Below are positions 1-64,000 of a stretch of DNA of 64,000 nucleotides, one piece after another (position 1 is the stretch's first letter; every line of letters starts with the position of its first letter). The stretch comes from Marinomonas sargassi (GTDB lineage: Bacteria > Pseudomonadota > Gammaproteobacteria > Pseudomonadales > Marinomonadaceae): positions 124,001 to 188,000 of the forward strand of contig NZ_JAOVZB010000002.1 in the NCBI RefSeq assembly GCF_025716875.1, written 5' to 3'. Made by a program: the position numbers and the translations under genes. Under the pieces are notes generated by a model. That model ran no database searches. It worked only from the letters and a program-made list of their open reading frames with translations, and was not told the DNA's origin.

Positions 1-62
1 TTACTGGCTTGCAAGTCACTAACGGAAAGCCCTAAGTGATTAAGACCAATTGTTTCTGACAT
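1..62 (-). CDS. VOC-family (glyoxalase-like) protein, N-terminal part only
   Basis: The ATG at 62 opens a frame that runs off the left edge. About 20 residues are visible, beginning MSETIGLNHLGLSVSD. The NHLGLSVSD stretch is the usual first beta strand of the vicinal oxygen chelate fold, which carries the first metal-binding His. An AAGGAA ribosome-binding sequence lies about 8 bases upstream of the ATG. The substrate cannot be judged from this fragment. The LysE gene that follows on the right reads in the same direction with a short gap, so the two may be co-transcribed. Confidence 0.6.
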   Translation of the reverse strand, partial: MSETIGLNHLGLSVSDLQAS

Positions 63-97
63 ATCAATAGTTCCTTATGTTTGGAGTAAGAATTCTT

Positions 98-742
98 TTA
101 TTTACTGGCCGCCAAGCGTGCTGCTAACCCCAAAAAAACAACACCTAACAAACCATCAATATGACGCCCCATATTAAACTTCTTCCCAACAAGTCGGCCT
201 AATTTACTAAAAGATAATGAGAAGGCAATATTCATTATTAGAGCAAAACTACTTAGTAGTATTCCCAATACCAAAATCTGTAAAGGAATAGAGCCTGTTC
301 CATTAATAAACTGAGGCAAGAATGAGCTAAAGAACACCAATGCTTTAGGATTCAATAAATTATTAAGTAGTCCCTTACTGACTAAGTTAGATCGACTGAC
401 AGCTTCTATATTGCTAGGTTGAGCAGAACCCTGAGGTTTCACCCAACTTTTCAGCATTTTCATACCGAGCCAGATTAAATAAAGCGCCCCTATCGCTTTA
501 ATCGTATAAGCAAGCAAAGGCGTCGATTCCATCAACTGCCCTAAGCCAAAAGCGACCAATAGAGTTTGTATTATTCCTGCTAAAAATATCCCCACAGATA
601 TCATCAAGCCTGATTTAAAGCCTCTCGTTGAGGAGTAAGTGGAAATCAAAATTAAGTCAGGCCCAGGAGAGATGACAAGAAAAAATATGGCAGTAAAAAA
701 AATGGGTAAAATGGACGAGTCAATCATAAAAAGCATACTCAC
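98..742 (-). CDS. LysE/RhtB family amino-acid exporter
   Basis: A 214-residue integral membrane protein of the LysE/RhtB family, which exports amino acids or related metabolites from the cytoplasm. The family signature SPGPD lies at about residues 25-29, followed by a long run of hydrophobic helices. The NPKALVFFSSFLPQF motif in the middle is the conserved helix-turn segment seen in RhtB-type proteins. The length matches the family norm of about 205-215 residues. The substrate cannot be assigned. The gene reads toward the partial VOC gene with a 35-base gap. A second, distinct LysE-type protein lies at 24161-24775. Confidence 0.88.
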   Translation of the reverse strand: MSMLFMIDSSILPIFFTAIFFLVISPGPDLILISTYSSTRGFKSGLMISVGIFLAGIIQTLLVAFGLGQLMESTPLLAYTIKAIGALYLIWLGMKMLKSWVKPQGSAQPSNIEAVSRSNLVSKGLLNNLLNPKALVFFSSFLPQFINGTGSIPLQILVLGILLSSFALIMNIAFSLSFSKLGRLVGKKFNMGRHIDGLLGVVFLGLAARLAASK

Positions 743-822
743 TTTATAGCTGTATTTAATTCGTATTTTACGTGTTAAATGAGATCTTTCCCTTGTTCCG
801 ATTAGACCTCATTGTCACTGAC

Positions 823-848
823 TGATAAAACTATCTTAAGTTTTATCA
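823..848. repeat. Hairpin between lysE-type gene and membrane-protein gene
   Basis: TGATAAAAC at 823-831 is perfectly complementary to GTTTTATCA at 840-848, with an 8-base loop. It lies just past the stop of the minus-strand gene at 866. No T-run follows on that strand, so it could be a weak terminator or an mRNA 3'-end stabilising stem. Confidence 0.4.
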
Positions 849-865
849 AAACAAAGTAGAGTAAG

Positions 866-1426
866 TCAGGGGGTTTTGAACAGTTTTTTCTTCAGCAATA
901 GGATAAAACCTACGAGTAGCAAGACAAAGAAAACCATAGTAAAGCTGCTTTTTAAAACAGTAAATATGCTCGCTAACTTAACCGTTGATAATTGTAAATC
1001 TGGAAACGAATTTATCATTCGGATGATAAATATATTCTCAATGTAGTCAAAGACACCCGCTAAAAAAGGCACTAATGCGAAGTAGTAAGCTTTGAAGCTT
1101 CTAGAGAGCGTTTTGCTGTATAGCCAAATTAGCATTAATGAGTATGTGATAGAAAATAACCCAGGATAAATGAAATCTAAGGGCAATTGAGTCGTTAGAT
1201 ATACATTTCGACCGTCTACGCCTAATGAGTCTAGTAACTCATAAGCATAATTAAACGAATAGCCAGAAGGTAATGAATCGAACAGTAAGAAGTCGGGGGC
1301 GAACACTGAAACCGCAGGCATAGTGTAGGAAAGCATCCCAACATAAATCCCCATAGTTAATATAAATAATATGCTTACGAACTTTCCCGATGAACACTTC
1401 TGTATGGAATGGAGTAATGTTTCCAT
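866..1426 (-). CDS. Unknown four-helix membrane protein
   Basis: A 186-residue protein that I do not recognise by name. Four hydrophobic stretches are visible: about residues 15-35, 85-105, 115-135 and 150-177, the last ending in a lysine-rich tail (LLLKKKLFK) that should be cytoplasmic. Conserved-looking features are LPLDFIYPGLFSITY before the second helix and GVFDYIENIF in the third. Similar motifs occur in uncharacterised inner-membrane proteins of marine bacteria. No catalytic motif is visible. It is separated from its neighbours by hairpins and is probably transcribed alone. Confidence 0.7.
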   Translation of the reverse strand: METLLHSIQKCSSGKFVSILFILTMGIYVGMLSYTMPAVSVFAPDFLLFDSLPSGYSFNYAYELLDSLGVDGRNVYLTTQLPLDFIYPGLFSITYSLMLIWLYSKTLSRSFKAYYFALVPFLAGVFDYIENIFIIRMINSFPDLQLSTVKLASIFTVLKSSFTMVFFVLLLVGFILLLKKKLFKTP

Positions 1427-2022
1427 TTAAATTACTGCTCCTTTGATTGAACCTATTATTTCACCTTCCCAACAAGCATTTCTCCCTATTGCGAACACCC
1501 TTATTGATTGATACTAAAGTGCCATACCACCTTCTACTAGAGCAAAACGCATAATTTAAGATATTACTAAAAATATATAATATAAGAGACGACTATATAA
1601 AAGGCAGCCAATCTCTTGGCCAGCTGTCTAGTTGCGCTAGAGATAAAACGTACACTTTAAAATGAACAGTGTCCCCCGCACTAAAAACCCCGTAAAATTC
1701 GGCCTTTAGTACGTGTGCAGATAAGGAAGGTACGAATAAGTCTTCTGAACTTCAGTCTCCTCAGAGAAACGATCTATCAAGGCAAGAGTGAGTAGGAATG
1801 TTAATACCTTTCAATCACTCTTAACACAGAGAGAGCGTTTCTCTGAAAGACCCGAAGGGCGTGACCAAACTCTTTTTATTCTTTGTTAAGCTTCTTGCCA
1901 ATATGCTCAATATTGGACGGCGAAACTTGCCTCGAATAATAAAGAGTTATTCACACGCTGAAGCCAGTGGACTTGTTCGTGCCTTCCTTAAGCAACATGT
2001 TACCCATACAAGAGACGATAGA
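1427..2022. other. Intergenic region with hairpins, no gene
   Basis: No convincing reading frame was found. The segment separates a minus-strand gene from the plus-strand MYG1-type gene, so promoters for both are expected here. It contains a stretch near 1680-1712 whose ends (ACTAAA and TTTAGT) can pair, and the nested inverted repeats listed separately. A frame open from 1861 is in phase with the MYG1-type gene, but it codes a basic, non-conserved N-terminus and is treated as untranslated. Confidence 0.5.
1761..1846. repeat. Two nested inverted repeats (86 bp)
   Basis: An outer pair, TCAGAGAAACG at 1761-1771 and CGTTTCTCTGA at 1836-1846, is perfectly complementary over 11 bases. Inside it, AAGAGTGA at 1784-1791 pairs with TCACTCTT at 1815-1822. 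The whole can fold as a two-storey stem. It lies upstream of the MYG1-type gene. It could be a structured leader, a small RNA or the remains of a miniature mobile element. The sequence alone does not decide. Confidence 0.5.
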
Positions 2023-2895
2023 ATGACCGAACAAGTTAAAGTAATCGCAACACACAATGGCAACTTCCACGCAGATGACGTATTTGCGGTAGCAGCACTG
2101 AAAAGTATATTCCCATCGGTAGAATTAATACGTACACGAGACTTAGAAATCATCGCCAAGGCTGACATAGTCGTCGACGTAGGCGGCATATACGACGCAG
2201 AAACAGACCGTTTCGATCACCACCAAAAAGGCGGTGCGGGTGCCCGTGAAAACGGTATTCCCTTTTCATCATTTGGGTTAATTTGGCAAAAATACGGCTT
2301 AGAAATATGTGGTGGCAATAAAGAAATCGCCCATTCATTAGACAAGAACTTAGTCTCTACCATAGATGCGATAGATTGTGGTCACGTAGAAGGTGTTTCA
2401 ACAGGCATCAGCCTTAGTCAAACCATTTCCATGTTTAACCCTACATGGCAGGAAGAAAGCGATTTTGACGCTTGCTTTGATGAAGCCGTCGCCTTTGCAT
2501 CACGACTATTAACTCGCTTTATTGCTACAGCAAGTGGCGGCGTAAATGCTAAGAGTATAGTAGCCAATGCCATCGAAAAATCCGCTGATCCAAGAGTGAT
2601 AGTATTAGAGCAATACACACCATGGAAAACGACAGTGCTTAGGTTGTCAGAAGAAGCCTTGTTCATGGTCTACCCATCACAAGGTCAATGGCGTATTCAA
2701 ACCGTGCCTGTTGAACTAGGCTCCTTTGAAGACCGTAAAAAACTCCCTGCACCTTGGGCCGGTTTATCTAATGAAGAACTCCAAGCAGTAACAGGATTAG
2801 AAGATGCAACATTCTGCCACAACGGTTTGTTTATCGCTGGCTGTGTCTCATTTGAAAACACCATGAAAATGGCAGAAATGGCATTGAAAGCCTAA
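2023..2895 (+). CDS. MYG1 / UPF0160 family metal-dependent hydrolase
   Basis: A protein of 290 residues from the ATG at 2023. It belongs to the MYG1 family (UPF0160), a DHH-like metal-dependent group; the eukaryotic member is a 3'-5' RNA exonuclease. The hallmark THNGNFHADDVFAVAAL starts about 7 residues in, and ETDRFDHHQKGG gives the second metal-binding DHH motif. The C-terminus GLFIAGCVSFENTMKMAEMAL is also typical. An upstream in-frame start at 1861 would add 54 residues with no family similarity, so the internal ATG is preferred, although its Shine-Dalgarno sequence is weak. An intrinsic terminator follows. The bacterial role is not established. Confidence 0.85.
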   Translation: MTEQVKVIATHNGNFHADDVFAVAALKSIFPSVELIRTRDLEIIAKADIVVDVGGIYDAETDRFDHHQKGGAGARENGIPFSSFGLIWQKYGLEICGGNKEIAHSLDKNLVSTIDAIDCGHVEGVSTGISLSQTISMFNPTWQEESDFDACFDEAVAFASRLLTRFIATASGGVNAKSIVANAIEKSADPRVIVLEQYTPWKTTVLRLSEEALFMVYPSQGQWRIQTVPVELGSFEDRKKLPAPWAGLSNEELQAVTGLEDATFCHNGLFIAGCVSFENTMKMAEMALKA

Positions 2896-2911
2896 AACGT
2901 TCCTAACTAAA

Positions 2912-2948
2912 AAAGACCGATGTTATGAAGTTAAGATCGGCCTTTTTT
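2912..2948 (+). terminator. Intrinsic terminator after MYG1-type gene
   Basis: AAAGACCGAT and ATCGGCCTTT form a 10-bp stem with one mismatch, and the run of six T follows directly. It lies 17 bases past the stop codon on the plus strand. Confidence 0.8.
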
Positions 2949-3015
2949 GTCTTGTCATGGCTCGCCATTAAACCGCTAAGCCCATTTAATGAACTCATTC
3001 ACTAAAGTAAATAGT

Positions 3016-3408
3016 CTATATTTCAGCCTGCTCATATAGCTCTAATGGCAAACCATCAGGGTCACTAAAAAAGGTAAACTTTTTGTTGGTGTATTCATCT
3101 ACACGGATAGGCTCCACCTCTACGCCCTGAGACAAGAGGTACTCTTTCACCGACTCAACGGAATCCACGTTAAACGCTAAGTGCCTCAACCCTTGAGCTT
3201 CAGGAAAGCTAGGTCTCTCAGGTGAATTAGGAAAGGAAAAGAGTTCAATTTGACCACCATAGGGCAATTTCAGGTCAAGCTTAAAGGAATCTCGGTTTTC
3301 TCTATAGTTTTCGGCAATTATCTCTAACCCCAATATTGAGGTATAAAAGTGTTTAGACTTTTCATAATCAGAGCAAATTATCGCGGCATGATGAATGGAT
3401 TTCAGCAC
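3016..3408 (-). CDS. yaeR: YaeR-type VOC family protein (GloA2)
   Basis: A 130-residue single-domain VOC protein close to E. coli YaeR in length and motifs: IHHAAIICSDYEKSKHFY at the start, YRENRDSFKLDL, the IELFSFPNSPERPS stretch, GLRHLAFNVD in the second half, and the C-terminal FFSDPDGLPLELYEQ. These supply the metal-binding His and Glu ligands of the fold. YaeR is a glyoxalase-like metalloprotein without a firmly proven substrate, so no reaction is claimed. It stands alone on the minus strand between the MYG1-type gene and an unknown gene. Confidence 0.88.
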   Translation of the reverse strand: MLKSIHHAAIICSDYEKSKHFYTSILGLEIIAENYRENRDSFKLDLKLPYGGQIELFSFPNSPERPSFPEAQGLRHLAFNVDSVESVKEYLLSQGVEVEPIRVDEYTNKKFTFFSDPDGLPLELYEQAEI

Positions 3409-3441
3409 TGAAACACCTTTAAGTATAAAAGTTTAATTATT

Positions 3442-3945
3442 TTACAGTTCATCAACTATCCCCTTTAAAGCAGCGATAGCTTTTCCTGACAATGTTGCAG
3501 GCACAGTAAAAAAGCCAAATACAAAAAGCCTGTGATGTATTTTTATAGCGCAGTAATTAGCAGGCCTCTTTCGATTTTTAACTATGATCTGATCTGCGCC
3601 CCAAATATTTGACGATCCATGTTTAGATTCAATCCCTTTTTCTAAGCAATGTATTAAATGCTTTAACTCTTGAGTAGTTAGACAGATGACCAAACCATTT
3701 TTTTGATAGAAAATAAGAAAGTTGTAAGTAACATGAATTGCCACATTAAAAGTGTCATTACTTGCCCTATTGATAGTTAATGACACACCATTTTCATCGC
3801 TACTAAAACTATGGAACGATTCGCTTTCCCTTTTACGAATTTGCCTTTCTATTTCAGCAAGTCTTTCTGGGTATGCTTTAGCATCAATGTACTCATGGGC
3901 TTCATACAACTCACCTAATGTATATTGACTAAAATCCAGTTCCAT
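3442..3945 (-). CDS. Unknown protein, 167 residues
   Basis: The preferred start is the ATG at 3945, because an AGGAGAGGG sequence lies about 9-12 bases upstream. The longer frame from 4029 adds a Cys/Trp-rich extension that looks untranslated. The N-terminus (YTLGELYEAHEYIDAKAYPER) resembles a short helical motif of the form 'Y-x2-EL-x-EA-x-x-YID...YPER' found at the N-termini of several uncharacterised proteobacterial proteins. The rest is an alpha/beta domain with no motif I can name. It ends close to the YaeR-type gene and lies beside the displaced carboxypeptidase end. Confidence 0.65.
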   Translation of the reverse strand: MELDFSQYTLGELYEAHEYIDAKAYPERLAEIERQIRKRESESFHSFSSDENGVSLTINRASNDTFNVAIHVTYNFLIFYQKNGLVICLTTQELKHLIHCLEKGIESKHGSSNIWGADQIIVKNRKRPANYCAIKIHHRLFVFGFFTVPATLSGKAIAALKGIVDEL

Positions 3946-4063
3946 TCGAAAACACCCTCTCCTTGAAATACAGTAATTAAGCCCTGTAAAAAGCCAGCAA
4001 AGCAAACACCAAATATTAAGCGTTGGCATTTACTTTGATCATGCATCTACAGTATTTTTGTCC

Positions 4064-4321
4064 TTACAAATAACGCCCTTCTAAATGTTTCTTAAAGTGT
4101 TCTGCATTCAATACTTCACCTGTGGCGCGTTTCACTAATTCATCTGTAGTATGAAGCGAGGCTTGTGACCAGGTGTTGTCATTTAGCCATTGGAAGATTG
4201 GGCTTAGGTCACCACTTTGGATAGCGGCTTCTATGTTCACCGTTTTCGCCATAGTGGCTTTGAATTGGGCTGCGTACATGGCTCCTAGGGTGTAGCTTGG
4301 GAAGTAACCAAAGGCTCCGTC
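4064..4321 (-). pseudogene. Displaced 3' end of the M32 carboxypeptidase gene (copy 1)
   Basis: The frame reads DGAFGYFPSYTLGAMYAAQF and continues to the stop after HLEGRYL. It is homologous to the last ~85 residues of the intact carboxypeptidase at 16482-18044. Homology stops abruptly at the triplet GTC (4319-4321; GAC on the coding strand). To the right lies element sequence instead of the upstream codons. There is no start for this fragment other than an internal Met, so it is an orphan end. Because it lies farthest from the 5' part of the gene, it is probably the original chromosomal 3' end, pushed away by insertion (inference). Confidence 0.85.
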
Positions 4322-4345
4322 GATCTCATGCTAAAAGTGACTTAC
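4319..4345. other. Left attachment half-site of element A
   Basis: On the minus strand, the 27 bases ending at GAC (core) contain CACTTT at positions 7-12. Element B's left end has TACTTT at the same offset from its core. Element B's right end has TACTTT at the same offset in inverted orientation. This spacing is what a serine-integrase attP with inverted arms around a short core would show. Confidence 0.55.
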
Positions 4346-4384
4346 ATAATTAACGTAACGACGCTCGATATTTGTAACCCATGT

Positions 4385-5119
4385 CTAAGCTTGCGCTGTT
4401 GGACGAACAACAATATCTCCCACATCAACATCATCTGGTTGATCGATAGCAAACACAATCGCTCTCGAAATAGCATCAGGCGACATTCCCATCATATCCA
4501 TCGCTGCTTTGACTTTTTCTTGTGTGGCTGGATCTGTCATTGAATCCGCAAACTGTGTTTTTACAAAGCCAGGTGAAACACCAGTCACTCTCAATTTTTC
4601 GCCTGCCTCTATACGCAACGCTTCATTAATGGTTCGAACTGCATTTTTTGTTCCTGCATACACTGCTTGGCCAGCTACAATCCTAAGCCCTGATGTAGAA
4701 ATAACACTGACAAAATGACCAGCTTCTTGTTGTCTAAAAATAGGCAAGGCCGCGGCAACGCCATAAAGATAGCCTTTAAGATTGATATCTATCATCGCTT
4801 CCCAATCATCAACTCGTAATTCATCTAGCGGAGAAATTGGACCAATCCCTGCGTTAGCAATTAACACATCAAGTCGACCAAACCTCGAACAGGCAAAATT
4901 AACCAAGCACTGCATATCCTCTCTATTACTCACATCGGTTAACGCATAAGTTACCTCTGAAGAGTAAGCAGAAATTTCATTAACCAGTTCTTTAAGAGGC
5001 GCTTCTCTTCTTGCTCCCAATACCAGCTTTGCACCTTGCCTCGCCAACATAATAGCGGTTGCTCTACCGATACCACTGCTTGCCCCAGTAATAACGACAA
5101 CTTTATTTTCAATACTCAT
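4385..5119 (-). CDS. Short-chain dehydrogenase/reductase (SDR)
   Basis: A classical SDR of 244 residues. It has the cofactor motif TGASSGIGRA at about residues 11-20, NAGIGP in the middle and the active-site YAGTKNA (Tyr-x3-Lys), with SVISTSG providing the catalytic Ser region. ARREAP after the second beta strand suggests NADP preference (inference). The start at 5119 is chosen because GAGAGG lies about 7 bases upstream; a start at 5137 adds only six residues. It is divergent from the AraC-type regulator at 5224, with about 100 bases between. That regulator is the likely controller. The substrate is unknown. Both genes are cargo of element A. Confidence 0.88.
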   Translation of the reverse strand: MSIENKVVVITGASSGIGRATAIMLARQGAKLVLGARREAPLKELVNEISAYSSEVTYALTDVSNREDMQCLVNFACSRFGRLDVLIANAGIGPISPLDELRVDDWEAMIDINLKGYLYGVAAALPIFRQQEAGHFVSVISTSGLRIVAGQAVYAGTKNAVRTINEALRIEAGEKLRVTGVSPGFVKTQFADSMTDPATQEKVKAAMDMMGMSPDAISRAIVFAIDQPDDVDVGDIVVRPTAQA

Positions 5120-5223
5120 CAGATAGCCTCTCAACATATTTTACGGAAGTGATTGACTATATAGACAAACAATAAATACTATATAGCATATAAATCCATT
5201 TATTCATCTAAATCATCCAAATT

Positions 5224-6126
5224 ATGCTCGATATACTGACAGACATTTTTGCAGTCGTAGATTTGAAATCCACTCGCTGCACTCGACTTGAAGCCGGTGG
5301 GGATTGGTCTTTTCGGCTGCCTCAAAGAGACATTATAAAATTGGTCACGGTTTTATCTGGGGGCTGCTGGATGGTTCAGGCAAATGAAGCGCCTGTCTGG
5401 ATATCGGTCGGTGATACCTTTTTACTGTGCCACTCGCCCTCCTACACACTTACAAGCGACCCTATCCTTCCTTCGCTGGAGTCAGCTAGTGTATTTGATT
5501 GGCAACATATCAATGTTGGTCATTACAATGGTTCTGATACTGTATTGCTTGCCGCCAGCTTCGAACTGGATACTGATAATGCAAGTCTCTTAATTGACGC
5601 TTTACCCAGTTTTTTTCTCATTGACGCGAGCCACCTTACGGCACAGACCTTGAAAAAGTCGATCGAGATACTGGATCAAGAACTACAAACGTCCGAGTTT
5701 GGCGTTAATTTAATGCGTCAATATTTAGCCGAAATATTACTTATACAATTTCTTAGGGCTTATTCATCACATAATTCGCATAGAGACAATCAAGTTGGCT
5801 GGCTTGGCGCGTTGGGAGATTCTAAAATAGCCGCTACATTACACTTAATGCATAACCAAATAGATCGTAAATGGACAGTCGCAAGTCTTGCTCAAGAAGT
5901 AGGAATGTCGCGGTCAGCATTTTCAGAACACTTTAAAACCTGTGTTGGTATTCCACCACTTCAATATTTAATTAGGTGGCGTATGCAAGTTGCCCGTAAA
6001 AAACTTATTGGAGGCGAAAGAGTAGCGACCGTTGCCGAAACAGTAGGGTACGCATCAGAAAGCGCCTTTGGGTATGCCTTTAAAAAAGTCTTTGGCAAAT
6101 CACCAACGGGGAAAGCTAATAAATAA
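5224..6126 (+). CDS. AraC-family transcriptional regulator with cupin sensor domain
   Basis: A 300-residue regulator. About residues 1-185 are a cupin-type sensor (opening LTDIFAVVDLKSTRCTRLEAGG, as in the AraC N-terminal 'cupin_6' group). Residues ~205-300 carry the double helix-turn-helix (WTVASLAQEVGMSRSAFSEHF, then VAETVGYASESAFGYAFKKVFGKSP). In this group the regulator usually sits divergent to an oxidoreductase that it controls, which fits the SDR next door. No strong Shine-Dalgarno sequence precedes the ATG at 5224. The gene ends 65 bases before the second orphan carboxypeptidase end. Confidence 0.9.
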   Translation: MLDILTDIFAVVDLKSTRCTRLEAGGDWSFRLPQRDIIKLVTVLSGGCWMVQANEAPVWISVGDTFLLCHSPSYTLTSDPILPSLESASVFDWQHINVGHYNGSDTVLLAASFELDTDNASLLIDALPSFFLIDASHLTAQTLKKSIEILDQELQTSEFGVNLMRQYLAEILLIQFLRAYSSHNSHRDNQVGWLGALGDSKIAATLHLMHNQIDRKWTVASLAQEVGMSRSAFSEHFKTCVGIPPLQYLIRWRMQVARKKLIGGERVATVAETVGYASESAFGYAFKKVFGKSPTGKANK

Positions 6127-6191
6127 CAGCTCCTTTATGTAATGATATAATAAAAGGGAGAGACAAAACCTCTCCCTATACCCCTTGTAAA

Positions 6192-6449
6192 CTACAAATA
6201 CCGCTCTTCTAAATGCTTTCTAAAATACGCTGCATTGAGTGTTTCACCTGTGGCGCGTTTCACCAATTCATCTGTGGTGTGAAGTGAGGCTTGTGACCAG
6301 ATGTTGTCGCTGAGCCATTGGAAGATTGGGCTTAAGTCACCGCTTTGGATAGCAGTTTCGATGTCGACGGTGTTTGTCATGGTGGCCTTGTATTGAGCCG
6401 CGTACATGGCTCCTAGCGTGTAGGACGGGAAGTAACCAAAGGCGCCGTC
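6192..6449 (-). pseudogene. Displaced 3' end of the M32 carboxypeptidase gene (copy 2)
   Basis: A second orphan C-terminus. It reads DGAFGYFPSYTLGAMYAAQY to a stop after HLEERYL and is alignable without gaps to the ends at 4064 and 16482. It differs from both at about a dozen residues (for example YKATMTNTVDIETA), so it is not a recent copy of either. Homology to the gene ends at GTC 6447-6449. It is best read as the gene-restoring end carried in by element A, later separated from the 5' part by element B. Confidence 0.85.
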
Positions 6450-6473
6450 AGTCTTGTGTTAAAAGTAACCTGC
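6447..6473. other. Left attachment half-site of element B
   Basis: On the minus strand, TACTTT occupies positions 7-12 of the 27 bases ending in the core GAC. The recombinase gene begins 38 bases to the right, the usual arrangement for serine integrases and their attP. Confidence 0.6.
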
Positions 6474-6510
6474 ATTTATTATATTCTTTATCATAGAGTA
6501 AGGTATTAAC

Positions 6511-8139
6511 ATGAACGCTCAAGTTTATTCATATCAAAGGTTTTCTAGCCCTCTCCAAGAAAAAGGAACATCTTTAAAAAGACAAACAGACTATGCAATC
6601 GAAGTCGCAGAAAAACATGAATTAAGATTGAATAAAGATTTAGTCATGACAGATAAAGGGCTCTCGGCCTTTCATGCAGAACATGTAACCAAAGGCGCAC
6701 TAGGCATATTCATAAAAGCAGTTGAAAAAGGGATAGTTAAAGCTGGTTCGATACTTATAGTTGAATCGTTAGATAGATTAAGTAGACAAACACCTTGGCA
6801 GGCACAGACACAATTTAATGAATTAATTGGAAAAGGCATCACTATCATCACAGCAAATGATGATCAAGTTTATAACATGAAGACTTTATCTAAAGACCCT
6901 TCTAAAATGTTTATCTCTATAGGCGTAATGATGAGAGCTCATGAAGAATCATTATCCAAACAAAAAAGATCTGTAAAATATATTCATAAAAAAATAGATG
7001 ATTTTGAAAAAAATGGTAAAGGTGATATCGCTGGATCCGTGCCATTTTGGATTACAAGAACAAAATCTGGGTTTGAATTAAATAAGTCATCTAAAATAGT
7101 GAAAAAAATCATAGAAATGTATTTGAATAATACAGGTCTAAATCTTATTGCTAGAGAGCTTACCTTATCAAAAATAAAAACCCCAACCGGAAAAAACAAC
7201 TCATGGGGCGTGACAACAATAAGAAAAATATTAGACAGTAAAGCGCTATATGGCTGTAACAGTTTTAAATTAAGTTATCTGATCGATGGTACTAAAATAA
7301 GTGAAAATCACGAATTAAAAAACTATTACCCTTCTATAATATCTGAGGAATATTACAATTTAATTCAAGAGCGTAAGAAAAAAAAGGCGAGTAGCAGAGA
7401 GTCATATAAAAAAAGCGTGTATCTACTAACTTCATACGGTAAAGGTCGTTCGATCTGTGCAGTTTGCGGTCAAGCACTTGTTAGTCAATTACAAAAACAA
7501 ATGAATCGACAAAAGGAATACACTAAAAGTGTATTAAGGCTACATTGCACGAAACATAGAGAGACTGGTGATTGTTGTAGTAGTATAAAAGCAGATGAGT
7601 TAGAAAAACACTTCATTCATTCTGTAATAGGAAATGTAGAAAACCAACTTTTTGAACCTCCAGCATATGATCAAAAGTCAATTGAAGCTGTACAAGCTAC
7701 TATAGAGAAACAAGAAAAAAAAATATCTTCTTTAATGAATGAATTTTCAGAAAGCGATATTCCAAGCATACGTAAAATAGCACAAAAGCAAATCATTGAA
7801 GCAAGTGAGATTCTAGAAATAAAAGAAAAAGAACTTGAGAGCTTAAAAAGCAAAAAATCTCATTGGAAAATAGATGAAGAACAGCAAAGAAAAATTCAGT
7901 CCTTAGCGATTAAAGCAGAAAATATCGATAATTTTCATGATAGATCACAGCTAAAACAAATATTAATGCAATCTATAAAAACAATAAAAGTCGACTTAAT
8001 AGGACTAAATTTAACAGCAGATTTTTACAATGGCTGTATACTTACAATCAACTATAAAAATGGAACATATCAAAGTCATCTGTATGTGAATGACAAATAT
8101 GGTAAAAACATATATAGAAAAATGAACAAAATGGAATAG
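6511..8139 (+). CDS. Large serine recombinase (integrase of element B)
   Basis: A 542-residue serine site-specific recombinase. The resolvase catalytic domain occupies about residues 1-150, with YSYQRFSS supplying the nucleophile Ser (residue 12 or 13) and ESLDRLSRQ the conserved Arg cluster. A 'recombinase' DNA-binding domain follows (about 165-290, containing KTPTGKNNSWGVTTIRKIL). Next is a zinc ribbon (ICAVCGQAL ... HCTKHRETGDCC), then a lysine/glutamate-rich coiled coil (about 395-475). AAGG lies about 8 bases before the ATG. It sits just inside the element's left end and very likely catalysed insertion into the carboxypeptidase gene. It ends at a shared convergent terminator. Confidence 0.93.
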   Translation: MNAQVYSYQRFSSPLQEKGTSLKRQTDYAIEVAEKHELRLNKDLVMTDKGLSAFHAEHVTKGALGIFIKAVEKGIVKAGSILIVESLDRLSRQTPWQAQTQFNELIGKGITIITANDDQVYNMKTLSKDPSKMFISIGVMMRAHEESLSKQKRSVKYIHKKIDDFEKNGKGDIAGSVPFWITRTKSGFELNKSSKIVKKIIEMYLNNTGLNLIARELTLSKIKTPTGKNNSWGVTTIRKILDSKALYGCNSFKLSYLIDGTKISENHELKNYYPSIISEEYYNLIQERKKKKASSRESYKKSVYLLTSYGKGRSICAVCGQALVSQLQKQMNRQKEYTKSVLRLHCTKHRETGDCCSSIKADELEKHFIHSVIGNVENQLFEPPAYDQKSIEAVQATIEKQEKKISSLMNEFSESDIPSIRKIAQKQIIEASEILEIKEKELESLKSKKSHWKIDEEQQRKIQSLAIKAENIDNFHDRSQLKQILMQSIKTIKVDLIGLNLTADFYNGCILTINYKNGTYQSHLYVNDKYGKNIYRKMNKME

Positions 8140-8315
8140 TTTTTCACTGTGTAAAACTGGATTTACAAGGGCGTAGCGTCTTATACCGACGCTTATGAGG
8201 AACGAATAAGCATAGTCGGTCACTATGTGTATCTCTTAGACCTATAAAAAATCATACATTATTTTATTTTTCCTCTTTCAGAGAAACACCGAGTAAACTC
8301 TTTAATCAATATCCA

Positions 8316-8352
8316 TTAATAAGAAAGGATCTCATTAGATCCTTTCTTATTA
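8316..8352. terminator. Bidirectional intrinsic terminator
   Basis: The sequence forms a perfect 16-17-bp stem closed by CATT (AAGAAAGGATCT against AGATCCTTTCTT, extended outward by TTAAT/ATTAA). It lies between the convergent recombinase gene and the mobilisation genes, and A/T-rich flanks can serve as T-runs on either strand. Confidence 0.8.
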
Positions 8353-8356
8353 AAAA

Positions 8357-8731
8357 CTAAAATTCGAATAAATCCAGTTCATTTAATGCTTGTTCAATGC
8401 TACAGTTTCCTTCACCGTCGAGTGGATCAGATTTTTTTTTATCATCTACTTTTACAAATGATGATTTTATTGAATCAACGAAAGCAACAGTAGAAGCTTC
8501 TGATGAAAACAGCACATACATTAAATTAGTCATTTTTTTCTGAATAGCAATCATTTCATCAACTCTATGAATAGTTTTTTCTTTTATCATATGCTTTATC
8601 ATTAATTCAATAAACAGCATATGCTCTTTTTGAAGCTCACTAATAATTTCATTATCAATACTTATCTTTTTAATCTTCTCAAGATATATATAATGACTAT
8701 TTTGTAGCATTATTATTTCAGAATATTTCAT
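8357..8731 (-). CDS. Unknown small protein translationally coupled to the relaxase
   Basis: A 124-residue, largely helical and charged protein with a coiled-coil-like first half (IYLEKIKKISIDNEIISELQKEH) and an acidic tail (DPLDGEGNCSIEQALNELDLFEF). Its start overlaps the end of the relaxase gene by four bases, so the two are coupled. This position is common for accessory mobilisation proteins that help a relaxase at oriT. I see no ribbon-helix-helix or MobC signature, so that role is inference only. Confidence 0.7.
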   Translation of the reverse strand: MKYSEIIMLQNSHYIYLEKIKKISIDNEIISELQKEHMLFIELMIKHMIKEKTIHRVDEMIAIQKKMTNLMYVLFSSEASTVAFVDSIKSSFVKVDDKKKSDPLDGEGNCSIEQALNELDLFEF

Positions 8732-9621
8732 ATTACATTCTCCACGTTATTTTTATTATCATCAGAATCGTTTAGTTTTTTAGCTATCTTTTCTATAAAT
8801 TGATCTGACATTCCAATTTTTTTCAGAATTAAAATTAATTTTTTTTCATACCTATTAAGATTTATTCTTTTCTTATCTAATTCAGAATAAATATATTTTA
8901 CCTTTTTCTTTATAGAATCAGATCTATTTAAATTATTAGCTAAACGCTTAGAAGCTTCTTGCTCTATCTTCCATTCTTTTCTCGTTAATCGCCGACGTTT
9001 AGGACCGTCTCTTGTAAGCCCACAAGGAATACCAACATCTGCATAATATGCGTCTTGGAAAGCTCTCATAGCTTCACTGTATACTCTCAGCTTGGCTTTT
9101 GCGCTAGACTTATAACCCTCTACACTCCTAGCATAAATGCCATCATGAACTTGTCCGATATCCAATCTCCTATTTTCATCTAAATTAGGGACGAGCATGA
9201 AATGACAATGCCAATATGGTTCATCTGAATGAACAACGACTGACTTTAACTGATCACCATATTTTTTAGAAAGAAACTCAATAGTAAGTTTTAGCCACTT
9301 TTGTAGATCTTTATTTTCAAAAGAGACTTCATCTGTACGAACAGGATATGAAGCAACACCTGAAACAAGTATCAAACCATCTTTACGAAATTTTCGCCCA
9401 AGATTATCTTTAGCTATATCCGCTTGATTCTCGGCAGATTTAAGTACATCTGAAGGTTCTGCACCATGAACTAAAATTGGCTTTATGATTTTCGGAACAT
9501 GGGAACATGCATCAGAATCTCTAATTAACTCTTTAATCATACCTTTAGCACTTTGTTTTTTATTATTTTTACTTGGAATACGAGAATAAGCTTCAACATG
9601 TATAAATTGATACCCCGACAT
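8728..9621 (-). CDS. MOBV-type relaxase (small Mob/Pre protein)
   Basis: A 297-residue protein whose central HSDEPYWHCHFMLVPN matches the metal-binding motif III of MOBV relaxases (H-x-D-E-x2-x-H-x-H). The N-terminal FIHVEAYSRIPSK resembles their motif I. Relaxases of this class nick oriT and lead the strand in conjugative mobilisation. The second half is basic (DGPKRRRLTRKEWKIEQ) and ends in a short helical region. It is shorter than typical MOBV proteins, which have a longer C-terminal part. The 560-base AT-rich region upstream is the logical place for oriT. No type IV secretion genes are nearby, so transfer would need a helper. Confidence 0.8.
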   Translation of the reverse strand: MSGYQFIHVEAYSRIPSKNNKKQSAKGMIKELIRDSDACSHVPKIIKPILVHGAEPSDVLKSAENQADIAKDNLGRKFRKDGLILVSGVASYPVRTDEVSFENKDLQKWLKLTIEFLSKKYGDQLKSVVVHSDEPYWHCHFMLVPNLDENRRLDIGQVHDGIYARSVEGYKSSAKAKLRVYSEAMRAFQDAYYADVGIPCGLTRDGPKRRRLTRKEWKIEQEASKRLANNLNRSDSIKKKVKYIYSELDKKRINLNRYEKKLILILKKIGMSDQFIEKIAKKLNDSDDNKNNVENVI

Positions 9622-10130
9622 AAATCCTTCTCCTAATTCATTCAGAACAATAATAACAAATGAATTTTGAGATAGATAATATAAAGACTCATATAAAAAT
9701 CGAGTTTATATCAATAAAAACATAATATTAAAATCGTAAATAAAAATAAAAATAATTAATACATTGTATAATAATAGTTTTTTAAACACTCTCATATAAA
9801 TAAAGATATAAATCTATATAAAAATTTTTTTAAAATTAATTTCATTATTTAAAAAACGAAAAATACAACCACTTTTTTCTACATATTTAATTAATTGATT
9901 CATAATTATTGCATTATTGTATGCTACCCTTTAACTAATATCTGGTTTGAAAACAAAAAAACTTCTTGAAAATAAATTTATAAAAACCTTAAAAACAGAG
10001 AGAAAAATCTACAAAAACATTGAAACAAACACATATCTGGATCTTTCGCGAAGCGGAAAAAAAAGAGATCTTTTTTTGAAATCAAAAGAAAAACAAAAAA
10101 AACCTTTTTTTTGACCCCCACCCTAAAACG
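9622..10130. other. AT-rich non-coding region upstream of the relaxase, candidate oriT
   Basis: About 500 bases without a credible gene. It is very AT-rich, with long A and T runs, and the octamer ATATCTGG occurs twice, near 9937 and 10034. A purine-rich GC island (TTTCGCGAAGCGGAAA) near 10043 is an imperfect palindrome. The promoter for the mobilisation genes should be at the left end. The location in front of a MOBV relaxase suggests an origin of transfer, but I cannot identify a nick site. Confidence 0.4.
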
Positions 10131-10166
10131 AAAAAAGCTTATTCTGCTAACAGAACAAGCTTTTTT
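10131..10166. terminator. Intrinsic terminator after the PAP2 gene
   Basis: AAAAAAGCTT (10131-10140) and AAGCTTTTTT (10157-10166) pair, with an inner TTCTG/CAGAA stem. On the minus strand it ends in a T-run, 20 bases past the PAP2 stop. Confidence 0.85.
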
Positions 10167-10185
10167 CATTTCTAACTCCTGTTAG

Positions 10186-10821
10186 CTAATAGTGTAAAGA
10201 TGCATGCAAGCTAAATTGATCATCAGTAACAACTGGAGTAATGAAAAAATTTCTAGCACTCATTCCCATTCCTGTAATTGCATACTGAATACCTACAGCT
10301 AGCGCAGCACCTGCTGCGACATCACGCCAATAATGATATTCACCATGCACACGTGAATAACCCACGTATGAAGCAGCAGCATAAGCAGGTAAACCATACT
10401 CCCAGCCATAACGCATTTGTAAAAAGGCCGCGCCTTGAAACGCCGCGGATGTGTGGCCTGATGGGAAAGAGTTATTGTCATTACCGTTGGGGCGCTCTGC
10501 ATCTACTGCAAATTTCAGTGTGTGCGTTGCAACTCCAGTCCATAAAACTCCTTCAGCCCATTCAGCGGTGCCTTCATTATCTTCCTTTAACAGTGAAATC
10601 ACTCCTGCAACTATTGGAATCCCTATTTGAAGATTATCCCCTGCACGAACAACACTATCATTAGCATGAACTACACTCAGATAAGATATACAGAAAGTAG
10701 TCATAACAATCTGAAATATCCTCTTAAAATTAAAAAAATAAGTGTTTTTTCTATTTTTACTAAATTTTAGGCGTAAAAACCCGCCCCAAACGCTTTCGGC
10801 TGGGTTACATAAACAATGCAT
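10186..10821 (-). CDS. PAP2-family membrane-associated phosphatase
   Basis: A 211-residue PAP2 (type 2 phosphatidic acid phosphatase) protein with all three active-site motifs: KFAVDAERP, PSGHTSA and SRVHGEYHYWRD. A hydrophobic segment at about residues 33-53 ends in VVHA and looks like a signal peptide or first helix, so the catalytic part is probably periplasmic. Family members dephosphorylate lipid phosphates such as undecaprenyl pyrophosphate. The exact substrate is not evident. The start at 10821 has AAGGT about 8 bases upstream. A start at the internal Met (10704) would give a more ordinary signal peptide. It is divergent from the repressor gene and is cargo of element B. Confidence 0.85.
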   Translation of the reverse strand: MHCLCNPAESVWGGFLRLKFSKNRKNTYFFNFKRIFQIVMTTFCISYLSVVHANDSVVRAGDNLQIGIPIVAGVISLLKEDNEGTAEWAEGVLWTGVATHTLKFAVDAERPNGNDNNSFPSGHTSAAFQGAAFLQMRYGWEYGLPAYAAASYVGYSRVHGEYHYWRDVAAGAALAVGIQYAITGMGMSARNFFITPVVTDDQFSLHASLHY

Positions 10822-10873
10822 TCTAGTTACCTTGTAGGATTGAATTAATTAGATTTTGAATACCACTTGGTCA

Positions 10874-10961
10874 GTGTTGTGAAATCATATCTGTGAAATC
10901 TTTTAAAATCAATAAAGATCCCACAAAAAGATTTCACAAATTATTCAAAATCATTTTTCAC
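10874..10961. promoter_or_regulatory. Repeated TGTGAAATC operator-like sites
   Basis: GTGAAATC occurs at 10879-10886 and TGTGAAATC at 10892-10900. The inverted form GATTTCACA is at 10930-10938 and a shorter TTTTTCAC at 10954-10961. They lie just upstream of the LexA/Mu-type repressor gene and in the divergent interval to the PAP2 gene. This is the usual position of autoregulatory repressor operators. Confidence 0.6.
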
Positions 10962-10982
10962 CCACAAATTAACGGTGTGATA

Positions 10983-11633
10983 ATGACAAAAGAATGGTTT
11001 ACAGCAGCAGAGCTCGCCGGACTCGACGGTATGCCTGCACACGCAACAAACGTGACACGCAAAGCGAAGAATAAAAATTGGCAACACAGACAAATAGCGG
11101 GTTTACGAGGTGTTAATTTTGAATATCACGCAAGTAGCCTACCAAAAGAAACTCAAGTAGCACTTGGGCTGGAAGGCCTAGACAAGCCTGTAGAAGCGGA
11201 AAATAGCGACTCTGATATGGTTACTATTCAAATTTATTCAGCCAAAGCTAAAACATGGAGTAAAGCTAGGGCAGTAGCTCATATGATGCTACCTAAGGCT
11301 TTTTTACCTAAACCTTTGCCTCACACTGAGCAAAACCAGCTATTCGCTCTAGAAATGCCAGATAATACCATGCAGCCTACTATAAGTTCTGGCGAAGTCA
11401 TTTTAGTGTCAAAAGCAGATAGCAAGGCAACTCTATCAACAGGACTATTTCTTGTAGAAACAAGCACGGAAGTTACTATAAGACGTTTAAAACCTAATGT
11501 AGCAGCTACACAGATTAAGGTGTGTTGTGATTCTGAACAATATGATGATGAGACATTGAGTAAAGATGACTTTAATCAATCGATTCGAGTCATAGGAAAA
11601 GTAATTGGAACACTTATCAAAACAGTTGTGTAA
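10983..11633 (+). CDS. Mu-type / S24 (LexA-like) phage-like repressor
   Basis: A 216-residue protein from the ATG at 10983. The N-terminal ~70 residues (KEWFTAAELAGLDGMPAHATNVTRKA) match the winged-helix DNA-binding domain of Mu repressor and transposase proteins. The C-terminal half is an S24 peptidase fold (FALEMPDNTMQPTISSGEVILVSKAD), where the Ser/Lys dyad of LexA-like self-cleavage would lie. The conserved 'GDSM' is replaced by DNTM, so the nucleophile Ser appears absent and cleavage is doubtful. An upstream GTG at 10893 would place operator repeats inside the gene and is not preferred. It probably controls the element's own genes. Confidence 0.8.
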   Translation: MTKEWFTAAELAGLDGMPAHATNVTRKAKNKNWQHRQIAGLRGVNFEYHASSLPKETQVALGLEGLDKPVEAENSDSDMVTIQIYSAKAKTWSKARAVAHMMLPKAFLPKPLPHTEQNQLFALEMPDNTMQPTISSGEVILVSKADSKATLSTGLFLVETSTEVTIRRLKPNVAATQIKVCCDSEQYDDETLSKDDFNQSIRVIGKVIGTLIKTVV

Positions 11634-11690
11634 ACAGTATTAATTTTCTTTATGGCAAATTATTAGGCCATACTTGGAGTATAATTAAAA

Positions 11691-11782
11691 TCCTAACGCC
11701 CACACGCCGAGTAGTCGGCATTTTTGTATTGATAAGCAAGTAATGCAAAAGTTTGGGCGTCAGACTGCAAGCGCTTGTTAAG
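11691..11782. repeat. attC-like sequence 1 (integron cassette boundary)
   Basis: Ends are TCCTAAC (11691-11697) and GTTAAGT (11776-11782), about 92 bases apart. They fit the RYYYAAC/GTTRRRY core pattern loosely, and GCCCA / TGGGC just inside can pair. The inner L boxes do not pair well, so this is a degenerate or chimeric site at best. Confidence 0.35.
11706..11724 (+). terminator. Intrinsic terminator after the repressor gene
   Basis: GCCGA and TCGGC (11706-11719, loop GTAG) are followed by ATTTTTG on the plus strand, about 70 bases past the repressor stop. Confidence 0.6.
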
Positions 11783-11803
11783 TATTCTTCATCGTGTGAT
11801 TCT

Positions 11804-12184
11804 TTAATTATTATCAACTAATTCAACGGGTATATCATCGACAATTTGCCCTACTTGCCAGCCAGTTTTCTCTAAAATTTCTTCTGATGTATCGTCTGGC
11901 ACTGTGAACCAATAACAATAAGTCATTTCATCATTACCGGTATTTGCATTAAGTTCTGCGCCTAACTCTTCCCATTCCGCATCAGAAATTCCAAAATACT
12001 GAGAAAGAGCACTATCTGGAGCTTTTAAAAGTTTCTCCATAAAAGTTCCCGTTGTACGCTCTTCTCTAACTGTTTCACAACAATAAGGGCAGTTAATAGG
12101 TTCTAGACATGCTCCACAGAATCCTCCACCTCCGATGACTGAAACAGAGAATTCAGCACCGCATTTAGGACATTTTTCACTCAT
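11804..12184 (-). CDS. Unknown zinc-ribbon protein
   Basis: The frame from the ATG at 12184 gives about 126 residues; a start at 12205 adds seven. The N-terminus has two or three CxxC-type pairs (CPKCGAEF, CGACLEPINCPYC), a rubredoxin-like or zinc-ribbon arrangement. The remainder (about 85 residues, acidic) has no motif I know, apart from the short WFTVPDDTSEEILEKTGW stretch. It is a single gene between two attC-like sequences in the same orientation as the following cassettes, so it looks like a one-gene cassette. The function is unknown. Confidence 0.7.
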   Translation of the reverse strand: MSEKCPKCGAEFSVSVIGGGGFCGACLEPINCPYCCETVREERTTGTFMEKLLKAPDSALSQYFGISDAEWEELGAELNANTGNDEMTYCYWFTVPDDTSEEILEKTGWQVGQIVDDIPVELVDNN

Positions 12185-12235
12185 AATTCGATCTCTAACA
12201 TTCAATTAATATAAGGGGGGGTAGTAATACAAAAA

Positions 12236-12332
12236 TCATCCCACGAGCTAAAATGACACTTAACTTCAAGTTAAAGAACTACACGTGGTGGAGTACAGTG
12301 AGCAAAGCGTTGACCGCCTTGTTAAAGGCTTT
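12236..12332. repeat. attC-like sequence 2 after kwaB
   Basis: On the minus strand, the sequence just past the kwaB stop starts CCTTTAACAAGGCGGTCAAC, the usual beginning of an attC site. Candidate closing cores (GTTAAGT near 12265, GTTAGAG near 12195) are present, but no clear inner stem can be drawn. I treat it as a degenerate cassette boundary. Confidence 0.35.
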
Positions 12333-13305
12333 ATGCTCCAGCAGCTTCAGCCTCATCAACACTATCCTTAGCAATGCTATCGTAGTAGAGTCTCGTTAGT
12401 TCAGATTGCAAAAAATCATCGTTTAGTAATTTCAAAAATAGATTTTGTGCTTTTTTGGTCTTGAGATTAATCTGACTACCGTCATCACTATATTTAAACT
12501 TTCCTCGCAATGCAGGATGGTTTTTTGTAAACCCAATAACTTGTTCATTTGGTATTTTTCCGAGAACAGGTGAATTGCTCGCAGATTTAACCAATTTCCG
12601 AGCAAATGAGATGTCGTCAAGCCTTGCCTCTAAAACAGCGCAATCCATCACAAGGTCTGCGGCTTTTATATTTTCAACACCTTTCTCAGCGACATTTTTC
12701 ACCGCATCATGAAAACCAAAAAATCTCTCTAGCACTTTTATGTCAAGAATGTAGTATTTCCCGTCAATTTTTATAAATTCAAACTTTGAATTTATTTTCA
12801 AGATGTCAGCATCTAGCTTTTTAAAGCGGTTCCCGCCTTTTGGCTTCATTAGATTGAAGCCATTATCTTTTTTAAGAAGCGTCACAGGGTATTGATACTT
12901 GTACAAAGCAAGTTGAATATCTTGATTCCCCAGAAGAATCAATATCCCTTCCAAATGAGATAAATCATCAGAATTCAAGTCAAACGTTTCAAAATCCTCA
13001 TTTTCAATAACATACTTCAGATTCAATAGTTCTTGTGGGATATCATCCAAATCATATTCATAAACAGCATTCTTTCGGTCGTCAGCACTTGAAAGTGGTA
13101 TTAGCGACAAATCATCATTTAAAAGCAAAGTTTCGCTTACTGAGCTAATAAATATTTTTTCAAGCTCAGCATGATCTTCATCATTAATATCGACTGATTT
13201 TACGTTCATTCCTTCATTGCTATCCAACAGAAAAAAAAACTCAGCCGAACATCCACCAGCAGACAGCACACCAGAGACCTTTTCTTTAAACGTATCAATT
13301 GCCAT
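12331..13305 (-). CDS. kwaB: Kiwa anti-phage defence protein KwaB (DUF4868)
   Basis: A 324-residue soluble protein of the DUF4868 family, the KwaB subunit of the Kiwa system. Family-like features are the FFLLDSNEGMNVKSVDI opening, a central FEFIKIDGKYYILDIKVLERFFGF segment typical of DUF4868, and the C-terminal KGKFKYSDDGSQINLK-like core followed by a helical tail. In Kiwa, KwaA and KwaB form a membrane-bound supercomplex that senses phage attack, with KwaB binding DNA. The start overlaps the kwaA stop by 11 bases and AAGGA lies upstream. The gene is AT-rich compared with the next cassette. The assignment rests on recognition of the family plus the adjacent four-helix partner. Confidence 0.8.
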   Translation of the reverse strand: MAIDTFKEKVSGVLSAGGCSAEFFFLLDSNEGMNVKSVDINDEDHAELEKIFISSVSETLLLNDDLSLIPLSSADDRKNAVYEYDLDDIPQELLNLKYVIENEDFETFDLNSDDLSHLEGILILLGNQDIQLALYKYQYPVTLLKKDNGFNLMKPKGGNRFKKLDADILKINSKFEFIKIDGKYYILDIKVLERFFGFHDAVKNVAEKGVENIKAADLVMDCAVLEARLDDISFARKLVKSASNSPVLGKIPNEQVIGFTKNHPALRGKFKYSDDGSQINLKTKKAQNLFLKLLNDDFLQSELTRLYYDSIAKDSVDEAEAAGA

Positions 13306-13891
13306 TTTTTATTTTCCTTCCAAAGCAAACTTTTTTATCCAAATCCAACATTCTTATTTGATCTGATTCCACCAATCTATCTTTTGTTATTACGACTATA
13401 TTTTCCTTTTTTGTGGTTCTGGTTGCTATTGTTACTTTATATAATCTATAGCCGAGTACAGCCAATGTTGGGTTGGCATAAAATTTATCGGTTTTGACAT
13501 AGATTATCCCAATAACTATCAGTAAAAATATCAGCGCAAAAACATAGCGAGCGCTTGTTAAATTAAAACAAATTAGCGGAATAATATAGGTAGTTAGAAA
13601 TGTAAGATGCTCGTAGTTTAAGTCTTCGATTTTTTCAATTTTTGCAGGTAGCTTCTTACTGCCTGAAATTCTGTAGTCGAACCTAAAATAGTAAAACACT
13701 CCAAGAAGTAGAAATAACAGCGACACCAATGGAATCCAATTCTTAGACAAGAGCAATTTCCAGCCAATAAATGAGCAACCCTCCCCAAAACATATAGGGA
13801 AATCAGCAGTAATAACAATTATTAAGAAAAAGAGAAGCCATAAAGACAGTATATATAGCTCGAACTTTTCCCAAATTTCACTAATCTTCAA
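13295..13891 (-). CDS. kwaA: Kiwa anti-phage defence membrane protein KwaA
   Basis: A 198-residue protein with four predicted transmembrane helices (about residues 13-31, 50-69, 96-112 and 115-131) and a basic cytoplasmic C-terminal tail. This is the layout of KwaA, the membrane subunit of Kiwa. The start is TTG at 13891, preceded by AGAGGGA. No ATG fits. It overlaps kwaB by 11 bases, so the pair is one transcription unit. The gene begins immediately after the attC at 13917-13994, so the operon occupies a cassette position. KwaA alone is weakly conserved. The call depends on its partner KwaB. Confidence 0.75.
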   Translation of the reverse strand: MKISEIWEKFELYILSLWLLFFLIIVITADFPICFGEGCSFIGWKLLLSKNWIPLVSLLFLLLGVFYYFRFDYRISGSKKLPAKIEKIEDLNYEHLTFLTTYIIPLICFNLTSARYVFALIFLLIVIGIIYVKTDKFYANPTLAVLGYRLYKVTIATRTTKKENIVVITKDRLVESDQIRMLDLDKKVCFGRKIKNGN

Positions 13892-13916
13892 ATCTTCCCT
13901 CTGCTCTATGGGGTTG

Positions 13917-13994
13917 CTCTAACGCCTTGCTCACGCGCCAGTTTGGAGCCGCTGGGCGGCAGAAAATCGGTAGTCGTGCAGCCGATTGTTAGGG
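13917..13994. repeat. attC recombination site between the Kiwa and PRTase-NADAR cassettes
   Basis: A 78-base imperfect palindrome with all the parts of an attC. On the minus strand the outer cores are CCCTAAC and GTTAGAG (6 of 7 pairs). Then come equal six-base spacers AATCGG and CAAGGC. The inner boxes CTGCACG and CGTGAG pair except for one extra base, the usual extrahelical base. A GC-rich stem follows inside (GCCGCC against GGCGGC-like). This is the clearest cassette boundary in the window. Confidence 0.75.
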
Positions 13995-14019
13995 CTCAAT
14001 AGCGGATAAAACGAAGCCC

Positions 14020-14673
14020 TTAGAATAATTCAGACTGTGGTCTTTGACTGTCGCTTGAACTATTAGCAGTGACTCTCTCAATCGGTTTATTTAGTAGCAG
14101 AAAGTCGGGAATGCCAAGAGGTGGCACCGTCTTCAACACACCTTCCGCATCCTCTTTGAGTTTCTCTCTCAATTCCATTAAGAGCCTGCCTAGTACGTTC
14201 TGTCCAACCAATGTATCGCCAGCCTCGTCTGCTAACCTTGCTCCCCAAAAATCATCTTTGCGTGATTGCTCTACAATCGACTTATCACAAGTTAAAAGTA
14301 GCAATCGACCAAACTCCTCATAGTTCTGAGCGAGCTTCACGCGCAGACACCAGCGCATGATCTTGTGCCTGACCTCGTACCAATCAGGCCTTGTGGTCTT
14401 ACGATGTGGCTTACTTTTCATTTTAGCGGTCATCGGGCTGTGCTGTCCGATGATATCCCGCTGGACTTCCGGCGTGTGAGGGAAGCGACAAGCTTGATAC
14501 AGAGCCTCTGTCGTCAAGATTCTAACTCCGTTGATATGCAAGGGGTAGCCCGACGCCATGTTGGACAGCCCGCCAAAGGCTTCCTTCGTTTTGTAGACAA
14601 CGACAACCTCGCTGCGGACGTAGGTCCGCAGGAGACTTTGCTCATGTTGATCTAGGCTAGAGCGTGAGGTCAT
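14020..14673 (-). CDS. NADAR-domain protein (ADP-ribosyl glycosidase-like)
   Basis: About 217 residues from the ATG at 14673, which has GAGGAA 8 bases upstream. A NADAR domain covers most of it: VVVYKTKEAFGGLSNMASGYPLHINGV, then TTEALYQACRFPH, the SPMTAKMKSK stretch, WYEVRHKIMRWCLRVKLAQN and FWGARLADEAGDTLVGQNVLGRLLMEL. The paired Glu/Asp and Trp-Gly residues are those of the YbiA/NADAR family. Characterised NADAR proteins remove ADP-ribose from guanine bases in DNA or act on NAD-derived nucleotides. It overlaps the end of the upstream PRTase gene by 17 bases, implying coupled translation. The pair is more GC-rich than the neighbouring Kiwa genes. Confidence 0.85.
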   Translation of the reverse strand: MTSRSSLDQHEQSLLRTYVRSEVVVVYKTKEAFGGLSNMASGYPLHINGVRILTTEALYQACRFPHTPEVQRDIIGQHSPMTAKMKSKPHRKTTRPDWYEVRHKIMRWCLRVKLAQNYEEFGRLLLLTCDKSIVEQSRKDDFWGARLADEAGDTLVGQNVLGRLLMELREKLKEDAEGVLKTVPPLGIPDFLLLNKPIERVTANSSSDSQRPQSELF

Positions 14674-15697
14674 CGAAGATATTCCTCGCGGAAGAATAGC
14701 CCTCACGCTGTAGTAACGGGTACCAGTGTAGGGCGCCCGAGGTCGCTTCTGGATCTCCCCACCACATCGCAAGTGGACAATTATTCGGACAATTCCGATA
14801 GGTGACAATCATCGAGCCAAAACCGACGCCGAACGGGCTGAATCCGAGAGGGCGCATCGACTGCTTCGGACTCTCGCTCATCGACCTGATCTTAGCCCCC
14901 GCAATAAGGAACTCGCTCTCCAAGACTTGACGGCCTGCTTCAGAGGAGAACGGTTTGATAGCCGCTGCGCTTTGCTGTCGAGATTCGAAAGCGAACTTCG
15001 TCGGTAGAGCCATGTAGTATTGAACCTCGTCTACTTCAGGGACTGCCGTGGGCCAAAGCACTCCTGAGCTGTTCTTGTACCACTTGCGGTTCTCAATCGT
15101 TAGGGCTCTCCAATACTTGACGGCGATCCTCTTCCCCGACTGCTCAATTACACTTTTAATTCTTTTATCAACTAGGTAACTCCCTCCAGAATGAAGTGCA
15201 GCAACGATGACATGAACCGTAGCCGACTGCGGCGCGTCATTGACGACCCACAGTTCAAGGTCATTGCCTACGCGGTTGCCGCTGAACATCACGTCGTCTA
15301 GGTAAATAAAGTCACCACCTTCTTCTCCACAACCAGCAAGGTCAAGGCCACATTTATCTTCGAGACACTTCGAGAAGAGCCTCAGCATCTCCTTCTGGCT
15401 CTGTCCATTCTGTTGGATGCTCAGGAAGTTCGTGGACGACCAGTACGCGGCAGGGTCGGCACCAGCCAGCTTTACGTTGGTCACTAGGGCAAGGAGAAAA
15501 TCCTTTACGTTCTTTTGTGTGAAGAAGGTCTGCTTTATGACATGCTCAAACTCACGCAGGAACGGTAACTGCTGAGCAGGCGTGAACTGATGAAGCCAAC
15601 GGTCGACATGCTCCGGAGTCGGCTTTGGAAGGTCCCCTTCTCGATATGTCTTGATCTCATTCGCGACGGAAATTAGTAGGTCATCACGTTCGCTCAT
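14657..15697 (-). CDS. PRTase-CE-like phosphoribosyltransferase-fold protein
   Basis: A 346-residue protein. The central GGDFIYLDDVMFSGNRVGNDL is a phosphoribosyltransferase PRPP-binding loop (hydrophobic strand, two acids, then a Ser/Gly turn). The C-terminal VTYRNCPNNCPLAMWWG and W-YPLLQR resemble the conserved end of the 'PRTase-CE' family, proposed from comparative genomics to act in bacterial conflict systems. The N-terminal 130 residues are helical. It is followed by the NADAR gene with a 17-base overlap. The chemistry is not known; a nucleotide- or NAD-directed reaction is the natural guess. The unit has distinctly higher GC than the rest of the element. Confidence 0.7.
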   Translation of the reverse strand: MSERDDLLISVANEIKTYREGDLPKPTPEHVDRWLHQFTPAQQLPFLREFEHVIKQTFFTQKNVKDFLLALVTNVKLAGADPAAYWSSTNFLSIQQNGQSQKEMLRLFSKCLEDKCGLDLAGCGEEGGDFIYLDDVMFSGNRVGNDLELWVVNDAPQSATVHVIVAALHSGGSYLVDKRIKSVIEQSGKRIAVKYWRALTIENRKWYKNSSGVLWPTAVPEVDEVQYYMALPTKFAFESRQQSAAAIKPFSSEAGRQVLESEFLIAGAKIRSMSESPKQSMRPLGFSPFGVGFGSMIVTYRNCPNNCPLAMWWGDPEATSGALHWYPLLQREGYSSARNIFDDLTL

Positions 15698-16481
15698 CTG
15701 GTGGCTCCTGCCAATTGATTAATAACAAAGCATCATTATATTTATACTAAGGTCGACTAAATGGTTGACGACTCATGTGCACGAAACTGGCATACACCCT
15801 AACATCTATGTCCCCCCAATTTCTGCAAGAAAAATCAAACTTTAACTAGTGTAGTTTTGCTGTCATCTATTCGGAATTTTGGCAAAGCTTTTTAGCTTTT
15901 ATCCCTGATGCTATTCCAACGAATAAAAGCGCTGACTTGGTTCTAATCATTTTGGCGTTTTCAACGAAACGATGTTAGTCCCAGAATTTCCAAGTCACCG
16001 TCTTGCCTATCTTATCATCACTCTTTTTTACTCAGCAAAACTTGGTGTATCACTCTTTTAAACTTAGGCCGTTTGAGTCTGATATTTTCTATCTCGTGCA
16101 AGTATCGCCCAAACAATTTTTACCAATGTTTTATCTAATCTCATAATGACGCTAAACTGACAATACTATGAAAATCCTAGTAAAACCATAAGACTTTTAG
16201 GGAATTGAAGAAACTTAAGACTCATAACCCCCCATCTTCCCCTTGAAAAAGGGGAAGATACTTGGCAGCAGTATTTATGAGTTATGCGTTTACGAACAAA
16301 GGCAGATTACGCTTCACTTATCGTGCCCTACGAGTGAGGGTGTTTATTTTCAGCAGCAAGGAGCAAAGCGAACGCCAAGAGCGAGGTCAAACGACAATTC
16401 ATACAAGTAATGTCGAGCGGTGGCATTTGCTTTTTTCCAAGCCAAATCACTAAAGTCTGCCTCACTTTCAAGGCTTGCTAA
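15698..16481. other. Non-coding stretch with possible transposase relic
   Basis: About 780 bases without an intact gene. Near 15803-15810 the sequence CACCCTAACAT (GTTAGGG on the minus strand) could be the starting core of the PRTase-NADAR cassette. On the minus strand, 16065-16144 reads MRLDKTLVKIVWAILARDRK before a stop. This looks like the last residues of a transposase, but it is too short to assign. A stem-loop at 16220-16282 is listed separately. The open frame at 16262-16453 is basic and overlaps the stem-loop, and I do not regard it as a gene. Confidence 0.4.
16220..16282. repeat. Nested stem-loop
   Basis: ATCTTCCCCTT (16234-16244) and AAGGGGAAGAT (16249-16259) form a perfect 11-bp stem with loop GAAA. 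Outside it, ACTCATAA (16220-16227) pairs with TTATGAGT (16275-16282). No downstream T-run marks it as an ordinary terminator. It may be a mobile repeat or a structured RNA. Confidence 0.5.
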
Positions 16482-18044
16482 CTACAAGTATCGCCCTTCT
16501 AGGTGTTTTCTAAAATGTGCGGCATTTAGCGTTTCGCCAGTAGCACGTTTTACCAGCTCATCGGTGGTGTGAAGCGAAGCTTGTGACCAGATGTTGTCGC
16601 TGAGCCATTGAAATATTGGCGACAAATCACCGCTTTGAATAGCCGCTTCTACATTCACTGTTTTATTCATCGTTGACATAAATTGTGCTGCATACATAGC
16701 GCCTAGAGTGTAGCTTGGAAAGTAGCCAAAACTTCCTCCAGACCAATGGATGTCTTGCATACAGCCATTTTTGTAATTGTGAGCTACTTTCTTGCCTTCG
16801 GGGTCTGTCCAATGGATATCCTGCATACAGCCATTTTTATAATTGCCTTGAGTTGACAATCCAAGGGAAGCTTTCATTTTCTCATCCCAAAGGGCTGGCA
16901 CATCTGTGTGCTCTATCACACCGTTTATCAAGTCACGCTCTATTTCATAACGCAGGATGACATGGGCTGGGTACGTGAGCTCATCCGCATCCACTCGAAT
17001 AAAGCCTTTGTTTACTCGTGTGTAAATTTGGTACAGGTTAGCTTCGGCAAACACAGGATTTTGCTGGGCATTAAAAGCTTCTTTCGACAATCGTGATAGG
17101 TGGGTAATAAAGTCTTTACTGCGGCCTATCTGCATTTCAAAGAATAGAGATTGAGACTCATGAATACCCATAGAACGTGCTTCACCAACGGGTAAACCTG
17201 TATAAGCTTTTGGTAAGCCTTGCTCATAACGGGCGTGGCCTGTTTCGTGCACTATGCCCATAAGTGCTTGCACAAAATCGCTTTCATCGTAACGTGTGGT
17301 AATACGCACATCGGATGGTACGCCGCCACAAAATGGGTGGACACTTTGATCTAATCGACCATGGTCGAAATCAAACTTCAGCAGTTTCATCACCTCTAAG
17401 CCAAGGCTCTTTTGCTGCTCTGTCGAAAAAGTGCCAGAGGGTAAAATAATGGGTTCCGCTGCTTGCTTATCTAACGCTTTTTCAATTAACTCAGGCAGCC
17501 ATGTTTTCACATTGGAAAACAAAGTATCTAATGACGCGGTGCTGGTACCGGGCTCAAACTTGTCTAGCATGGCATCGTAAGATGTTAGACCCAATGCCTC
17601 ACCACGAATTTTGGCTTCTTCGCGGGATAAGCTAACCACCTCTTTCCAGTTTTTTTCAAAACCCGACCAATCATTTTCTTGTCTTTGTGTACGCCATGCA
17701 TGCTCACATTTAGAACCTGCTATAGATTGCGCTTGTACAAGGTCTTCTGGCAATAATGCCGCTTGCTGCCACTGGCGTTTCATTTCTCGAAGGCTGGATG
17801 ATTGTTCTGACGTAAGGCTTTCTTGTTCCGCATTAGCAAACCAATCTGCTAGTTGAGGTTGAGTAGATAAACGATGTACATGGACAGACAACTCAGCCAT
17901 CGCATTTGAACGCGCGTCACTGCCGCCCTTTGGCATATTCGCCGCTGCATCCCAACCCAACATGGCTTGAGCATGATTAAAGTGGTTAATGGTTTGATAA
18001 TAGGAAACAAGTTGATCGTAATGATTTGATGAAGTAGTAGACAT
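16482..18044 (-). CDS. M32 metallocarboxypeptidase (carboxypeptidase Taq family) with rebuilt C-terminus
   Basis: A 520-residue M32 zinc carboxypeptidase, a cytoplasmic enzyme trimming C-terminal residues from peptides. The active site HETGH is at about residues 265-269, with GVPSDVRITTRYDESDF before it and GEARSMGIHESQSLFFE after it. The family is usually about 495-500 residues. The surplus here is a 22-residue in-frame tandem duplication: NYKNGCMQDIHW appears at about 401 and again at 423, joined by TDPEGKKVAH. The join coincides with the GTC core at 16803-16805. The last ~105 residues are therefore supplied by element B, and the enzyme may be active but slightly altered. Two orphan C-termini of the same gene lie at 4064 and 6192. 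Confidence 0.92.
   Translation of the reverse strand: MSTTSSNHYDQLVSYYQTINHFNHAQAMLGWDAAANMPKGGSDARSNAMAELSVHVHRLSTQPQLADWFANAEQESLTSEQSSSLREMKRQWQQAALLPEDLVQAQSIAGSKCEHAWRTQRQENDWSGFEKNWKEVVSLSREEAKIRGEALGLTSYDAMLDKFEPGTSTASLDTLFSNVKTWLPELIEKALDKQAAEPIILPSGTFSTEQQKSLGLEVMKLLKFDFDHGRLDQSVHPFCGGVPSDVRITTRYDESDFVQALMGIVHETGHARYEQGLPKAYTGLPVGEARSMGIHESQSLFFEMQIGRSKDFITHLSRLSKEAFNAQQNPVFAEANLYQIYTRVNKGFIRVDADELTYPAHVILRYEIERDLINGVIEHTDVPALWDEKMKASLGLSTQGNYKNGCMQDIHWTDPEGKKVAHNYKNGCMQDIHWSGGSFGYFPSYTLGAMYAAQFMSTMNKTVNVEAAIQSGDLSPIFQWLSDNIWSQASLHTTDELVKRATGETLNAAHFRKHLEGRYL
16779..16805. other. Right attachment half-site of element B
   Basis: Twenty-seven bases ending in the core GTC carry TACTTT at positions 7-12, the mirror image of the left half-site at 6447-6473. 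Left and right halves together would give an attP with inverted TACTTT arms 12 bases from the core. This site is inside the carboxypeptidase reading frame and encodes the joining residues of the duplication. Confidence 0.6.
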
Positions 18045-18198
18045 AAATCGGAGGCTCTTCCTGTGCTAAAAATTAAAACTGAATTCCACCATCTTATTAC
18101 ATCGCCCTGAGCTGGAACAGCTCAAATCATCGGATAAAACAACCGCAGAACTAAAACAAAAAACCACTATAAAAGTGGCTTATGGTTGCAGCATAAAA

Positions 18199-18231
18199 AA
18201 TGCCACTCTTTCTGGATAAAAGAATGGCATT
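18199..18231. terminator. Intrinsic terminator after the chemoreceptor gene
   Basis: AATGCCACTCTTT and AAAAGAATGGCATT pair with one or two bulges. On the minus strand it follows the chemoreceptor stop by about 20 bases, with A/T-rich flanks. A smaller CCACT/AGTGG hairpin of the dispersed family lies at 18164-18178. Confidence 0.65.
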
Positions 18232-18252
18232 CTATATTTTATAAAGTAAATT

Positions 18253-19800
18253 TTACTTAAAGCGTAAAATCAGGTCATACATACCTTGCGAAACGCCCTG
18301 TAAAGTCTCGATACCTAATTTAGACTGCTCAGATTTCAACATACTTTCAGAAGAGAGTTCTGAAATACTTTTCACTTGTTGACCAACACTTTCTGAAACT
18401 TCTGTTTGCTGCCGAGCTTCTTCAGAAATTTGAGTTGCCATATCAGAGATGTTTGAAACCGAGTCCACAATATTAACAAATGCCTCTTCCATTTCGATGA
18501 TTTTATCCAAGCCTTGCACAGCGTCTTCTTTACCTTTTTCAGCCGCAGCAACAGAGCTTTGTGCACCACTGCGTAAAGTATTGATAATTTTATGTATATC
18601 CTTAGTCGACCCCTGTGTGCGCTGAGCTAACTGACGAACCTCATCTGCCACAACAGCAAAGCCTCTACCATAAGTACCAGCACGAGCGGCTTCTATCGCT
18701 GCATTTAAAGCTAATAGGTTTGTCTGCTCAGCTATTTGATCAATCATTTGCGCGACTTGAGCAATTTCTTCAGACTCATTAGCAAGATCTTGAACTGCCG
18801 AACTAATATTATTTACGGTGTCACTCAACTCTCTAATAGATTGGCGAGTTTCTTTGACAATTTTTTGTCCCGTCTGAGCAGAAGACAAAGAAGATTTTGC
18901 GCTGTCTTCAGTTTCCAGTGCTTTCTTTGCCACACCATCCACTGTAGCAACCATGTCCTGCATAGCTTTAGCGACATTTTGTGTTTGGTCTTTCTGCGCT
19001 ACCATCGCCTTACTCATATCGACAGTAAGCTCCAAACCCGCTTTAGATTGTTCGGAAACCTTTAATGACTCATCTTCAAAACGCGTTAAAGCAGCGTCCA
19101 TTCGTGAAAACATGCTTTTAATTCCCACATCTAACGTGGCAATACCCAAATTCGCATCTGAATATGTTATTCCTGCCAAAGGGTGCAAAAAAGAAGAAGA
19201 TAAACGCTTTTCAAAAATCTTTTTCATGCTCATGTCATTACGTATAAACAGTAAATTCATAATGACACTGGTGACAGCTACAACACCAACACCATACGTA
19301 AAGCTAACGCTAGATGCGATTAATGCCAATAAACCACCCACAATAGGCACAATAGTTTTCCATGACAACAATGGTAAAGGGAAAATTCTCTGCCCATTAT
19401 TGATCTTTCGGTAAACCTTCTCAGCCCTAGCAACATCTTCTCTTTTTGGTGATGTCCTAACAGACTCATAGCCGACGACCTTTCCATGCTCCATTACAGG
19501 AGTTACATAAGCATCCACCCAATAAAAATCACCATTTTTACAACGGTTTTTTACCAGCCCCATCCAAGCTTTACCCTCTTTTAAGGTTTTCCACATTATT
19601 TCAAAGGCTTCTTTAGGCATATCTGGATGACGCACAATATTGTGGGGGCTACCGACCAGCTCCTCTCTATCAAATCCGCTAATCTTAATAAAGTCATTAT
19701 TACAGTGAACAATATTTCCTTTTAGGTCAGTTGTTGAAACAAGCTTAGTCGTCTCATCAAATGTCTTTTCATTACCCAGCTGGCTTAAAGTATTTTGCAT
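18253..19800 (-). CDS. PAS-containing methyl-accepting chemotaxis protein (Aer-like)
   Basis: A 515-residue energy/redox-taxis receptor. An N-terminal PAS domain (about residues 15-125: [20 protein letters not shown], then [22 protein letters not shown]) is followed by two closely spaced membrane helices (about 148-187) and a cytoplasmic signalling domain. The highly conserved hairpin tip is [31 protein letters not shown] at about residues 364-394. There is no periplasmic ligand domain, which is the Aer layout. In Aer the PAS domain binds FAD and senses redox state; here that is inference. No CheB/CheR pentapeptide is seen at the C-terminus. It probably has its own promoter. Confidence 0.92.
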
Positions 19801-20309
19801 ATTACTATGTTACCTAGATTAGAGAATTTGAAACCCTTCAGACTAAATAGTGTCAGATATATTTTAGTAATATAACACTCCATCACTATGTAATTTCTAT
19901 GAAAAGCACCACAACTACAAAAAAAATCATTTTTTAACAGTAGCATTATATCCATATATAACTTCATCTTCATTGATAAAACATTAGAAGTAACGAAGCA
20001 TCAATAGTGCCAATTTGTCTTCTCGATCAATCTACTTATCATATCCATCAGCTCAAGTAATCCATTAATTTAAGATGGCAGACTTTATAGGCGGGCTCTA
20101 ATAAGGAACTGTCTTGGTAAATTTGATAGAATAGCTTTTGCTCTGAACCTATTTATCGTTATTAATAGAGTGATGAAGTAGTGTGTTTAGCTTATTTGTA
20201 TGAGAATATAAGAATCTGAATATTTACCATATCTTATAAAGTGTAAGCTTATAGAAAGTCTTTGATTCAAGCGTCTTTCTTTTATAAAACAGTCAAGGCT
20301 TGGACAAGT
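19801..20309. other. Divergent promoter region, no gene
   Basis: About 500 AT-rich bases between the divergent chemoreceptor and TPR-GGDEF genes. It must hold promoters for both. I see no strong palindromes and no conserved reading frame. The short minus-strand frame at 19785-19973 has no recognisable content. Confidence 0.4.
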
Positions 20310-22709
20310 ATGTCAAAAGAAATAGGATCAACTCAACACGTTGAAGTTTTAAAACACACAAATACAAAACCCTATACTTTGGGTGGTTATGTACTTAAGT
20401 GTATTACCTATATATTGCTCGCTTTCGCCTTTACACAAGCTTATTCGTCAGAAATGAACCCAGATGTACCGGTTTCTGCCAAAAATACGCTTCAACGAGC
20501 TTTATCACTTTTCAACAATAACCAGTATGAAAAAAGTAACGAACTGGCAAACCAAGCCCTTCTTTTGGCTCAAGGCAACAATAACCTAAAGACCAAAGCT
20601 CAAACTCACGTATTACTAGCAGAACTTGCCAGTAAAGAAAAAAATATATCTAAAGGTATAGAGCATTATCGGCAAGCGGCTCAGACCTATGCCATCATGC
20701 AAAGTGATATTGACCAAATTCGATACCTAAATGAATATGTCATCTTACTGCTAAAAAACAAAAACGATGAGCTTGCTGACTCAGCGGTGAACGACCTTAT
20801 TGGTTCGATTGATAAGAAGAAGTCTGATTTCTTTAACGGCATGGTTCTGTCCATGAAAGCTCAGGTTTATTTCGCTCAAAAGCATTTCAAAGAAGCCGAA
20901 GAAGAGTATAAAAAAGCCCTATCAGTCCTCACCGCCCCAGATGAAATGACACAAAAGAAACGTGGTGCAGTCTTTCGCAAGATAGCCGAAATTCATAAAC
21001 GTTTAAAAAATAGAGAAGAGACTGCATTTTTTTATAAAGAAGCATTGGCAATTTTCACCTCTCTAAACGACATAAAAAACATGGCCCGAACGCTTAAGAC
21101 ATTAGCTGAAGCCGAACGCTATTTAGGTAATTATGAGAAAGCCCTAGATTATTCACGTCGTAGCTTAGATATACATCAACGAACGGGCGATAAAGAAGGT
21201 CAAGCAAAAGCATTAATGGGGGCAGGTATAATTTATCGGCATATCGAACGCTATGAAAACTCCCTTAAAAGTATCCATCAGGCCTATTTAGTCTATACAG
21301 ACATAGATGATGAAATTGGCATCGCTAAAACCTCAAATGAAATGGGGTTACTCTACTCTAAGCTCAAAGAATTTAATCAAGCTAGGTCATTTTTTCAGCA
21401 TACGATTGACCTACAAGAAAGTCAGATCGAACCTAAAACCCTAGCAACCGCATTCCGTGAAATGGCCGTCATTGACCTAAACTCGCTTCAGTACGAGTCT
21501 GCGAAAATAATGGCTATGAAAGCCCACGATATTTACAAAAAAGAAAATGAGCTGGAGAAAGGTTCATTGACAGCGAGAGTCCTTGCTAATGCGTACCGCG
21601 GCTTAGGTGATAATGAGAATGCGGTCTTGTATTACAAGGAATCCTTAGCATTAGCAGGCCAAATTGGCAGCAAAATATATCAAATGAAAGCTCAAATACC
21701 TCTAGCGTCCATGTTACGACACACTGATGTAGATGAAGCAATGCGCCTTTTAGAAAAAGCGCTTCAAATATCCATTGAAATTGGCCACACCTATCACCAA
21801 CTTGATGCTTACACCCAACTTCGTGAAACAGAAAAGTGGCGAGGAAATTTCGAAGCTTCATTGGCATATGCAGAAAAAGAAATTTATCTCACTCAAGCTA
21901 TACAAGAAGAGAACGAAAAGAATCAACTCATACTCGAAAGAGCGAAGCTCTACTCCCATAAAAAGGAGGTAGAATTGGAGACACTCAAACATAAAGTACA
22001 ATTGGATCAAGTCGCCCTAGAGCAACAAGCTTTTGAAACAGCCATGGCAGAACAAGCTAGAAAAATTTCAGAGCTTAATTTAACCAAAAACAAATATGCC
22101 AGTGTCGCACTAGCATCACTGCTGGCTATCTGCTTGATCGCGGCATTGTATATTTACCGTCGCTTTATCGATTCCAACAAACGTAATAAAGAACTCGATT
22201 ATTTAGCCGCTCGAGACTCTCTCACCAATTGTTATAACCGACGTATTTTATTCGACTTTATGACACGATATTTTGCCGATCCAGAGCGAACAAAAGAATA
22301 CTGTATTATTCTTGCCGACATAGACCATTTTAAATCTATTAACGACAATTATGGCCATAGCAAAGGGGATTCCGTACTTTGTGCTGCGGCCAATGTATTA
22401 CAAAAGAATGTTCGTGAAAATGATATTGTGGCACGATTTGGTGGGGAAGAGTTCTGTATTATCTTACCGAACACATCTATTGAACAAGCCGTAGAAATTG
22501 CAGAAAGCTTGCGACACAACATCGAGCATCACAGCTTCGAACAAATTTCATTAACATGCAGCTTTGGTATTAGCTCTGCACAATTTAACACTGAGACCCC
22601 AAAAGAGTTGATTGACCAAGCGGACAAAGCGCTGTTCAAATCCAAGTCCAATGGCAGAAACCTTGTAACACTCTGGGAACCCAAGCTTAATGATTCAGAT
22701 AAACCTTAA
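20310..22709 (+). CDS. TPR-repeat diguanylate cyclase (GGDEF)
   Basis: A protein of about 799 residues. An N-terminal hydrophobic segment (YVLKCITYILLAFAFTQAYSS) acts as signal or anchor. About 500 residues of tetratricopeptide repeats follow (for example AKALMGAGIIYRHIERYENSLKSI). Then come a coiled coil, a transmembrane helix (SVALASLLAICLIAALYIY) and a C-terminal GGDEF domain. The catalytic motif is GGEEF, and REND five residues before it is an intact inhibitory I-site (RxxD). The TPR region should be periplasmic and the cyclase cytoplasmic, making c-di-GMP from GTP in response to an extracytoplasmic signal. The start at 20310 is chosen because TTGGAC lies upstream; an earlier in-frame start at 20262 adds 16 residues. 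Confidence 0.9.
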   Translation: MSKEIGSTQHVEVLKHTNTKPYTLGGYVLKCITYILLAFAFTQAYSSEMNPDVPVSAKNTLQRALSLFNNNQYEKSNELANQALLLAQGNNNLKTKAQTHVLLAELASKEKNISKGIEHYRQAAQTYAIMQSDIDQIRYLNEYVILLLKNKNDELADSAVNDLIGSIDKKKSDFFNGMVLSMKAQVYFAQKHFKEAEEEYKKALSVLTAPDEMTQKKRGAVFRKIAEIHKRLKNREETAFFYKEALAIFTSLNDIKNMARTLKTLAEAERYLGNYEKALDYSRRSLDIHQRTGDKEGQAKALMGAGIIYRHIERYENSLKSIHQAYLVYTDIDDEIGIAKTSNEMGLLYSKLKEFNQARSFFQHTIDLQESQIEPKTLATAFREMAVIDLNSLQYESAKIMAMKAHDIYKKENELEKGSLTARVLANAYRGLGDNENAVLYYKESLALAGQIGSKIYQMKAQIPLASMLRHTDVDEAMRLLEKALQISIEIGHTYHQLDAYTQLRETEKWRGNFEASLAYAEKEIYLTQAIQEENEKNQLILERAKLYSHKKEVELETLKHKVQLDQVALEQQAFETAMAEQARKISELNLTKNKYASVALASLLAICLIAALYIYRRFIDSNKRNKELDYLAARDSLTNCYNRRILFDFMTRYFADPERTKEYCIILADIDHFKSINDNYGHSKGDSVLCAAANVLQKNVRENDIVARFGGEEFCIILPNTSIEQAVEIAESLRHNIEHHSFEQISLTCSFGISSAQFNTETPKELIDQADKALFKSKSNGRNLVTLWEPKLNDSDKP

Positions 22710-22796
22710 AGAATCATAAGCCACCAAGACTCAGCGACTTCAAACACACAAAGTCACCAACCAGTCTACTCGCCTCTTATCTACAAGCCAAAGACA

Positions 22797-22830
22797 AAAA
22801 AGCCACTATAAAAGTGGCTTATGATGGCTC
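22797..22830. repeat. Dispersed hairpin repeat (copy R2)
   Basis: AAAGCCACTATAAAAGTGGCTT, the core hairpin of a family also found near 18161, 24893, 25910 and 26390. Here it lies between the convergent diguanylate cyclase and hydrolase genes and can serve as a terminator for either. Confidence 0.6.
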
Positions 22831-22911
22831 TGCTTTATTCATCATTAGATAGCGTTGATAGTACTTGCGGGGCATATTTATTAGTGAAGAGAATCCATCA
22901 CTGTCACCAAA

Positions 22912-23658
22912 TTAAATTGAACCATTAATAATCTTCTGAACTATGGCGCAAAACGCTTTTGGTTGTTCCAGCATCATCATATGACCTGCTTTCTCCATTA
23001 TGGTCGAACTTACAGCCGTTCCCATAAATGACTTAGGGACATCCCATCCTTCTACAGAAAACTCCCCTGCGATTAAGTGCATGGGTATTTTGCTATTTTT
23101 TAGGCTTTCTAATTTACTCTCATAGTCTGCTGAACCTGTCGAGCTTATAACCGCTTTCGCCACCTTCTGGATAGAAAGCGCTGTTTGATAATTCAAAATT
23201 TCATTCGCCCAAGCCGCCCTTTCAGGTGTAACAGCGATATCAGATTCTTTTAACCAGTTTTCGGGGCTGCTACGCATCCTATCGTATTCAATGCTCCAAG
23301 CTTCACTATCCATGTTGGCTATTTTTTGGCACCAGAATGCATCATTTAAAGTAAAGTTCCCCTCTACACTTATTATGCCTTTCACTAAGTTCGGCGCCTT
23401 TGAGGCAAGCAGTACAGCCACAGCCCCACCCACACTGTGCCCAAGTAGCCAGACAGGTTGTTTTGTGTCTTCCATTATCACTTTTTCAATGTAATCTGCT
23501 TGATCTTGCAAGGACAGATTATCTAAACAAGATGAATCGCCGTAGCAGTACATATCAGGCAAATAAGTAGTCATTCCCGATAGATACTTTGTGGGTTCAA
23601 AATATGATAATGAACCAAGAAGGCCATGAATCATCACAAGACTCTCATCTTCAGTCAT
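22912..23658 (-). CDS. Alpha/beta hydrolase
   Basis: A 248-residue alpha/beta-hydrolase fold protein. The nucleophile elbow GHSVGGAVA (Ser at about residue 73) follows a typical strand WLLGH. The oxyanion region is MIHGLLGSLSYFEPT near the N-terminus, and the catalytic His is in EKAGHMMMLEQP near the end. The acid is probably the Glu or Asp in HLIAGEFSVEGWD. No secretion signal is seen. The family covers esterases, lipases and C-C hydrolases, and the substrate cannot be predicted. It is alone on the minus strand, opposite the diguanylate cyclase. Confidence 0.85.
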   Translation of the reverse strand: MTEDESLVMIHGLLGSLSYFEPTKYLSGMTTYLPDMYCYGDSSCLDNLSLQDQADYIEKVIMEDTKQPVWLLGHSVGGAVAVLLASKAPNLVKGIISVEGNFTLNDAFWCQKIANMDSEAWSIEYDRMRSSPENWLKESDIAVTPERAAWANEILNYQTALSIQKVAKAVISSTGSADYESKLESLKNSKIPMHLIAGEFSVEGWDVPKSFMGTAVSSTIMEKAGHMMMLEQPKAFCAIVQKIINGSI

Positions 23659-23762
23659 TTAATATCCCCCTTAAATTCATTCATATTGTCGGTCTTCAAC
23701 ACATAAAGTCGGTTGAGGACTATTAAGGTTCTTTCCCTGTTTAGTTCTTGCCTCACACTCAA

Positions 23763-24065
23763 TCATGCTTCTAGAAACCGAACAGCTTTACCCTTTTCGC
23801 GGGCATATTGAATTTCTATCTCGGTACTTTTACCAATATATCCGCCAACATTAAGAACAAGAATTTCATCAGAAATATCTATTTTTCGCTTATGAAGGTC
23901 ACCCAGCATCTGCTTATCTTGCTCTGTTAAATTGAGATGTTCTGAGTGACCAAAGCCACCTACACTTAATACAATGTTTCCCATCATAGTTTCATTGTAA
24001 TTTGCATCAATAAACGCCTGTTTAAACTTTATACTTCCACATAAAGTAACGACTGGTGGTTTCAC
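23763..24065 (-). CDS. Nucleoside 2-deoxyribosyltransferase-fold protein
   Basis: A 100-residue protein with the start VVTLCGSIKFKQAFIDAN and the end DEILVLNVGGYIGKSTEIEIQYAREKGKAV. This is the pattern of short Rossmann-like proteins related to nucleoside 2-deoxyribosyltransferases, where the GSI and the S-T-E-x-E motif near the C-terminus contact the nucleotide. The length fits the small stand-alone members. Enzymatic activity is unproven for most of them. It is separated from its neighbours by about 100 bases on each side and probably transcribed with the hydrolase at 22912 (inference from orientation). Confidence 0.75.
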   Translation of the reverse strand: MKPPVVTLCGSIKFKQAFIDANYNETMMGNIVLSVGGFGHSEHLNLTEQDKQMLGDLHKRKIDISDEILVLNVGGYIGKSTEIEIQYAREKGKAVRFLEA

Positions 24066-24160
24066 TTTAGATTCCTTTTTACAAGTTACTCAGTATCGTC
24101 GAGCGCTAATTAATACCGACTAAAGTTCTAGATTTGGATACTGCCTTATATATTTGAACT

Positions 24161-24775
24161 TTAGCGGCTCGAAGCAGCTAGCCCAACCCCAAATCCCATA
24201 AATACGCCACCACTTACTTTATTAATAAGTTGACGACTTTTCGACGAAGACAACGTCGCTTTCGCAAAGGAAGAAAAGAGCGCATAGACAGTATGAATGG
24301 CAATAACTAATAGACTGAAAGTCACCGCTAATAAGATAAATTGTGGCTGGTAGTCTTGTGTCAAATCAATAAACTGAGGAAAAATAGACATAAAGAAAAT
24401 AATAGCTTTCGGGTTTGAACTAGACACTAAAAAGCCTTCAACAAAGCACTTAAATACCGAGCTTTCTTTATGGTTTGATTGCGCTTTACTACCTTCTTTA
24501 GAGCGCCACATTTTTACACCAAGATAAATTAGATAAGCTGCACCAATCACCTTAACCACAGTAAAGGCCATGACCGAACTCGCCAGAATAATCCCCAGAC
24601 TCGTTGCTGAAATAGCTGCCACCAAAAGAATCGCCGACGCCACACCAAATATACCTGCAAAGGTCTTTAACAAACCTCGCTGAATGGCATTATTAACCGT
24701 CAACACAACCGCAGGCCCCGGTAACAAAATCGTCGCCGCAGCAACACCCACATACAACAAATAACTATCCATCAC
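24161..24775 (-). CDS. LysE/RhtB family amino-acid exporter
   Basis: A 204-residue LysE-type exporter with LPGPAVVLTVNNAIQRG at about residues 18-34 and NPKAIIFFMSIFPQFID in the middle, the two signature segments of the family. Five or six hydrophobic helices span it. It differs clearly from the homologue at 98-742, so the two are paralogues with probably different substrates. It ends in LAASSR, close to the usual LysE C-terminus. It is followed in the minus direction by the 2-deoxyribosyltransferase-like gene, about 95 bases away. Confidence 0.87.
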   Translation of the reverse strand: MMDSYLLYVGVAAATILLPGPAVVLTVNNAIQRGLLKTFAGIFGVASAILLVAAISATSLGIILASSVMAFTVVKVIGAAYLIYLGVKMWRSKEGSKAQSNHKESSVFKCFVEGFLVSSSNPKAIIFFMSIFPQFIDLTQDYQPQFILLAVTFSLLVIAIHTVYALFSSFAKATLSSSKSRQLINKVSGGVFMGFGVGLAASSR

Positions 24776-24805
24776 TCCCCCCTATAACAGCCAAATCACC
24801 CACAT

Positions 24806-24990
24806 GAGTAATATTGAAACTGTAAAACATCCCACTCCTCGATACTAAAACCTTTTACTATCTAGTACCACCTGTAGCACCACCAGCAAAAACAAAAAAG
24901 CCACTTTCAAAGTGGCTTATGCTGGTTCTAACTTGCTTCGAATTAATGAGATCAAAATAAGCTAAATTCTACTTCGACCTCATTTATTTT
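24806..24990. repeat. Long intergenic repeat (copy R3)
   Basis: About 180 bases that match the segment at 25840-25995. The match begins with GAAACTGTAAAAC and ACTAAAACCTTT, continues through the CCACTTTCAAAGTGG hairpin and ends with TCTAACTTGCTTCGAATTAA and a further conserved stretch. It follows the gene at 25018 on the minus strand, where the hairpin and T-rich run can terminate transcription. Confidence 0.6.
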
Positions 24991-25017
24991 TTCTAAGAAT
25001 ACTTAAGCTATTAATCT

Positions 25018-25794
25018 CTATTTAATTTCTGCAGGTATGATTTTATAAAAACCATGATTAAAAGATGTTTGAGGTTTCCACTCTGATGACTTTAGAACAA
25101 CATTTTTAACTCCAAATTTTTCCATCTCTTTGAGTGTATAATAAAAACCTAACACAATAGGTTTTCCGTTAAACTTATCCACATCTACATAGCTTATACC
25201 AAAAAACTTTTTACTAAGATACTGACCCTCTCTAGCTCCAGCTAAAGTGATCATAGGGTCAACCTTCACAAAATCAAAAAAGCCTTTTTCTTCCGCGATA
25301 AAAAACTGTCTACGTCGATCCAATCTTGCTCGAGTTAAAGAAATTTCCTCAGGGTCAATTATGCTATGTCGTGCAATAAACTTGTCTTGTATTTTTTGAA
25401 AGTAGTAATCATCTTGCAAAAATTTAGATAAAGCCCCGCCATTCCAAAAAATATAACTATTAGTATCGAGATATTTTTTATTCCCTGCTGTAAATATATA
25501 GCTAGCACAAGAGTAATAACAATATTCTGCTACCTCTACATCAAGGCCATTTAAGTATACCCATTTCCCCAACCTTATTGACTGATAAAGATCTCCACCA
25601 CTACTTTTTATCCTTAAAAGCTTTGGTTTTTGGGTTGCTTTCTTATACTTAAAAACCACCTCATCTACTTTTTCTTTACTTATTTCCCCTACAAAAACAA
25701 TCCTATCAGAATCGATTAGAACCTCTTCTGAAGCAGAGGCAGTAAAAGAACTAAAAATAACCCCCAACATAAATATTTTTATTATTTTATTCAT
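25018..25794 (-). CDS. Secreted ClpP-fold-like protein (COG3904-like)
   Basis: A 258-residue protein with a cleavable signal peptide (FMLGVIFSSFTASA, cut before SEE). The middle part (LRIKSSGGDLYQSIRLGKWVYLNGLDVEVAEYCYYSC) has the GGD-x5-G pattern and strand order of ClpP/crotonase-fold proteins, as in the predicted periplasmic group COG3904. The Ser in YYSCASYIF sits where the nucleophile would be, but His and Asp partners cannot be assigned. The protein is therefore periplasmic and possibly a peptidase-like or scaffold protein of unknown role. It is a single-gene unit between two copies of the same intergenic repeat. Confidence 0.65.
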   Translation of the reverse strand: MNKIIKIFMLGVIFSSFTASASEEVLIDSDRIVFVGEISKEKVDEVVFKYKKATQKPKLLRIKSSGGDLYQSIRLGKWVYLNGLDVEVAEYCYYSCASYIFTAGNKKYLDTNSYIFWNGGALSKFLQDDYYFQKIQDKFIARHSIIDPEEISLTRARLDRRRQFFIAEEKGFFDFVKVDPMITLAGAREGQYLSKKFFGISYVDVDKFNGKPIVLGFYYTLKEMEKFGVKNVVLKSSEWKPQTSFNHGFYKIIPAEIK

Positions 25795-25839
25795 AACGAA
25801 TCACCATTAAATAAATTTTATTACAACCCGACTTATCAC

Positions 25840-25995
25840 ATTGAAACTTTAAAACACTCTAATACTCAATACTAAAACCTTTCACCAACTACCACCAGCC
25901 AAAAACAAAAAAGCCACTCTGATAAGTGGCTTATGGTGGCTCTAACTTGCTTCAAATTAAGGGACTAAAAATAAATGAATTTTACTCGACCCAAT
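25840..25995. repeat. Long intergenic repeat (copy R4)
   Basis: A homologue of R3: ACTAAAACCTTTCACCAACT, the AAGCCACTCTGATAAGTGGCTT hairpin and TCTAACTTGCTTCAAATTAA. It lies after the Pmp3-family gene on the minus strand, next to its stop codon. Confidence 0.6.
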
Positions 25996-26004
25996 TTATT
26001 AAAA

Positions 26005-26196
26005 TCATTCACCACCTAGGGAATTTTTTATTTTCTGATCTGTTTTATACTGACTTAAGGCATATACTGACCAGATTGCAGCTGGTATCCAACCCACCAA
26101 TGTAATTTGTAATATCAAACAAACAATACCAGCAATTGGTCTTCCTATAGTAAAGAACTGAAGCCAAGGTAAAAATATCGCAAGTATTAGTCTCAT
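26005..26196 (-). CDS. Pmp3/YqaE family small membrane protein
   Basis: A 63-residue protein of the Pmp3/UPF0057 family. It consists of two transmembrane helices (ILAIFLPWLQFFTIGRP and CLILQITLVGWIPAAIWSVYAL) and a short polar tail. GWIPAAIWSVYAL is the family hallmark. Yeast Pmp3 affects membrane potential and salt tolerance; bacterial members are often stress-induced. It is a single-gene unit bordered on its 3' side by repeat R4. Confidence 0.85.
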   Translation of the reverse strand: MRLILAIFLPWLQFFTIGRPIAGIVCLILQITLVGWIPAAIWSVYALSQYKTDQKIKNSLGGE

Positions 26197-26387
26197 TGTA
26201 ATTTCCTTATTAAATAGCTTAAGTATTAATCATACGTTGTAGAAGATACATCGCAAGATCACCATAACTGAACTTAAACACATTTACGTTCATAATTTGA
26301 CATTTTCAAATGGGAATATACGATGATCATCCTCTCCACCATAAGCTATCTTACGTAATTGCTTCTAAAAGCTCTCATACCACTGAC

Positions 26388-26465
26388 CCAAAGCCACTTT
26401 AACAACGGCTTATGATAACTCTAACCTGCTTTGGATAAAGGGGCTGAAAATAGATTAAGTTTACT
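26388..26465. repeat. Intergenic repeat, diverged copy (R5)
   Basis: AAAGCCACTTTAACAACGGCTT, then CTCTAACCTGCTTTGGATAA, with a tail ending TTTACTCCGCCCAAGTTTA. It aligns to the right-hand part of R3 and R4 but the hairpin is imperfect. It lies directly after the HNH-type gene on the minus strand. Confidence 0.5.
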
Positions 26466-26475
26466 CCGCCCAAGT

Positions 26476-27276
26476 TTATTTCATTACACTGACATTTGGA
26501 TCACTTGATTTTTGAACTGACAAATGGAGAACGGGAAACACAGACACCCCTCCAATTTTTTGTTTGTCTATTGCTGCAAAGACAAAAATATCAAGATCAT
26601 GTAGTAATTTTAAATAGTCATCGAGAGCTTTGGCCGCTTTGATCTGCTCTATAGGTTCTAGATCTCTACCAATCTCCCCCCAATCTTTAACATTTTGAAT
26701 AAATTCAGCAACTTCATCTAACTCTTTAGATGTAAAGTTGTCACCATAATCATTGCAAAAAGCATAAGCACTAGTGGCCAAATTAAAAAGTTCCTTTCCA
26801 GTTAAAATTACTGGCAGCTTATCAGGAATTTCATTTTTACTTAGCCCGATTTGAGGTTCAAGCTTCAGCTTTCTTTCAACCTTAGCCTCATGAGTTGCCT
26901 TTATTGCTCTCAATAATTCAGCGGTGTATGTTCCAATCTGGTCATCGATTTGTTTATGATGAACTCGGCAAAGTAGAATCAGGTTGGATACATCATCAAT
27001 CTTACCTGAAGGGAAATCAGAGCTACTCCTAGGGCCATTTTTAGCACCAGAAACAATATGACACTCTTCTCCAACAACTGACTCAGAATCAAAATCGTTA
27101 CTCTCTAGGACTAAGGTATGCCAGCATATAGCACATTTATTTCCTGATTTACCCCAAAGTATTTTGCGATTTTTCTCTGAAATTGGCACATTGCCTCCAT
27201 GTTTTTTAATAGTGCGTATGAGCTTCATTTCTTTTGTCCACAGATCGTTATTTATTCTGTGAACGTCCTTACTCAT
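26476..27276 (-). CDS. HNH endonuclease-domain protein
   Basis: About 266 residues from the ATG at 27276; the next upstream ATG at 27315 adds 13 residues and neither has a good Shine-Dalgarno sequence. An HNH motif occupies roughly residues 35-110: CAICWHTL provides the first Cys pair, VVGEECHIV the catalytic His, NLILLCRVHHKQID the final Asn/His and second Cys. The C-terminal 120 residues are helical and show no known domain. HNH proteins cut DNA and are frequent in restriction and mobile-element systems. The gene is isolated, with no methyltransferase beside it, so the role is open. Confidence 0.8.
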   Translation of the reverse strand: MSKDVHRINNDLWTKEMKLIRTIKKHGGNVPISEKNRKILWGKSGNKCAICWHTLVLESNDFDSESVVGEECHIVSGAKNGPRSSSDFPSGKIDDVSNLILLCRVHHKQIDDQIGTYTAELLRAIKATHEAKVERKLKLEPQIGLSKNEIPDKLPVILTGKELFNLATSAYAFCNDYGDNFTSKELDEVAEFIQNVKDWGEIGRDLEPIEQIKAAKALDDYLKLLHDLDIFVFAAIDKQKIGGVSVFPVLHLSVQKSSDPNVSVMK

Positions 27277-27315
27277 TGATACTAAAGTACTTGAAAAACA
27301 TCGCCAGTACGACAT

Positions 27316-27672
27316 ACATCCAATTAAAAACTAATACTCTCTAGTAAATAATTCGATGCAATCCCGATTGCACGACAGCTCGATAGTCGGGTTACCGTGT
27401 TTGAAAGCCTCTAAAACCACCAAAAATAAACTAAATACCTTACGTTAAATACCGCGTAGGAGATAAACAATACACAAAAAGAAAACGAGGCGTTCAAGGT
27501 CTTAAAGCGAATTTTTGGTTACTTTTTGGGCGCTAGCAAAAAGTTACCCGCCCAGCAGGGCGGAAAAATGCTCCCCAAACAAAGCCCTTCAATGAAACCT
27601 AAAAAACTCTATTAACTACAAAAACAAAAAAACCGCTCATATAGAGCGGTTTATATAACAAAAAAGAAGAAC
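27316..27672. other. Intergenic region with palindromic repeats
   Basis: No gene is seen. It contains a near-palindrome GTTACTTTTTG (27518-27528) / CAAAAAGTTAC (27537-27547) with GGGCGCTAG between, followed at once by a CCGCC/GGCGG hairpin. Such GGGCGCTAGCAAAAAGT sequences look like a dispersed chromosomal repeat. The uxuA terminator is at its right end. Confidence 0.5.
27630..27652. terminator. Intrinsic terminator after uxuA
   Basis: ACCGCTC and GAGCGGT pair with a 5-base loop. On the minus strand the stem is followed by a T-run, 20 bases past the uxuA stop. Confidence 0.85.
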
Positions 27673-28851
27673 CTATTTGGACCCCATCAAACTCTTAAGC
27701 CCAAGCTCCAACCCTCTAACTTCCGCCAAGCCCTTCATTCGCCCCAAAGTCGAATACCCCGGCTTCGCATCTTTCGCGAGGTCATTCAAAATCTGATGCC
27801 CATGATCGGGTCGCATAGGAATAGCACGTCCTTTGCCTTCCCGTTTCTGCTCTTCTTGCAAAATCGCACTTACTACGCCAACCATGTCTACATCCCCTTC
27901 AAGGTGTGCGGCTTCATGGAAACTGCCTGCCACCTCTTCACGTTTTGTAGAACGTAAATGAGTGAAGTAAATGCTGTCGCCAAATTGCTGTATCATATCC
28001 ACTAGGTCATTATCCGCACGTACCCCATAAGACCCAGTACATAAGGTAATACCATTGGCTGGACTCGGTACCGCATCCAGTAACCATTCCACGTCTTCTT
28101 TCACAGAAACAATACGCGGCAAACCAAGAATTGGGCGTGGTGGATCATCAGGATGAACAGCCAATTTTAAACCACCCTGCTCGGCCGACGGTAAAATCGC
28201 CTCCAAAAAGAGCTTCATATTTTGGCGCAATGTGCCTTTGTCTATGTGGTCGTATTCCGCTAACTTGTCACGGAATTGCTCTAGGGTGTAGCTTTCTTCT
28301 GAGCCCGGTAGACCGGCAATAATGTTAGCCACTAAAAGATTCTTTTCGTCTTCTGTGGCATTGTCTAAAAAGGCTTTTGCAGCGGCTTTTTCATCATCAC
28401 TGTAGTCCAACTCAGCCCCTTTGCGCTCTAGAATATAGAGTTCAAAAGCCGCAAAGGCAGTTTGGTCAAAGCGAAGGGCTTTTGAGCCATCTGGTAACTC
28501 ATAAGCAAGGTCGGTACGTGTCCAATCCAACACAGGCATGAAGTTATAACACACAGTATCTATGCCACATTGAGCTAGATTCACCAGCGTTTGTCTGTAG
28601 TTTTCGATGTACTCTAGATAATTACCTGTACGTTTTTTAATGTCTTCATGGACTGGCACACTCTCCACAACAGACCAACGAAGATCGTAGCTTTCAATTA
28701 ACTCTTTACGAGCTTGAATCGCTTCCACTGACCAGACTTGTCCATTGGGAATTTCATGTAGTGCTGTGACCACACCTGTTGCGCCACACTGACGAATGTC
28801 GGTTAAAGTCGTGTCGTCGTTTGGTCCAAACCAACGCCAAGTATGTTCCAT
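27673..28851 (-). CDS. uxuA: Mannonate dehydratase
   Basis: A 392-residue UxuA, which dehydrates D-mannonate to 2-keto-3-deoxygluconate in hexuronate breakdown. The N-terminus [28 protein letters not shown] is the family opening. [32 protein letters not shown] and the HLRSTKRE...[14 protein letters not shown] segments contribute metal and substrate ligands. [12 protein letters not shown] near the end is also diagnostic. The length equals that of E. coli UxuA. It lies three bases downstream of uxuB, so the two form an operon. The UxuR-like gene upstream is divergent. Confidence 0.96.
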
Positions 28852-28853
28852 TG

Positions 28854-30350
28854 TTATTCTCCTGAAGGTAGTACTTTCGTATTCACTAAATTCGTATCTA
28901 CTAAAAACCGATCAAGTGGCAAACAATCTTGAGGGCCTTTTGATAAAAGTGTTTGGTATATATGATGAATTAATTCAGCTAATTCTGGTGTATTTGCCAA
29001 TTGACTGGGAAACACATCCGTTAAGTCTAAAAAGCGACGAACTAGCTGGTGCGTATCTGTTGTTTGATCATGAAGATCTTTTAACGTCGCTGCCATTGGG
29101 TCATCTACGGAATGCGCCTGACCTTGTAAGTTTTCACCACAGCTGTATAACAACCAAGCCGCTAAACCAAGTGCTACGGCGGATACACTCTTACCTTGAT
29201 CAAGCCTTTCTTGTGAGCCATTTAGCCAGCGCTGGGGGATTTTCTGCGAGCCATCTGTGGCAATTTGTGCCAGCTGATGCTGTAAGCTGTCGTTGGCAAA
29301 GCGACTAATGAGGCTCTCTATATAGGTTTCTACATTCACTTCGTCTGGCAAGCTCAATGTTGGAGCGGCTTCTTGCTTCATATAGTCACGAATTAAGCCG
29401 ACCAATTTCTCGTCGGTCACCGCTTGCGCCACGGTTTTATAGTTCGCCGCTAGCCCTACGTAAGCCAATAATGAGTGACTACCATTTAACAAGCGCAGTT
29501 TCATGGTTTCAAATGGGTGGACATCTTTGACCATTTGCACGCCATCCAATTCCCAATCAGGTCGGCCTAGTGGGAAGTTATCTTCCACCACCCATTGGCT
29601 AAAGGCTTCACACATCACAGCATTGGGGTCATAGCAATCAAGTTCAGTTTGTAAACGGGTTAATGATTCATCCGACATGGCGGGTACGATTCGATCGACC
29701 ATGGAACAGGGAAAAGCCACTTCATCTGCTACCCATTGGCCAAAGTCTTTTGAACGGTAAGAGGCTAACTGGCATACCGCTTGGCGCGTTAACTGACCGT
29801 TATTAGGCATGTTATCGCAAGATAAGATGGTAAAGGGTGCTAGGCCTGCGGCTTTACGACGATAGAGTGCCTCCACCAAAATACCCGGTGCTGTTTTCGG
29901 GGTACTTGGGTTGTCTATATCGTGTTTTACATTGCTATCATCAAGACGCAATTTTTTATCTGCCGGTGTTAAGCAGTAGCCCTTCTCTGTCACCGTTAAA
30001 GTCACAATTTTTGTACTTGATGAGATGAGTCGCGCAAACAATGCTTCTTTATCTTCGCCTGCGAATAGAGCCTCTTTTATGGCGCTCACTTCTCGTAAGT
30101 GGGCTTGTTGGCTATCTGTGTACTCAGCAACATGGTATTGGCAATCTTGAGAGGTCAGTAAATCCACCAACTTGTGGTTTGAACGGATATTCACCGCACA
30201 AATCCCCCAGTCTCCCCCATTATGACGATTAAGGTTCTTTTCTATATAGACCGCTTGATGTGCTCGGTGAAATGCCCCTAAGCCGATATGAACGATACCA
30301 GTAGTCACATTCTCTCTTGCATAGATTGAACGGGTGATTGTTTTAATCAC
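28854..30350 (-). CDS. uxuB: Fructuronate reductase (mannitol dehydrogenase family)
   Basis: A 498-residue member of the mannitol dehydrogenase superfamily. The NAD-binding motif [14 protein letters not shown] is at about residues 20-33, and SCDNMPNNG and [14 protein letters not shown] carry the catalytic Lys/Asn region. Its place next to uxuA makes fructuronate reductase (fructuronate to mannonate) the best call over mannitol or tagaturonate enzymes. It is the first gene of the uxuBA operon and starts about 110 bases from the regulator's upstream region. Confidence 0.9.
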
Positions 30351-30494
30351 AATGATTCCTTAGCTTGCTGAGTTTTAAAAATAGCCACTTAACAACATCA
30401 CTCACTTAGTTCTACCTAGTCAAAATAGCTTTAGATTTAAACAAAAGTGAACTTGATATTTGATTTATGCAGGGTATATTGGGGGAATCGAAAT

Positions 30495-30533
30495 ACAAGG
30501 TCAACCAATTATTAAAAATTGGTCAACCAATTT
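30495..30533. promoter_or_regulatory. UxuR/ExuR-type operator
   Basis: AAATTGGTCAACCAATTT (30516-30533) is an almost perfect 18-base palindrome close to the known UxuR/ExuR consensus AAATTGGTATACCAATTT. A half-matching copy, AAGGTCAACCAATTATT, lies at 30497-30513. The pair is 20-60 bases before the regulator start, in the divergent interval with uxuB, so it can control both. Confidence 0.75.
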
Positions 30534-30555
30534 ACAATACCTCCATGGACAGATA

Positions 30556-31359
30556 ATGATACAAACCTTTCCTCAACCTAAGCGTCAATATCAAGAAATC
30601 GGCATTAAGCTCTATGAGGAGTTTTGCCGAAAAAATTTCCAAGTTGGAGACAAACTCCCCACTGAGCGTGACATAGCTGAGCGCTTTGATATCAGCCGAG
30701 CTGTAGTTCGAGAAGCCCTCATTATGCTAGAGCTTATGGAGCTTATAGAGATTCGCAAAGGCAGCGGTATTTATCTCATAAAGCAATTAGACGAAGAGCA
30801 ACCAGAAGGTGAACTTGCGTCTTCTATTGAAAAAGACGATGTGGGTCCTTTTGAGATGATGCAAGCAAGGCAGCTGTTAGAAAGCCATGTGGCTGAGTTT
30901 GCGGCGACCCAAGCGACTAAGAAAGACATTTTAAAAATGCGTCAGGCATTGGAGCTAGAAAAGCAGAACCTTGAAATGAGCGATCTAAATATAGGAACGT
31001 CTAATCTAAATATGGAAACGCCAAGCCATGATGGAGATAAGCTTTTTCATCTAGCCATTGCCGAGGCCACTCAAAATAGCGTTTTGATAGACCTTGTTGA
31101 AAACCTATGGACACGCCGCGAAAATAGCCCCATGTGGAAGCAGCTGCATACTCACATCACTGACCCAAGTTATAGAAAGCAGTGGCTGGTTGACCATGAG
31201 AATATATTGCTCGCAATACAACAAAAAAAACCTGACCTTGCTCGCCAGTCCATGTGGCGACATTTAGAAAATGTGAAGGATTCACTATTAGCACTCTCAG
31301 AACATCAAGACCCAAACTTTGACGGTTTTTTGTTTAGCAGCAACCCAGTTCAAATATAA
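30556..31359 (+). CDS. GntR/FadR-family regulator, UxuR-like
   Basis: About 267 residues from the ATG at 30556, which has GGACAG upstream; a longer frame from 30460 would cross the operator. The winged helix at the N-terminus (GDKLPTERDIAERFDISRAVVREALIMLELMELIEIRKGSGIYL) and the C-terminal FCD helical domain (LFHLAIAEATQNSVLIDLVENLW, metal-binding His at conserved spots) place it in the FadR subfamily. In the neighbourhood of uxuAB and a TRAP transporter it most likely represses hexuronate genes and senses fructuronate or glucuronate. A 15-residue low-complexity insertion (NLEMSDLNIGTSNLNMET) in the FCD domain is unusual. Confidence 0.88.
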   Translation: MIQTFPQPKRQYQEIGIKLYEEFCRKNFQVGDKLPTERDIAERFDISRAVVREALIMLELMELIEIRKGSGIYLIKQLDEEQPEGELASSIEKDDVGPFEMMQARQLLESHVAEFAATQATKKDILKMRQALELEKQNLEMSDLNIGTSNLNMETPSHDGDKLFHLAIAEATQNSVLIDLVENLWTRRENSPMWKQLHTHITDPSYRKQWLVDHENILLAIQQKKPDLARQSMWRHLENVKDSLLALSEHQDPNFDGFLFSSNPVQI

Positions 31360-31688
31360 ACTTTTATTATCCACTAATACCCAATCTCCCACCTGAATAT
31401 TCAAGCAGCCTCAAAAGTTGGGGCTATACTGACAAGGCAAAAGGTATTTTCCTTACACGTCAAACTATAGTTATTGAAAATAAAAAGAACGAAATAGATA
31501 GCTAAAAAATATCAAAAATCGGCTAAAAACCCTCATATAAGACAAAAGTCTAATAGGATACGAGCCGAATCGTGCAATTATGCGTAGCCTGCTTAGGACT
31601 TTTTAACTATAGTTTTCAGCGTTCGCTTAAGTACTATTGCAATACAAATAGAAAATTTAAACTTTCTAAAATAATAAGGATAAAAATC
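31360..31688. other. Promoter and leader region of the TRAP operon
   Basis: About 330 AT-rich bases. I see no second copy of the UxuR palindrome and no clear terminator. An open frame continuous with dctP from 31572 is not used, since the signal peptide starts at 31689. Confidence 0.4.
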
Positions 31689-32684
31689 ATGACGTTTAAT
31701 AAAAGCATTAAGAAAATTTTCAAAGCTACTCTAGTCGGTGCAGCTTTTGCAGCTATCACCTCAACAGCAACAGCTGAAACATTACGCGGTGCAAGTATGT
31801 TCGATGAGAACCATACTTTTACTAAAACTATGGTTAAGTTCAACGAGCTAGTTGGCCAATACTATAAAGGTGATGTGGAATTCGACTTGCGTCTAAACGG
31901 CGAGTTTGGTGTTGAGAAAGATTACGTTACTTTCCTAAACCAAGGTGTGGCGATTGACTACACTATCCTAGCGCCATCAAACATGGCTCGTTTCGCGCCT
32001 TCAATCCCGCTAATGGATATGCCTTTCTTGTTCCGTGACCTAGATCATTGGAACACTGTATTGTCTAGCGACGTTCTATCTCCTCTAGAAAAAGAACTGT
32101 CTGACAAAGCTGACATCGTAATCGTTGGTTACGCTGGTGGCGGTACTCGTAACCTTATTTCTAGCAAGCGTATTAGTAATATGGACGAGCTTGCTGGTCA
32201 CAAAATGCGTGTAATGGGTGCGCCAATCCAAGCACAAGTATTTAACGCTATCGGTGCAGCACCTTCTGCCATTGCCTACAACGAAGTATACAATGCTATC
32301 CAAACAGGCGTTGTAAACGGACTTGAAAACGAAGCAGCAAGCTTACAGAACTTGAAGTTCTATGAAGTAGCACCTCACGTTACAAAAACATCTCACACTA
32401 TCACAGTTCGCCCACTAGTATTCAGTGGTAAAACTTTCCGTAAACTTCCTGCTGACCTTCAAGCTGCCATCATGAAAGCTGGTAAAGAAGCGGGTGCATA
32501 CGGTCGTGAGCTAGAGTCTCGTGAAGATGGTATCAAGCTTCAACAAATGGCTGATGCTGGTCAAATCAAAGTGGCTGAATTCGCTAACCGCGAAAAACTT
32601 CTAGACATGGTTAAACCTGTTCAAGATAAGTTTGCAGCAAGCATCAATGCTACAGAGTTACTTTCTGCGATCCGCAGCAAATAA
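31689..32684 (+). CDS. dctP: TRAP transporter substrate-binding protein (DctP type)
   Basis: A 331-residue periplasmic binding protein. The signal peptide MTFNKSIKKIFKATLVG...TATA is cut before ETLRG. The start at 31689 has AAGGAT upstream. Conserved DctP features include the YNEVYNAIQTGVVNGLENEAASL segment and KTFRKLPADLQAAIMKAGKEAG. The basic residue in GHKMRVMGAP is the usual carboxylate-binding Arg. Its neighbours (uxuAB, regulator) suggest it binds a hexuronate such as glucuronate or galacturonate. A 74-base gap with a GC-rich stem separates it from dctQ, which allows the binding protein to be over-produced. Confidence 0.92.
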   Translation: MTFNKSIKKIFKATLVGAAFAAITSTATAETLRGASMFDENHTFTKTMVKFNELVGQYYKGDVEFDLRLNGEFGVEKDYVTFLNQGVAIDYTILAPSNMARFAPSIPLMDMPFLFRDLDHWNTVLSSDVLSPLEKELSDKADIVIVGYAGGGTRNLISSKRISNMDELAGHKMRVMGAPIQAQVFNAIGAAPSAIAYNEVYNAIQTGVVNGLENEAASLQNLKFYEVAPHVTKTSHTITVRPLVFSGKTFRKLPADLQAAIMKAGKEAGAYGRELESREDGIKLQQMADAGQIKVAEFANREKLLDMVKPVQDKFAASINATELLSAIRSK

Positions 32685-32758
32685 TAGCGATATAGCTTGT
32701 TCTACTCCCTGTGGTCTATGACTGCAGGGAGGTTTTTATGTAATGGTAAGGTTGTTTT

Positions 32759-33253
32759 ATGATTAAACGCAGTTTGGATTTGCTATGTAATGCATTACGA
32801 GTGTTACTTGGCACTTTAGTAGGCGCTCTCATTATTCCTGTTATCATGCAGGTTCTTGCACGCTACACTGGCATTATCCCTGTATTTCTTTGGACCGAAG
32901 AATTAGCCACATTTATTTTTGTATGGGTGGTGATGGTAGGTTCTATTATTGCAGTTTGGGATGGGATGCATTTCGATGTCCAAGTTATTCCTGAAAGCAG
33001 TAACCCTCTTATTTTATTTTTCCAAAAAGCACTCGTAATGGTCTTAGTTGGCGCATTTGGCGTTATGTTCTTTTGGTACGGCATTGATTACACGGAATTT
33101 GGTAGCAATCAAAACTCAGTGATGATGCAAGCTAACCTAGCTGCAATTCATGTCACTGTTCCTATTGCTGGAAGCTTATGGACTATCTTCTCTCTTTATC
33201 GCCTTGTTGAAGCATTCCAACAATACAGACAATCTAAAAAGGTTACCGTATGA
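32759..33253 (+). CDS. dctQ: TRAP transporter small permease (DctQ type)
   Basis: A 164-residue four-helix membrane protein. The WTEELATFIFVWVVMVGSIIAVWDGMHFDV motif in the second and third helices is diagnostic for DctQ. It pairs with DctM to form the sodium-driven permease. The stop overlaps the dctM start by four bases, so translation is coupled. Confidence 0.92.
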   Translation: MIKRSLDLLCNALRVLLGTLVGALIIPVIMQVLARYTGIIPVFLWTEELATFIFVWVVMVGSIIAVWDGMHFDVQVIPESSNPLILFFQKALVMVLVGAFGVMFFWYGIDYTEFGSNQNSVMMQANLAAIHVTVPIAGSLWTIFSLYRLVEAFQQYRQSKKVTV

Positions 33254-34560
33254 TTCTTTCTACTGGACTCGCCTGCTCATTATTAGTGGGTTGTTTTATT
33301 CTTTTAGTGGTACTACGTGTACCTGTTGCCTTCGCTTTAGGCTTGGCAACCATTCCCGTGGTCTTCCTTGATGTGCGCTTAACGCCCTTCTTAATCATCG
33401 ACCGCATGTTCCAGTCTTATAACTCTTTCATCCTATTGGCCGTGCCTTTCTTTTTGTTAGCCGCCAACTTGATGAACTCGGGCAAGATAACCGACAAACT
33501 CATTGATCTAGCTAAAGTGCTTACTGGTTGGATGCCGGGTGGTCTAGGTCATGTTAATGTTGCCGTTTCTATGTTGTTTGCTGGTATTTCTGGCTCTTCA
33601 ACAGCGGATGCTGCCGGTTGTGGCAAGATTCTTATTCCTTCGATGATTAAAGAAGGTTACGACCGCCGCTTTGCTATCGCTATCACGGCTTGTTCTTCTG
33701 TAATGGGCGTTATCATCCCACCTAGTATCTTGATGATTGTTTGGGGTGGTGTCATGCAGGTTTCAGTGGGTGCCCTATTCTTAGCAGGTGCTGTTCCCGG
33801 CCTAATGATTGGTATCGCTCTTATGGCGACAGTATATGGTTTCGCTAAAGTGTATAACTACCCAATCGCTTTGAAACCAACATGGGGAACTGCTTTTAAA
33901 GCCTTCAAAGGTGCTGCATTAGCTATGCTAACACCGGTATTTGTTATCGTTGGTATCGTTGCTGGTATTGTAACTCCAACGGAAAGTGCCATCATTGCTG
34001 CAGCTTATTCACTTTTCCTAGGTATGGTTGTCTACCGTACAGTAACGGTTCGTGAAGTAGGTACTATCCTTTATGAAACTGGGCGCTTTGCTTCTATTTC
34101 TTTATTTGCCATAGGTACCGCTTCTATCTTTGGCTGGTTGTTGGCTTACTATAATGTGCCACGCTTGATCATTAGCCTTATCACGGAAATGAATTTAAGC
34201 ACCCTTGGCACAGCACTCATCATTGCTTCGCTATTTCTATTCTTTGGTCTATTCATTGATGCGATCCCAACTATCATCATCTTAGGTACGGTATTACTAC
34301 CAGTTGCGATTCAAGCGGATATATCTCCAATTGTCTTTGCTATTATCGGTATTATTTCTTTAGCATTCGGACTGGTGACCCCCCCCTATGGACTCTGTTT
34401 GTTAATTTCAGCTTCTATTGGTGGTATGAATGTCGTAAGCGTATTAAAAACAGTGTTAATTATTTTATTACCAATGTTATTAATCCTCTTCTTGATTATT
34501 CTTTTCCCAGAGATTGCACTATGGCTACCTACTCAATTGATGCCTAACTCATTTAAATAG
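33250..34560 (+). CDS. dctM: TRAP transporter large permease (DctM type)
   Basis: A 436-residue protein with about 12-13 hydrophobic helices. Characteristic DctM segments are GGLGHVNVAVSMLFAGISGSSTADAAG, MGVIIPPSILMIVWG and GIVTPTESAIIAAAYSLFLG. It forms the main transport channel with DctQ, taking up the ligand delivered by DctP. It is the last gene of the operon and ends at a strong terminator shared with the convergent manA-like gene. Confidence 0.94.
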   Translation: MILSTGLACSLLVGCFILLVVLRVPVAFALGLATIPVVFLDVRLTPFLIIDRMFQSYNSFILLAVPFFLLAANLMNSGKITDKLIDLAKVLTGWMPGGLGHVNVAVSMLFAGISGSSTADAAGCGKILIPSMIKEGYDRRFAIAITACSSVMGVIIPPSILMIVWGGVMQVSVGALFLAGAVPGLMIGIALMATVYGFAKVYNYPIALKPTWGTAFKAFKGAALAMLTPVFVIVGIVAGIVTPTESAIIAAAYSLFLGMVVYRTVTVREVGTILYETGRFASISLFAIGTASIFGWLLAYYNVPRLIISLITEMNLSTLGTALIIASLFLFFGLFIDAIPTIIILGTVLLPVAIQADISPIVFAIIGIISLAFGLVTPPYGLCLLISASIGGMNVVSVLKTVLIILLPMLLILFLIILFPEIALWLPTQLMPNSFK

Positions 34561-34603
34561 AATTGAAGTGTATTAATATCTAATCGATATTTATATAAAA
34601 CAA

Positions 34604-34633
34604 AAAAAGGAACTAGATATCTAGTTCCTTTTT
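34604..34633. terminator. Bidirectional terminator
   Basis: A perfect 30-base palindrome, AAAAAGGAACTAGAT with ATCTAGTTCCTTTTT. It separates the converging dctM and manA-type genes and works on both strands. Confidence 0.9.
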
Positions 34634-34681
34634 CTTTGTCTGAAGAATATAAAAAATATTAAATTCTATTCACCAACTATA

Positions 34682-35761
34682 TTAAATAGCTGGTGGATAG
34701 CATTCTAGAATTTCAACACCCAATTCTGATTCGATATGAACATTATCAACGCCTGCTGGGCAAAAGAACCTGTCCAACCTGTTCAAGTGTATCGTCTCTT
34801 CACCTATGGTGAGATCACACTCACCTTTTGTCACTATACCTATGTAGAAGTCGCTTTCCGCTTTATCAACACTCCCCGAAATTTTGGAACGCTTTACACG
34901 GAATTTATCCGTTACAGATTCATTGATCAGGCTTTCCTGATACGCTGTTTCTGTGTATTGACGCTCTACTTTAGGTTGCTGATAGAACTTCTCAAACGCT
35001 TGTTCCACTGAGATTTGTGAGAAGTCGAACACATCCATACAGAACTCAAGGTCTCGTTTCATGAAGCGAGCTTCTTCTGGCATGGTGTAACCCGCTTTGG
35101 TGAATTCAAAACGCACCGCCCAATCCGAAGGCTCCATAATCTCAACCATTAGGATACCTTCACCGATGGCGTGGGGTGATCCACCCGGTATGAACAAGCA
35201 GTCACCCGGCTTAACGGATACTTTTTCGAAGCAAGCTTCTATAGCTGGGATGTCTTGCTCTTCGATCATTTTCTTGAAGCTTTCTCGTGAAGGTGGATGC
35301 TGAAAACCAACATACACATAAGGATCGACACCTTCTCTGACATCGAGAATATAATAACCTTCCGCTTTGCCGTGATTACTGTCCAAATGCTCGCGAGCAA
35401 ACTCTGCTGTTGGGTGAGCTTGAAAGTGCAGACGTACAGAAGAATCTAAGAACTTCACCAATAACATTGGGTTCTTATCAAAGGCTTTGGTGTGTGCATC
35501 ACCTAGAAAATAACTTGGGTCTTGGGCGATCAAATGGTCAAAGCGCACTGCCTCATTTCCCACCAGTGCATGGGAAACGCCTTCAAAAACCTCTTCTCTC
35601 CCTGAATTAATCGCTTGGGTAGTTGAGCCAATCCAATCTTCTGGAAAGTGAGTATCTTCAGGGTGAGCTTTATTCTCTAATTGGTCGAGTATTTTACCGC
35701 CAGTATAGGTTCGCCAAACACGGTTTGACGTAAAACGTACTAGTTTATTCTTATATTCCAT
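34682..35761 (-). CDS. Type I mannose-6-phosphate isomerase homologue
   Basis: A 359-residue cupin-type phosphomannose isomerase. Metal-binding motifs are seen in LLVKFLDSSVRLHFQAHPTAEFA and GDCLFIPGGSPHAIGEGILMVEIMEPSDW. The N-terminal RVWRTYTGGKILDQL is shortened relative to E. coli ManA, and PEDWIGST is typical of the shorter, bacterial ManA-like group. It interconverts mannose 6-phosphate and fructose 6-phosphate, or a related sugar. Its place beside hexuronate genes is odd because that pathway does not use mannose 6-phosphate. Another aldose-ketose isomerisation is possible. It is convergent with the TRAP operon. Confidence 0.78.
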   Translation of the reverse strand: MEYKNKLVRFTSNRVWRTYTGGKILDQLENKAHPEDTHFPEDWIGSTTQAINSGREEVFEGVSHALVGNEAVRFDHLIAQDPSYFLGDAHTKAFDKNPMLLVKFLDSSVRLHFQAHPTAEFAREHLDSNHGKAEGYYILDVREGVDPYVYVGFQHPPSRESFKKMIEEQDIPAIEACFEKVSVKPGDCLFIPGGSPHAIGEGILMVEIMEPSDWAVRFEFTKAGYTMPEEARFMKRDLEFCMDVFDFSQISVEQAFEKFYQQPKVERQYTETAYQESLINESVTDKFRVKRSKISGSVDKAESDFYIGIVTKGECDLTIGEETIHLNRLDRFFCPAGVDNVHIESELGVEILECYPPAI

Positions 35762-35888
35762 TGACCTAGCCCTTTAATAATAAAACTAAAAATCTGTATT
35801 TAAATAATACCATTTTTATTGCTATTTAATTATTCATATATCTAGTAAAAGTCTATTTAAATTAACTTTTAAAATTCATATAAAACTA

Positions 35889-37091
35889 TTAACTTTTAAA
35901 TTTAGCACTGAGTTTTTCGATAATATATTCACCAATAGGAAAAGCACTTGTTGCTGCAGGAGAAGGCGCATTGCAGACATGAAGTGTTCGCTGGCTTTCC
36001 GCAAACAAAAAGTCATGAACTAAGCTGCCATCTTTCATAACAGCCTGTGCCCTCACCCCTGTTGGGTATGGTTGTAAATCTTCTAACGACACCATGTCAC
36101 AATATTTTTTAACTTGATCTAAATACCCCGGCTTGTACCAAGAGTTTTTTGTCTCGGTAAGTCCAACTCGCCAGTATTGTTTGAGCAATTTCCAGAAGCC
36201 TATAAATCGGATCATTTCATAGGTGTCTTTGAAGCTGAAGTTAATTGGACCATAACCTTCCCGCTTCCAGCCTTGCACTGCGTTGGGACCAACGGTTACC
36301 GAGCCATCAATCATTCGCGTTAAATGAACACCTAGAAAAGGTAAATCTGGGTTTGGTATGGGATAGATAAGATGCTTAACAAGCTGATTGTGCTTCTCTG
36401 GTAATTGATAATATTCACCACGAAACGGAATAATTTGAAAGTCAGTTGGAATGTTTAGCATTTTTGTCAAACGATCTGCCATCAAACCACTGCAGCTCAC
36501 TAAATGAGAACAAGTTATTTGAGTGTCATTAAGGAATATAGTGACCTCATTCTTGTCCTCTTCGAGACCAATGACTTCACTTTCAAAGCGAATTACACCA
36601 CCCTGTTGGAGGAAAAGCTCAGCTAGTTTTTGGCATATTGAGCGGTAATTTACTATGCCAGTAGAAGGTACATATAGAGCGCCAAGCCCTTTTACATTAG
36701 GCTCACGCTGATTAAGCTCTCGCTGACTAAGTTTATGTACTTCTAACTCGTTTTCTTGGCAGCGCTGGTAAAGCGCTTCCATTCTCACCACTTCCTCTTC
36801 AGAAGTCGCAACAAGTAACTTGCCGCACTCATCAAAAGGGATTTGATGTTGTTGACAAAAGGCTTTGGTCGCTGCAGCGCCTCTTTTACAGAAGTCCGCT
36901 TTTAAACTTCCCGGTGCGTAGTAAACACCTGCGTGAATCACGCCTGAATTATGGCCCGTCTGATGCAAGCCAACATTGGCCTCTTTTTCAATGAGCACAA
37001 TGCGCTTATCTGGGTAGCTTTGTGCTAATTGCCAAGCCGTAGACAGACCTACTATTCCCGCACCAATTATCGCAATGTCGTATGCAGACAT
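35889..37091 (-). CDS. lhgO: L-2-hydroxyglutarate oxidase
   Basis: A 400-residue FAD-dependent oxidase of the DAO family, converting L-2-hydroxyglutarate to 2-oxoglutarate and passing electrons to the quinone pool. The FAD-binding motif IIGAGIVGLSTAWQLA is at about residues 8-23. LHQTGHNSGVIHAGVYYAPGSLKADFCKRG is the signature of LhgO (YgaF). The C-terminal GVRAQAVMKDGSLVHDFLF is also conserved. It stands alone between an AT-rich spacer and the suc operon terminator. Functionally it sits well beside the 2-oxoglutarate genes. Confidence 0.93.
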   Translation of the reverse strand: MSAYDIAIIGAGIVGLSTAWQLAQSYPDKRIVLIEKEANVGLHQTGHNSGVIHAGVYYAPGSLKADFCKRGAAATKAFCQQHQIPFDECGKLLVATSEEEVVRMEALYQRCQENELEVHKLSQRELNQREPNVKGLGALYVPSTGIVNYRSICQKLAELFLQQGGVIRFESEVIGLEEDKNEVTIFLNDTQITCSHLVSCSGLMADRLTKMLNIPTDFQIIPFRGEYYQLPEKHNQLVKHLIYPIPNPDLPFLGVHLTRMIDGSVTVGPNAVQGWKREGYGPINFSFKDTYEMIRFIGFWKLLKQYWRVGLTETKNSWYKPGYLDQVKKYCDMVSLEDLQPYPTGVRAQAVMKDGSLVHDFLFAESQRTLHVCNAPSPAATSAFPIGEYIIEKLSAKFKS

Positions 37092-37201
37092 GTTACTTCC
37101 TTAGATCAACATCAAAATCTACTACTAGGTAGTGTCTAGCTTAAAAGATAAAGCTTCAAATACCACTGCTACTTTAGCCTTATTAGGGGTGATACAGGCA
37201 A

Positions 37202-37231
37202 AAAAAATCCCTACCGAAGCAGGGATTTTTT
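37202..37231. terminator. Terminator after sucD
   Basis: AAAAAATCCCT and AGGGATTTTTT, loop of 8 bases. It follows the sucD stop on the minus strand by about 35 bases and closes the sdh-suc unit. Confidence 0.88.
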
Positions 37232-37267
37232 AAATCTTAAATGCAAATTGCATTAAAGAAAAAGTGC

Positions 37268-38140
37268 TTACCAGCCAGTGATCTCTTTAAGACCTGCACC
37301 GATGTCAGCCAAAGAACGAACAGTTTTAACACCTGCGTCTTCTAGTGCTGCAAACTTCTCATCAGCAGTACCTTTACCGCCAGAGATGATTGCACCAGCG
37401 TGCCCCATACGCTTACCAGCAGGAGCAGTAACACCCGCAATGTAAGATACAACAGGCTTAGTAACGTTTGCTTTGATGTAAGCAGCCGCTTCTTCTTCAG
37501 CAGTACCACCGATTTCACCGATCATAACAATCGCTTCAGTCTGAGGATCGTTTTGGAACATTTCCAATACGTCGATGAAGTTAGTACCTGGGATTGGGTC
37601 ACCACCAATACCTACACAAGTAGATTGACCGAAGCCAGCATCAGTAGTTTGCTTAACTGCTTCATAAGTCAAAGTACCTGAACGAGATACGATACCTACT
37701 TTACCTGGTAAGTGGATGTGACCAGGCATGATACCGATCTTACATTCACCTGGTGTGATAACACCTGGGCAGTTAGGGCCAATTAGACGAACATCAAGAG
37801 CGTCACATGCAACTTTACAGTCAAGCATGTCTAGAGTTGGAACACCTTCAGTGATACAAACGATAAGTTTGATACCAGCGTTCGCTGCTTCTAGGATAGA
37901 GTCTTTAACGAAAGGAGCTGGAACGTAGATAACAGATGCTTCAGCGCCTGTTGTTTCAACAGCTTCTTGTACAGTATTGAATACTGGAAGACCTAGGTGA
38001 GTTTGACCACCTTTACCAGGAGTTACACCACCAACCATTTTTGTTCCGTATGCAATTGCTTGCTCAGAGTGGAACGTACCTTGGCCACCAGTGAAACCCT
38101 GACAGATTACTTTAGTATCTTTGTTGATTAAGACAGACAT
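37268..38140 (-). CDS. sucD: Succinyl-CoA synthetase alpha subunit
   Basis: A 290-residue subunit of succinyl-CoA ligase (TCA cycle substrate-level phosphorylation). The CoA-binding N-terminus is [19 protein letters not shown]. The phosphohistidine is the His in [17 protein letters not shown] at about residue 246-247. The length equals that of E. coli SucD. It begins two bases after sucC, so the subunits are coupled. Confidence 0.97.
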
Positions 38141-38142
38141 TA

Positions 38143-39309
38143 TTATTTGCCCTCCGCAGCTTTAACAACTTGCTCAGCGGCGTCTTTCAAGCTTGCTGCA
38201 GCAATAATATCTAGGTCAGATTTCGCAAGAACTTCACGACCTAGTTCAGCATTTGTACCTTCAAGACGAACAACAACAGGTACGTTAACACCTACTTGTT
38301 CAACGGCACCGATAATACCTTCTGCGATCATGTCACAACGAACGATACCACCAAAAATGTTAACCAATACGGCTTTAACATTGTCATCAGAAAGGATGAT
38401 TTTGAATGCTTCAGCAACACGTTCTTTAGTTGCACCACCACCTACGTCTAGGAAGTTAGCAGGCTTACCACCGTGAATGTTAACGATGTCCATTGTACCC
38501 ATTGCTAGGCCAGCACCGTTTACCATGCAACCTACGTTACCATCTAGCGCTACGTAGTTAAGTTCCCACTGTGCAGCATGTGCTTCACGCTCATCTTCTT
38601 GAGATGGATCGTGGAACTCTTGCATTTTCTTCTGACGGTAAACCGCGTTGCTATCGATGTTGATCTTACCGTCTAGACAGTGAAGGTCACCTTCATCAGT
38701 GATAACAAGAGGGTTGATTTCAAGTAATGCGAAATCGTAGTCGTGGAACATTTGAGACAAACCAAGGAAGATCTTAGTGAACTGCTTGATTTGAGCTGGG
38801 TTAAGACCCATTTTGAATGCCATTTCACGAGCTTGGTAAGGTTGAGCACCAACCAAAGGATCAATGATCGCTTTGTGGATTAGCTCAGGAGTTTCCTCAG
38901 CTACTTTCTCAATCTCAACACCGCCTTCAGTAGAGGCCATGAAAACAACTTTACGAGTTGAACGGTCTACAACAGCACCTAGGTACAATTCGTTAGCAAT
39001 ATCAGTACAAGATTCAACAAGAATCTTAGTTACTGGCTGACCATTTTCGTCAGTTTGGTAAGTAACTAGGTTTTTACCTAACCAGTTTTGTGCAAATGCA
39101 GCAACATCATCATAAGAATCAACTAGCTTAACACCGCCCGCTTTACCGCGACCACCAGCGTGAACCTGAGCTTTAACAACCCACTTGTCACCGCCAATTT
39201 TTTTCGCTGCTTCAATCGCCGCTTCTGGCGTATCAACTGCGTACCCTGTAGATACTGGCAGGCCATATTCAGCAAAAAGCTGTTTAGCCTGATATTCATG
39301 TAAGTTCAT
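38143..39309 (-). CDS. sucC: Succinyl-CoA synthetase beta subunit
   Basis: A 388-residue ATP-grasp subunit that partners Suc[20 protein letters not shown] starts it, [17 protein letters not shown] binds nucleotide and [18 protein letters not shown] lies in the ligase domain. It is separated from lpd by 88 bases that include a GC-rich hairpin, so its level may be set apart from the upstream genes. Confidence 0.97.
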
Positions 39310-39369
39310 TTGATTCTTCCGCTCATCTGAGTGATTGATATAAGCTCTGCCCTTTAACAGACAGAAGTT

Positions 39370-39389
39370 GCCGGCTTACGCCGGCAAAT
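39370..39389. terminator. GC-rich hairpin between lpd and sucC
   Basis: TTGCCGGC and GCCGGCAA form a perfect 8-bp stem with a 4-base loop, between lpd and sucC. The minus-strand flank has no long T-run, so it probably acts as an attenuator or RNA-processing stem rather than a full terminator. Confidence 0.5.
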
Positions 39390-39397
39390 CGAATTAA

Positions 39398-40852
<1,455 letters not shown>

Positions 40853-40928
40853 TCAGTCAAACTGAGCGGCATTTATTTTTAAACACCGCATCAGCATTCA
40901 ATTCACACAAGTACTTGGGTATGAATTC

Positions 40929-42428
40929 TTAGATTTCAAGTAGAAGACGAGCTGGGTCTTCTAGCAACTCTTTAATTGTTACCAAGAACTGTACGGCTTC
41001 TTTACCATCGATCATACGGTGGTCGTAAGAAAGTGCTAAGTACATCATTGGTTGGATAACAACTTGACCATTAACCGCCATCGGACGTTCTTGGATTTTA
41101 TGCATACCCAAGATAGCTGTTTGTGGTGGGTTGATAATAGGAGTAGACATCAAAGAACCGAAAGTACCACCATTAGTAATAGTGAAAGTACCGCCTTGCA
41201 TGTCATCCATACCCAACTTACCGTCACGACCGCGAAGAGCGAAGTCCATGATAGTAGATTCAACGTCAGCAAGCCCCATTGCTTCAGTGTTGCGAAGAAC
41301 AGGAACCATCAGACCACGGTCTGTTGATACAGCAACACCGATATCTTGGTAACCATGGTAAACCATGTCGTTACCATCGATAGATGCGTTTACTGCTGGG
41401 AAGCGTTTAAGTGCTTCAGTTGCTGCTTTAACAAAGAAAGACATGAAACCAAGCTTAGTGCCGTTGTGGGTCTTCATGAACTGGTCTTTGTACTTCTTAC
41501 GGATTTCCATAACAGGACCCATGTTAACTTCGTTGTATGTCGTTAACATTGCCGCTGTTTGTTGTGCTTCTACAAGACGTTTCGCGATAGTGGCACGTAG
41601 ACGTGTCATTGGAACACGCTTCTCAACTCGACCATCTGCACCAAGTGCAGGTGTCGCCGCTGCTACAGGAGCCGCTTTCGTTGCTGCTGGAGCAGGCGCT
41701 GCCGCTTTGCTCTTCGCTGCTGCATCTACGTCTTCTTTAGTGATGCGACCACCTTTGCCAGTACCTTTCACTTGCGCAACAGTCAAACCAGCTTCTGCTA
41801 ATGCTTTACGAGCTGCAGGACCTGCAACACCGTCTTCGTCATCAGATTCTGCTGCTGGAGCCGCTTCCGCTGCAGGCGCTGCTGCAGAACCAGATGCGCC
41901 AACTAAGAAAGTAGCAAGGACTTCATCACTTAATACGGTTTCGCCTTCCGCTTTCGCTACTGCGCCAATAACGCCATCAGCAGGAGCTACCACTTCAAGA
42001 ACAACCTTGTCTGTTTCGATGTCAACAATGTGCTCATCACGTGAACAAGCTTCACCTGGCTGCTTGTACCAAGTTGCTACTGTGCCATCCGCTACAGACT
42101 CAGGGAAAGTAGGTGTTTTGATTTCAACAGATTCTGTTGCTGCAGCTGGAGCCGCCGCCGGAGCTTCTGCAGGTGCAGACGCTGCTGCCGCGCCAGATTC
42201 AAACATAGCTAGGACTTCGTCGCTTAATACAACATCGCCTTCGCCTTTTAAAATATCTTTAAGAACGCCATCAGCAGGTGCAACAACTTCTAAGACAACT
42301 TTATCTGTCTCGATGTCGACAATGTGCTCATCACGTGCGCAGGCTTCACCTGGCTGCTTGTACCAAGTAGCAACGGTGCCGTCTGCTACAGATTCTGGAA
42401 AAGTAGGTGCTTTAATTTCAATGCTCAT
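40929..42428 (-). CDS. sucB: 2-oxoglutarate dehydrogenase E2 with two lipoyl domains
   Basis: A 499-residue dihydrolipoyl succinyltransferase. Two nearly identical lipoyl domains (about residues 1-77 and 99-176) each carry the lipoylated Lys in [11 protein letters not shown] and are joined by Ala/Pro-rich linkers. A peripheral subunit-binding domain follows ([13 protein letters not shown]...[11 protein letters not shown]). The catalytic domain ends in [17 protein letters not shown]. coli SucB has only one lipoyl domain and about 405 residues, so this one has an extra domain, probably by internal duplication. It transfers succinyl groups in the OGDH complex with SucA and Lpd. Confidence 0.97.
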
Positions 42429-42461
42429 TTTATACCCTTATATCTCTAACAGGCGATGGTA

Positions 42462-45299
42462 CTAACCAACTAATGCGTCGTTGACCAGTGCTTCTTGCTC
42501 TTCAACATGGATTGACATGTAACCCGCTGCAGGTGCTGCAGACGAAATTCGACCCGCAAAGCGGATTTTCAATTCAGGGAACAGTTTTTCCAATACTCTA
42601 TTCATGCGGTGACGGTTAGAATGCCAAGCGCCTTGGTTTTTCGGCTCTTCTTGACACCAAACTAGGCTTTCAACATTTTTATACTGTTCCAATACAGACT
42701 CAAGATCTGCATATGGGAACGGGTATAGTTGTTCCAAACGTACCACGACAACATCATCTTTCTTCAGCTCTTCACGACGATTAATTAGGTCGTAATATAC
42801 TTTACCGCTACACAGGACGATGCGTTTTACTTTATCTGCAGCAATGCTTTCTGATGAATCAGGCAATACTGTTTTAAAGCTTCCTTCAGACAAATCTTCT
42901 AATGTTGAAGTTGCTTGCTTGTGACGCAACAAACTCTTAGGAGATAAGATAATCAGAGGACGACGCATTGGTCGAATCGCCTGACGACGAATGATATGGA
43001 AGATTTGCGACGGTGTTGTAGGAACACATACTTGAATATTGTATTCCGCACACAATTGCATGAAACGTTCTAAACGTGCAGACGAATGTTCTGGACCTTG
43101 CCCTTCATAACCATGAGGAAGCAACATAGTAAGGCCACATAGACGCCCCCACTTATGCTCACCACTGGTAATAAATTGGTCAATTACTACCTGTGCACCA
43201 TTGGCAAAATCACCAAATTGCGCTTCCCAGATAACCAAACCTTTAGGAGATGTACTTGCATAACCATATTCGAAAGCAAGAACCGCTTCTTCTGAAAGGT
43301 AAGAATCATAAAGGTCTAAGGTTGGCTGATCCGCAGATAAGTTTTTCAGAGGAATGTAAGACTCGCCGTCTTTTTGACTGTGAATAACCGCGTGACGATG
43401 GGAGAAAGTACCACGCCCAGAGTCTTGCCCTGTAATACGGATTGGGTAACCTTCTTCAAGCAAGGAAGCAAAAGCCAAAGTCTCTGCATAACCCCAGTTT
43501 AAAGGAAGCGCACCTGCTGTCATTTTATCGCGGTCTTGATAAATCTTCGAAACCTGACGCTGAACAACAATACCATCAGGAATGTTTGTTAGCTTTTTCG
43601 CTGTTTCTTGTAGCTTAGCCAATGGGTAACGAGTATCACCTGCATCAGTCCACTCAACGCCTAGGTAAGGTTTCCAATCAACAAAAGAGCCAGTCTGAGA
43701 TTCAAGCACGAGGCTTTTGGCAACGTGGCGACCATTATCCAGATCTTCACGGTTTTCATTAACCAGCTTATCCGCTTCGGCTTGAGACAACACACCTTCA
43801 GCGACCAAACGTTCAGCATACAAAGTACGAGTCGTTTTAAGTTTGTTGATGATGCCGTACATCAATGGCTGTGTACCAGACGGTTCGTCCGTTTCATTAT
43901 GACCACGACGACGGTAACAAACCATATCAATAACAACGTCACGACCAAACTCATAACGGTAATCAAGAGCAAGTTGAGTAACAAACAATACAGCTTCTGG
44001 ATCATCACCGTTAACATGAAAAATAGGTGCTTGAATAATTTTCGCTACATCAGTTGCATATTCAGTAGAACGAGAATCTTCTTGGCGGTTTGTTGTAAAA
44101 CCAACTTGGTTATTGATGACGATATGAACAGTACCACCTGTACGGTAAGCACGTGTTTGAGACATCTGGAATGTCTCCATCACCACACCCTGACCTGCAA
44201 AGGCAGCATCACCGTGAATAGAGATAGGAACAACTGTTTTACCTGAATCATCTAGGCGACGATCTTGTCGAGCCCTTACAGAGCCTTCTACTACAGGTGA
44301 AACGATTTCAAGGTGGGATGGGTTAAACGCTAGAGCGATATGAACTTCGCCACCAGCCGTCATCACATTTGAAGAGAAACCTTGGTGGTATTTAACATCA
44401 CCAGATGTGTTAACAAGTTTCTTACCTTCAAACTCATCAAATAAGTCTTTCGGGTTCTTACCTAGCGTGTTCACAAGAACGTTTAATCGACCACGGTGAG
44501 CCATGCCGATAACCACTTCTTTGGCCCCTAGGGTACCAGAGCGCTGGATCAGTTCATTCACCATTGGAATTAAACTTTCACCACCTTCAAGACCAAAACG
44601 TTTTGCTCCTGGATAGCGACTTGCTAAGTATTTTTCTAAACCTTCAGCAGCGGTTAAACGCTCTAACAGCGCTTCACGTGTTTCTTTTGAATATTTAGGA
44701 CGAGAACGAACCGATTCAACACGTTGTTGTAACCATGCTTTTTCTTGCGTATCAACGATATGCATGAACTCATAGCCAATCGTGTCACAGTAGGTTTTCT
44801 CTAAGTCAGCAATAATTTCGCTTAACTTCATATTGTCTTTATTGAAAAACAAAGAACCAACACTGAAAGGTGTATCTAAATCTGCACCTGTTAGCTGGTG
44901 ATAACTTAGATCTAAATCTGCAACTTTCTCGCGTTTCTGTAGTCCAAGCGGGTCAAGGGAGGCATGTTGATGACCACGAACACGATAAGCATCAATCAAC
45001 TGTACAACGTTGATTTGCTTTTGTTCATGGTCAGAGCCAATAGCAGGACCGGCTGATGCGGGCATAGAACGAAATTTATTTTTACCAATTTCTAAAAATT
45101 GCTCGCGGACAACTGAGTGTGGTAGATCAGTTGATTGCGCTTCGCTAATGCGAGGCAATTGATCAAAACATTTACGCCATTCTTCCGAAACTGAGTTCGG
45201 ATCAACAAGGTAGCTTTCAAAGAGATCTTCCACATATTCCAAGTTGCCACCTGAAAAGTGTGAAGTGCCCCACAGCAACTCCATTAAACTTTCGTGCAT
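42462..45299 (-). CDS. sucA: 2-oxoglutarate dehydrogenase E1 component
   Basis: A 945-residue thiamine-diphosphate enzyme decarboxylating 2-oxoglutarate. The N-terminus has the E2/E3-binding segment (LWGTSHFSGGNLEYVEDLFESYL). GMAHRGRLNVLVNTLGK, GDAAFAGQGVVMETFQMSQ and DVVIDMVCYRRRGHNETDEP carry the cofactor-binding and active-site residues, and GQDSGRGTFSHRHAV is in the pyrimidine-binding half. The length is close to E. coli SucA (933). It is separated from sdhB by about 380 bases containing a terminator-like stem. Confidence 0.97.
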   Translation of the reverse strand: MHESLMELLWGTSHFSGGNLEYVEDLFESYLVDPNSVSEEWRKCFDQLPRISEAQSTDLPHSVVREQFLEIGKNKFRSMPASAGPAIGSDHEQKQINVVQLIDAYRVRGHQHASLDPLGLQKREKVADLDLSYHQLTGADLDTPFSVGSLFFNKDNMKLSEIIADLEKTYCDTIGYEFMHIVDTQEKAWLQQRVESVRSRPKYSKETREALLERLTAAEGLEKYLASRYPGAKRFGLEGGESLIPMVNELIQRSGTLGAKEVVIGMAHRGRLNVLVNTLGKNPKDLFDEFEGKKLVNTSGDVKYHQGFSSNVMTAGGEVHIALAFNPSHLEIVSPVVEGSVRARQDRRLDDSGKTVVPISIHGDAAFAGQGVVMETFQMSQTRAYRTGGTVHIVINNQVGFTTNRQEDSRSTEYATDVAKIIQAPIFHVNGDDPEAVLFVTQLALDYRYEFGRDVVIDMVCYRRRGHNETDEPSGTQPLMYGIINKLKTTRTLYAERLVAEGVLSQAEADKLVNENREDLDNGRHVAKSLVLESQTGSFVDWKPYLGVEWTDAGDTRYPLAKLQETAKKLTNIPDGIVVQRQVSKIYQDRDKMTAGALPLNWGYAETLAFASLLEEGYPIRITGQDSGRGTFSHRHAVIHSQKDGESYIPLKNLSADQPTLDLYDSYLSEEAVLAFEYGYASTSPKGLVIWEAQFGDFANGAQVVIDQFITSGEHKWGRLCGLTMLLPHGYEGQGPEHSSARLERFMQLCAEYNIQVCVPTTPSQIFHIIRRQAIRPMRRPLIILSPKSLLRHKQATSTLEDLSEGSFKTVLPDSSESIAADKVKRIVLCSGKVYYDLINRREELKKDDVVVVRLEQLYPFPYADLESVLEQYKNVESLVWCQEEPKNQGAWHSNRHRMNRVLEKLFPELKIRFAGRISSAAPAAGYMSIHVEEQEALVNDALVG

Positions 45300-45678
45300 T
45301 CTCGATCACCCTTATATTCGAGCCAACTATAGATATAACGACTGAGATCTATTAAGTCAGATCATTCGTATATTAGACTCGTAAGGCTTAAAGCCTCGAT
45401 TTTTTTATTTACTTACAGCTTATTTCGACCTTATGTGTTCAATACTAAGTAACTGAGACTATCTATTAATTAGATACCCTGAATCCATTTTCACTAAGCC
45501 AGTCACTTTTCTTAGCACATCCTTATTCACAAAGGCCAAATTTTAAATTCTATAATAATGCATGGTCCATATAGAGGGTATACACATGCAAAAATGGCGG
45601 CATTGAATCTTTGTTCAAGCCGCCTACTTTTATTGGTCAATTAACAAATTTTTCATTGAAGACCATTACGAGCATCTA
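45300..45678. other. sdhB-sucA intergenic region
   Basis: About 380 AT-rich bases without a gene. A terminator-like stem is listed at 45594-45632. The remaining right-to-left sequence before sucA probably holds a sucA promoter. Confidence 0.5.
45594..45632 (-). terminator. Terminator or attenuator between sdhB and sucA
   Basis: On the minus strand GGCGGCTTGAA and TTCAATGCCGCC form a stem with one bulge and are followed by ATTTTTG. It lies about 45 bases past sdhB and may reduce read-through into sucA. Confidence 0.7.
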
Positions 45679-46389
45679 TTAAGTCGCTCTTTGCAAAAGC
45701 ATTGTACGGATATTACCAATTGCCTTAGTTGGATTAAGACCTTTAGGGCATACATTGACACAATTCATAATACCATGGCAACGGAAAACACTAAATGGGT
45801 CGTCTAAATCACTAAGACGCTCTTGGGTTGAAGTATCACGACTATCAGCCAAGAAACGATATGCTTGCAACAAACCAGAAGGTCCTATGAATTTATCTGG
45901 ATTCCACCAGAAAGAAGGACAAGCTGTTGAACAACAAGCACATAGGATACATTCATAAAGCCCATCTAGCTTTTCACGCTCTTCAGGACTTTGCAAGCGC
46001 TCAATTGCCGGCGGAGTATCTTCGTTCAACAAGTACGGACGAATCTTCTCGTACTGTTTATAGAATTGCGCCATATCCACAACCAAGTCACGAACAACAG
46101 GTAAGCCTGGTAAAGGACGCAAAATCAACTTACCGTTTTTAGACGCTTCCGATACTGTCGTAATACACGCCAAGCCGTTTTTGCCTGACATATTCATACC
46201 ATCTGAACCACACACACCTTCACGACAAGAGCGACGGTATGAAATACTTGGGTCTTCAGCTTTTAATAAATTTAAAACATCCAGAACCATCAGGTCTTTA
46301 CCTTCTGGTAACTCAATGTTGTAGTCCTGCATATAAGGAGCATCGTCCTTCTCAGGATTGTAGCGATAAATACTAACTAACATTTTCAA
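45679..46389 (-). CDS. sdhB: Succinate dehydrogenase iron-sulfur subunit
   Basis: A 236-residue SdhB carrying the three iron-sulfur clusters. The [2Fe-2S] ligands are in SCREGVCGSDGMNMSG and an upstream LACITT. The [4Fe-4S] and [3Fe-4S] ligands are in CILCACCSTACPS and CHGIMNCVNVCPKGLNP. The residues expected to face quinone (Pro, Ser, Trp in CPSFWWN and His in RCHGI) are all present, so this subunit still looks selected for quinone reduction even though the anchor genes are broken. It begins six bases after sdhA. Confidence 0.97.
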   Translation of the reverse strand: MKMLVSIYRYNPEKDDAPYMQDYNIELPEGKDLMVLDVLNLLKAEDPSISYRRSCREGVCGSDGMNMSGKNGLACITTVSEASKNGKLILRPLPGLPVVRDLVVDMAQFYKQYEKIRPYLLNEDTPPAIERLQSPEEREKLDGLYECILCACCSTACPSFWWNPDKFIGPSGLLQAYRFLADSRDTSTQERLSDLDDPFSVFRCHGIMNCVNVCPKGLNPTKAIGNIRTMLLQRAT

Positions 46390-46395
46390 AACTCC

Positions 46396-48168
46396 TTAGT
46401 AGGAACGGACTTTAGGCGGGAAAGCGTCCATTGTTTTAGGCGCAAAGTTTACATCTCGCTTAGTCACTTTCTTGTCCGCTGGATGGAATAATGAATGCTT
46501 CAACCAATTTTCATCATCACGTTCAGTAAAGTCATTTCGAGCGTGCGCTCCACGACTTTCTTTACGGAATTCTGCTGGTATCGCAGTCGCTTCTGCAACT
46601 TCTAGCAAGTTTTCAAGTTCAAGCGCTTCGATACGCGCCGTGTTGAATGCTTCACTCTTATCTTCAAGGTGTAGATTCTCAACACGTGTACGAATTTCTG
46701 CTAGCTGAGACAAGCCTTTTTGCATTGCATCACCGTCACGGAATACACCGAAGTAAAGCTGCATAACCTTCTGAAGATCAGCACGAACAGCAGCAACACT
46801 TTCACCACCTGTGGATGCATTCAAACGATTCAAACGAGACAAAGCTTGCTCAACATTAGTATCGTCAGCATCAAGGGAGTCAAAACCTTCATCTAGGGAC
46901 TTTTTAACCTGAATACCTACAGAACGGCCAAATACAACCAAATCAAGTAATGAGTTACCACCTAGGCGGTTAGCACCGTGTACAGATACACAAGCCGCTT
47001 CACCACAAGCATATAAACCATCAATAATAACGTCTTCGCCCGCTTCATTCATAGCCAGCGCTTGACCACCAACATTCGTTGGAATACCACCCATCATATA
47101 GTGACAAGTAGGAATAACAGGAATTGGCTCTTTCACTGGATCAACGTGCGCAAAGGTACGAGACAACTCAAGAATACCAGGCAAACGTTTATTAAGCGTT
47201 TCTTCACCCAAGTGATCCAATTTAAGCAATACGTGGTCACCATCCGGACCACAACCACGACCTTCAAGAATCTCAAGGACCATTGAACGCGCTACCACGT
47301 CACGACCTGCAAGGTCTTTTGCGTTTGGCGCATAACGCTCCATAAAGCGCTCACCGTCTTTATTGATTAGATAACCACCTTCACCACGGCAACCTTCTGT
47401 TACCAAGGTACCAGCACCGTAAATACCAGTTGGGTGGAATTGCCACATTTCCATATCCTGCATAGGGAAACCAGCACGTAACGCCATACCAACACCATCA
47501 CCTGTATTGATGTGAGCATTGGTTGTTGATTGATAGATACGACCCGCACCACCTGTTGCAATAACAGTCGCTTTCGCTTTTAGGTAAACGGTTTCACCTG
47601 TTTCGATACAAATAGCGATCACACCAACAACAGCGTCTTCATTATTTTTAACTAAATCTGTCGCATACCACTCATTGAAGAAAGTAGTACCGCCTTTTAA
47701 GTTACCTTGATAAAGGGTATGCAATAACGCATGTCCTGTACGGTCAGCCGCAGCACATGTACGAGCAGCCTGACCACCTTTACCGAAATCTTTAGACTGA
47801 CCACCAAATGGGCGCTGATAAATACGACCTTGATCAGTACGAGAGAAAGGCAACCCCATATGCTCTAGTTCAAAAACGGCCTGAGGACCTACAGAACACA
47901 TGTACTCAATAGCATCCTGATCACCGATGTAATCAGAACCTTTCACCGTGTCATACATGTGCCAACGCCAATCGTCATTAGGATCATCACTGGCAATCGC
48001 ACAAGTAATACCACCTTGAGCAGATACTGTATGTGAACGAGTTGGAAATACTTTTGTTACACAAGCTGTATTCAACCCTGATTCTGTCAATTGAAGAGCT
48101 GCACGCATGCCCGCGCCACCGCCTCCAATAACAATGGCATCGAATGATATCGTACGAATATTTGCCAT
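46396..48168 (-). CDS. sdhA: Succinate dehydrogenase flavoprotein subunit
   Basis: A 590-residue SdhA. The FAD motif [15 protein letters not shown], the flavinylation region [15 protein letters not shown] (covalent FAD on His) and the active-site stretches [17 protein letters not shown] and [23 protein letters not shown] are intact. The length matches the family. The start codon overlaps, by TAATG, what would have been the sdhD stop. The membrane-anchor genes upstream are degraded. SdhA could still be made, but assembly into complex II would need another anchor. Confidence 0.97.
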
Positions 48169-48497
48169 TACTTAATAATCCCCAAATAACTTCAACGTTC
48201 CACACAATGTAAATCACACTGCTAGAGCGCATACTGACTGAAAGAAAAAACCTGCAATTATGAATCTATGAAGCCAGCTTGATCTGCCAACAATCAAGGA
48301 TCCAAAATGCATACCTATAAATCAAATACCATTAATGAAAATAACTTCACCTTTGCTACCTAATGACAAAAAGCTCCACCGCTTATGCTCATAATCAAAA
48401 TAGACAATCGGTTAACCATTAATGGCGTTAGTACTTAAGTCCAGCAAATCGGTAAAAACACGACGCATTGACATATTAGTACAAAACCGTTTTTCAC
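48169..48497 (-). pseudogene. sdhC: Degraded, deletion-fused remnant of sdhC-sdhD
   Basis: No intact frame of 60 residues or more exists where sdhC and sdhD should be. In different frames, parts of SdhD are recognisable: KLFSLMVF (48347-48324, middle helix), RFIIAGFFFQSVCALAV (48267-48217) and IYIVWNVEVIWG (48214-48179, the last helix). The latter two are joined by a frameshift. The bases at 48435-48416 (AGTACT...ATTAATGG) resemble the SILHRISG codons of SdhC, after a possible GTG start at 48497. About 330 bases remain of an expected ~720, so a deletion fused the front of sdhC to the middle of sdhD, followed by frameshifts. Confidence 0.75.
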
Positions 48498-48586
48498 TTA
48501 CCGTCTCATAAACCAAAATACAAAATAAAGGCGACTATCCTTTATTTACCTTTAAAATAAAGGCGGTACGAAAACTTCGGAGGCTA

Positions 48587-48616
48587 ATTATAGACCAGCA
48601 AAAAATATTAAGACAA
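48587..48616 (-). promoter_or_regulatory. Predicted sigma-70 promoter for the sdh operon
   Basis: TTGTCT (48616-48611) and TATAAT (48592-48587) are spaced by 18 bases on the minus strand, about 90 bases before the likely sdhC remnant. It suggests that sdhA and sdhB are still transcribed. Confidence 0.5.
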
Positions 48617-48957
48617 ATAGACAAGAGCAGAGGTTTTCAATGATCGCCATTCAGTAAATGAATGTAGGCATAAGCCAAAACAATAATGGTACAAAATTAC
48701 AACCCAACAAAAACAACGAAAAAACCAAAAATCCCTATAAATCATACACTTAATAGTTAAATCCAAATCCAAAAAAAACATTAAGCCTAAATTTTTGTTA
48801 GTTTCTTACAAAATATGTTCTTTAAAATCATCTCAAGTCATAATTATCAAGATTGACTTTTGTACTACATAAACAGTATTTTTTCCGCACCTTCTAGAAC
48901 TAAAGAGGCACTTTAAGACCTCTAAGCACTAGAAACAGAATACGAAGGAGACCATAA

Positions 48958-50241
48958 ATGGCTGATAAAAAAGCAACACTTACAGTGGACGGGATCGATA
49001 AAACCATCGAACTCCCTGTTCTTTCAGGTACACTAGGTGCGGATGTTGTAGACGTTCGTAGCTTAGGCTCACAAGGTGTTTTCACTTACGATCCAGGCTT
49101 TATGTCTACTGGCTCATGCGAATCATCTATAACTTATATAGATGGTGAAGCAGGTGTGCTTTTACACCGTGGCTATCCAATTGCTCAACTCGCTGAGCAC
49201 TCAGATTACCTAGAAACTTGTTACTTATTGCTTTATGGAGAACTTCCTAGCAAAGAAGAAAAAGTAGAATTTGTTAAGACGGTTAAAAATCACACAATGA
49301 TTAACCAGTCTATGCACAAATTCATCGAAGGCTTTAGAAATGACGCCCATCCAATGGCTATTATGTGTGGCTTAGTAGGTGCATTATCTGCTTTCTATCA
49401 AGATCAAATGGATATCAGCAACCCTAGACATCGCGAAATCGCAGCATTCCGTTTGATTTCCAAAATGCCTACACTTGCAGCTACATGCTACAAGTACTCT
49501 AAAGATCAGCCTGTTATGCATCCTCGTAACGACTTATCTTACGCAGAAAACTTCTTATACATGATGTTTGGAACACCATGTGAAGAATACAAAGTGAACC
49601 CAGTATTTGCGAAAGCAATGGACAAGATCTTTATTCTTCACGCTGATCACGAACAAAACGCATCTACTTCTACAGTACGTTTAGCGGGTTCTTCTGGTGC
49701 CAATCCATTTGCATGTATTGCTTCTGGTATCGCGACACTTTGGGGGCCTGCTCACGGTGGTGCAAACGAAGCTGTATTGACTATGCTTGAAGAAATCGGT
49801 GATGTCGAAAACATCGATAAGTTCGTAGCTAAAGCAAAAGATAAGAGCGATCCTTTCCGCCTAATGGGCTTTGGCCATCGCGTTTACAAGAACTTCGACC
49901 CACGTGCAAAAGTTATGCGTGAGACTTGTGATGAAGTACTTGCTGAGTTGGGTATGTCTAACGACCCTCTTCTCAAAATTGCTAAGCGCCTTGAACAAAT
50001 CGCCCTTGAAGACCCTTACTTCATTGAGCGTAAGCTTTACCCTAACGTTGACTTCTACTCTGGCATCATCATGAAAGCGATTGGCATACCAACAAGTATG
50101 TTTACAGTGATTTTCGCTATGTCTAGAACGATTGGTTGGATCACTCACTGGAACGAAATGATCAGTGGGCCTTACAAGATTGGTCGTCCTCGTCAGCTTT
50201 ATGTTGGTAAGCCTCAGCGCGATTACCCAAGCGATAAATAA
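48958..50241 (+). CDS. gltA: Citrate synthase (type II, hexameric)
   Basis: A 427-residue citrate synthase condensing acetyl-CoA and oxaloacetate, divergent from the sdh operon. [46 protein letters not shown] contains the active-site His pair, and [15 protein letters not shown] gives the third catalytic segment with the Asp further on. GAAGGAG precedes the ATG by 7 bases. The long N-terminal domain indicates the NADH-regulated gram-negative type. It ends at a perfect palindromic terminator. Confidence 0.97.
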
Positions 50242-50252
50242 AGCTCGCAACA

Positions 50253-50293
50253 GATCAAAAAAAACCGCATTTAATATGCGGTTTTTTTTGATC
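50253..50293. terminator. Terminator after gltA
   Basis: A perfect palindrome with arms GATCAAAAAAAACCGCAT and ATGCGGTTTTTTTTGATC and a 5-base loop. It serves gltA on the plus strand and the convergent small zinc-ribbon gene on the minus strand. Confidence 0.92.
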
Positions 50294-50308
50294 TAATTAA
50301 TGCTCAAA

Positions 50309-50536
50309 TCATTCTTCACTTTCATCAATTTCGGTAACGGTAGATTGGCCACACTTCAAGCATTCACCTTCTATCCATACACGATCTTTACTCTCATACT
50401 CTTTGGGATTCTTCATCCCAAGGTCCACTTCAGCACAGTTATTACACCAAGTCTGCTGCAATAGGTCTTCTTGAACTTCTAAGGGTCTTGAGAAGAAGTC
50501 ACGTTCTATCACTTCTTCCTCTAAAAAATCACTCAT
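50309..50536 (-). CDS. Small zinc-ribbon protein, unknown
   Basis: A 75-residue acidic protein. Two CxxC pairs (CNNCAEV and CLKCGQS) about 30 residues apart suggest a zinc ribbon. It overlaps the downstream end of the DUF2066 gene by four bases, so it is translationally coupled. I do not recognise the family, and no function is proposed. Confidence 0.75.
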   Translation of the reverse strand: MSDFLEEEVIERDFFSRPLEVQEDLLQQTWCNNCAEVDLGMKNPKEYESKDRVWIEGECLKCGQSTVTEIDESEE

Positions 50537-51621
50537 TTAATCTCCCCAACGTATTGATAAGCTATCAAATTATTATCTTCAACTTCTCTGGTGGATGGCG
50601 ACTCTCTTACCAATAAACGATTCAATGAAATGCCATTAAGAAGCCTTTCTTTATCTCCATTCACTTCGAGCGAGAATCTAACGTTTTCACCGCTAATCTG
50701 TGCAAGATTAACACTTTTAACCACACCTAAAGCTTCTAAGTAAGATTGCGTCTCTCTCATAATGGCGTAATCACTAACGCCAGATACTTGGACATCAAGA
50801 ACATTAATGGAGTCTGACGAGCGAACCGCGGCATACCGAGAAGACAAAACTTTTGCAATGTGCACACTAGCCAAACCCAGCACATCATTCAGTGTATCAC
50901 CGCTCAAATCAAACCTTTCGGTCTCACCATTTTTCAATAAAACCAGTAAACCGCCAGATACTTTACCGACATAATTACTGATCTTTAACGCTGCTACAGC
51001 ATCTGTCTGATAACGTTCACTGGCTTTTAATATACTGTCTTCAAAAAAGCCCCACACATCTGTCGTCGATATAGTGCGTTGATCCTCATCATCTAACAAT
51101 GGTGCATATACGGGCAATCCAATAGCACCGGAAGCGCGAGCCAAGATGTTAAGAGCTTCTGACGGCGCTTTCGTTCCTGACAAAGACCTTAGACCATTAT
51201 CCTCATTCACTAGCCAAACAAGGGAAGATGGGCGATCACTCCCCCATACAGGCAAATTATTCTTTGACAAAAACTCATCTATAGAAGCCTCATAAAAAGC
51301 GACGCGTACCTGTTTACCAGCAACCAACTCGCCGTTTGACATCAAAAGTTCACTCAAAGAGGCCACTGAATGTTGAGCCACCCAAGTAGGCGCTTTAGAC
51401 TTGGCTTCTTTTAGTAAGTCTGCAGAAATTGCTACTTTATCCCCTGAGACCTTGACTAAAACCGACTCCACTGCCAAGCCAAACGCTTTTGTTAATATTT
51501 TATCTTCAGGTTCCGATGCCGGCAGTTTAATTTCTGCCTCATAAAGCCCAATTACAGGAACCGCATTCGATAATGAAGCCCCAAAAACACACATAAATAG
51601 TAAAAATATACGAAAATTCAT
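50533..51621 (-). CDS. DUF2066 family periplasmic protein
   Basis: A 362-residue protein with a signal peptide (FLLFMCVFGASLSNAV). The first part VIGLYEAEIKLPASEPEDKILTKAFGLAVESVLVKVSGD is the DUF2066 signature. The gene is regularly found divergent to purM in gammaproteobacteria, as here (115-base gap). The function is unknown. It probably acts in the periplasm or at the outer membrane. Confidence 0.85.
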   Translation of the reverse strand: MNFRIFLLFMCVFGASLSNAVPVIGLYEAEIKLPASEPEDKILTKAFGLAVESVLVKVSGDKVAISADLLKEAKSKAPTWVAQHSVASLSELLMSNGELVAGKQVRVAFYEASIDEFLSKNNLPVWGSDRPSSLVWLVNEDNGLRSLSGTKAPSEALNILARASGAIGLPVYAPLLDDEDQRTISTTDVWGFFEDSILKASERYQTDAVAALKISNYVGKVSGGLLVLLKNGETERFDLSGDTLNDVLGLASVHIAKVLSSRYAAVRSSDSINVLDVQVSGVSDYAIMRETQSYLEALGVVKSVNLAQISGENVRFSLEVNGDKERLLNGISLNRLLVRESPSTREVEDNNLIAYQYVGEIK

Positions 51622-51736
51622 AGCCCTTCCTTCGATTATTTCCCTATTCTACTGTCTTAATAGCAAAGAACCATAGCCCTTAAATATTACTATGCTAAAA
51701 TGCCCACTTTCTCCGTACCATGATAAGGCATAGGCA

Positions 51737-52795
51737 ATGACCAAGTCGAACAAACCATCAATTAGTTATAAAGACGCTGGCGTAGATATTAATGCTGGCA
51801 ACCAACTTGTTGAACGTATTAAAGGCGTAAGCAAAAAAACCCGTCGTCCAGAAGTAATGGGAGGCCTAGGAGGTTTTGGAGCTTTAACTCGTCTGCCAAC
51901 AAAATACAAAAATCCAATTCTTGTTTCTGGCACAGATGGTGTCGGAACAAAGTTACGCTTAGCGATGGATTTGAATCAACACGACACTATTGGTATCGAT
52001 CTTGTTGCCATGTGTGTTAACGATTTGGTAGTGGCTGGCGCTGAACCGCTTTTGTTCCTAGATTACTACGCGACAGGCAAACTAGATATTGATGTTGCTG
52101 TTGATGTTGTTGCTGGTATAGGCGAAGGGTGTTCACAAGCAGGTTGTGCTCTTGTTGGTGGCGAAACAGCTGAAATGCCTGGCATGTACCACGATGGCGA
52201 TTATGATCTTGCAGGCTTCTGTGTAGGCGTTGTTGAAGAAGCAGACATTATTGACGGCACTAAAGTGAAAGCTGGCGATAAACTGATCGCATTAGGCTCT
52301 TCTGGCCCTCACTCTAACGGCTACTCTTTAATAAGAAAAATCTTGGAAGTCAGTAAAGCAGACTTAGATCAAGAGATTGCAGGCACACCATTAAAAGACG
52401 CATTAATGGAGCCAACTCGTATTTACGTAAAATCCATTTTGAAATTAATGGAAAGCATTTCAGTAAACGCACTGGCACACATCACTGGTGGCGGTCTGTT
52501 AGAAAATATCCCTCGTGTATTACCTGAATCTGCAGCAGCAAAAATTGATGCTGATAGCTGGAAACGCCCCGCGGTTTTTGATTGGCTTCAAGAACAAGGT
52601 AATGTGGAACAAGAAGAAATGTATCGCGTTCTAAACTGCGGTGTAGGCATGGTGCTAGCGATTGACGCTGAAAAAGCAGAACAAGCTTTAGAAATTCTGA
52701 AAGCAGAAGGCGAAGAAGCTTGGATCATTGGCGAAATCTGCCCACGCGAAGGTGATAAAGAGGTTCTAATCTCAGACCTTGAGGCCCAAGCATGA
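51737..52795 (+). CDS. purM: Phosphoribosylformylglycinamidine cyclo-ligase
   Basis: A 352-residue AIR synthetase, step five of purine synthesis. [20 protein letters not shown] starts the N-terminal domain, [13 protein letters not shown] is the nucleotide site and [11 protein letters not shown] is the PurM hallmark. The C-terminal [16 protein letters not shown] is also typical. It is co-transcribed with purN, whose start overlaps the purM stop by four bases. Confidence 0.97.
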
Positions 52796-53445
52796 GTTTC
52801 CCCGTCGTTGTCCTAATTTCTGGCAGCGGCAGCAACTTGCAAGCTTTAATAGATCAAAGCTTGCAAGGTAAGCTGGATATTAATATCTCTGCGGTCATTA
52901 GCAATAAAGCCCAAGCCTATGGCTTGGAGCGCGCTAAAGCAGCCAATATTGATACTCATGTTTTAGACCATAAAGCATTTTCTAGCCGTGAAGAATTCGA
53001 CAAAAAGCTACAAGACATTATCGACACTTACCAACCTAAGTTGGTGATTCTTGCTGGCTTCATGAGAATACTGACCGAGGGCTTTACCAAGCATTTTGAA
53101 GGCAAGATGTTAAACATACACCCTTCCCTGTTACCAAAATACAAAGGTCTAGATACACACCAAAGAGCAATCGATAACAATGAAAAGGAACATGGCGTTT
53201 CAGTTCATTTTGTCAGCCCTGAACTAGACGCTGGTGCCGTTATTCTTCAAGCCTCAACAGCAATTGAAGAAGGGGAAACAGCAGAGTCATTAGCGGCCAA
53301 AGTGCATTCCTTAGAGCATATAATCTACCCTTTATCCGTTAAATGGTTCAGTGAAAATAGACTTTCTTACGAATCAGGCAAAGCGTATTTTGATAGCTCA
53401 CCACTTCCAGAAACGGGTATTCGTTACCATAACGACTTGAAGTAA
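52792..53445 (+). CDS. purN: Phosphoribosylglycinamide formyltransferase
   Basis: A 217-residue GAR transformylase using 10-formyl-tetrahydrofolate. [15 protein letters not shown] binds phosphate. [22 protein letters not shown] has the catalytic His, and [15 protein letters not shown] the catalytic Asp region (the Asp lies in ELDAGA). The usual purM-purN pairing is kept. Following it after 14 bases is the DUF3108 gene, an arrangement common in gammaproteobacteria. Confidence 0.97.
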
Positions 53446-53458
53446 TTAAGGAGATAGT

Positions 53459-54175
53459 ATGGCAGCGCTTAAAATTTCCATAATAGCATTTGGTATATTT
53501 TTGAGCTGCCATACTAGCCTCTCTCATGCGTCTAATGCGCAGAAAACCGCCTTCCTTCCTAACTACACAGCCACTTACAGCACCCTTTGGAAAAAAGGCA
53601 TCAGCTTAAAAGTAAAAGGCACACAAACCCTAAAGAAGAAATCTGAATCTTTATGGGTATTTACCTTTTCAGCTAAGAACTTCTTTGCCTCTCTTTATGA
53701 ATCCTCCTCATTTCAAGTTACTGAAGGGCAAATAATCCCACAAGAATATGAATACAAAAGCTCTGTTTTCGGTAAGAAAAAAACAGCTCTTCTTACTTTT
53801 AACTGGGACAAAAACATTGTCCGTAATGACATTAAAAACAAGCCTTGGAATCTTTCAATCCAGCCAGACACTTTAGATAAGCTGTCGGTGCAATTACAGA
53901 TCCGCCAAGACCTAAAAAACCAAAAAGACATTCTTGATTATCAAATCGCCGATGGTGGCCGCATCAAAAACTGGACGTTCGAGCAACAGGGAACAGAGAA
54001 GGTAAGTACAAAAATAGGCGACATATCCGCTATCAAAGTCATGAGAACGGATAATTTGCACAAAGGTAAACAGACTTTTTTTTGGTTCGCACCAAAATAC
54101 GATTACTTATTAGTAAAGCTTGAACACAAAGAAGATAAAGAGCTTTACCAACTCAATATAGAGTCTTTAAAGTAA
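53459..54175 (+). CDS. DUF3108 periplasmic protein
   Basis: A 238-residue protein with a signal peptide (ISIIAFGIFLSCHTSLSHA, cut before SNA). The body (PNYTATYSTLWKKGISLKVKGTQTL, and later RTDNLHKGKQTFFWFAPKYDYLLVKLEHKED) matches the DUF3108 beta-rich pattern, a predicted outer-membrane-associated or periplasmic binding fold. The role is unknown. It follows purN by 13 bases with a good AAGGAG sequence, so it is probably the third gene of that unit. Confidence 0.85.
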   Translation: MAALKISIIAFGIFLSCHTSLSHASNAQKTAFLPNYTATYSTLWKKGISLKVKGTQTLKKKSESLWVFTFSAKNFFASLYESSSFQVTEGQIIPQEYEYKSSVFGKKKTALLTFNWDKNIVRNDIKNKPWNLSIQPDTLDKLSVQLQIRQDLKNQKDILDYQIADGGRIKNWTFEQQGTEKVSTKIGDISAIKVMRTDNLHKGKQTFFWFAPKYDYLLVKLEHKEDKELYQLNIESLK

Positions 54176-54186
54176 CAACAAGCACC

Positions 54187-54762
54187 TTAATACAACTGCT
54201 CTAGCGTATTCACGTTCAATAGCTCTTCTTCGTTTTCCCATAATACCGGTTGATAGCTAAACGAATCATAGAAAGCCATCACACTAAAGCGCTCGCTCTG
54301 CTCAAAAAACGTCACAAGTGCTTTCAACGCAGAATCAACAGGTAAAATTGCATGAAGCGGATGCTTTCCAGAAGAAGTGGATAAAAAGTGAATATATTCA
54401 GGGGAGTTCTTACAGGCTTGCTGCAATGCTTCAAATGCCTGACAACTAATAAGAGGCGTATCGCAGGGTGAAATAATTAAGTGAGTGCTAGAAGCAGACT
54501 TAAGGCAAGAAAATAGGCCTGATAAGGGCCCTTTACCTGAGGCCTCGCAAGCATCTTCAATTACCTTAAAACCAAGCGAGGCATAGTCACTAATATTTCT
54601 GTTGGCATTAATACAAAGAGATTCAGCACATGGCCGTAAGGCATGAGCTACATAGGAGACCATAGGCTTGCCTTGATAAAGCAACAAGCCTTTGTCTTGT
54701 CGCCCCATTCGCTCACCTTGCCCCCCTGATAGAATGGCCGCTGAACAGGAGTCAAAAATCAT
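54187..54762 (-). CDS. mobA: Molybdenum cofactor guanylyltransferase
   Basis: A 191-residue MobA, which attaches GMP to molybdopterin to make the bis-MGD cofactor that nitrate reductases use. The nucleotidyltransferase motif AAILSGGQGERMGRQDKGLL is at the N-terminus, and CDTPLIS is the second (metal-binding Asp) motif. It starts within the end of the YbiB-like gene (four-base overlap) and ends the nasA operon. This makes sense because NasA needs bis-MGD. Confidence 0.94.
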   Translation of the reverse strand: MIFDSCSAAILSGGQGERMGRQDKGLLLYQGKPMVSYVAHALRPCAESLCINANRNISDYASLGFKVIEDACEASGKGPLSGLFSCLKSASSTHLIISPCDTPLISCQAFEALQQACKNSPEYIHFLSTSSGKHPLHAILPVDSALKALVTFFEQSERFSVMAFYDSFSYQPVLWENEEELLNVNTLEQLY

Positions 54763-55748
54763 TTGAGTAGCTGTAGGTCACGCTTTGACCAGATTTCATC
54801 TGCCAACAATAAACATTCCTCATGGGAAGATACGCCGTATACTAAACCAGCCACAGAGGCGAGGGTCTGACGCACAGCTTGCTCACCAAACTGATCGATA
54901 TGTTCTCCACTCCAGTGATCCGTCAAACGAGAAAAATCTAGATTATCCTTTAATCTCTTATGCTCTTTCTCGGCCTTTGACCAGCTGGCCGCGTTAGACT
55001 CGCCGTTTTGCCATTTCAATAAAGTCACATCACGCTCTGGATTCACCTCAGCTTCACCATTGCCACCACGGAACACTAATACAGAAGCGTCCTTAAGTTG
55101 CTCACTCGCTTCTATGTGTAAGGTATCGTAACCTGGGTGAAAGACACCGTGGACACTGTGCTTCGCTGAGAAAGGGTTCATCATTCGAACCACAGTATTT
55201 ACTGGGGAACGCAGCCCAAGGGTGTATTTTAAATCCATCATTTCACTAAGCTTCGAATCGATATCTTCTAATGCAATATAGGAAAATAGGTGCTTATCAA
55301 GTGCCTCTTGCACATCATCGAAAGTATGGCAAAGCGGCAGTTTAAAAGCTTGAATTACCTGCTCAACAAAGATTCGATTCTCTTCTTTAAAAGCGTGGCC
55401 GTGCATGGCAACTCTAACGCCATTGTTAGCCAAGGCTAGCGCAGCTAATAAGAACCAAGGCAATTCATTTCGCTTGCCTGCATAAGCAGGCCAATCCAAA
55501 TCAACCTCGATGTTTACATCTTTCTTAGTTGCTAAAAATTCTCGTGTCGCACTTGTAAAACCAACCGTTTCTTCAACGGTTTCTTCACGAATACGTATTA
55601 ACATCCAAAAAGCCCCTAACTGTTCTGGTTCAACATCGCCAGAAAGTATGAGAGACATGGCATGGTGGGCTTCACTTACTGTTAGGGTTCGAGACCCTTT
55701 TTTTCCTCGACCTAATATTTTTACATATTGGGTAAACGCATTACTCAT
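54759..55748 (-). CDS. TrpD2/YbiB-like glycosyltransferase-family protein
   Basis: A 329-residue protein of the anthranilate phosphoribosyltransferase-like fold (family name 'glycosyl transferase family protein', as E. coli YbiB). The N-terminal helical bundle (SEAHHAMSLILSGDVEPEQLGAFWMLIRIREETVEE) and the alpha/beta domain are present. The Trp-enzyme substrate motifs (KHG in the GTGGD region) are not. YbiB binds DNA in vitro and is LexA-regulated. It lies between nasA and mobA with four-base overlaps on each side. Confidence 0.82.
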   Translation of the reverse strand: MSNAFTQYVKILGRGKKGSRTLTVSEAHHAMSLILSGDVEPEQLGAFWMLIRIREETVEETVGFTSATREFLATKKDVNIEVDLDWPAYAGKRNELPWFLLAALALANNGVRVAMHGHAFKEENRIFVEQVIQAFKLPLCHTFDDVQEALDKHLFSYIALEDIDSKLSEMMDLKYTLGLRSPVNTVVRMMNPFSAKHSVHGVFHPGYDTLHIEASEQLKDASVLVFRGGNGEAEVNPERDVTLLKWQNGESNAASWSKAEKEHKRLKDNLDFSRLTDHWSGEHIDQFGEQAVRQTLASVAGLVYGVSSHEECLLLADEIWSKRDLQLLK

Positions 55749-58417
55749 ACTGCAAGATCCGCCTTAATAGGTATAAATTGTTTTAGCTCGGGTATACAGG
55801 ACCCACAATTGGTGCCGCATTTTAAGCTATTTCCTAAGCCTTCAACAGAATCCACGCCTTCAGCAATGGCTTTTTCTATCTGTTTAGAGCCAATTTGGAA
55901 ACAAGAACAAACAATCTCACCTTTATCTTCAACATTAGAAGGAATACCAACCAATATAGCCATTCTATCTAGGTCTGTTAGTGGCTCAGATTTAACGAGC
56001 TTAGACTCTAACCAATCACACGAAATAGACTCTGGTTTAGGGTGCAAATACGCAGCAACGGTAAGTTTATGATCTACCACATTTGCTAACCTAACCTGAT
56101 GAGTTGTCGGGTTAGTGTATTCTAGCCACTCTCCTCCATCTTCCTCTTTATTCAACATAGACTGAATTGAATCAACACTTTGGCCTTCAGGGCAAACCAC
56201 TTCGTAATGATAACCTTCGTCCGATGGCACCAGACACCAATAAATAAAATCGAGATTCGACAATGGCTTGGCAGATATAATTAATCCATATGACACATCA
56301 TTAACTGCCTCGACTTTCACTTGTGCATGCTTTGATTCTGGTTGACCAGATAAAGGGTCAAAAACTTGAGGTATCAAGTTAGATACTACGGCTGAATTGG
56401 CAAATTGCTGTGTCCAATGGATAGGTGAAAACACATTACCCGGTGCAACACCTTGGCTAATTTTTGCTTTCAACAAGGCTTCGCCAACCGAAGAAATCAA
56501 ACGAACTAAGGATTTATCTCCAATCCCTAACATTTTGGCATCTTTCGGGTGTATTTCTACATAAGGCTGATCCGTATGCTTTGTTAATAAAGCCGAATCC
56601 CCCGTTCTAGTCATGGTATGCCACTGGTCTCGTACTCGACCAGTATTGAAGGTAAAAGGCCACTCAGAAGAAGCTTTGTTAATAGGCAGTTGTGGTGTGA
56701 TGGGAATAAACTTGGCTTTTTTATCCGGTGTGAAAAAGCGTCCATCTTCAAACATACGCTTGGTTCCCTCTGGTCGCCCTTTCGGTACAGGCCATTGAAC
56801 AGGAACTAAAGCATCGTATTCTTCTTTACTCATTTGGCTAAAGTGACCAATATCAAAATCACGCTTACCATTATTTTCGAAAGCAGACAGTGCCGCATGT
56901 TCAACAAAAATCTCATTAACACTACGGTATGAAAAAGCCGACTGATAGCCAAGGCGTTTAGCTACCTCACAGATCGCCCACCAGTCATGCTGAGCTTCAC
57001 CCGGTGCAGGCAATAAACCACGTTGGCGAGAAATTCTGCGTTCCGAGTTTGTCACTGTTCCATCTTTTTCACTCCAACCTGTCGCTGGCAATAGAACATC
57101 ACCCATGGCCGTAGTATCAGTGTGGGCTTTACAGTCACTGACGATAACCAATTCACACTTTTCAAGCGCTCGCCTAACTTGTGCAGTATCTGGCAAACTC
57201 ACCATAGGATTTGTGGACATAATCCAGATAACTTTAATTTTACCTTCTTCAACAGCTTGAAACATGTCAACCGCTTTCAAGCCATTTTCAGTCGCCATAT
57301 TCGGTGCTTGCCAAAAACGCTGTACTAATTTTTGCGCTCCCGGTGTTGCAAAATCCATATGTGCAGCCAGTTGATTTGCTAAGCCACCCACTTCTCGGCC
57401 ACCCATAGCATTAGGCTGGCCTGTTATAGAAAACGGTCCCGCACCTTCTTTACCGATTCGGCCAGTAGCAAGGTGGCAGTTAATAATCGCGTTGCACTTA
57501 TCCACGCCAGATGAAGACTGATTCACACCTTGTGAATAAAAACTAATGGATTTATCTGTTGCAAGCCACAAGCGAGCAAGCTGCTCTAAGCTCTCTTCAC
57601 TTACACCACAAAACTCAGCCGCTGAAGACAGGTCTGGAGTGACTTCTAGGGCTTTATCTAGAGTGCCTTGGAAACCATTGGTGTGTTCTGTAATAAAGTC
57701 TGTATCGAGAATATTTTCAGCAGCTGATCGTTGCAGCAAATAAGAGAACACAGCTGCATCCGTACCGGGTGTGATGGCTAAATGCAGATCGGCAATATCA
57801 CACGTTGCTGTCTCACGAGGGTCAATCACCACCACTTTCATATTAGGGCGCTGCTTCTTAGCTTCAACAATACGCTGGAACAATATAGGGTGAGTCCAAG
57901 CAGCATTAGAGCCAATCATAATCAAAAGATCACACAGCTCTAAATCTTCATAATTACAGGGCACTGTATCGGAGCCAAACGCTCGCTTATAACCCACCAC
58001 GGCTGACGCCATGCAAAGTCGAGAGTTGGTATCAACATTTGCCGTACCAATAAAGCCTTTCGCTAGCTTATTAGCGACATAATAATCTTCTGTAAGAATC
58101 TGCCCCGAAAGATAAAAAGCAAAAGCATCTGGGCCATGGTCTTTGACCACTTGAGATATTTTTTCACTGACCGAATCCAGTGCGGAGTCCCAGCTTACCT
58201 GCTTACCGTCTACGATAGGCGTTAGGAGCCTATCATCCGATTTGAGGGTACTGGCAAGACTACTGCCTTTTACACAAAGACGACCAAAGTTAGCAGGGTG
58301 ATCTATATCACCCGAAACTGGCGGCACAGGTTCAGATTGAGAAGAAGGCACCGTTACCTTAACCCCACACCCTACACCACAATATGGGCAAGTCGTTTTT
58401 GTAGTTGTTGCTGACAT
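55745..58417 (-). CDS. nasA: Assimilatory nitrate reductase catalytic subunit
   Basis: An 890-residue molybdopterin enzyme reducing nitrate to nitrite in the cytoplasm. CPYCGVGCGVKVTV and GRLCVKGSSL carry the [4Fe-4S] cluster. IIGSNAAWTHPILFQRI and IINCHLATGRIGKEGAGPFSITGQPNAMGGREVGG bind bis-MGD. The C-terminus has a BFD-like [2Fe-2S] domain (CSCFQIG...CGTNCGSCIPELK), as in the long NasA form. The start at 58417 has GAGGAA 7 bases upstream. The gene follows a leader with a terminator, suggesting antitermination control. Confidence 0.96.
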   Translation of the reverse strand: MSATTTKTTCPYCGVGCGVKVTVPSSQSEPVPPVSGDIDHPANFGRLCVKGSSLASTLKSDDRLLTPIVDGKQVSWDSALDSVSEKISQVVKDHGPDAFAFYLSGQILTEDYYVANKLAKGFIGTANVDTNSRLCMASAVVGYKRAFGSDTVPCNYEDLELCDLLIMIGSNAAWTHPILFQRIVEAKKQRPNMKVVVIDPRETATCDIADLHLAITPGTDAAVFSYLLQRSAAENILDTDFITEHTNGFQGTLDKALEVTPDLSSAAEFCGVSEESLEQLARLWLATDKSISFYSQGVNQSSSGVDKCNAIINCHLATGRIGKEGAGPFSITGQPNAMGGREVGGLANQLAAHMDFATPGAQKLVQRFWQAPNMATENGLKAVDMFQAVEEGKIKVIWIMSTNPMVSLPDTAQVRRALEKCELVIVSDCKAHTDTTAMGDVLLPATGWSEKDGTVTNSERRISRQRGLLPAPGEAQHDWWAICEVAKRLGYQSAFSYRSVNEIFVEHAALSAFENNGKRDFDIGHFSQMSKEEYDALVPVQWPVPKGRPEGTKRMFEDGRFFTPDKKAKFIPITPQLPINKASSEWPFTFNTGRVRDQWHTMTRTGDSALLTKHTDQPYVEIHPKDAKMLGIGDKSLVRLISSVGEALLKAKISQGVAPGNVFSPIHWTQQFANSAVVSNLIPQVFDPLSGQPESKHAQVKVEAVNDVSYGLIISAKPLSNLDFIYWCLVPSDEGYHYEVVCPEGQSVDSIQSMLNKEEDGGEWLEYTNPTTHQVRLANVVDHKLTVAAYLHPKPESISCDWLESKLVKSEPLTDLDRMAILVGIPSNVEDKGEIVCSCFQIGSKQIEKAIAEGVDSVEGLGNSLKCGTNCGSCIPELKQFIPIKADLAV

Positions 58418-58538
58418 GATTCTTCCTCAAACTATGTTCAAAAACAAAAAAAGCCCAATCGCTTTCAAAGAAAGCGATTGGGCTTCGTTGCCTTTTGGAA
58501 TATCTATATGCTGTGTGTGCAAACCTTCGTCGGCTTGC
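58418..58538 (-). promoter_or_regulatory. Candidate ANTAR-responsive leader upstream of nasA
   Basis: On the minus strand, two stem-loops precede a terminator. P1 (58519-58538): GCAAGCC / GGTTTGC with hexaloop GACGAA. P2 (58481-58492): GGC / GCC with hexaloop AACGAA. P2's arm overlaps the outer part of the terminator stem (58451-58485), so the two cannot form together. Paired hexaloops with G at position 4 and A at position 1 are the ANTAR RNA motif; P1 has G at position 1 and P2 fits fully. In other bacteria NasR or NasT binds such leaders in response to nitrate. Confidence 0.55.
58451..58485 (-). terminator. Leader terminator before nasA
   Basis: A perfect 16-bp stem, AAGCCCAATCGCTTTC paired with GAAAGCGATTGGGCTT, loop AAA, followed on the minus strand by TTTTTTGTTTTT. 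It lies only 33 bases before the nasA start codon, which is why antitermination is suspected. It is also 230 bases beyond the nirD stop. Confidence 0.85.
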
Positions 58539-58717
58539 TATGCATAATTTAATTATATACCAAGCAATAAACAAGCCAATAAAAACAGTTAAAACATATA
58601 AAAATAATCCTTATATATCAATATGTTAAAAAAACCAATGAGGCCTATTTTTCTCCATCTAACTCTAATGCACCAATAAGGCACAAAAAGAGCTTTGTGC
58701 CTTACCAAATCCACATA
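58539..58717. other. Spacer between nirD and the nasA leader
   Basis: About 180 AT-rich bases without a gene. It could hold a separate nasA promoter, since nirD ends at 58718 and nasA has its own regulated leader. Confidence 0.4.
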
Positions 58718-59050
58718 TTAACTCTCTGCTATATAAACGTTTTCACCTTCTAATTTGGCTTGCCACGAAGGAATAGTCACATCGTCTTCTAAGCACTTAC
58801 CAGATGAAAGAACAAAGTGTTGCTTATATAGAGGGCTAGCAACTGTCCATTCACCTTGAAGGTGCGCAACTAAACCACGAGATAAAACATTTGCTTTACC
58901 AAACGGGTCCCAATTACTAATCGCAAAGATCTGACTTTCCGCTTCAGGTACGTAGAAAAGCGCTACTTGCTGACCATTTACCATGGCAGCGACTCCAGCA
59001 CCCTTAACAAGATCACTCTGCTTACACACTAATTTCCACTGCATTGTCAT
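58718..59050 (-). CDS. nirD: Nitrite reductase small subunit
   Basis: A 110-residue Rieske-fold subunit of the NADH-dependent assimilatory nitrite reductase. IFAISNWDPFGKANVLSRGLVAHLQGEWTVASPLYKQHFVLSSGKCLEDD has the NirD pattern. The Cys and His that would bind the [2Fe-2S] cluster are largely missing, as is usual for NirD. It begins six bases after nirB and partners it. Confidence 0.93.
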   Translation of the reverse strand: MTMQWKLVCKQSDLVKGAGVAAMVNGQQVALFYVPEAESQIFAISNWDPFGKANVLSRGLVAHLQGEWTVASPLYKQHFVLSSGKCLEDDVTIPSWQAKLEGENVYIAES

Positions 59051-59055
59051 CTTAT

Positions 59056-61614
59056 TTAACCCACCTTCGCTATCAAATTTTGCTTTTCTTCTTCTGTTGC
59101 TGGGCGTATCTGATCACGCTCTTCAACAAACACAACATTCTCATCTTCACCATCATAGTTAACAAACTGACGGAATGTTTTTAGTGCCTCTGGATCTTCA
59201 AGAGTTGTTTTCCACTCACACTGGAATGTATCAACAACATAATCCATAGCCGCATCCAACTCGCTACACATACCGAGTTTGTCTTCGATGACCACTTCTT
59301 GAAGGTATTCCAAACCACCTTCTAGGCCGTCCATCCATACAGAAGTACGCTGTAAACGATCGGCTGTTTTTGTGTAGAACATAAGGACACGGTCGATGTA
59401 CTTGATCAAAGTTTCACGATCAAGGTCAGTAGCGAACAAGTCACCATGACGAGGCTTCATTCCACCGTTACCACACACATACAGGTTCCAACCACCTTCC
59501 GTTGCAATAACACCAATATCTTTACTTTGAGCCTCAGCACATTCACGAGTACAGCCAGAAACCGCAAACTTAATTTTATGAGGTGAACGTAACCCCTTAT
59601 AACGGTTCTCAAGGTCGACAGCCATTGTCATACTGTCATCAACACCAAAGCGACACCATGTACTACCAACACAAGATTTAACGGTACGTAGTGATTTACC
59701 GTAGGCTTGACCCGTCTCAAAGCCAGCATTTACCAACTTTGTCCAAATTTCAGGAAGCTGGGGTAAGGTTGCACCAAATAAGTCGATACGCTGACCGCCC
59801 GTGATTTTAGTGTACAGCTTGTACTCTTTAGCAACTTCTCCCAGAACAATAAGTTTTTCTGGCGTTATTTCACCACCTGGAATACGAGGTACGATGGAGT
59901 AAGTTCCATCTTTTTGCATATTACCTAGGAAACGGTCATTGGTATCCTGCAAAACAATATGCTCTTTTTTCAATACATATTCGTTCCAAACAGATGCCAA
60001 AATCGAACCTACCGCTGGCTTACAAATCTCACAACCATGGCCTTTACCGTGCTTTTCTAACAGCTCAGCAAAGCTTTTAATTTCTTCAATTTTGATGATG
60101 TTGTACAAATCTTGACGAGTAAAAGCGAAATGTTCACAGATGTCTGTGCTCACTTCTACACCGAGTGACAATAATTCGTTATCAACAACATTTTTCAACA
60201 AGGCAGCACAACCACCACAGCCTGTAGCCGCTTTAGTAATGCCTTTCACATCACCAACGGACATAGCACCATTGGCTACGGCATCACTGATGTCTTGCTT
60301 AGTTACGTTGTGACAACTACAAATAGAGGCCGTTGCAGGTAATGCATCTGCACCCAATGCAGCAGGTGCCCCATCCATTGCAGGTAAGATCAAAGATTGC
60401 GGCTGTTCTGGAAGGTCCATCGCATTTAAGTAGTACTGCAGAAGCGTATCGTAGAAGCTGTTATCTCCAACTAAAACAGCACCTAGCAGCTTTTGACCGT
60501 CTTCTGAGACAACCATTTTACGGTAACTTTGTTGAATTTCATCTTGGTATACAAAGACTTTACAACCTTGAGATTTAGCGTGTGCATCGCCGATAGAACC
60601 TACATCACAGCCAAGAAGCTTCAGCTTAGTACTCATGTCAGCACCAGTGAATGAGATACTCTCATCGCCTAACAAGTGTCCTGCTGCTGCTTTCGCCATG
60701 GTATAACCCGGGGCAACCAAACCATAAATGCTGTTATTCCATAACGCACACTCACCTATCGCGTATACATTTTCATCGCTTGTCTGACAGTTATTGTTGA
60801 TGGTAATACCACCACGCTCGCCCATTTCCAAACCAGACTGTTTTGCAAGAGCATCCTGTGGACGAATGCCTGCCGAGAATAAAATAAGGTCAGTTTCTAG
60901 GTGGGTGCCGTCAGCAAAGTTCATACGGTGGAACGAAGATTCACCATCCACAATTTCTTGTGTTGCAGTATCGGTATAAACCGTTACATCAAGACCTTCG
61001 ATCATTTCTTTCAGTACGCTACCGCCTTTCTCATCAAGCTGCACAGGCATTAGACGTGGTGCGAACTCAACCACACTTGTTTCAAGGCCTAGATTTTTCA
61101 AGGCATTAGCTGCTTCTAAACCCAGTAAACCACCACCAACGACTGTACCTTTAGAGACTTGCTTTGCACAATCACGAATATCATCAAGGTCTTCTAATGT
61201 ACGATACACAAATGTGTTATCACGCTTGTGACCTGGAATAGGAGGAACAAATGGATAAGAACCTGTTGCCAATACTAGCTTGTCATAAGAAACCGAATCA
61301 CCGCTTTGCAAAAGAAGCTGCTTGTTATCGCGGTCGATTTCAGTCACTAGGCTGTTGGTAAAATATTGAACGCCATTATCATCGTATAAAGTACCGTCGG
61401 TCATTGCCAAGTCAGCAGCGCCTTTACCAGTAAAATATTCACTTAAATGAACTCGGTCATAAGCTAAGTGTGGCTCTTCGCCAAAAACGGTAATATGAAA
61501 ATTCTCGTGGCCGCCCTTCTCAATAATTTGTTCTACAAAATGGTGGCCGACCATGCCATTACCCACAACAACAAGACGTGGTTTTTTGGTCGATAGAGGT
61601 GAATTAGCACTCAT
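59056..61614 (-). CDS. nirB: NAD(P)H nitrite reductase large subunit
   Basis: An 852-residue siroheme enzyme reducing nitrite to ammonium. The N-terminal FAD/NAD domain (VVVGNGMVGHHFVEQI, then VVGGGLLGLEAANALK) is followed by BFD-like [2Fe-2S] segments (CSCHNVTKQDI and CGGCAALLK). The C-terminal siroheme/[4Fe-4S] module has CVGSTWCRFG and CTRECAEAQ. The length matches NirB (about 850). It is preceded by 39 bases after the FAD oxidoreductase gene. Confidence 0.96.
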   Translation of the reverse strand: MSANSPLSTKKPRLVVVGNGMVGHHFVEQIIEKGGHENFHITVFGEEPHLAYDRVHLSEYFTGKGAADLAMTDGTLYDDNGVQYFTNSLVTEIDRDNKQLLLQSGDSVSYDKLVLATGSYPFVPPIPGHKRDNTFVYRTLEDLDDIRDCAKQVSKGTVVGGGLLGLEAANALKNLGLETSVVEFAPRLMPVQLDEKGGSVLKEMIEGLDVTVYTDTATQEIVDGESSFHRMNFADGTHLETDLILFSAGIRPQDALAKQSGLEMGERGGITINNNCQTSDENVYAIGECALWNNSIYGLVAPGYTMAKAAAGHLLGDESISFTGADMSTKLKLLGCDVGSIGDAHAKSQGCKVFVYQDEIQQSYRKMVVSEDGQKLLGAVLVGDNSFYDTLLQYYLNAMDLPEQPQSLILPAMDGAPAALGADALPATASICSCHNVTKQDISDAVANGAMSVGDVKGITKAATGCGGCAALLKNVVDNELLSLGVEVSTDICEHFAFTRQDLYNIIKIEEIKSFAELLEKHGKGHGCEICKPAVGSILASVWNEYVLKKEHIVLQDTNDRFLGNMQKDGTYSIVPRIPGGEITPEKLIVLGEVAKEYKLYTKITGGQRIDLFGATLPQLPEIWTKLVNAGFETGQAYGKSLRTVKSCVGSTWCRFGVDDSMTMAVDLENRYKGLRSPHKIKFAVSGCTRECAEAQSKDIGVIATEGGWNLYVCGNGGMKPRHGDLFATDLDRETLIKYIDRVLMFYTKTADRLQRTSVWMDGLEGGLEYLQEVVIEDKLGMCSELDAAMDYVVDTFQCEWKTTLEDPEALKTFRQFVNYDGEDENVVFVEERDQIRPATEEEKQNLIAKVG

Positions 61615-61653
61615 TTAGTTTCCCCTTGCTTTACTACGCAATATTCTCAAGCT

Positions 61654-62892
61654 TTATGCGACTTTAGAAAGACAATAAGCCTCACCAAAGACAAGCATAT
61701 TGAGCATATCTGAGATATTGGTTTTATTTTGAATAAGCTGGAAATACCAGCTTCCATCGGCCACGTTGCCATATAGAATTGCGCCAACCAGTAAGCCGTC
61801 GTTGACTACCAGTTTGCGATAATGATTTGCTCCTACATCCTTGAAAAAGATGCATGAGTCTTCTTGAGTTGGTTCAATCCTTCCGACTGAAAAAAGATTT
61901 ACACCAGAAACTTTTAATTTCGTTGGAGTTGGTTCAATAACGAAACGACCACCATTGCCGTTTAATTCGTTAATGAGTACTTTAATTTGATCCCATATTG
62001 GAGCAACTAAGCCAAATGTTTGCCCATCAAACTCACAGCACTCTCCCAAAGCATAAACGTCTTGGTGAGAGGTTTGCATCTTATCATCAACTAAAATAGC
62101 TTGCTGTACCTCTAGACCAGACACTTTTGCCAGTTCAACTTCAGGTACAATGCCCACTGCCATAACAACCAAGTTAGCATCTATTTTATCGCCACTTTTA
62201 CAAATTGCATGGGTAACCACTCCGTTTTCGGACTGAATAAACTCTGTGGGCGAATCCTCTAGGCGGAATTCAATTCCCATTTGCTCCATGCGCTTTAATA
62301 AAAGGCTTGCAGATTCCTCATCCAGCTGCCGATTCAGCAACCATTCGGCAAGGTGGAAAACAGTCACTTTATGACCTTGTTTTACCAAGCCTACTGCTGC
62401 CTCTAAACCTAATAAACCACCACCAATCACACTGACCGATTGTTGGCCTGCAAGGTTTATCATTGCATCAACATCTTCCCATGTTCGAAACCCCATTACA
62501 TTTGGGGCATCTGATCCGGGAATTGGCAACATTCTAGATCGAGAACCTGTGGCCATCACTAGCTTGTCATAGGAGACAATACGGCCACTTTCCAGACGAA
62601 TACATTTCGCTTCTATATCTATATTGACGGCGCCATCACCGGAGATAATGTTCACGCCTTCATCTTGCATTTTGCTTGTATCAACTAAGGCCATTTCATC
62701 ATTGGTGATGTTTTGAGCCAATAGCGACGACAACATGATGCGATTATAACCTACCTGAGCCTCTTCTCCGATCAAGGTTACAGAATAACGAGCATTTCCC
62801 TCCTGTATTAGGTCATGGGCAAGCTTACTGCCTGCCATGCCTGCACCAATAATAACAAGGTGTTCGCTGTCAGAAGGAAAACTATTAAGCAC
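61654..62892 (-). CDS. NAD(P)/FAD-dependent oxidoreductase (nitrate reductase electron-transfer type)
   Basis: About 413 residues from the GTG at 62892, which overlaps the stop of the ABC ATPase gene and has GAGAAGG upstream. An ATG at 62940 would give 16 more residues with an Arg-rich start. The pyridine nucleotide-disulfide oxidoreductase fold is seen: VIIGAGMAGSKLAHDL for FAD and SVIGGGLLGLEAAVGL for NAD(P), with no redox Cys pair. It resembles the N-terminal half of NirB and the NasB-type subunit that feeds electrons to NasA. It lies in the nitrate assimilation operon between transport and nirB, so it probably serves NasA (inference). Confidence 0.85.
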   Translation of the reverse strand: MLNSFPSDSEHLVIIGAGMAGSKLAHDLIQEGNARYSVTLIGEEAQVGYNRIMLSSLLAQNITNDEMALVDTSKMQDEGVNIISGDGAVNIDIEAKCIRLESGRIVSYDKLVMATGSRSRMLPIPGSDAPNVMGFRTWEDVDAMINLAGQQSVSVIGGGLLGLEAAVGLVKQGHKVTVFHLAEWLLNRQLDEESASLLLKRMEQMGIEFRLEDSPTEFIQSENGVVTHAICKSGDKIDANLVVMAVGIVPEVELAKVSGLEVQQAILVDDKMQTSHQDVYALGECCEFDGQTFGLVAPIWDQIKVLINELNGNGGRFVIEPTPTKLKVSGVNLFSVGRIEPTQEDSCIFFKDVGANHYRKLVVNDGLLVGAILYGNVADGSWYFQLIQNKTNISDMLNMLVFGEAYCLSKVA

Positions 62893-63730
62893 TCGCCTTC
62901 TCACCCTTATCAGATGCCTTAGCGTCTTTACCAGCAGCAATAGGCTCTACTTTACGCTGTTTCTCATACAAGAAGGTCAATACTTGAGCACGATAATCAA
63001 CGTATTTAGGGTCACTTGCTAAAGCTAGACGGTCGCGAGGACGCTCCAGATCAACATGAAGGATTTCACCTACTGTCGCTGCTGGACCATTTGTCATCAT
63101 CACAATTCGATCTGATAGCAGTACGGCTTCATCAACATCATGGGTGATCATAATGACCGTGTTATTTAGATCTTTTTGAATTTCCATCAAAGAGTCTTGC
63201 AGGTGCGCTCGTGTCAAAGCATCCAAGGCACCAAAAGGCTCATCCATTAATAGAACACTTGGTTCCATTGCCAATGCTCGAGCAATACCCACACGCTGTT
63301 TCATACCACCAGATATTTCATCTGGGCGCTTATCTGCTGCATGTGTCATATGCACCAACTCTAAGTTATGCATTATCCAATCATGCATTTCTTTTTTCGA
63401 TTTAGTCTTATTAAAAACCTGCTTAACTGCAAGCTCTACATTCTGGTAAGAGGTCAACCAAGGCAATAGTGAATGGTTTTGAAAAACAACCGCTCGCTCA
63501 GGACCTGGACCTTGTATTTCTTTTCCATCTAACAGCACTCCACCTTCCGTTGCATCATATAAGCCAGCAACAATATTCAATACGGTGGATTTACCACAAC
63601 CAGAGTGACCAATCAAAGAAACAAATTCACCCTTGTTAATCTTTAAACTCACATCATTCAGAGCGCGAAATGGCCCTTTTGGAGTAGGAAAATCAATAGA
63701 AACTTTACTAATATTAAGATGCGTTTGCAT
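62885..63730 (-). CDS. nrtD: Nitrate/nitrite ABC transporter ATP-binding protein
   Basis: A 281-residue ABC ATPase. Walker A is GHSGCGKST, the signature is ISGGMKQRVGIARAL and Walker B is VLLMDEPFGALD. EIQKDLNNTVIMITHDVDEAVLLSDR provides the H-loop. The 'NrtD/SsuB/TauB' subgroup is indicated by its length and by the membrane gene that precedes it, and the neighbours indicate nitrate as substrate. The C-terminal tail is Lys/Ala-rich and overlaps the following gene. Confidence 0.92.
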   Translation of the reverse strand: MQTHLNISKVSIDFPTPKGPFRALNDVSLKINKGEFVSLIGHSGCGKSTVLNIVAGLYDATEGGVLLDGKEIQGPGPERAVVFQNHSLLPWLTSYQNVELAVKQVFNKTKSKKEMHDWIMHNLELVHMTHAADKRPDEISGGMKQRVGIARALAMEPSVLLMDEPFGALDALTRAHLQDSLMEIQKDLNNTVIMITHDVDEAVLLSDRIVMMTNGPAATVGEILHVDLERPRDRLALASDPKYVDYRAQVLTFLYEKQRKVEPIAAGKDAKASDKGEKASA

Positions 63731-63741
63731 GCCGCTCTCCC

Positions 63742-64000
63742 TTAACGTAATACTTGTGTTTTATCCCAAGAGACAAAACGTTGAATAGTCAGCATGACTC
63801 TGTCTAATAGAAAACCGATAAAACCGATCATCAAGACTGCAACCATGATTCGCCCTAAAGAGTTAGAGCTACCATTTTGGAACTCATCCCATACAAATTT
63901 CCCTAAACCTGGGTTTTGCGCCAACATTTCTGCCGCAATCAATACCATCCAAGCGATACCAAGAGAAAGTCTCAAACCTGTAAACATAAGAGGAATAGCA
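63742..64000 (-). CDS. nrtB: Nitrate ABC transporter permease, C-terminal part
   Basis: The frame continues beyond the right edge. The visible 86 residues show [32 protein letters not shown] and [29 protein letters not shown], the last membrane segments and C-terminus of NrtB-type permeases. The stop lies 11 bases before the ATPase start. The start and the EAA loop are outside the window. Confidence 0.88.

Follow-up and report, generated by a model that had tools for sequence, protein, structure and literature searches.

Yeast and some protists are known to have a complex II without heme, and a heme-free laboratory variant of Escherichia coli SdhCD is said to have been described by Tran in 2007. 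According to excerpts of one account (PMC3290573), the E. coli enzyme contains a single bis-His heme b, ubiquinone is reduced directly by the last iron-sulfur cluster, and a heme-free variant remains significantly active, if at lower rates, and allows growth on succinate; the same text terms the role of heme b highly ambiguous. In yeast complex II, as described in part of PMC13066397, heme is absent, Tyr stands in for one ligand and hydrogen bonds do the bridging; this heme-free enzyme is kept in type C, with a request for subdivision. An anchor without heme is also found in type-D FrdABCD (excerpt of PMC10238741). No report of a naturally heme-free bacterial type-C enzyme was found among titles and the opening parts of abstracts in the open-licence PMC literature, which is weak evidence of novelty.

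The window analysed here is a stretch of 64,000 nucleotides (G000:C5:124001-188000) from the 3.14 Mb genome of Marinomonas sargassi (G000), a draft assembly of 12 contigs with a completeness of 99.99% and a contamination of 0.02. Its minus strand carries sdhA (46396–48168; flavoprotein subunit, 590 aa, found in the ORF list; TIGR01816, 960 bits against a cut-off of 727) and sdhB (45679–46389; iron-sulfur subunit, 236 aa, TTG start; TIGR00384, 282 bits, cut-off 88; PRK05950, 359 bits, cut-off 228). Both pass NCBIfam cut-offs and are intact, as the original prediction held. Downstream in the same TCA cluster lies sucA (42462–45299, minus strand; from the ORF list and named from its sequence), and gltA (48958–50241, plus strand; citrate synthase, TIGR01798, 764 bits) is the divergent neighbour. 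Two minor features were seen in this region: the TTG start of sdhB at 46389 is followed two codons further on by an in-frame ATG, and SucB (40929–42428, minus strand) has, by eye, two near-identical N-terminal lipoyl domains. Searches of the whole genome returned one SdhB and one SdhA above the cut-off; a second, weaker match in the SdhA search (557 aa, 390.7 bits against a cut-off of 567.3) is probably NadB.

No sdhC or sdhD frame appears in the ORF list for the 789-bp gap between sdhA and gltA (48169–48957). The original prediction allowed that another anchor pair might exist elsewhere, and the whole-genome search bears this out: an intact pair, which we call sdhC2-sdhD2 (G000:C5:500357-501081), lies ~328 kb from sdhAB on the same 522-kb contig, beside genes for a PAS-GGDEF protein and a GGDEF-EAL protein. 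The two genes overlap and encode 126 and 119 aa. SdhC2 passes TIGR02970 (96.5 bits, cut-off 52.3) and matches PF01127 with 82.6 bits, the single match to that family in the genome (G000:C5:500725-501081); SdhD2 passes TIGR02968 (56.1 bits, cut-off 41.8) and has no Pfam match at E 0.001. Neither protein reaches the cut-off of PRK09487 or PRK09488, which are narrower models of the E. coli type. In PDB 1nek, the E. coli type-C SdhCDAB, SdhC2 matches chain C (E 1e-30) and SdhD2 chain D (E 1e-6). SdhD2 has a 3-residue insertion relative to nine others. In a crude hydropathy scan SdhD2 fits three helices, and the middle helix of SdhC2 is seen at a lower threshold only. Since one SdhC pair, one SdhB and one SdhA pass the cut-offs, sdhC2D2 is the sole anchor pair found for SdhAB in this genome. 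The NCBIfam matches of SdhC2 and SdhD2 at E 0.001 are to SDH models and include no Frd anchor model. Judged by family, the two subunits would therefore belong with type C anchors; they resemble the FrdABCD anchor in their predicted lack of heme and would not be type D (FrdCD) anchors.

The pair departs from the E. coli enzyme at the heme. Residues are given in E. coli SdhC/SdhD numbering; we take SdhC His84 to be a heme b ligand in that organism and SdhC S27 and R31 and SdhD D82 and Y83 to be part of the quinone site. In excerpts of PMC3290573, SdhD H71 is a heme ligand and A23 is close to it. In the alignment, SdhC2 has Tyr for His84 and SdhD2 has Asn for His71, and thus both axial heme b positions are changed; at the position where chains 2wu2_C and 2wu5_D differ from 1nek, the G000 query likewise has Tyr and Asn. 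An early tally over 163 rows, repeats and the E. coli reference included, gave 39 Tyr and 124 His at SdhC 84 and 39 Asn and 124 His at SdhD 71, with Asn at all 39 Tyr loci. Among 93 anchor pairs, a set of our own choosing, 60 are His/His (ordinary), 33 are Tyr/Asn (variant) and none is mixed. The positions at which the groups differ, in the direction ordinary to variant, are F38W, K71Q (30/33), H84Y and M94Q in SdhC, and A23N, H71N, I74L (32/33) and G75A in SdhD, where position 76 is Gly in the variants versus Leu in 54 of 60 ordinary pairs. SdhD N23 and SdhC W38 are fixed in all 33 variants, and SdhC S27, H30, R31 and H91 and SdhD R20, D82 and Y83 are kept in every one of them. To judge by these residues, the variants would share the type C quinone site (SdhC S27, R31; SdhD D82, Y83) and would lack the one axial heme b ligand per anchor subunit by which type C is defined. 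We therefore call SdhC2D2 a heme-ligand-less relative of type C and not a member by that definition.

We consider it highly probable, from the sequences compared here, that M. sargassi forms one complex II from two loci, with the variant pair anchoring SdhAB in trans and passing electrons to ubiquinone without heme b. SdhAB would still be made from the original TCA operon, in which part of the ordinary, heme-ligand sdhCD has been deleted and the remainder has decayed, and the membrane anchor would come from sdhC2-sdhD2. In this subfamily SdhC Tyr84 and SdhD Asn71 replace the ligands, neighbouring residues are changed as well (SdhD Asn23, SdhC Trp38), and electrons would pass from the last iron-sulfur cluster directly to ubiquinone in the conserved quinone site. 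Polar side chains would hold SdhC2 and SdhD2 to each other, on the model of the heme-free yeast enzyme; by this analogy Tyr84, Asn71 and Asn23 may bridge the two subunits. SdhC2D2 would be expected to assemble with SdhAB and the complex to be active.

The likeness to described enzymes is partial. With the E. coli SdhCDAB the M. sargassi system shares homologous SdhC and SdhD, quinone-site residues and the SdhAB family; there, however, heme b is bis-His ligated, whereas the M. sargassi anchors have other residues at both ligand positions and their genes lie away from sdhAB. The heme-free E. coli SdhCD is a laboratory mutant with lower rates, whereas the present pair is a natural, selected form that is predicted to be heme-free. 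Saccharomyces cerevisiae complex II also has type C-like anchors and a His ligand changed to Tyr (part of PMC13066397), the heme loss and bonding being our reading on the M. sargassi side. Unlike the M. sargassi pair, in which both ligands are changed and Tyr lies in SdhC and Asn in SdhD, the yeast enzyme keeps His156 of Sdh3 and has its Tyr in Sdh4, and a second yeast anchor, the paralogue Shh4, does carry the His (same excerpts). The loss of heme ligands in yeast and in the variant anchors would seem to be of independent origin.

Absence of heme from the variant anchors is likely and not certain, because E. coli SdhCD with one ligand mutated can reportedly retain heme, to go by the title of a 2001 paper, and here both ligands are lost. 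That report, and the invariance of SdhC His30 and His91 in both groups, would fit an alternative in which other residues, such as SdhC Tyr84, His30 or His91, still ligate heme b in the variant anchors. We regard this as unlikely: all 33 variant pairs have lost both ligands, neighbouring residues change with them (SdhD A23N and G75A, SdhC F38W), and in yeast the change of one ligand to Tyr accompanies a heme-free enzyme (PMC13066397, in part).

Across 48 Marinomonas genomes the ordinary pair occurs alone in 36, both pairs occur together in 11, and the variant alone occurs in M. sargassi; counted by SdhC, the variant is present in 12 genomes and the ordinary form in 47, whose pairs are all His/His. 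Exactly one SdhB passes the cut-off in each of the 48, and 11 species therefore have one SdhB and two anchor pairs, including M. communis (G014), M. transparens, M. ushuaiensis, M. colpomeniae, M. aquiplantarum, M. profundimaris, M. algarum and Marinomonas sp. TW1. Occurrence of the variant is patchy over a genus tree of SdhA, SdhB and GltA. A tree of anchor pairs calculated without the two ligand columns, and excluding G108 (frameshifted sdhC), G159 (identical in place and scores to Porticoccus W117) and a second, partial SdhC of G167 (Tyr84), separates the 60 ordinary from the 33 variant pairs with a support of 100. The 47 ordinary Marinomonas pairs are one clade (100) within the ordinary pairs. 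A recent duplication inside Marinomonas is not favoured, because the variants lie outside that clade. The 12 Marinomonas variants do not form a single clade: 11 group together (94), and the M. sargassi copy branches first of all variants (84), a placement that may come from long branches.

Beyond the genus, 24 of 390 genomes sampled from the order scored at least 86.9 bits with a profile of the variant SdhD. Residues were read for these 24 top matches, all Tyr/Asn (G108 with its frameshifted sdhC), and for the next six, all His/His. A sample of 369 genomes from the class gave so high a score in M. sargassi only; the other match at E 1e-20, in G476, was His/His. Seven of eight outside genomes taken from named records have one SdhC, and all seven are Tyr/Asn; in each of 15 genomes from the order, all SdhC matches above the cut-off have Tyr84, with G159 seemingly a repeat of one of the eight. 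Of 23 genomes with the variant, 20 yielded an SdhB; none was found in G159, G075 and G312, the first two of which look like one organism. In G108 (L280:1325-1700) the sole matched sdhC is split over two frames, by either an assembly frameshift or a real break. Pseudoalteromonas phenolica (L065, L166), a member of another order, has both an ordinary and a heme-ligand-less anchor pair, which suggests transfer of the variant between orders.

Gene order was read in seven variant genomes. IMCC1989 (G071), G230 and G072 have gltA, the divergent sdhAB-sucAB-lpd-sucCD and then sdhC2D2; G215 and G046 have sdhC2D2 after gltA; in G342 and G149 the pair is apart from sdhAB, near another lpd and sucB in the latter. 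It thus lies inside the TCA cluster, after gltA or sucCD, in five of the seven. The 12 Marinomonas copies mostly have no common context. G004, G009, G013 and G032 have the same place, and partial overlaps join G033 with G063, G002 with G063 and G000 with G002, the last including GGDEF proteins that are perhaps not orthologous. No stops were found in 11 Marinomonas sdhC2D2 copies. Ratios of dN/dS were 0.06–0.14 in 12 congener comparisons excluding M. sargassi, while in one more pair neither gene yielded a ratio. Where M. sargassi was one of the two genomes, the ratios were 0.12 and 0.15 (SdhC2) and 0.36 (SdhD2); dS was high in these, and three of the six comparisons could not be computed. The pair is under purifying selection in congeners.

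These data bear on the other outcome allowed by the original prediction, that SdhAB is soluble and complex II broken, in which case sdhC2D2 would have some other role. The distance of the pair from sdhAB, its GGDEF/EAL neighbours and its presence in 11 congeners alongside a complete ordinary set could be cited in its favour. A broken enzyme does not follow, however, and was rejected, because an intact anchor pair exists; with a single SdhB and a single SdhA over the cut-off beside it, soluble SdhAB is not the best reading. In other genomes sdhC2D2 is the only SdhC and mostly sits in the TCA cluster, and the M. sargassi SdhA and SdhB are 88.8–96.3% and 87.7–94.9% identical to those of 47 congeners (98.9% for one partial SdhA match), with quinone-site residues kept. 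We consider a broken complex II very improbable.

What became of the ordinary anchors can be followed in the sdhA–gltA gap. Among the 47 other Marinomonas genomes, all have sdhC and sdhD matched there along nearly their whole length, in a gap of 1272–1313 bp (1282–1294 bp in 11 congeners used for alignment); this comparison of sister intervals had been called for, and it follows from it that the interval once held sdhCD. By blastn the M. sargassi gap aligns to the congener gap as two collinear blocks (canonical positions 1–443 and ~946–1293). The gltA-side block matches all 11 congeners with 66–72% identity, ending at canonical position 386–443. The sdhA-side block matches canonical sdhD in nine of 11 (best E 2e-19, to L051), with merely 19 bases in L045 and no match at E 1 in L047. 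It is a relic of ordinary sdhD, decayed with indels and stops (48169–48513, minus strand). In a pairwise alignment, 48513–48169 is identical to the intact L051 gene at 218 of 335 aligned bases, with several frame-shifting gaps; the local score of 77 compares with at most 31 across 200 single-base shuffles. Scores of 29–77 against 11 ordinary sdhD genes and 13–24 against 10 variant sdhD genes place the relic closer to ordinary sdhD. SdhD fragments appear in two frames, FFFQSVCALAV in one and VIYIVWNVEVIWGL in the other. A Mafft alignment placed just the final 80 bp, and the limits of the relic are those from blastn and pairwise alignment.

The original prediction of anchor genes lost beside sdhAB, with pieces of SdhD in at least two frames, agrees with this alignment and the shuffles. 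Its remnant does begin at 48169 and extends past 48497 to ~48513; a probable SdhC start was sought in the alignment of the gap and none was seen, sdhC and the stretch before it being gone. Gap lengths and the flanking blocks put the deletion junction at approximately 48513/48514, with a loss of ~500 bp that took the whole of sdhC and the sequence immediately before it. The retained gltA/sdh divergent upstream region (48514–48957, minus strand) still holds, upstream of sdhA, a candidate sdh promoter (48587–48616, minus strand; TATAAT at 48592–48587), called by eye in a conserved alignment block. That 48150–48600 is an assembly or sequencing artefact, to which a draft assembly might be open, is scarcely credible, since one deletion next to a 65%-identical relic whose substitutions are scattered is the pattern of long decay and not of read errors, and an intact alternative anchor pair is present.

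Loss of sdhCD at the TCA operon is particular to M. sargassi among the 48 Marinomonas genomes. In the seven variant genomes read, tblastn at E 1e-6 gave no SdhC or SdhD match between gltA and sdhA in any; dead ordinary sdh genes were sought in M. sargassi alone. With other lineages having the variant alone and no such match between gltA and sdhA, M. sargassi seems to be at a late stage of a replacement that they have already finished. Having lost its ordinary anchors and kept the ligand-less pair, M. sargassi is therefore a natural test of what heme is for. One genus offers species with heme-type anchors only, species that combine both anchors with a single SdhB, and one species with heme-ligand-less anchors only; lineages outside Marinomonas with heme-ligand-less anchors alone extend the comparison. 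Anchor swaps within Marinomonas would reveal the part that heme b plays in rate, stability, superoxide and iron cost.

We tentatively suggest, as a possibility, that marine Pseudomonadales have a movable heme-sparing anchor module: one SdhAB would be common to two anchors, the heme-free one would be induced through Fur in iron shortage (for example in M. communis), and the heme-binding one would have been displaced for good in M. sargassi and several lineages. Six consensus motifs were scanned in the 12 variant upstream regions, where FNR, ArcA, CRP, IscR and OxyR gave nothing clear. The best Fur-like matches, at −56 to −64, were in G014 (16/19, shuffle fraction 0), G063 (14/19, 0) and G033, G010 and G057 (13/19 each; 0.07, 0.075 and 0.1). 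Those in M. sargassi (12/19, shuffle fraction 0.48) and six other Marinomonas (0.7–1.0) were not above chance. Matches of at least 13/19 also occur in 18 of 221 ORF upstream regions of these loci, some being the sites just named, and in 3 of 47 gltA upstream regions. In M. communis the 19-mer stands at −57 of sdhC2, and the whole genome has 7 matches at 5 places with at most 3 mismatches, versus 0 for a reversed-pattern control. The other places are between a TonB receptor gene and a PhoX gene, a flavodoxin-reductase gene and a PepSY-DUF2271 pair, a D-lactate dehydrogenase gene and a predicted metal exporter, and the end of a GntR-type regulator and the start of a 139-aa frame. We treat putative iron (Fur) control of sdhC2D2 in some relatives as a lead only. 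Upstream of sdhC2 in M. sargassi itself, ~76–111 bp before the start, is a perfect 13-bp inverted repeat with a 10-bp spacer (GATAAATACAAAT...ATTTGTATTTATC; L002:11158-11193), which could be an operator.
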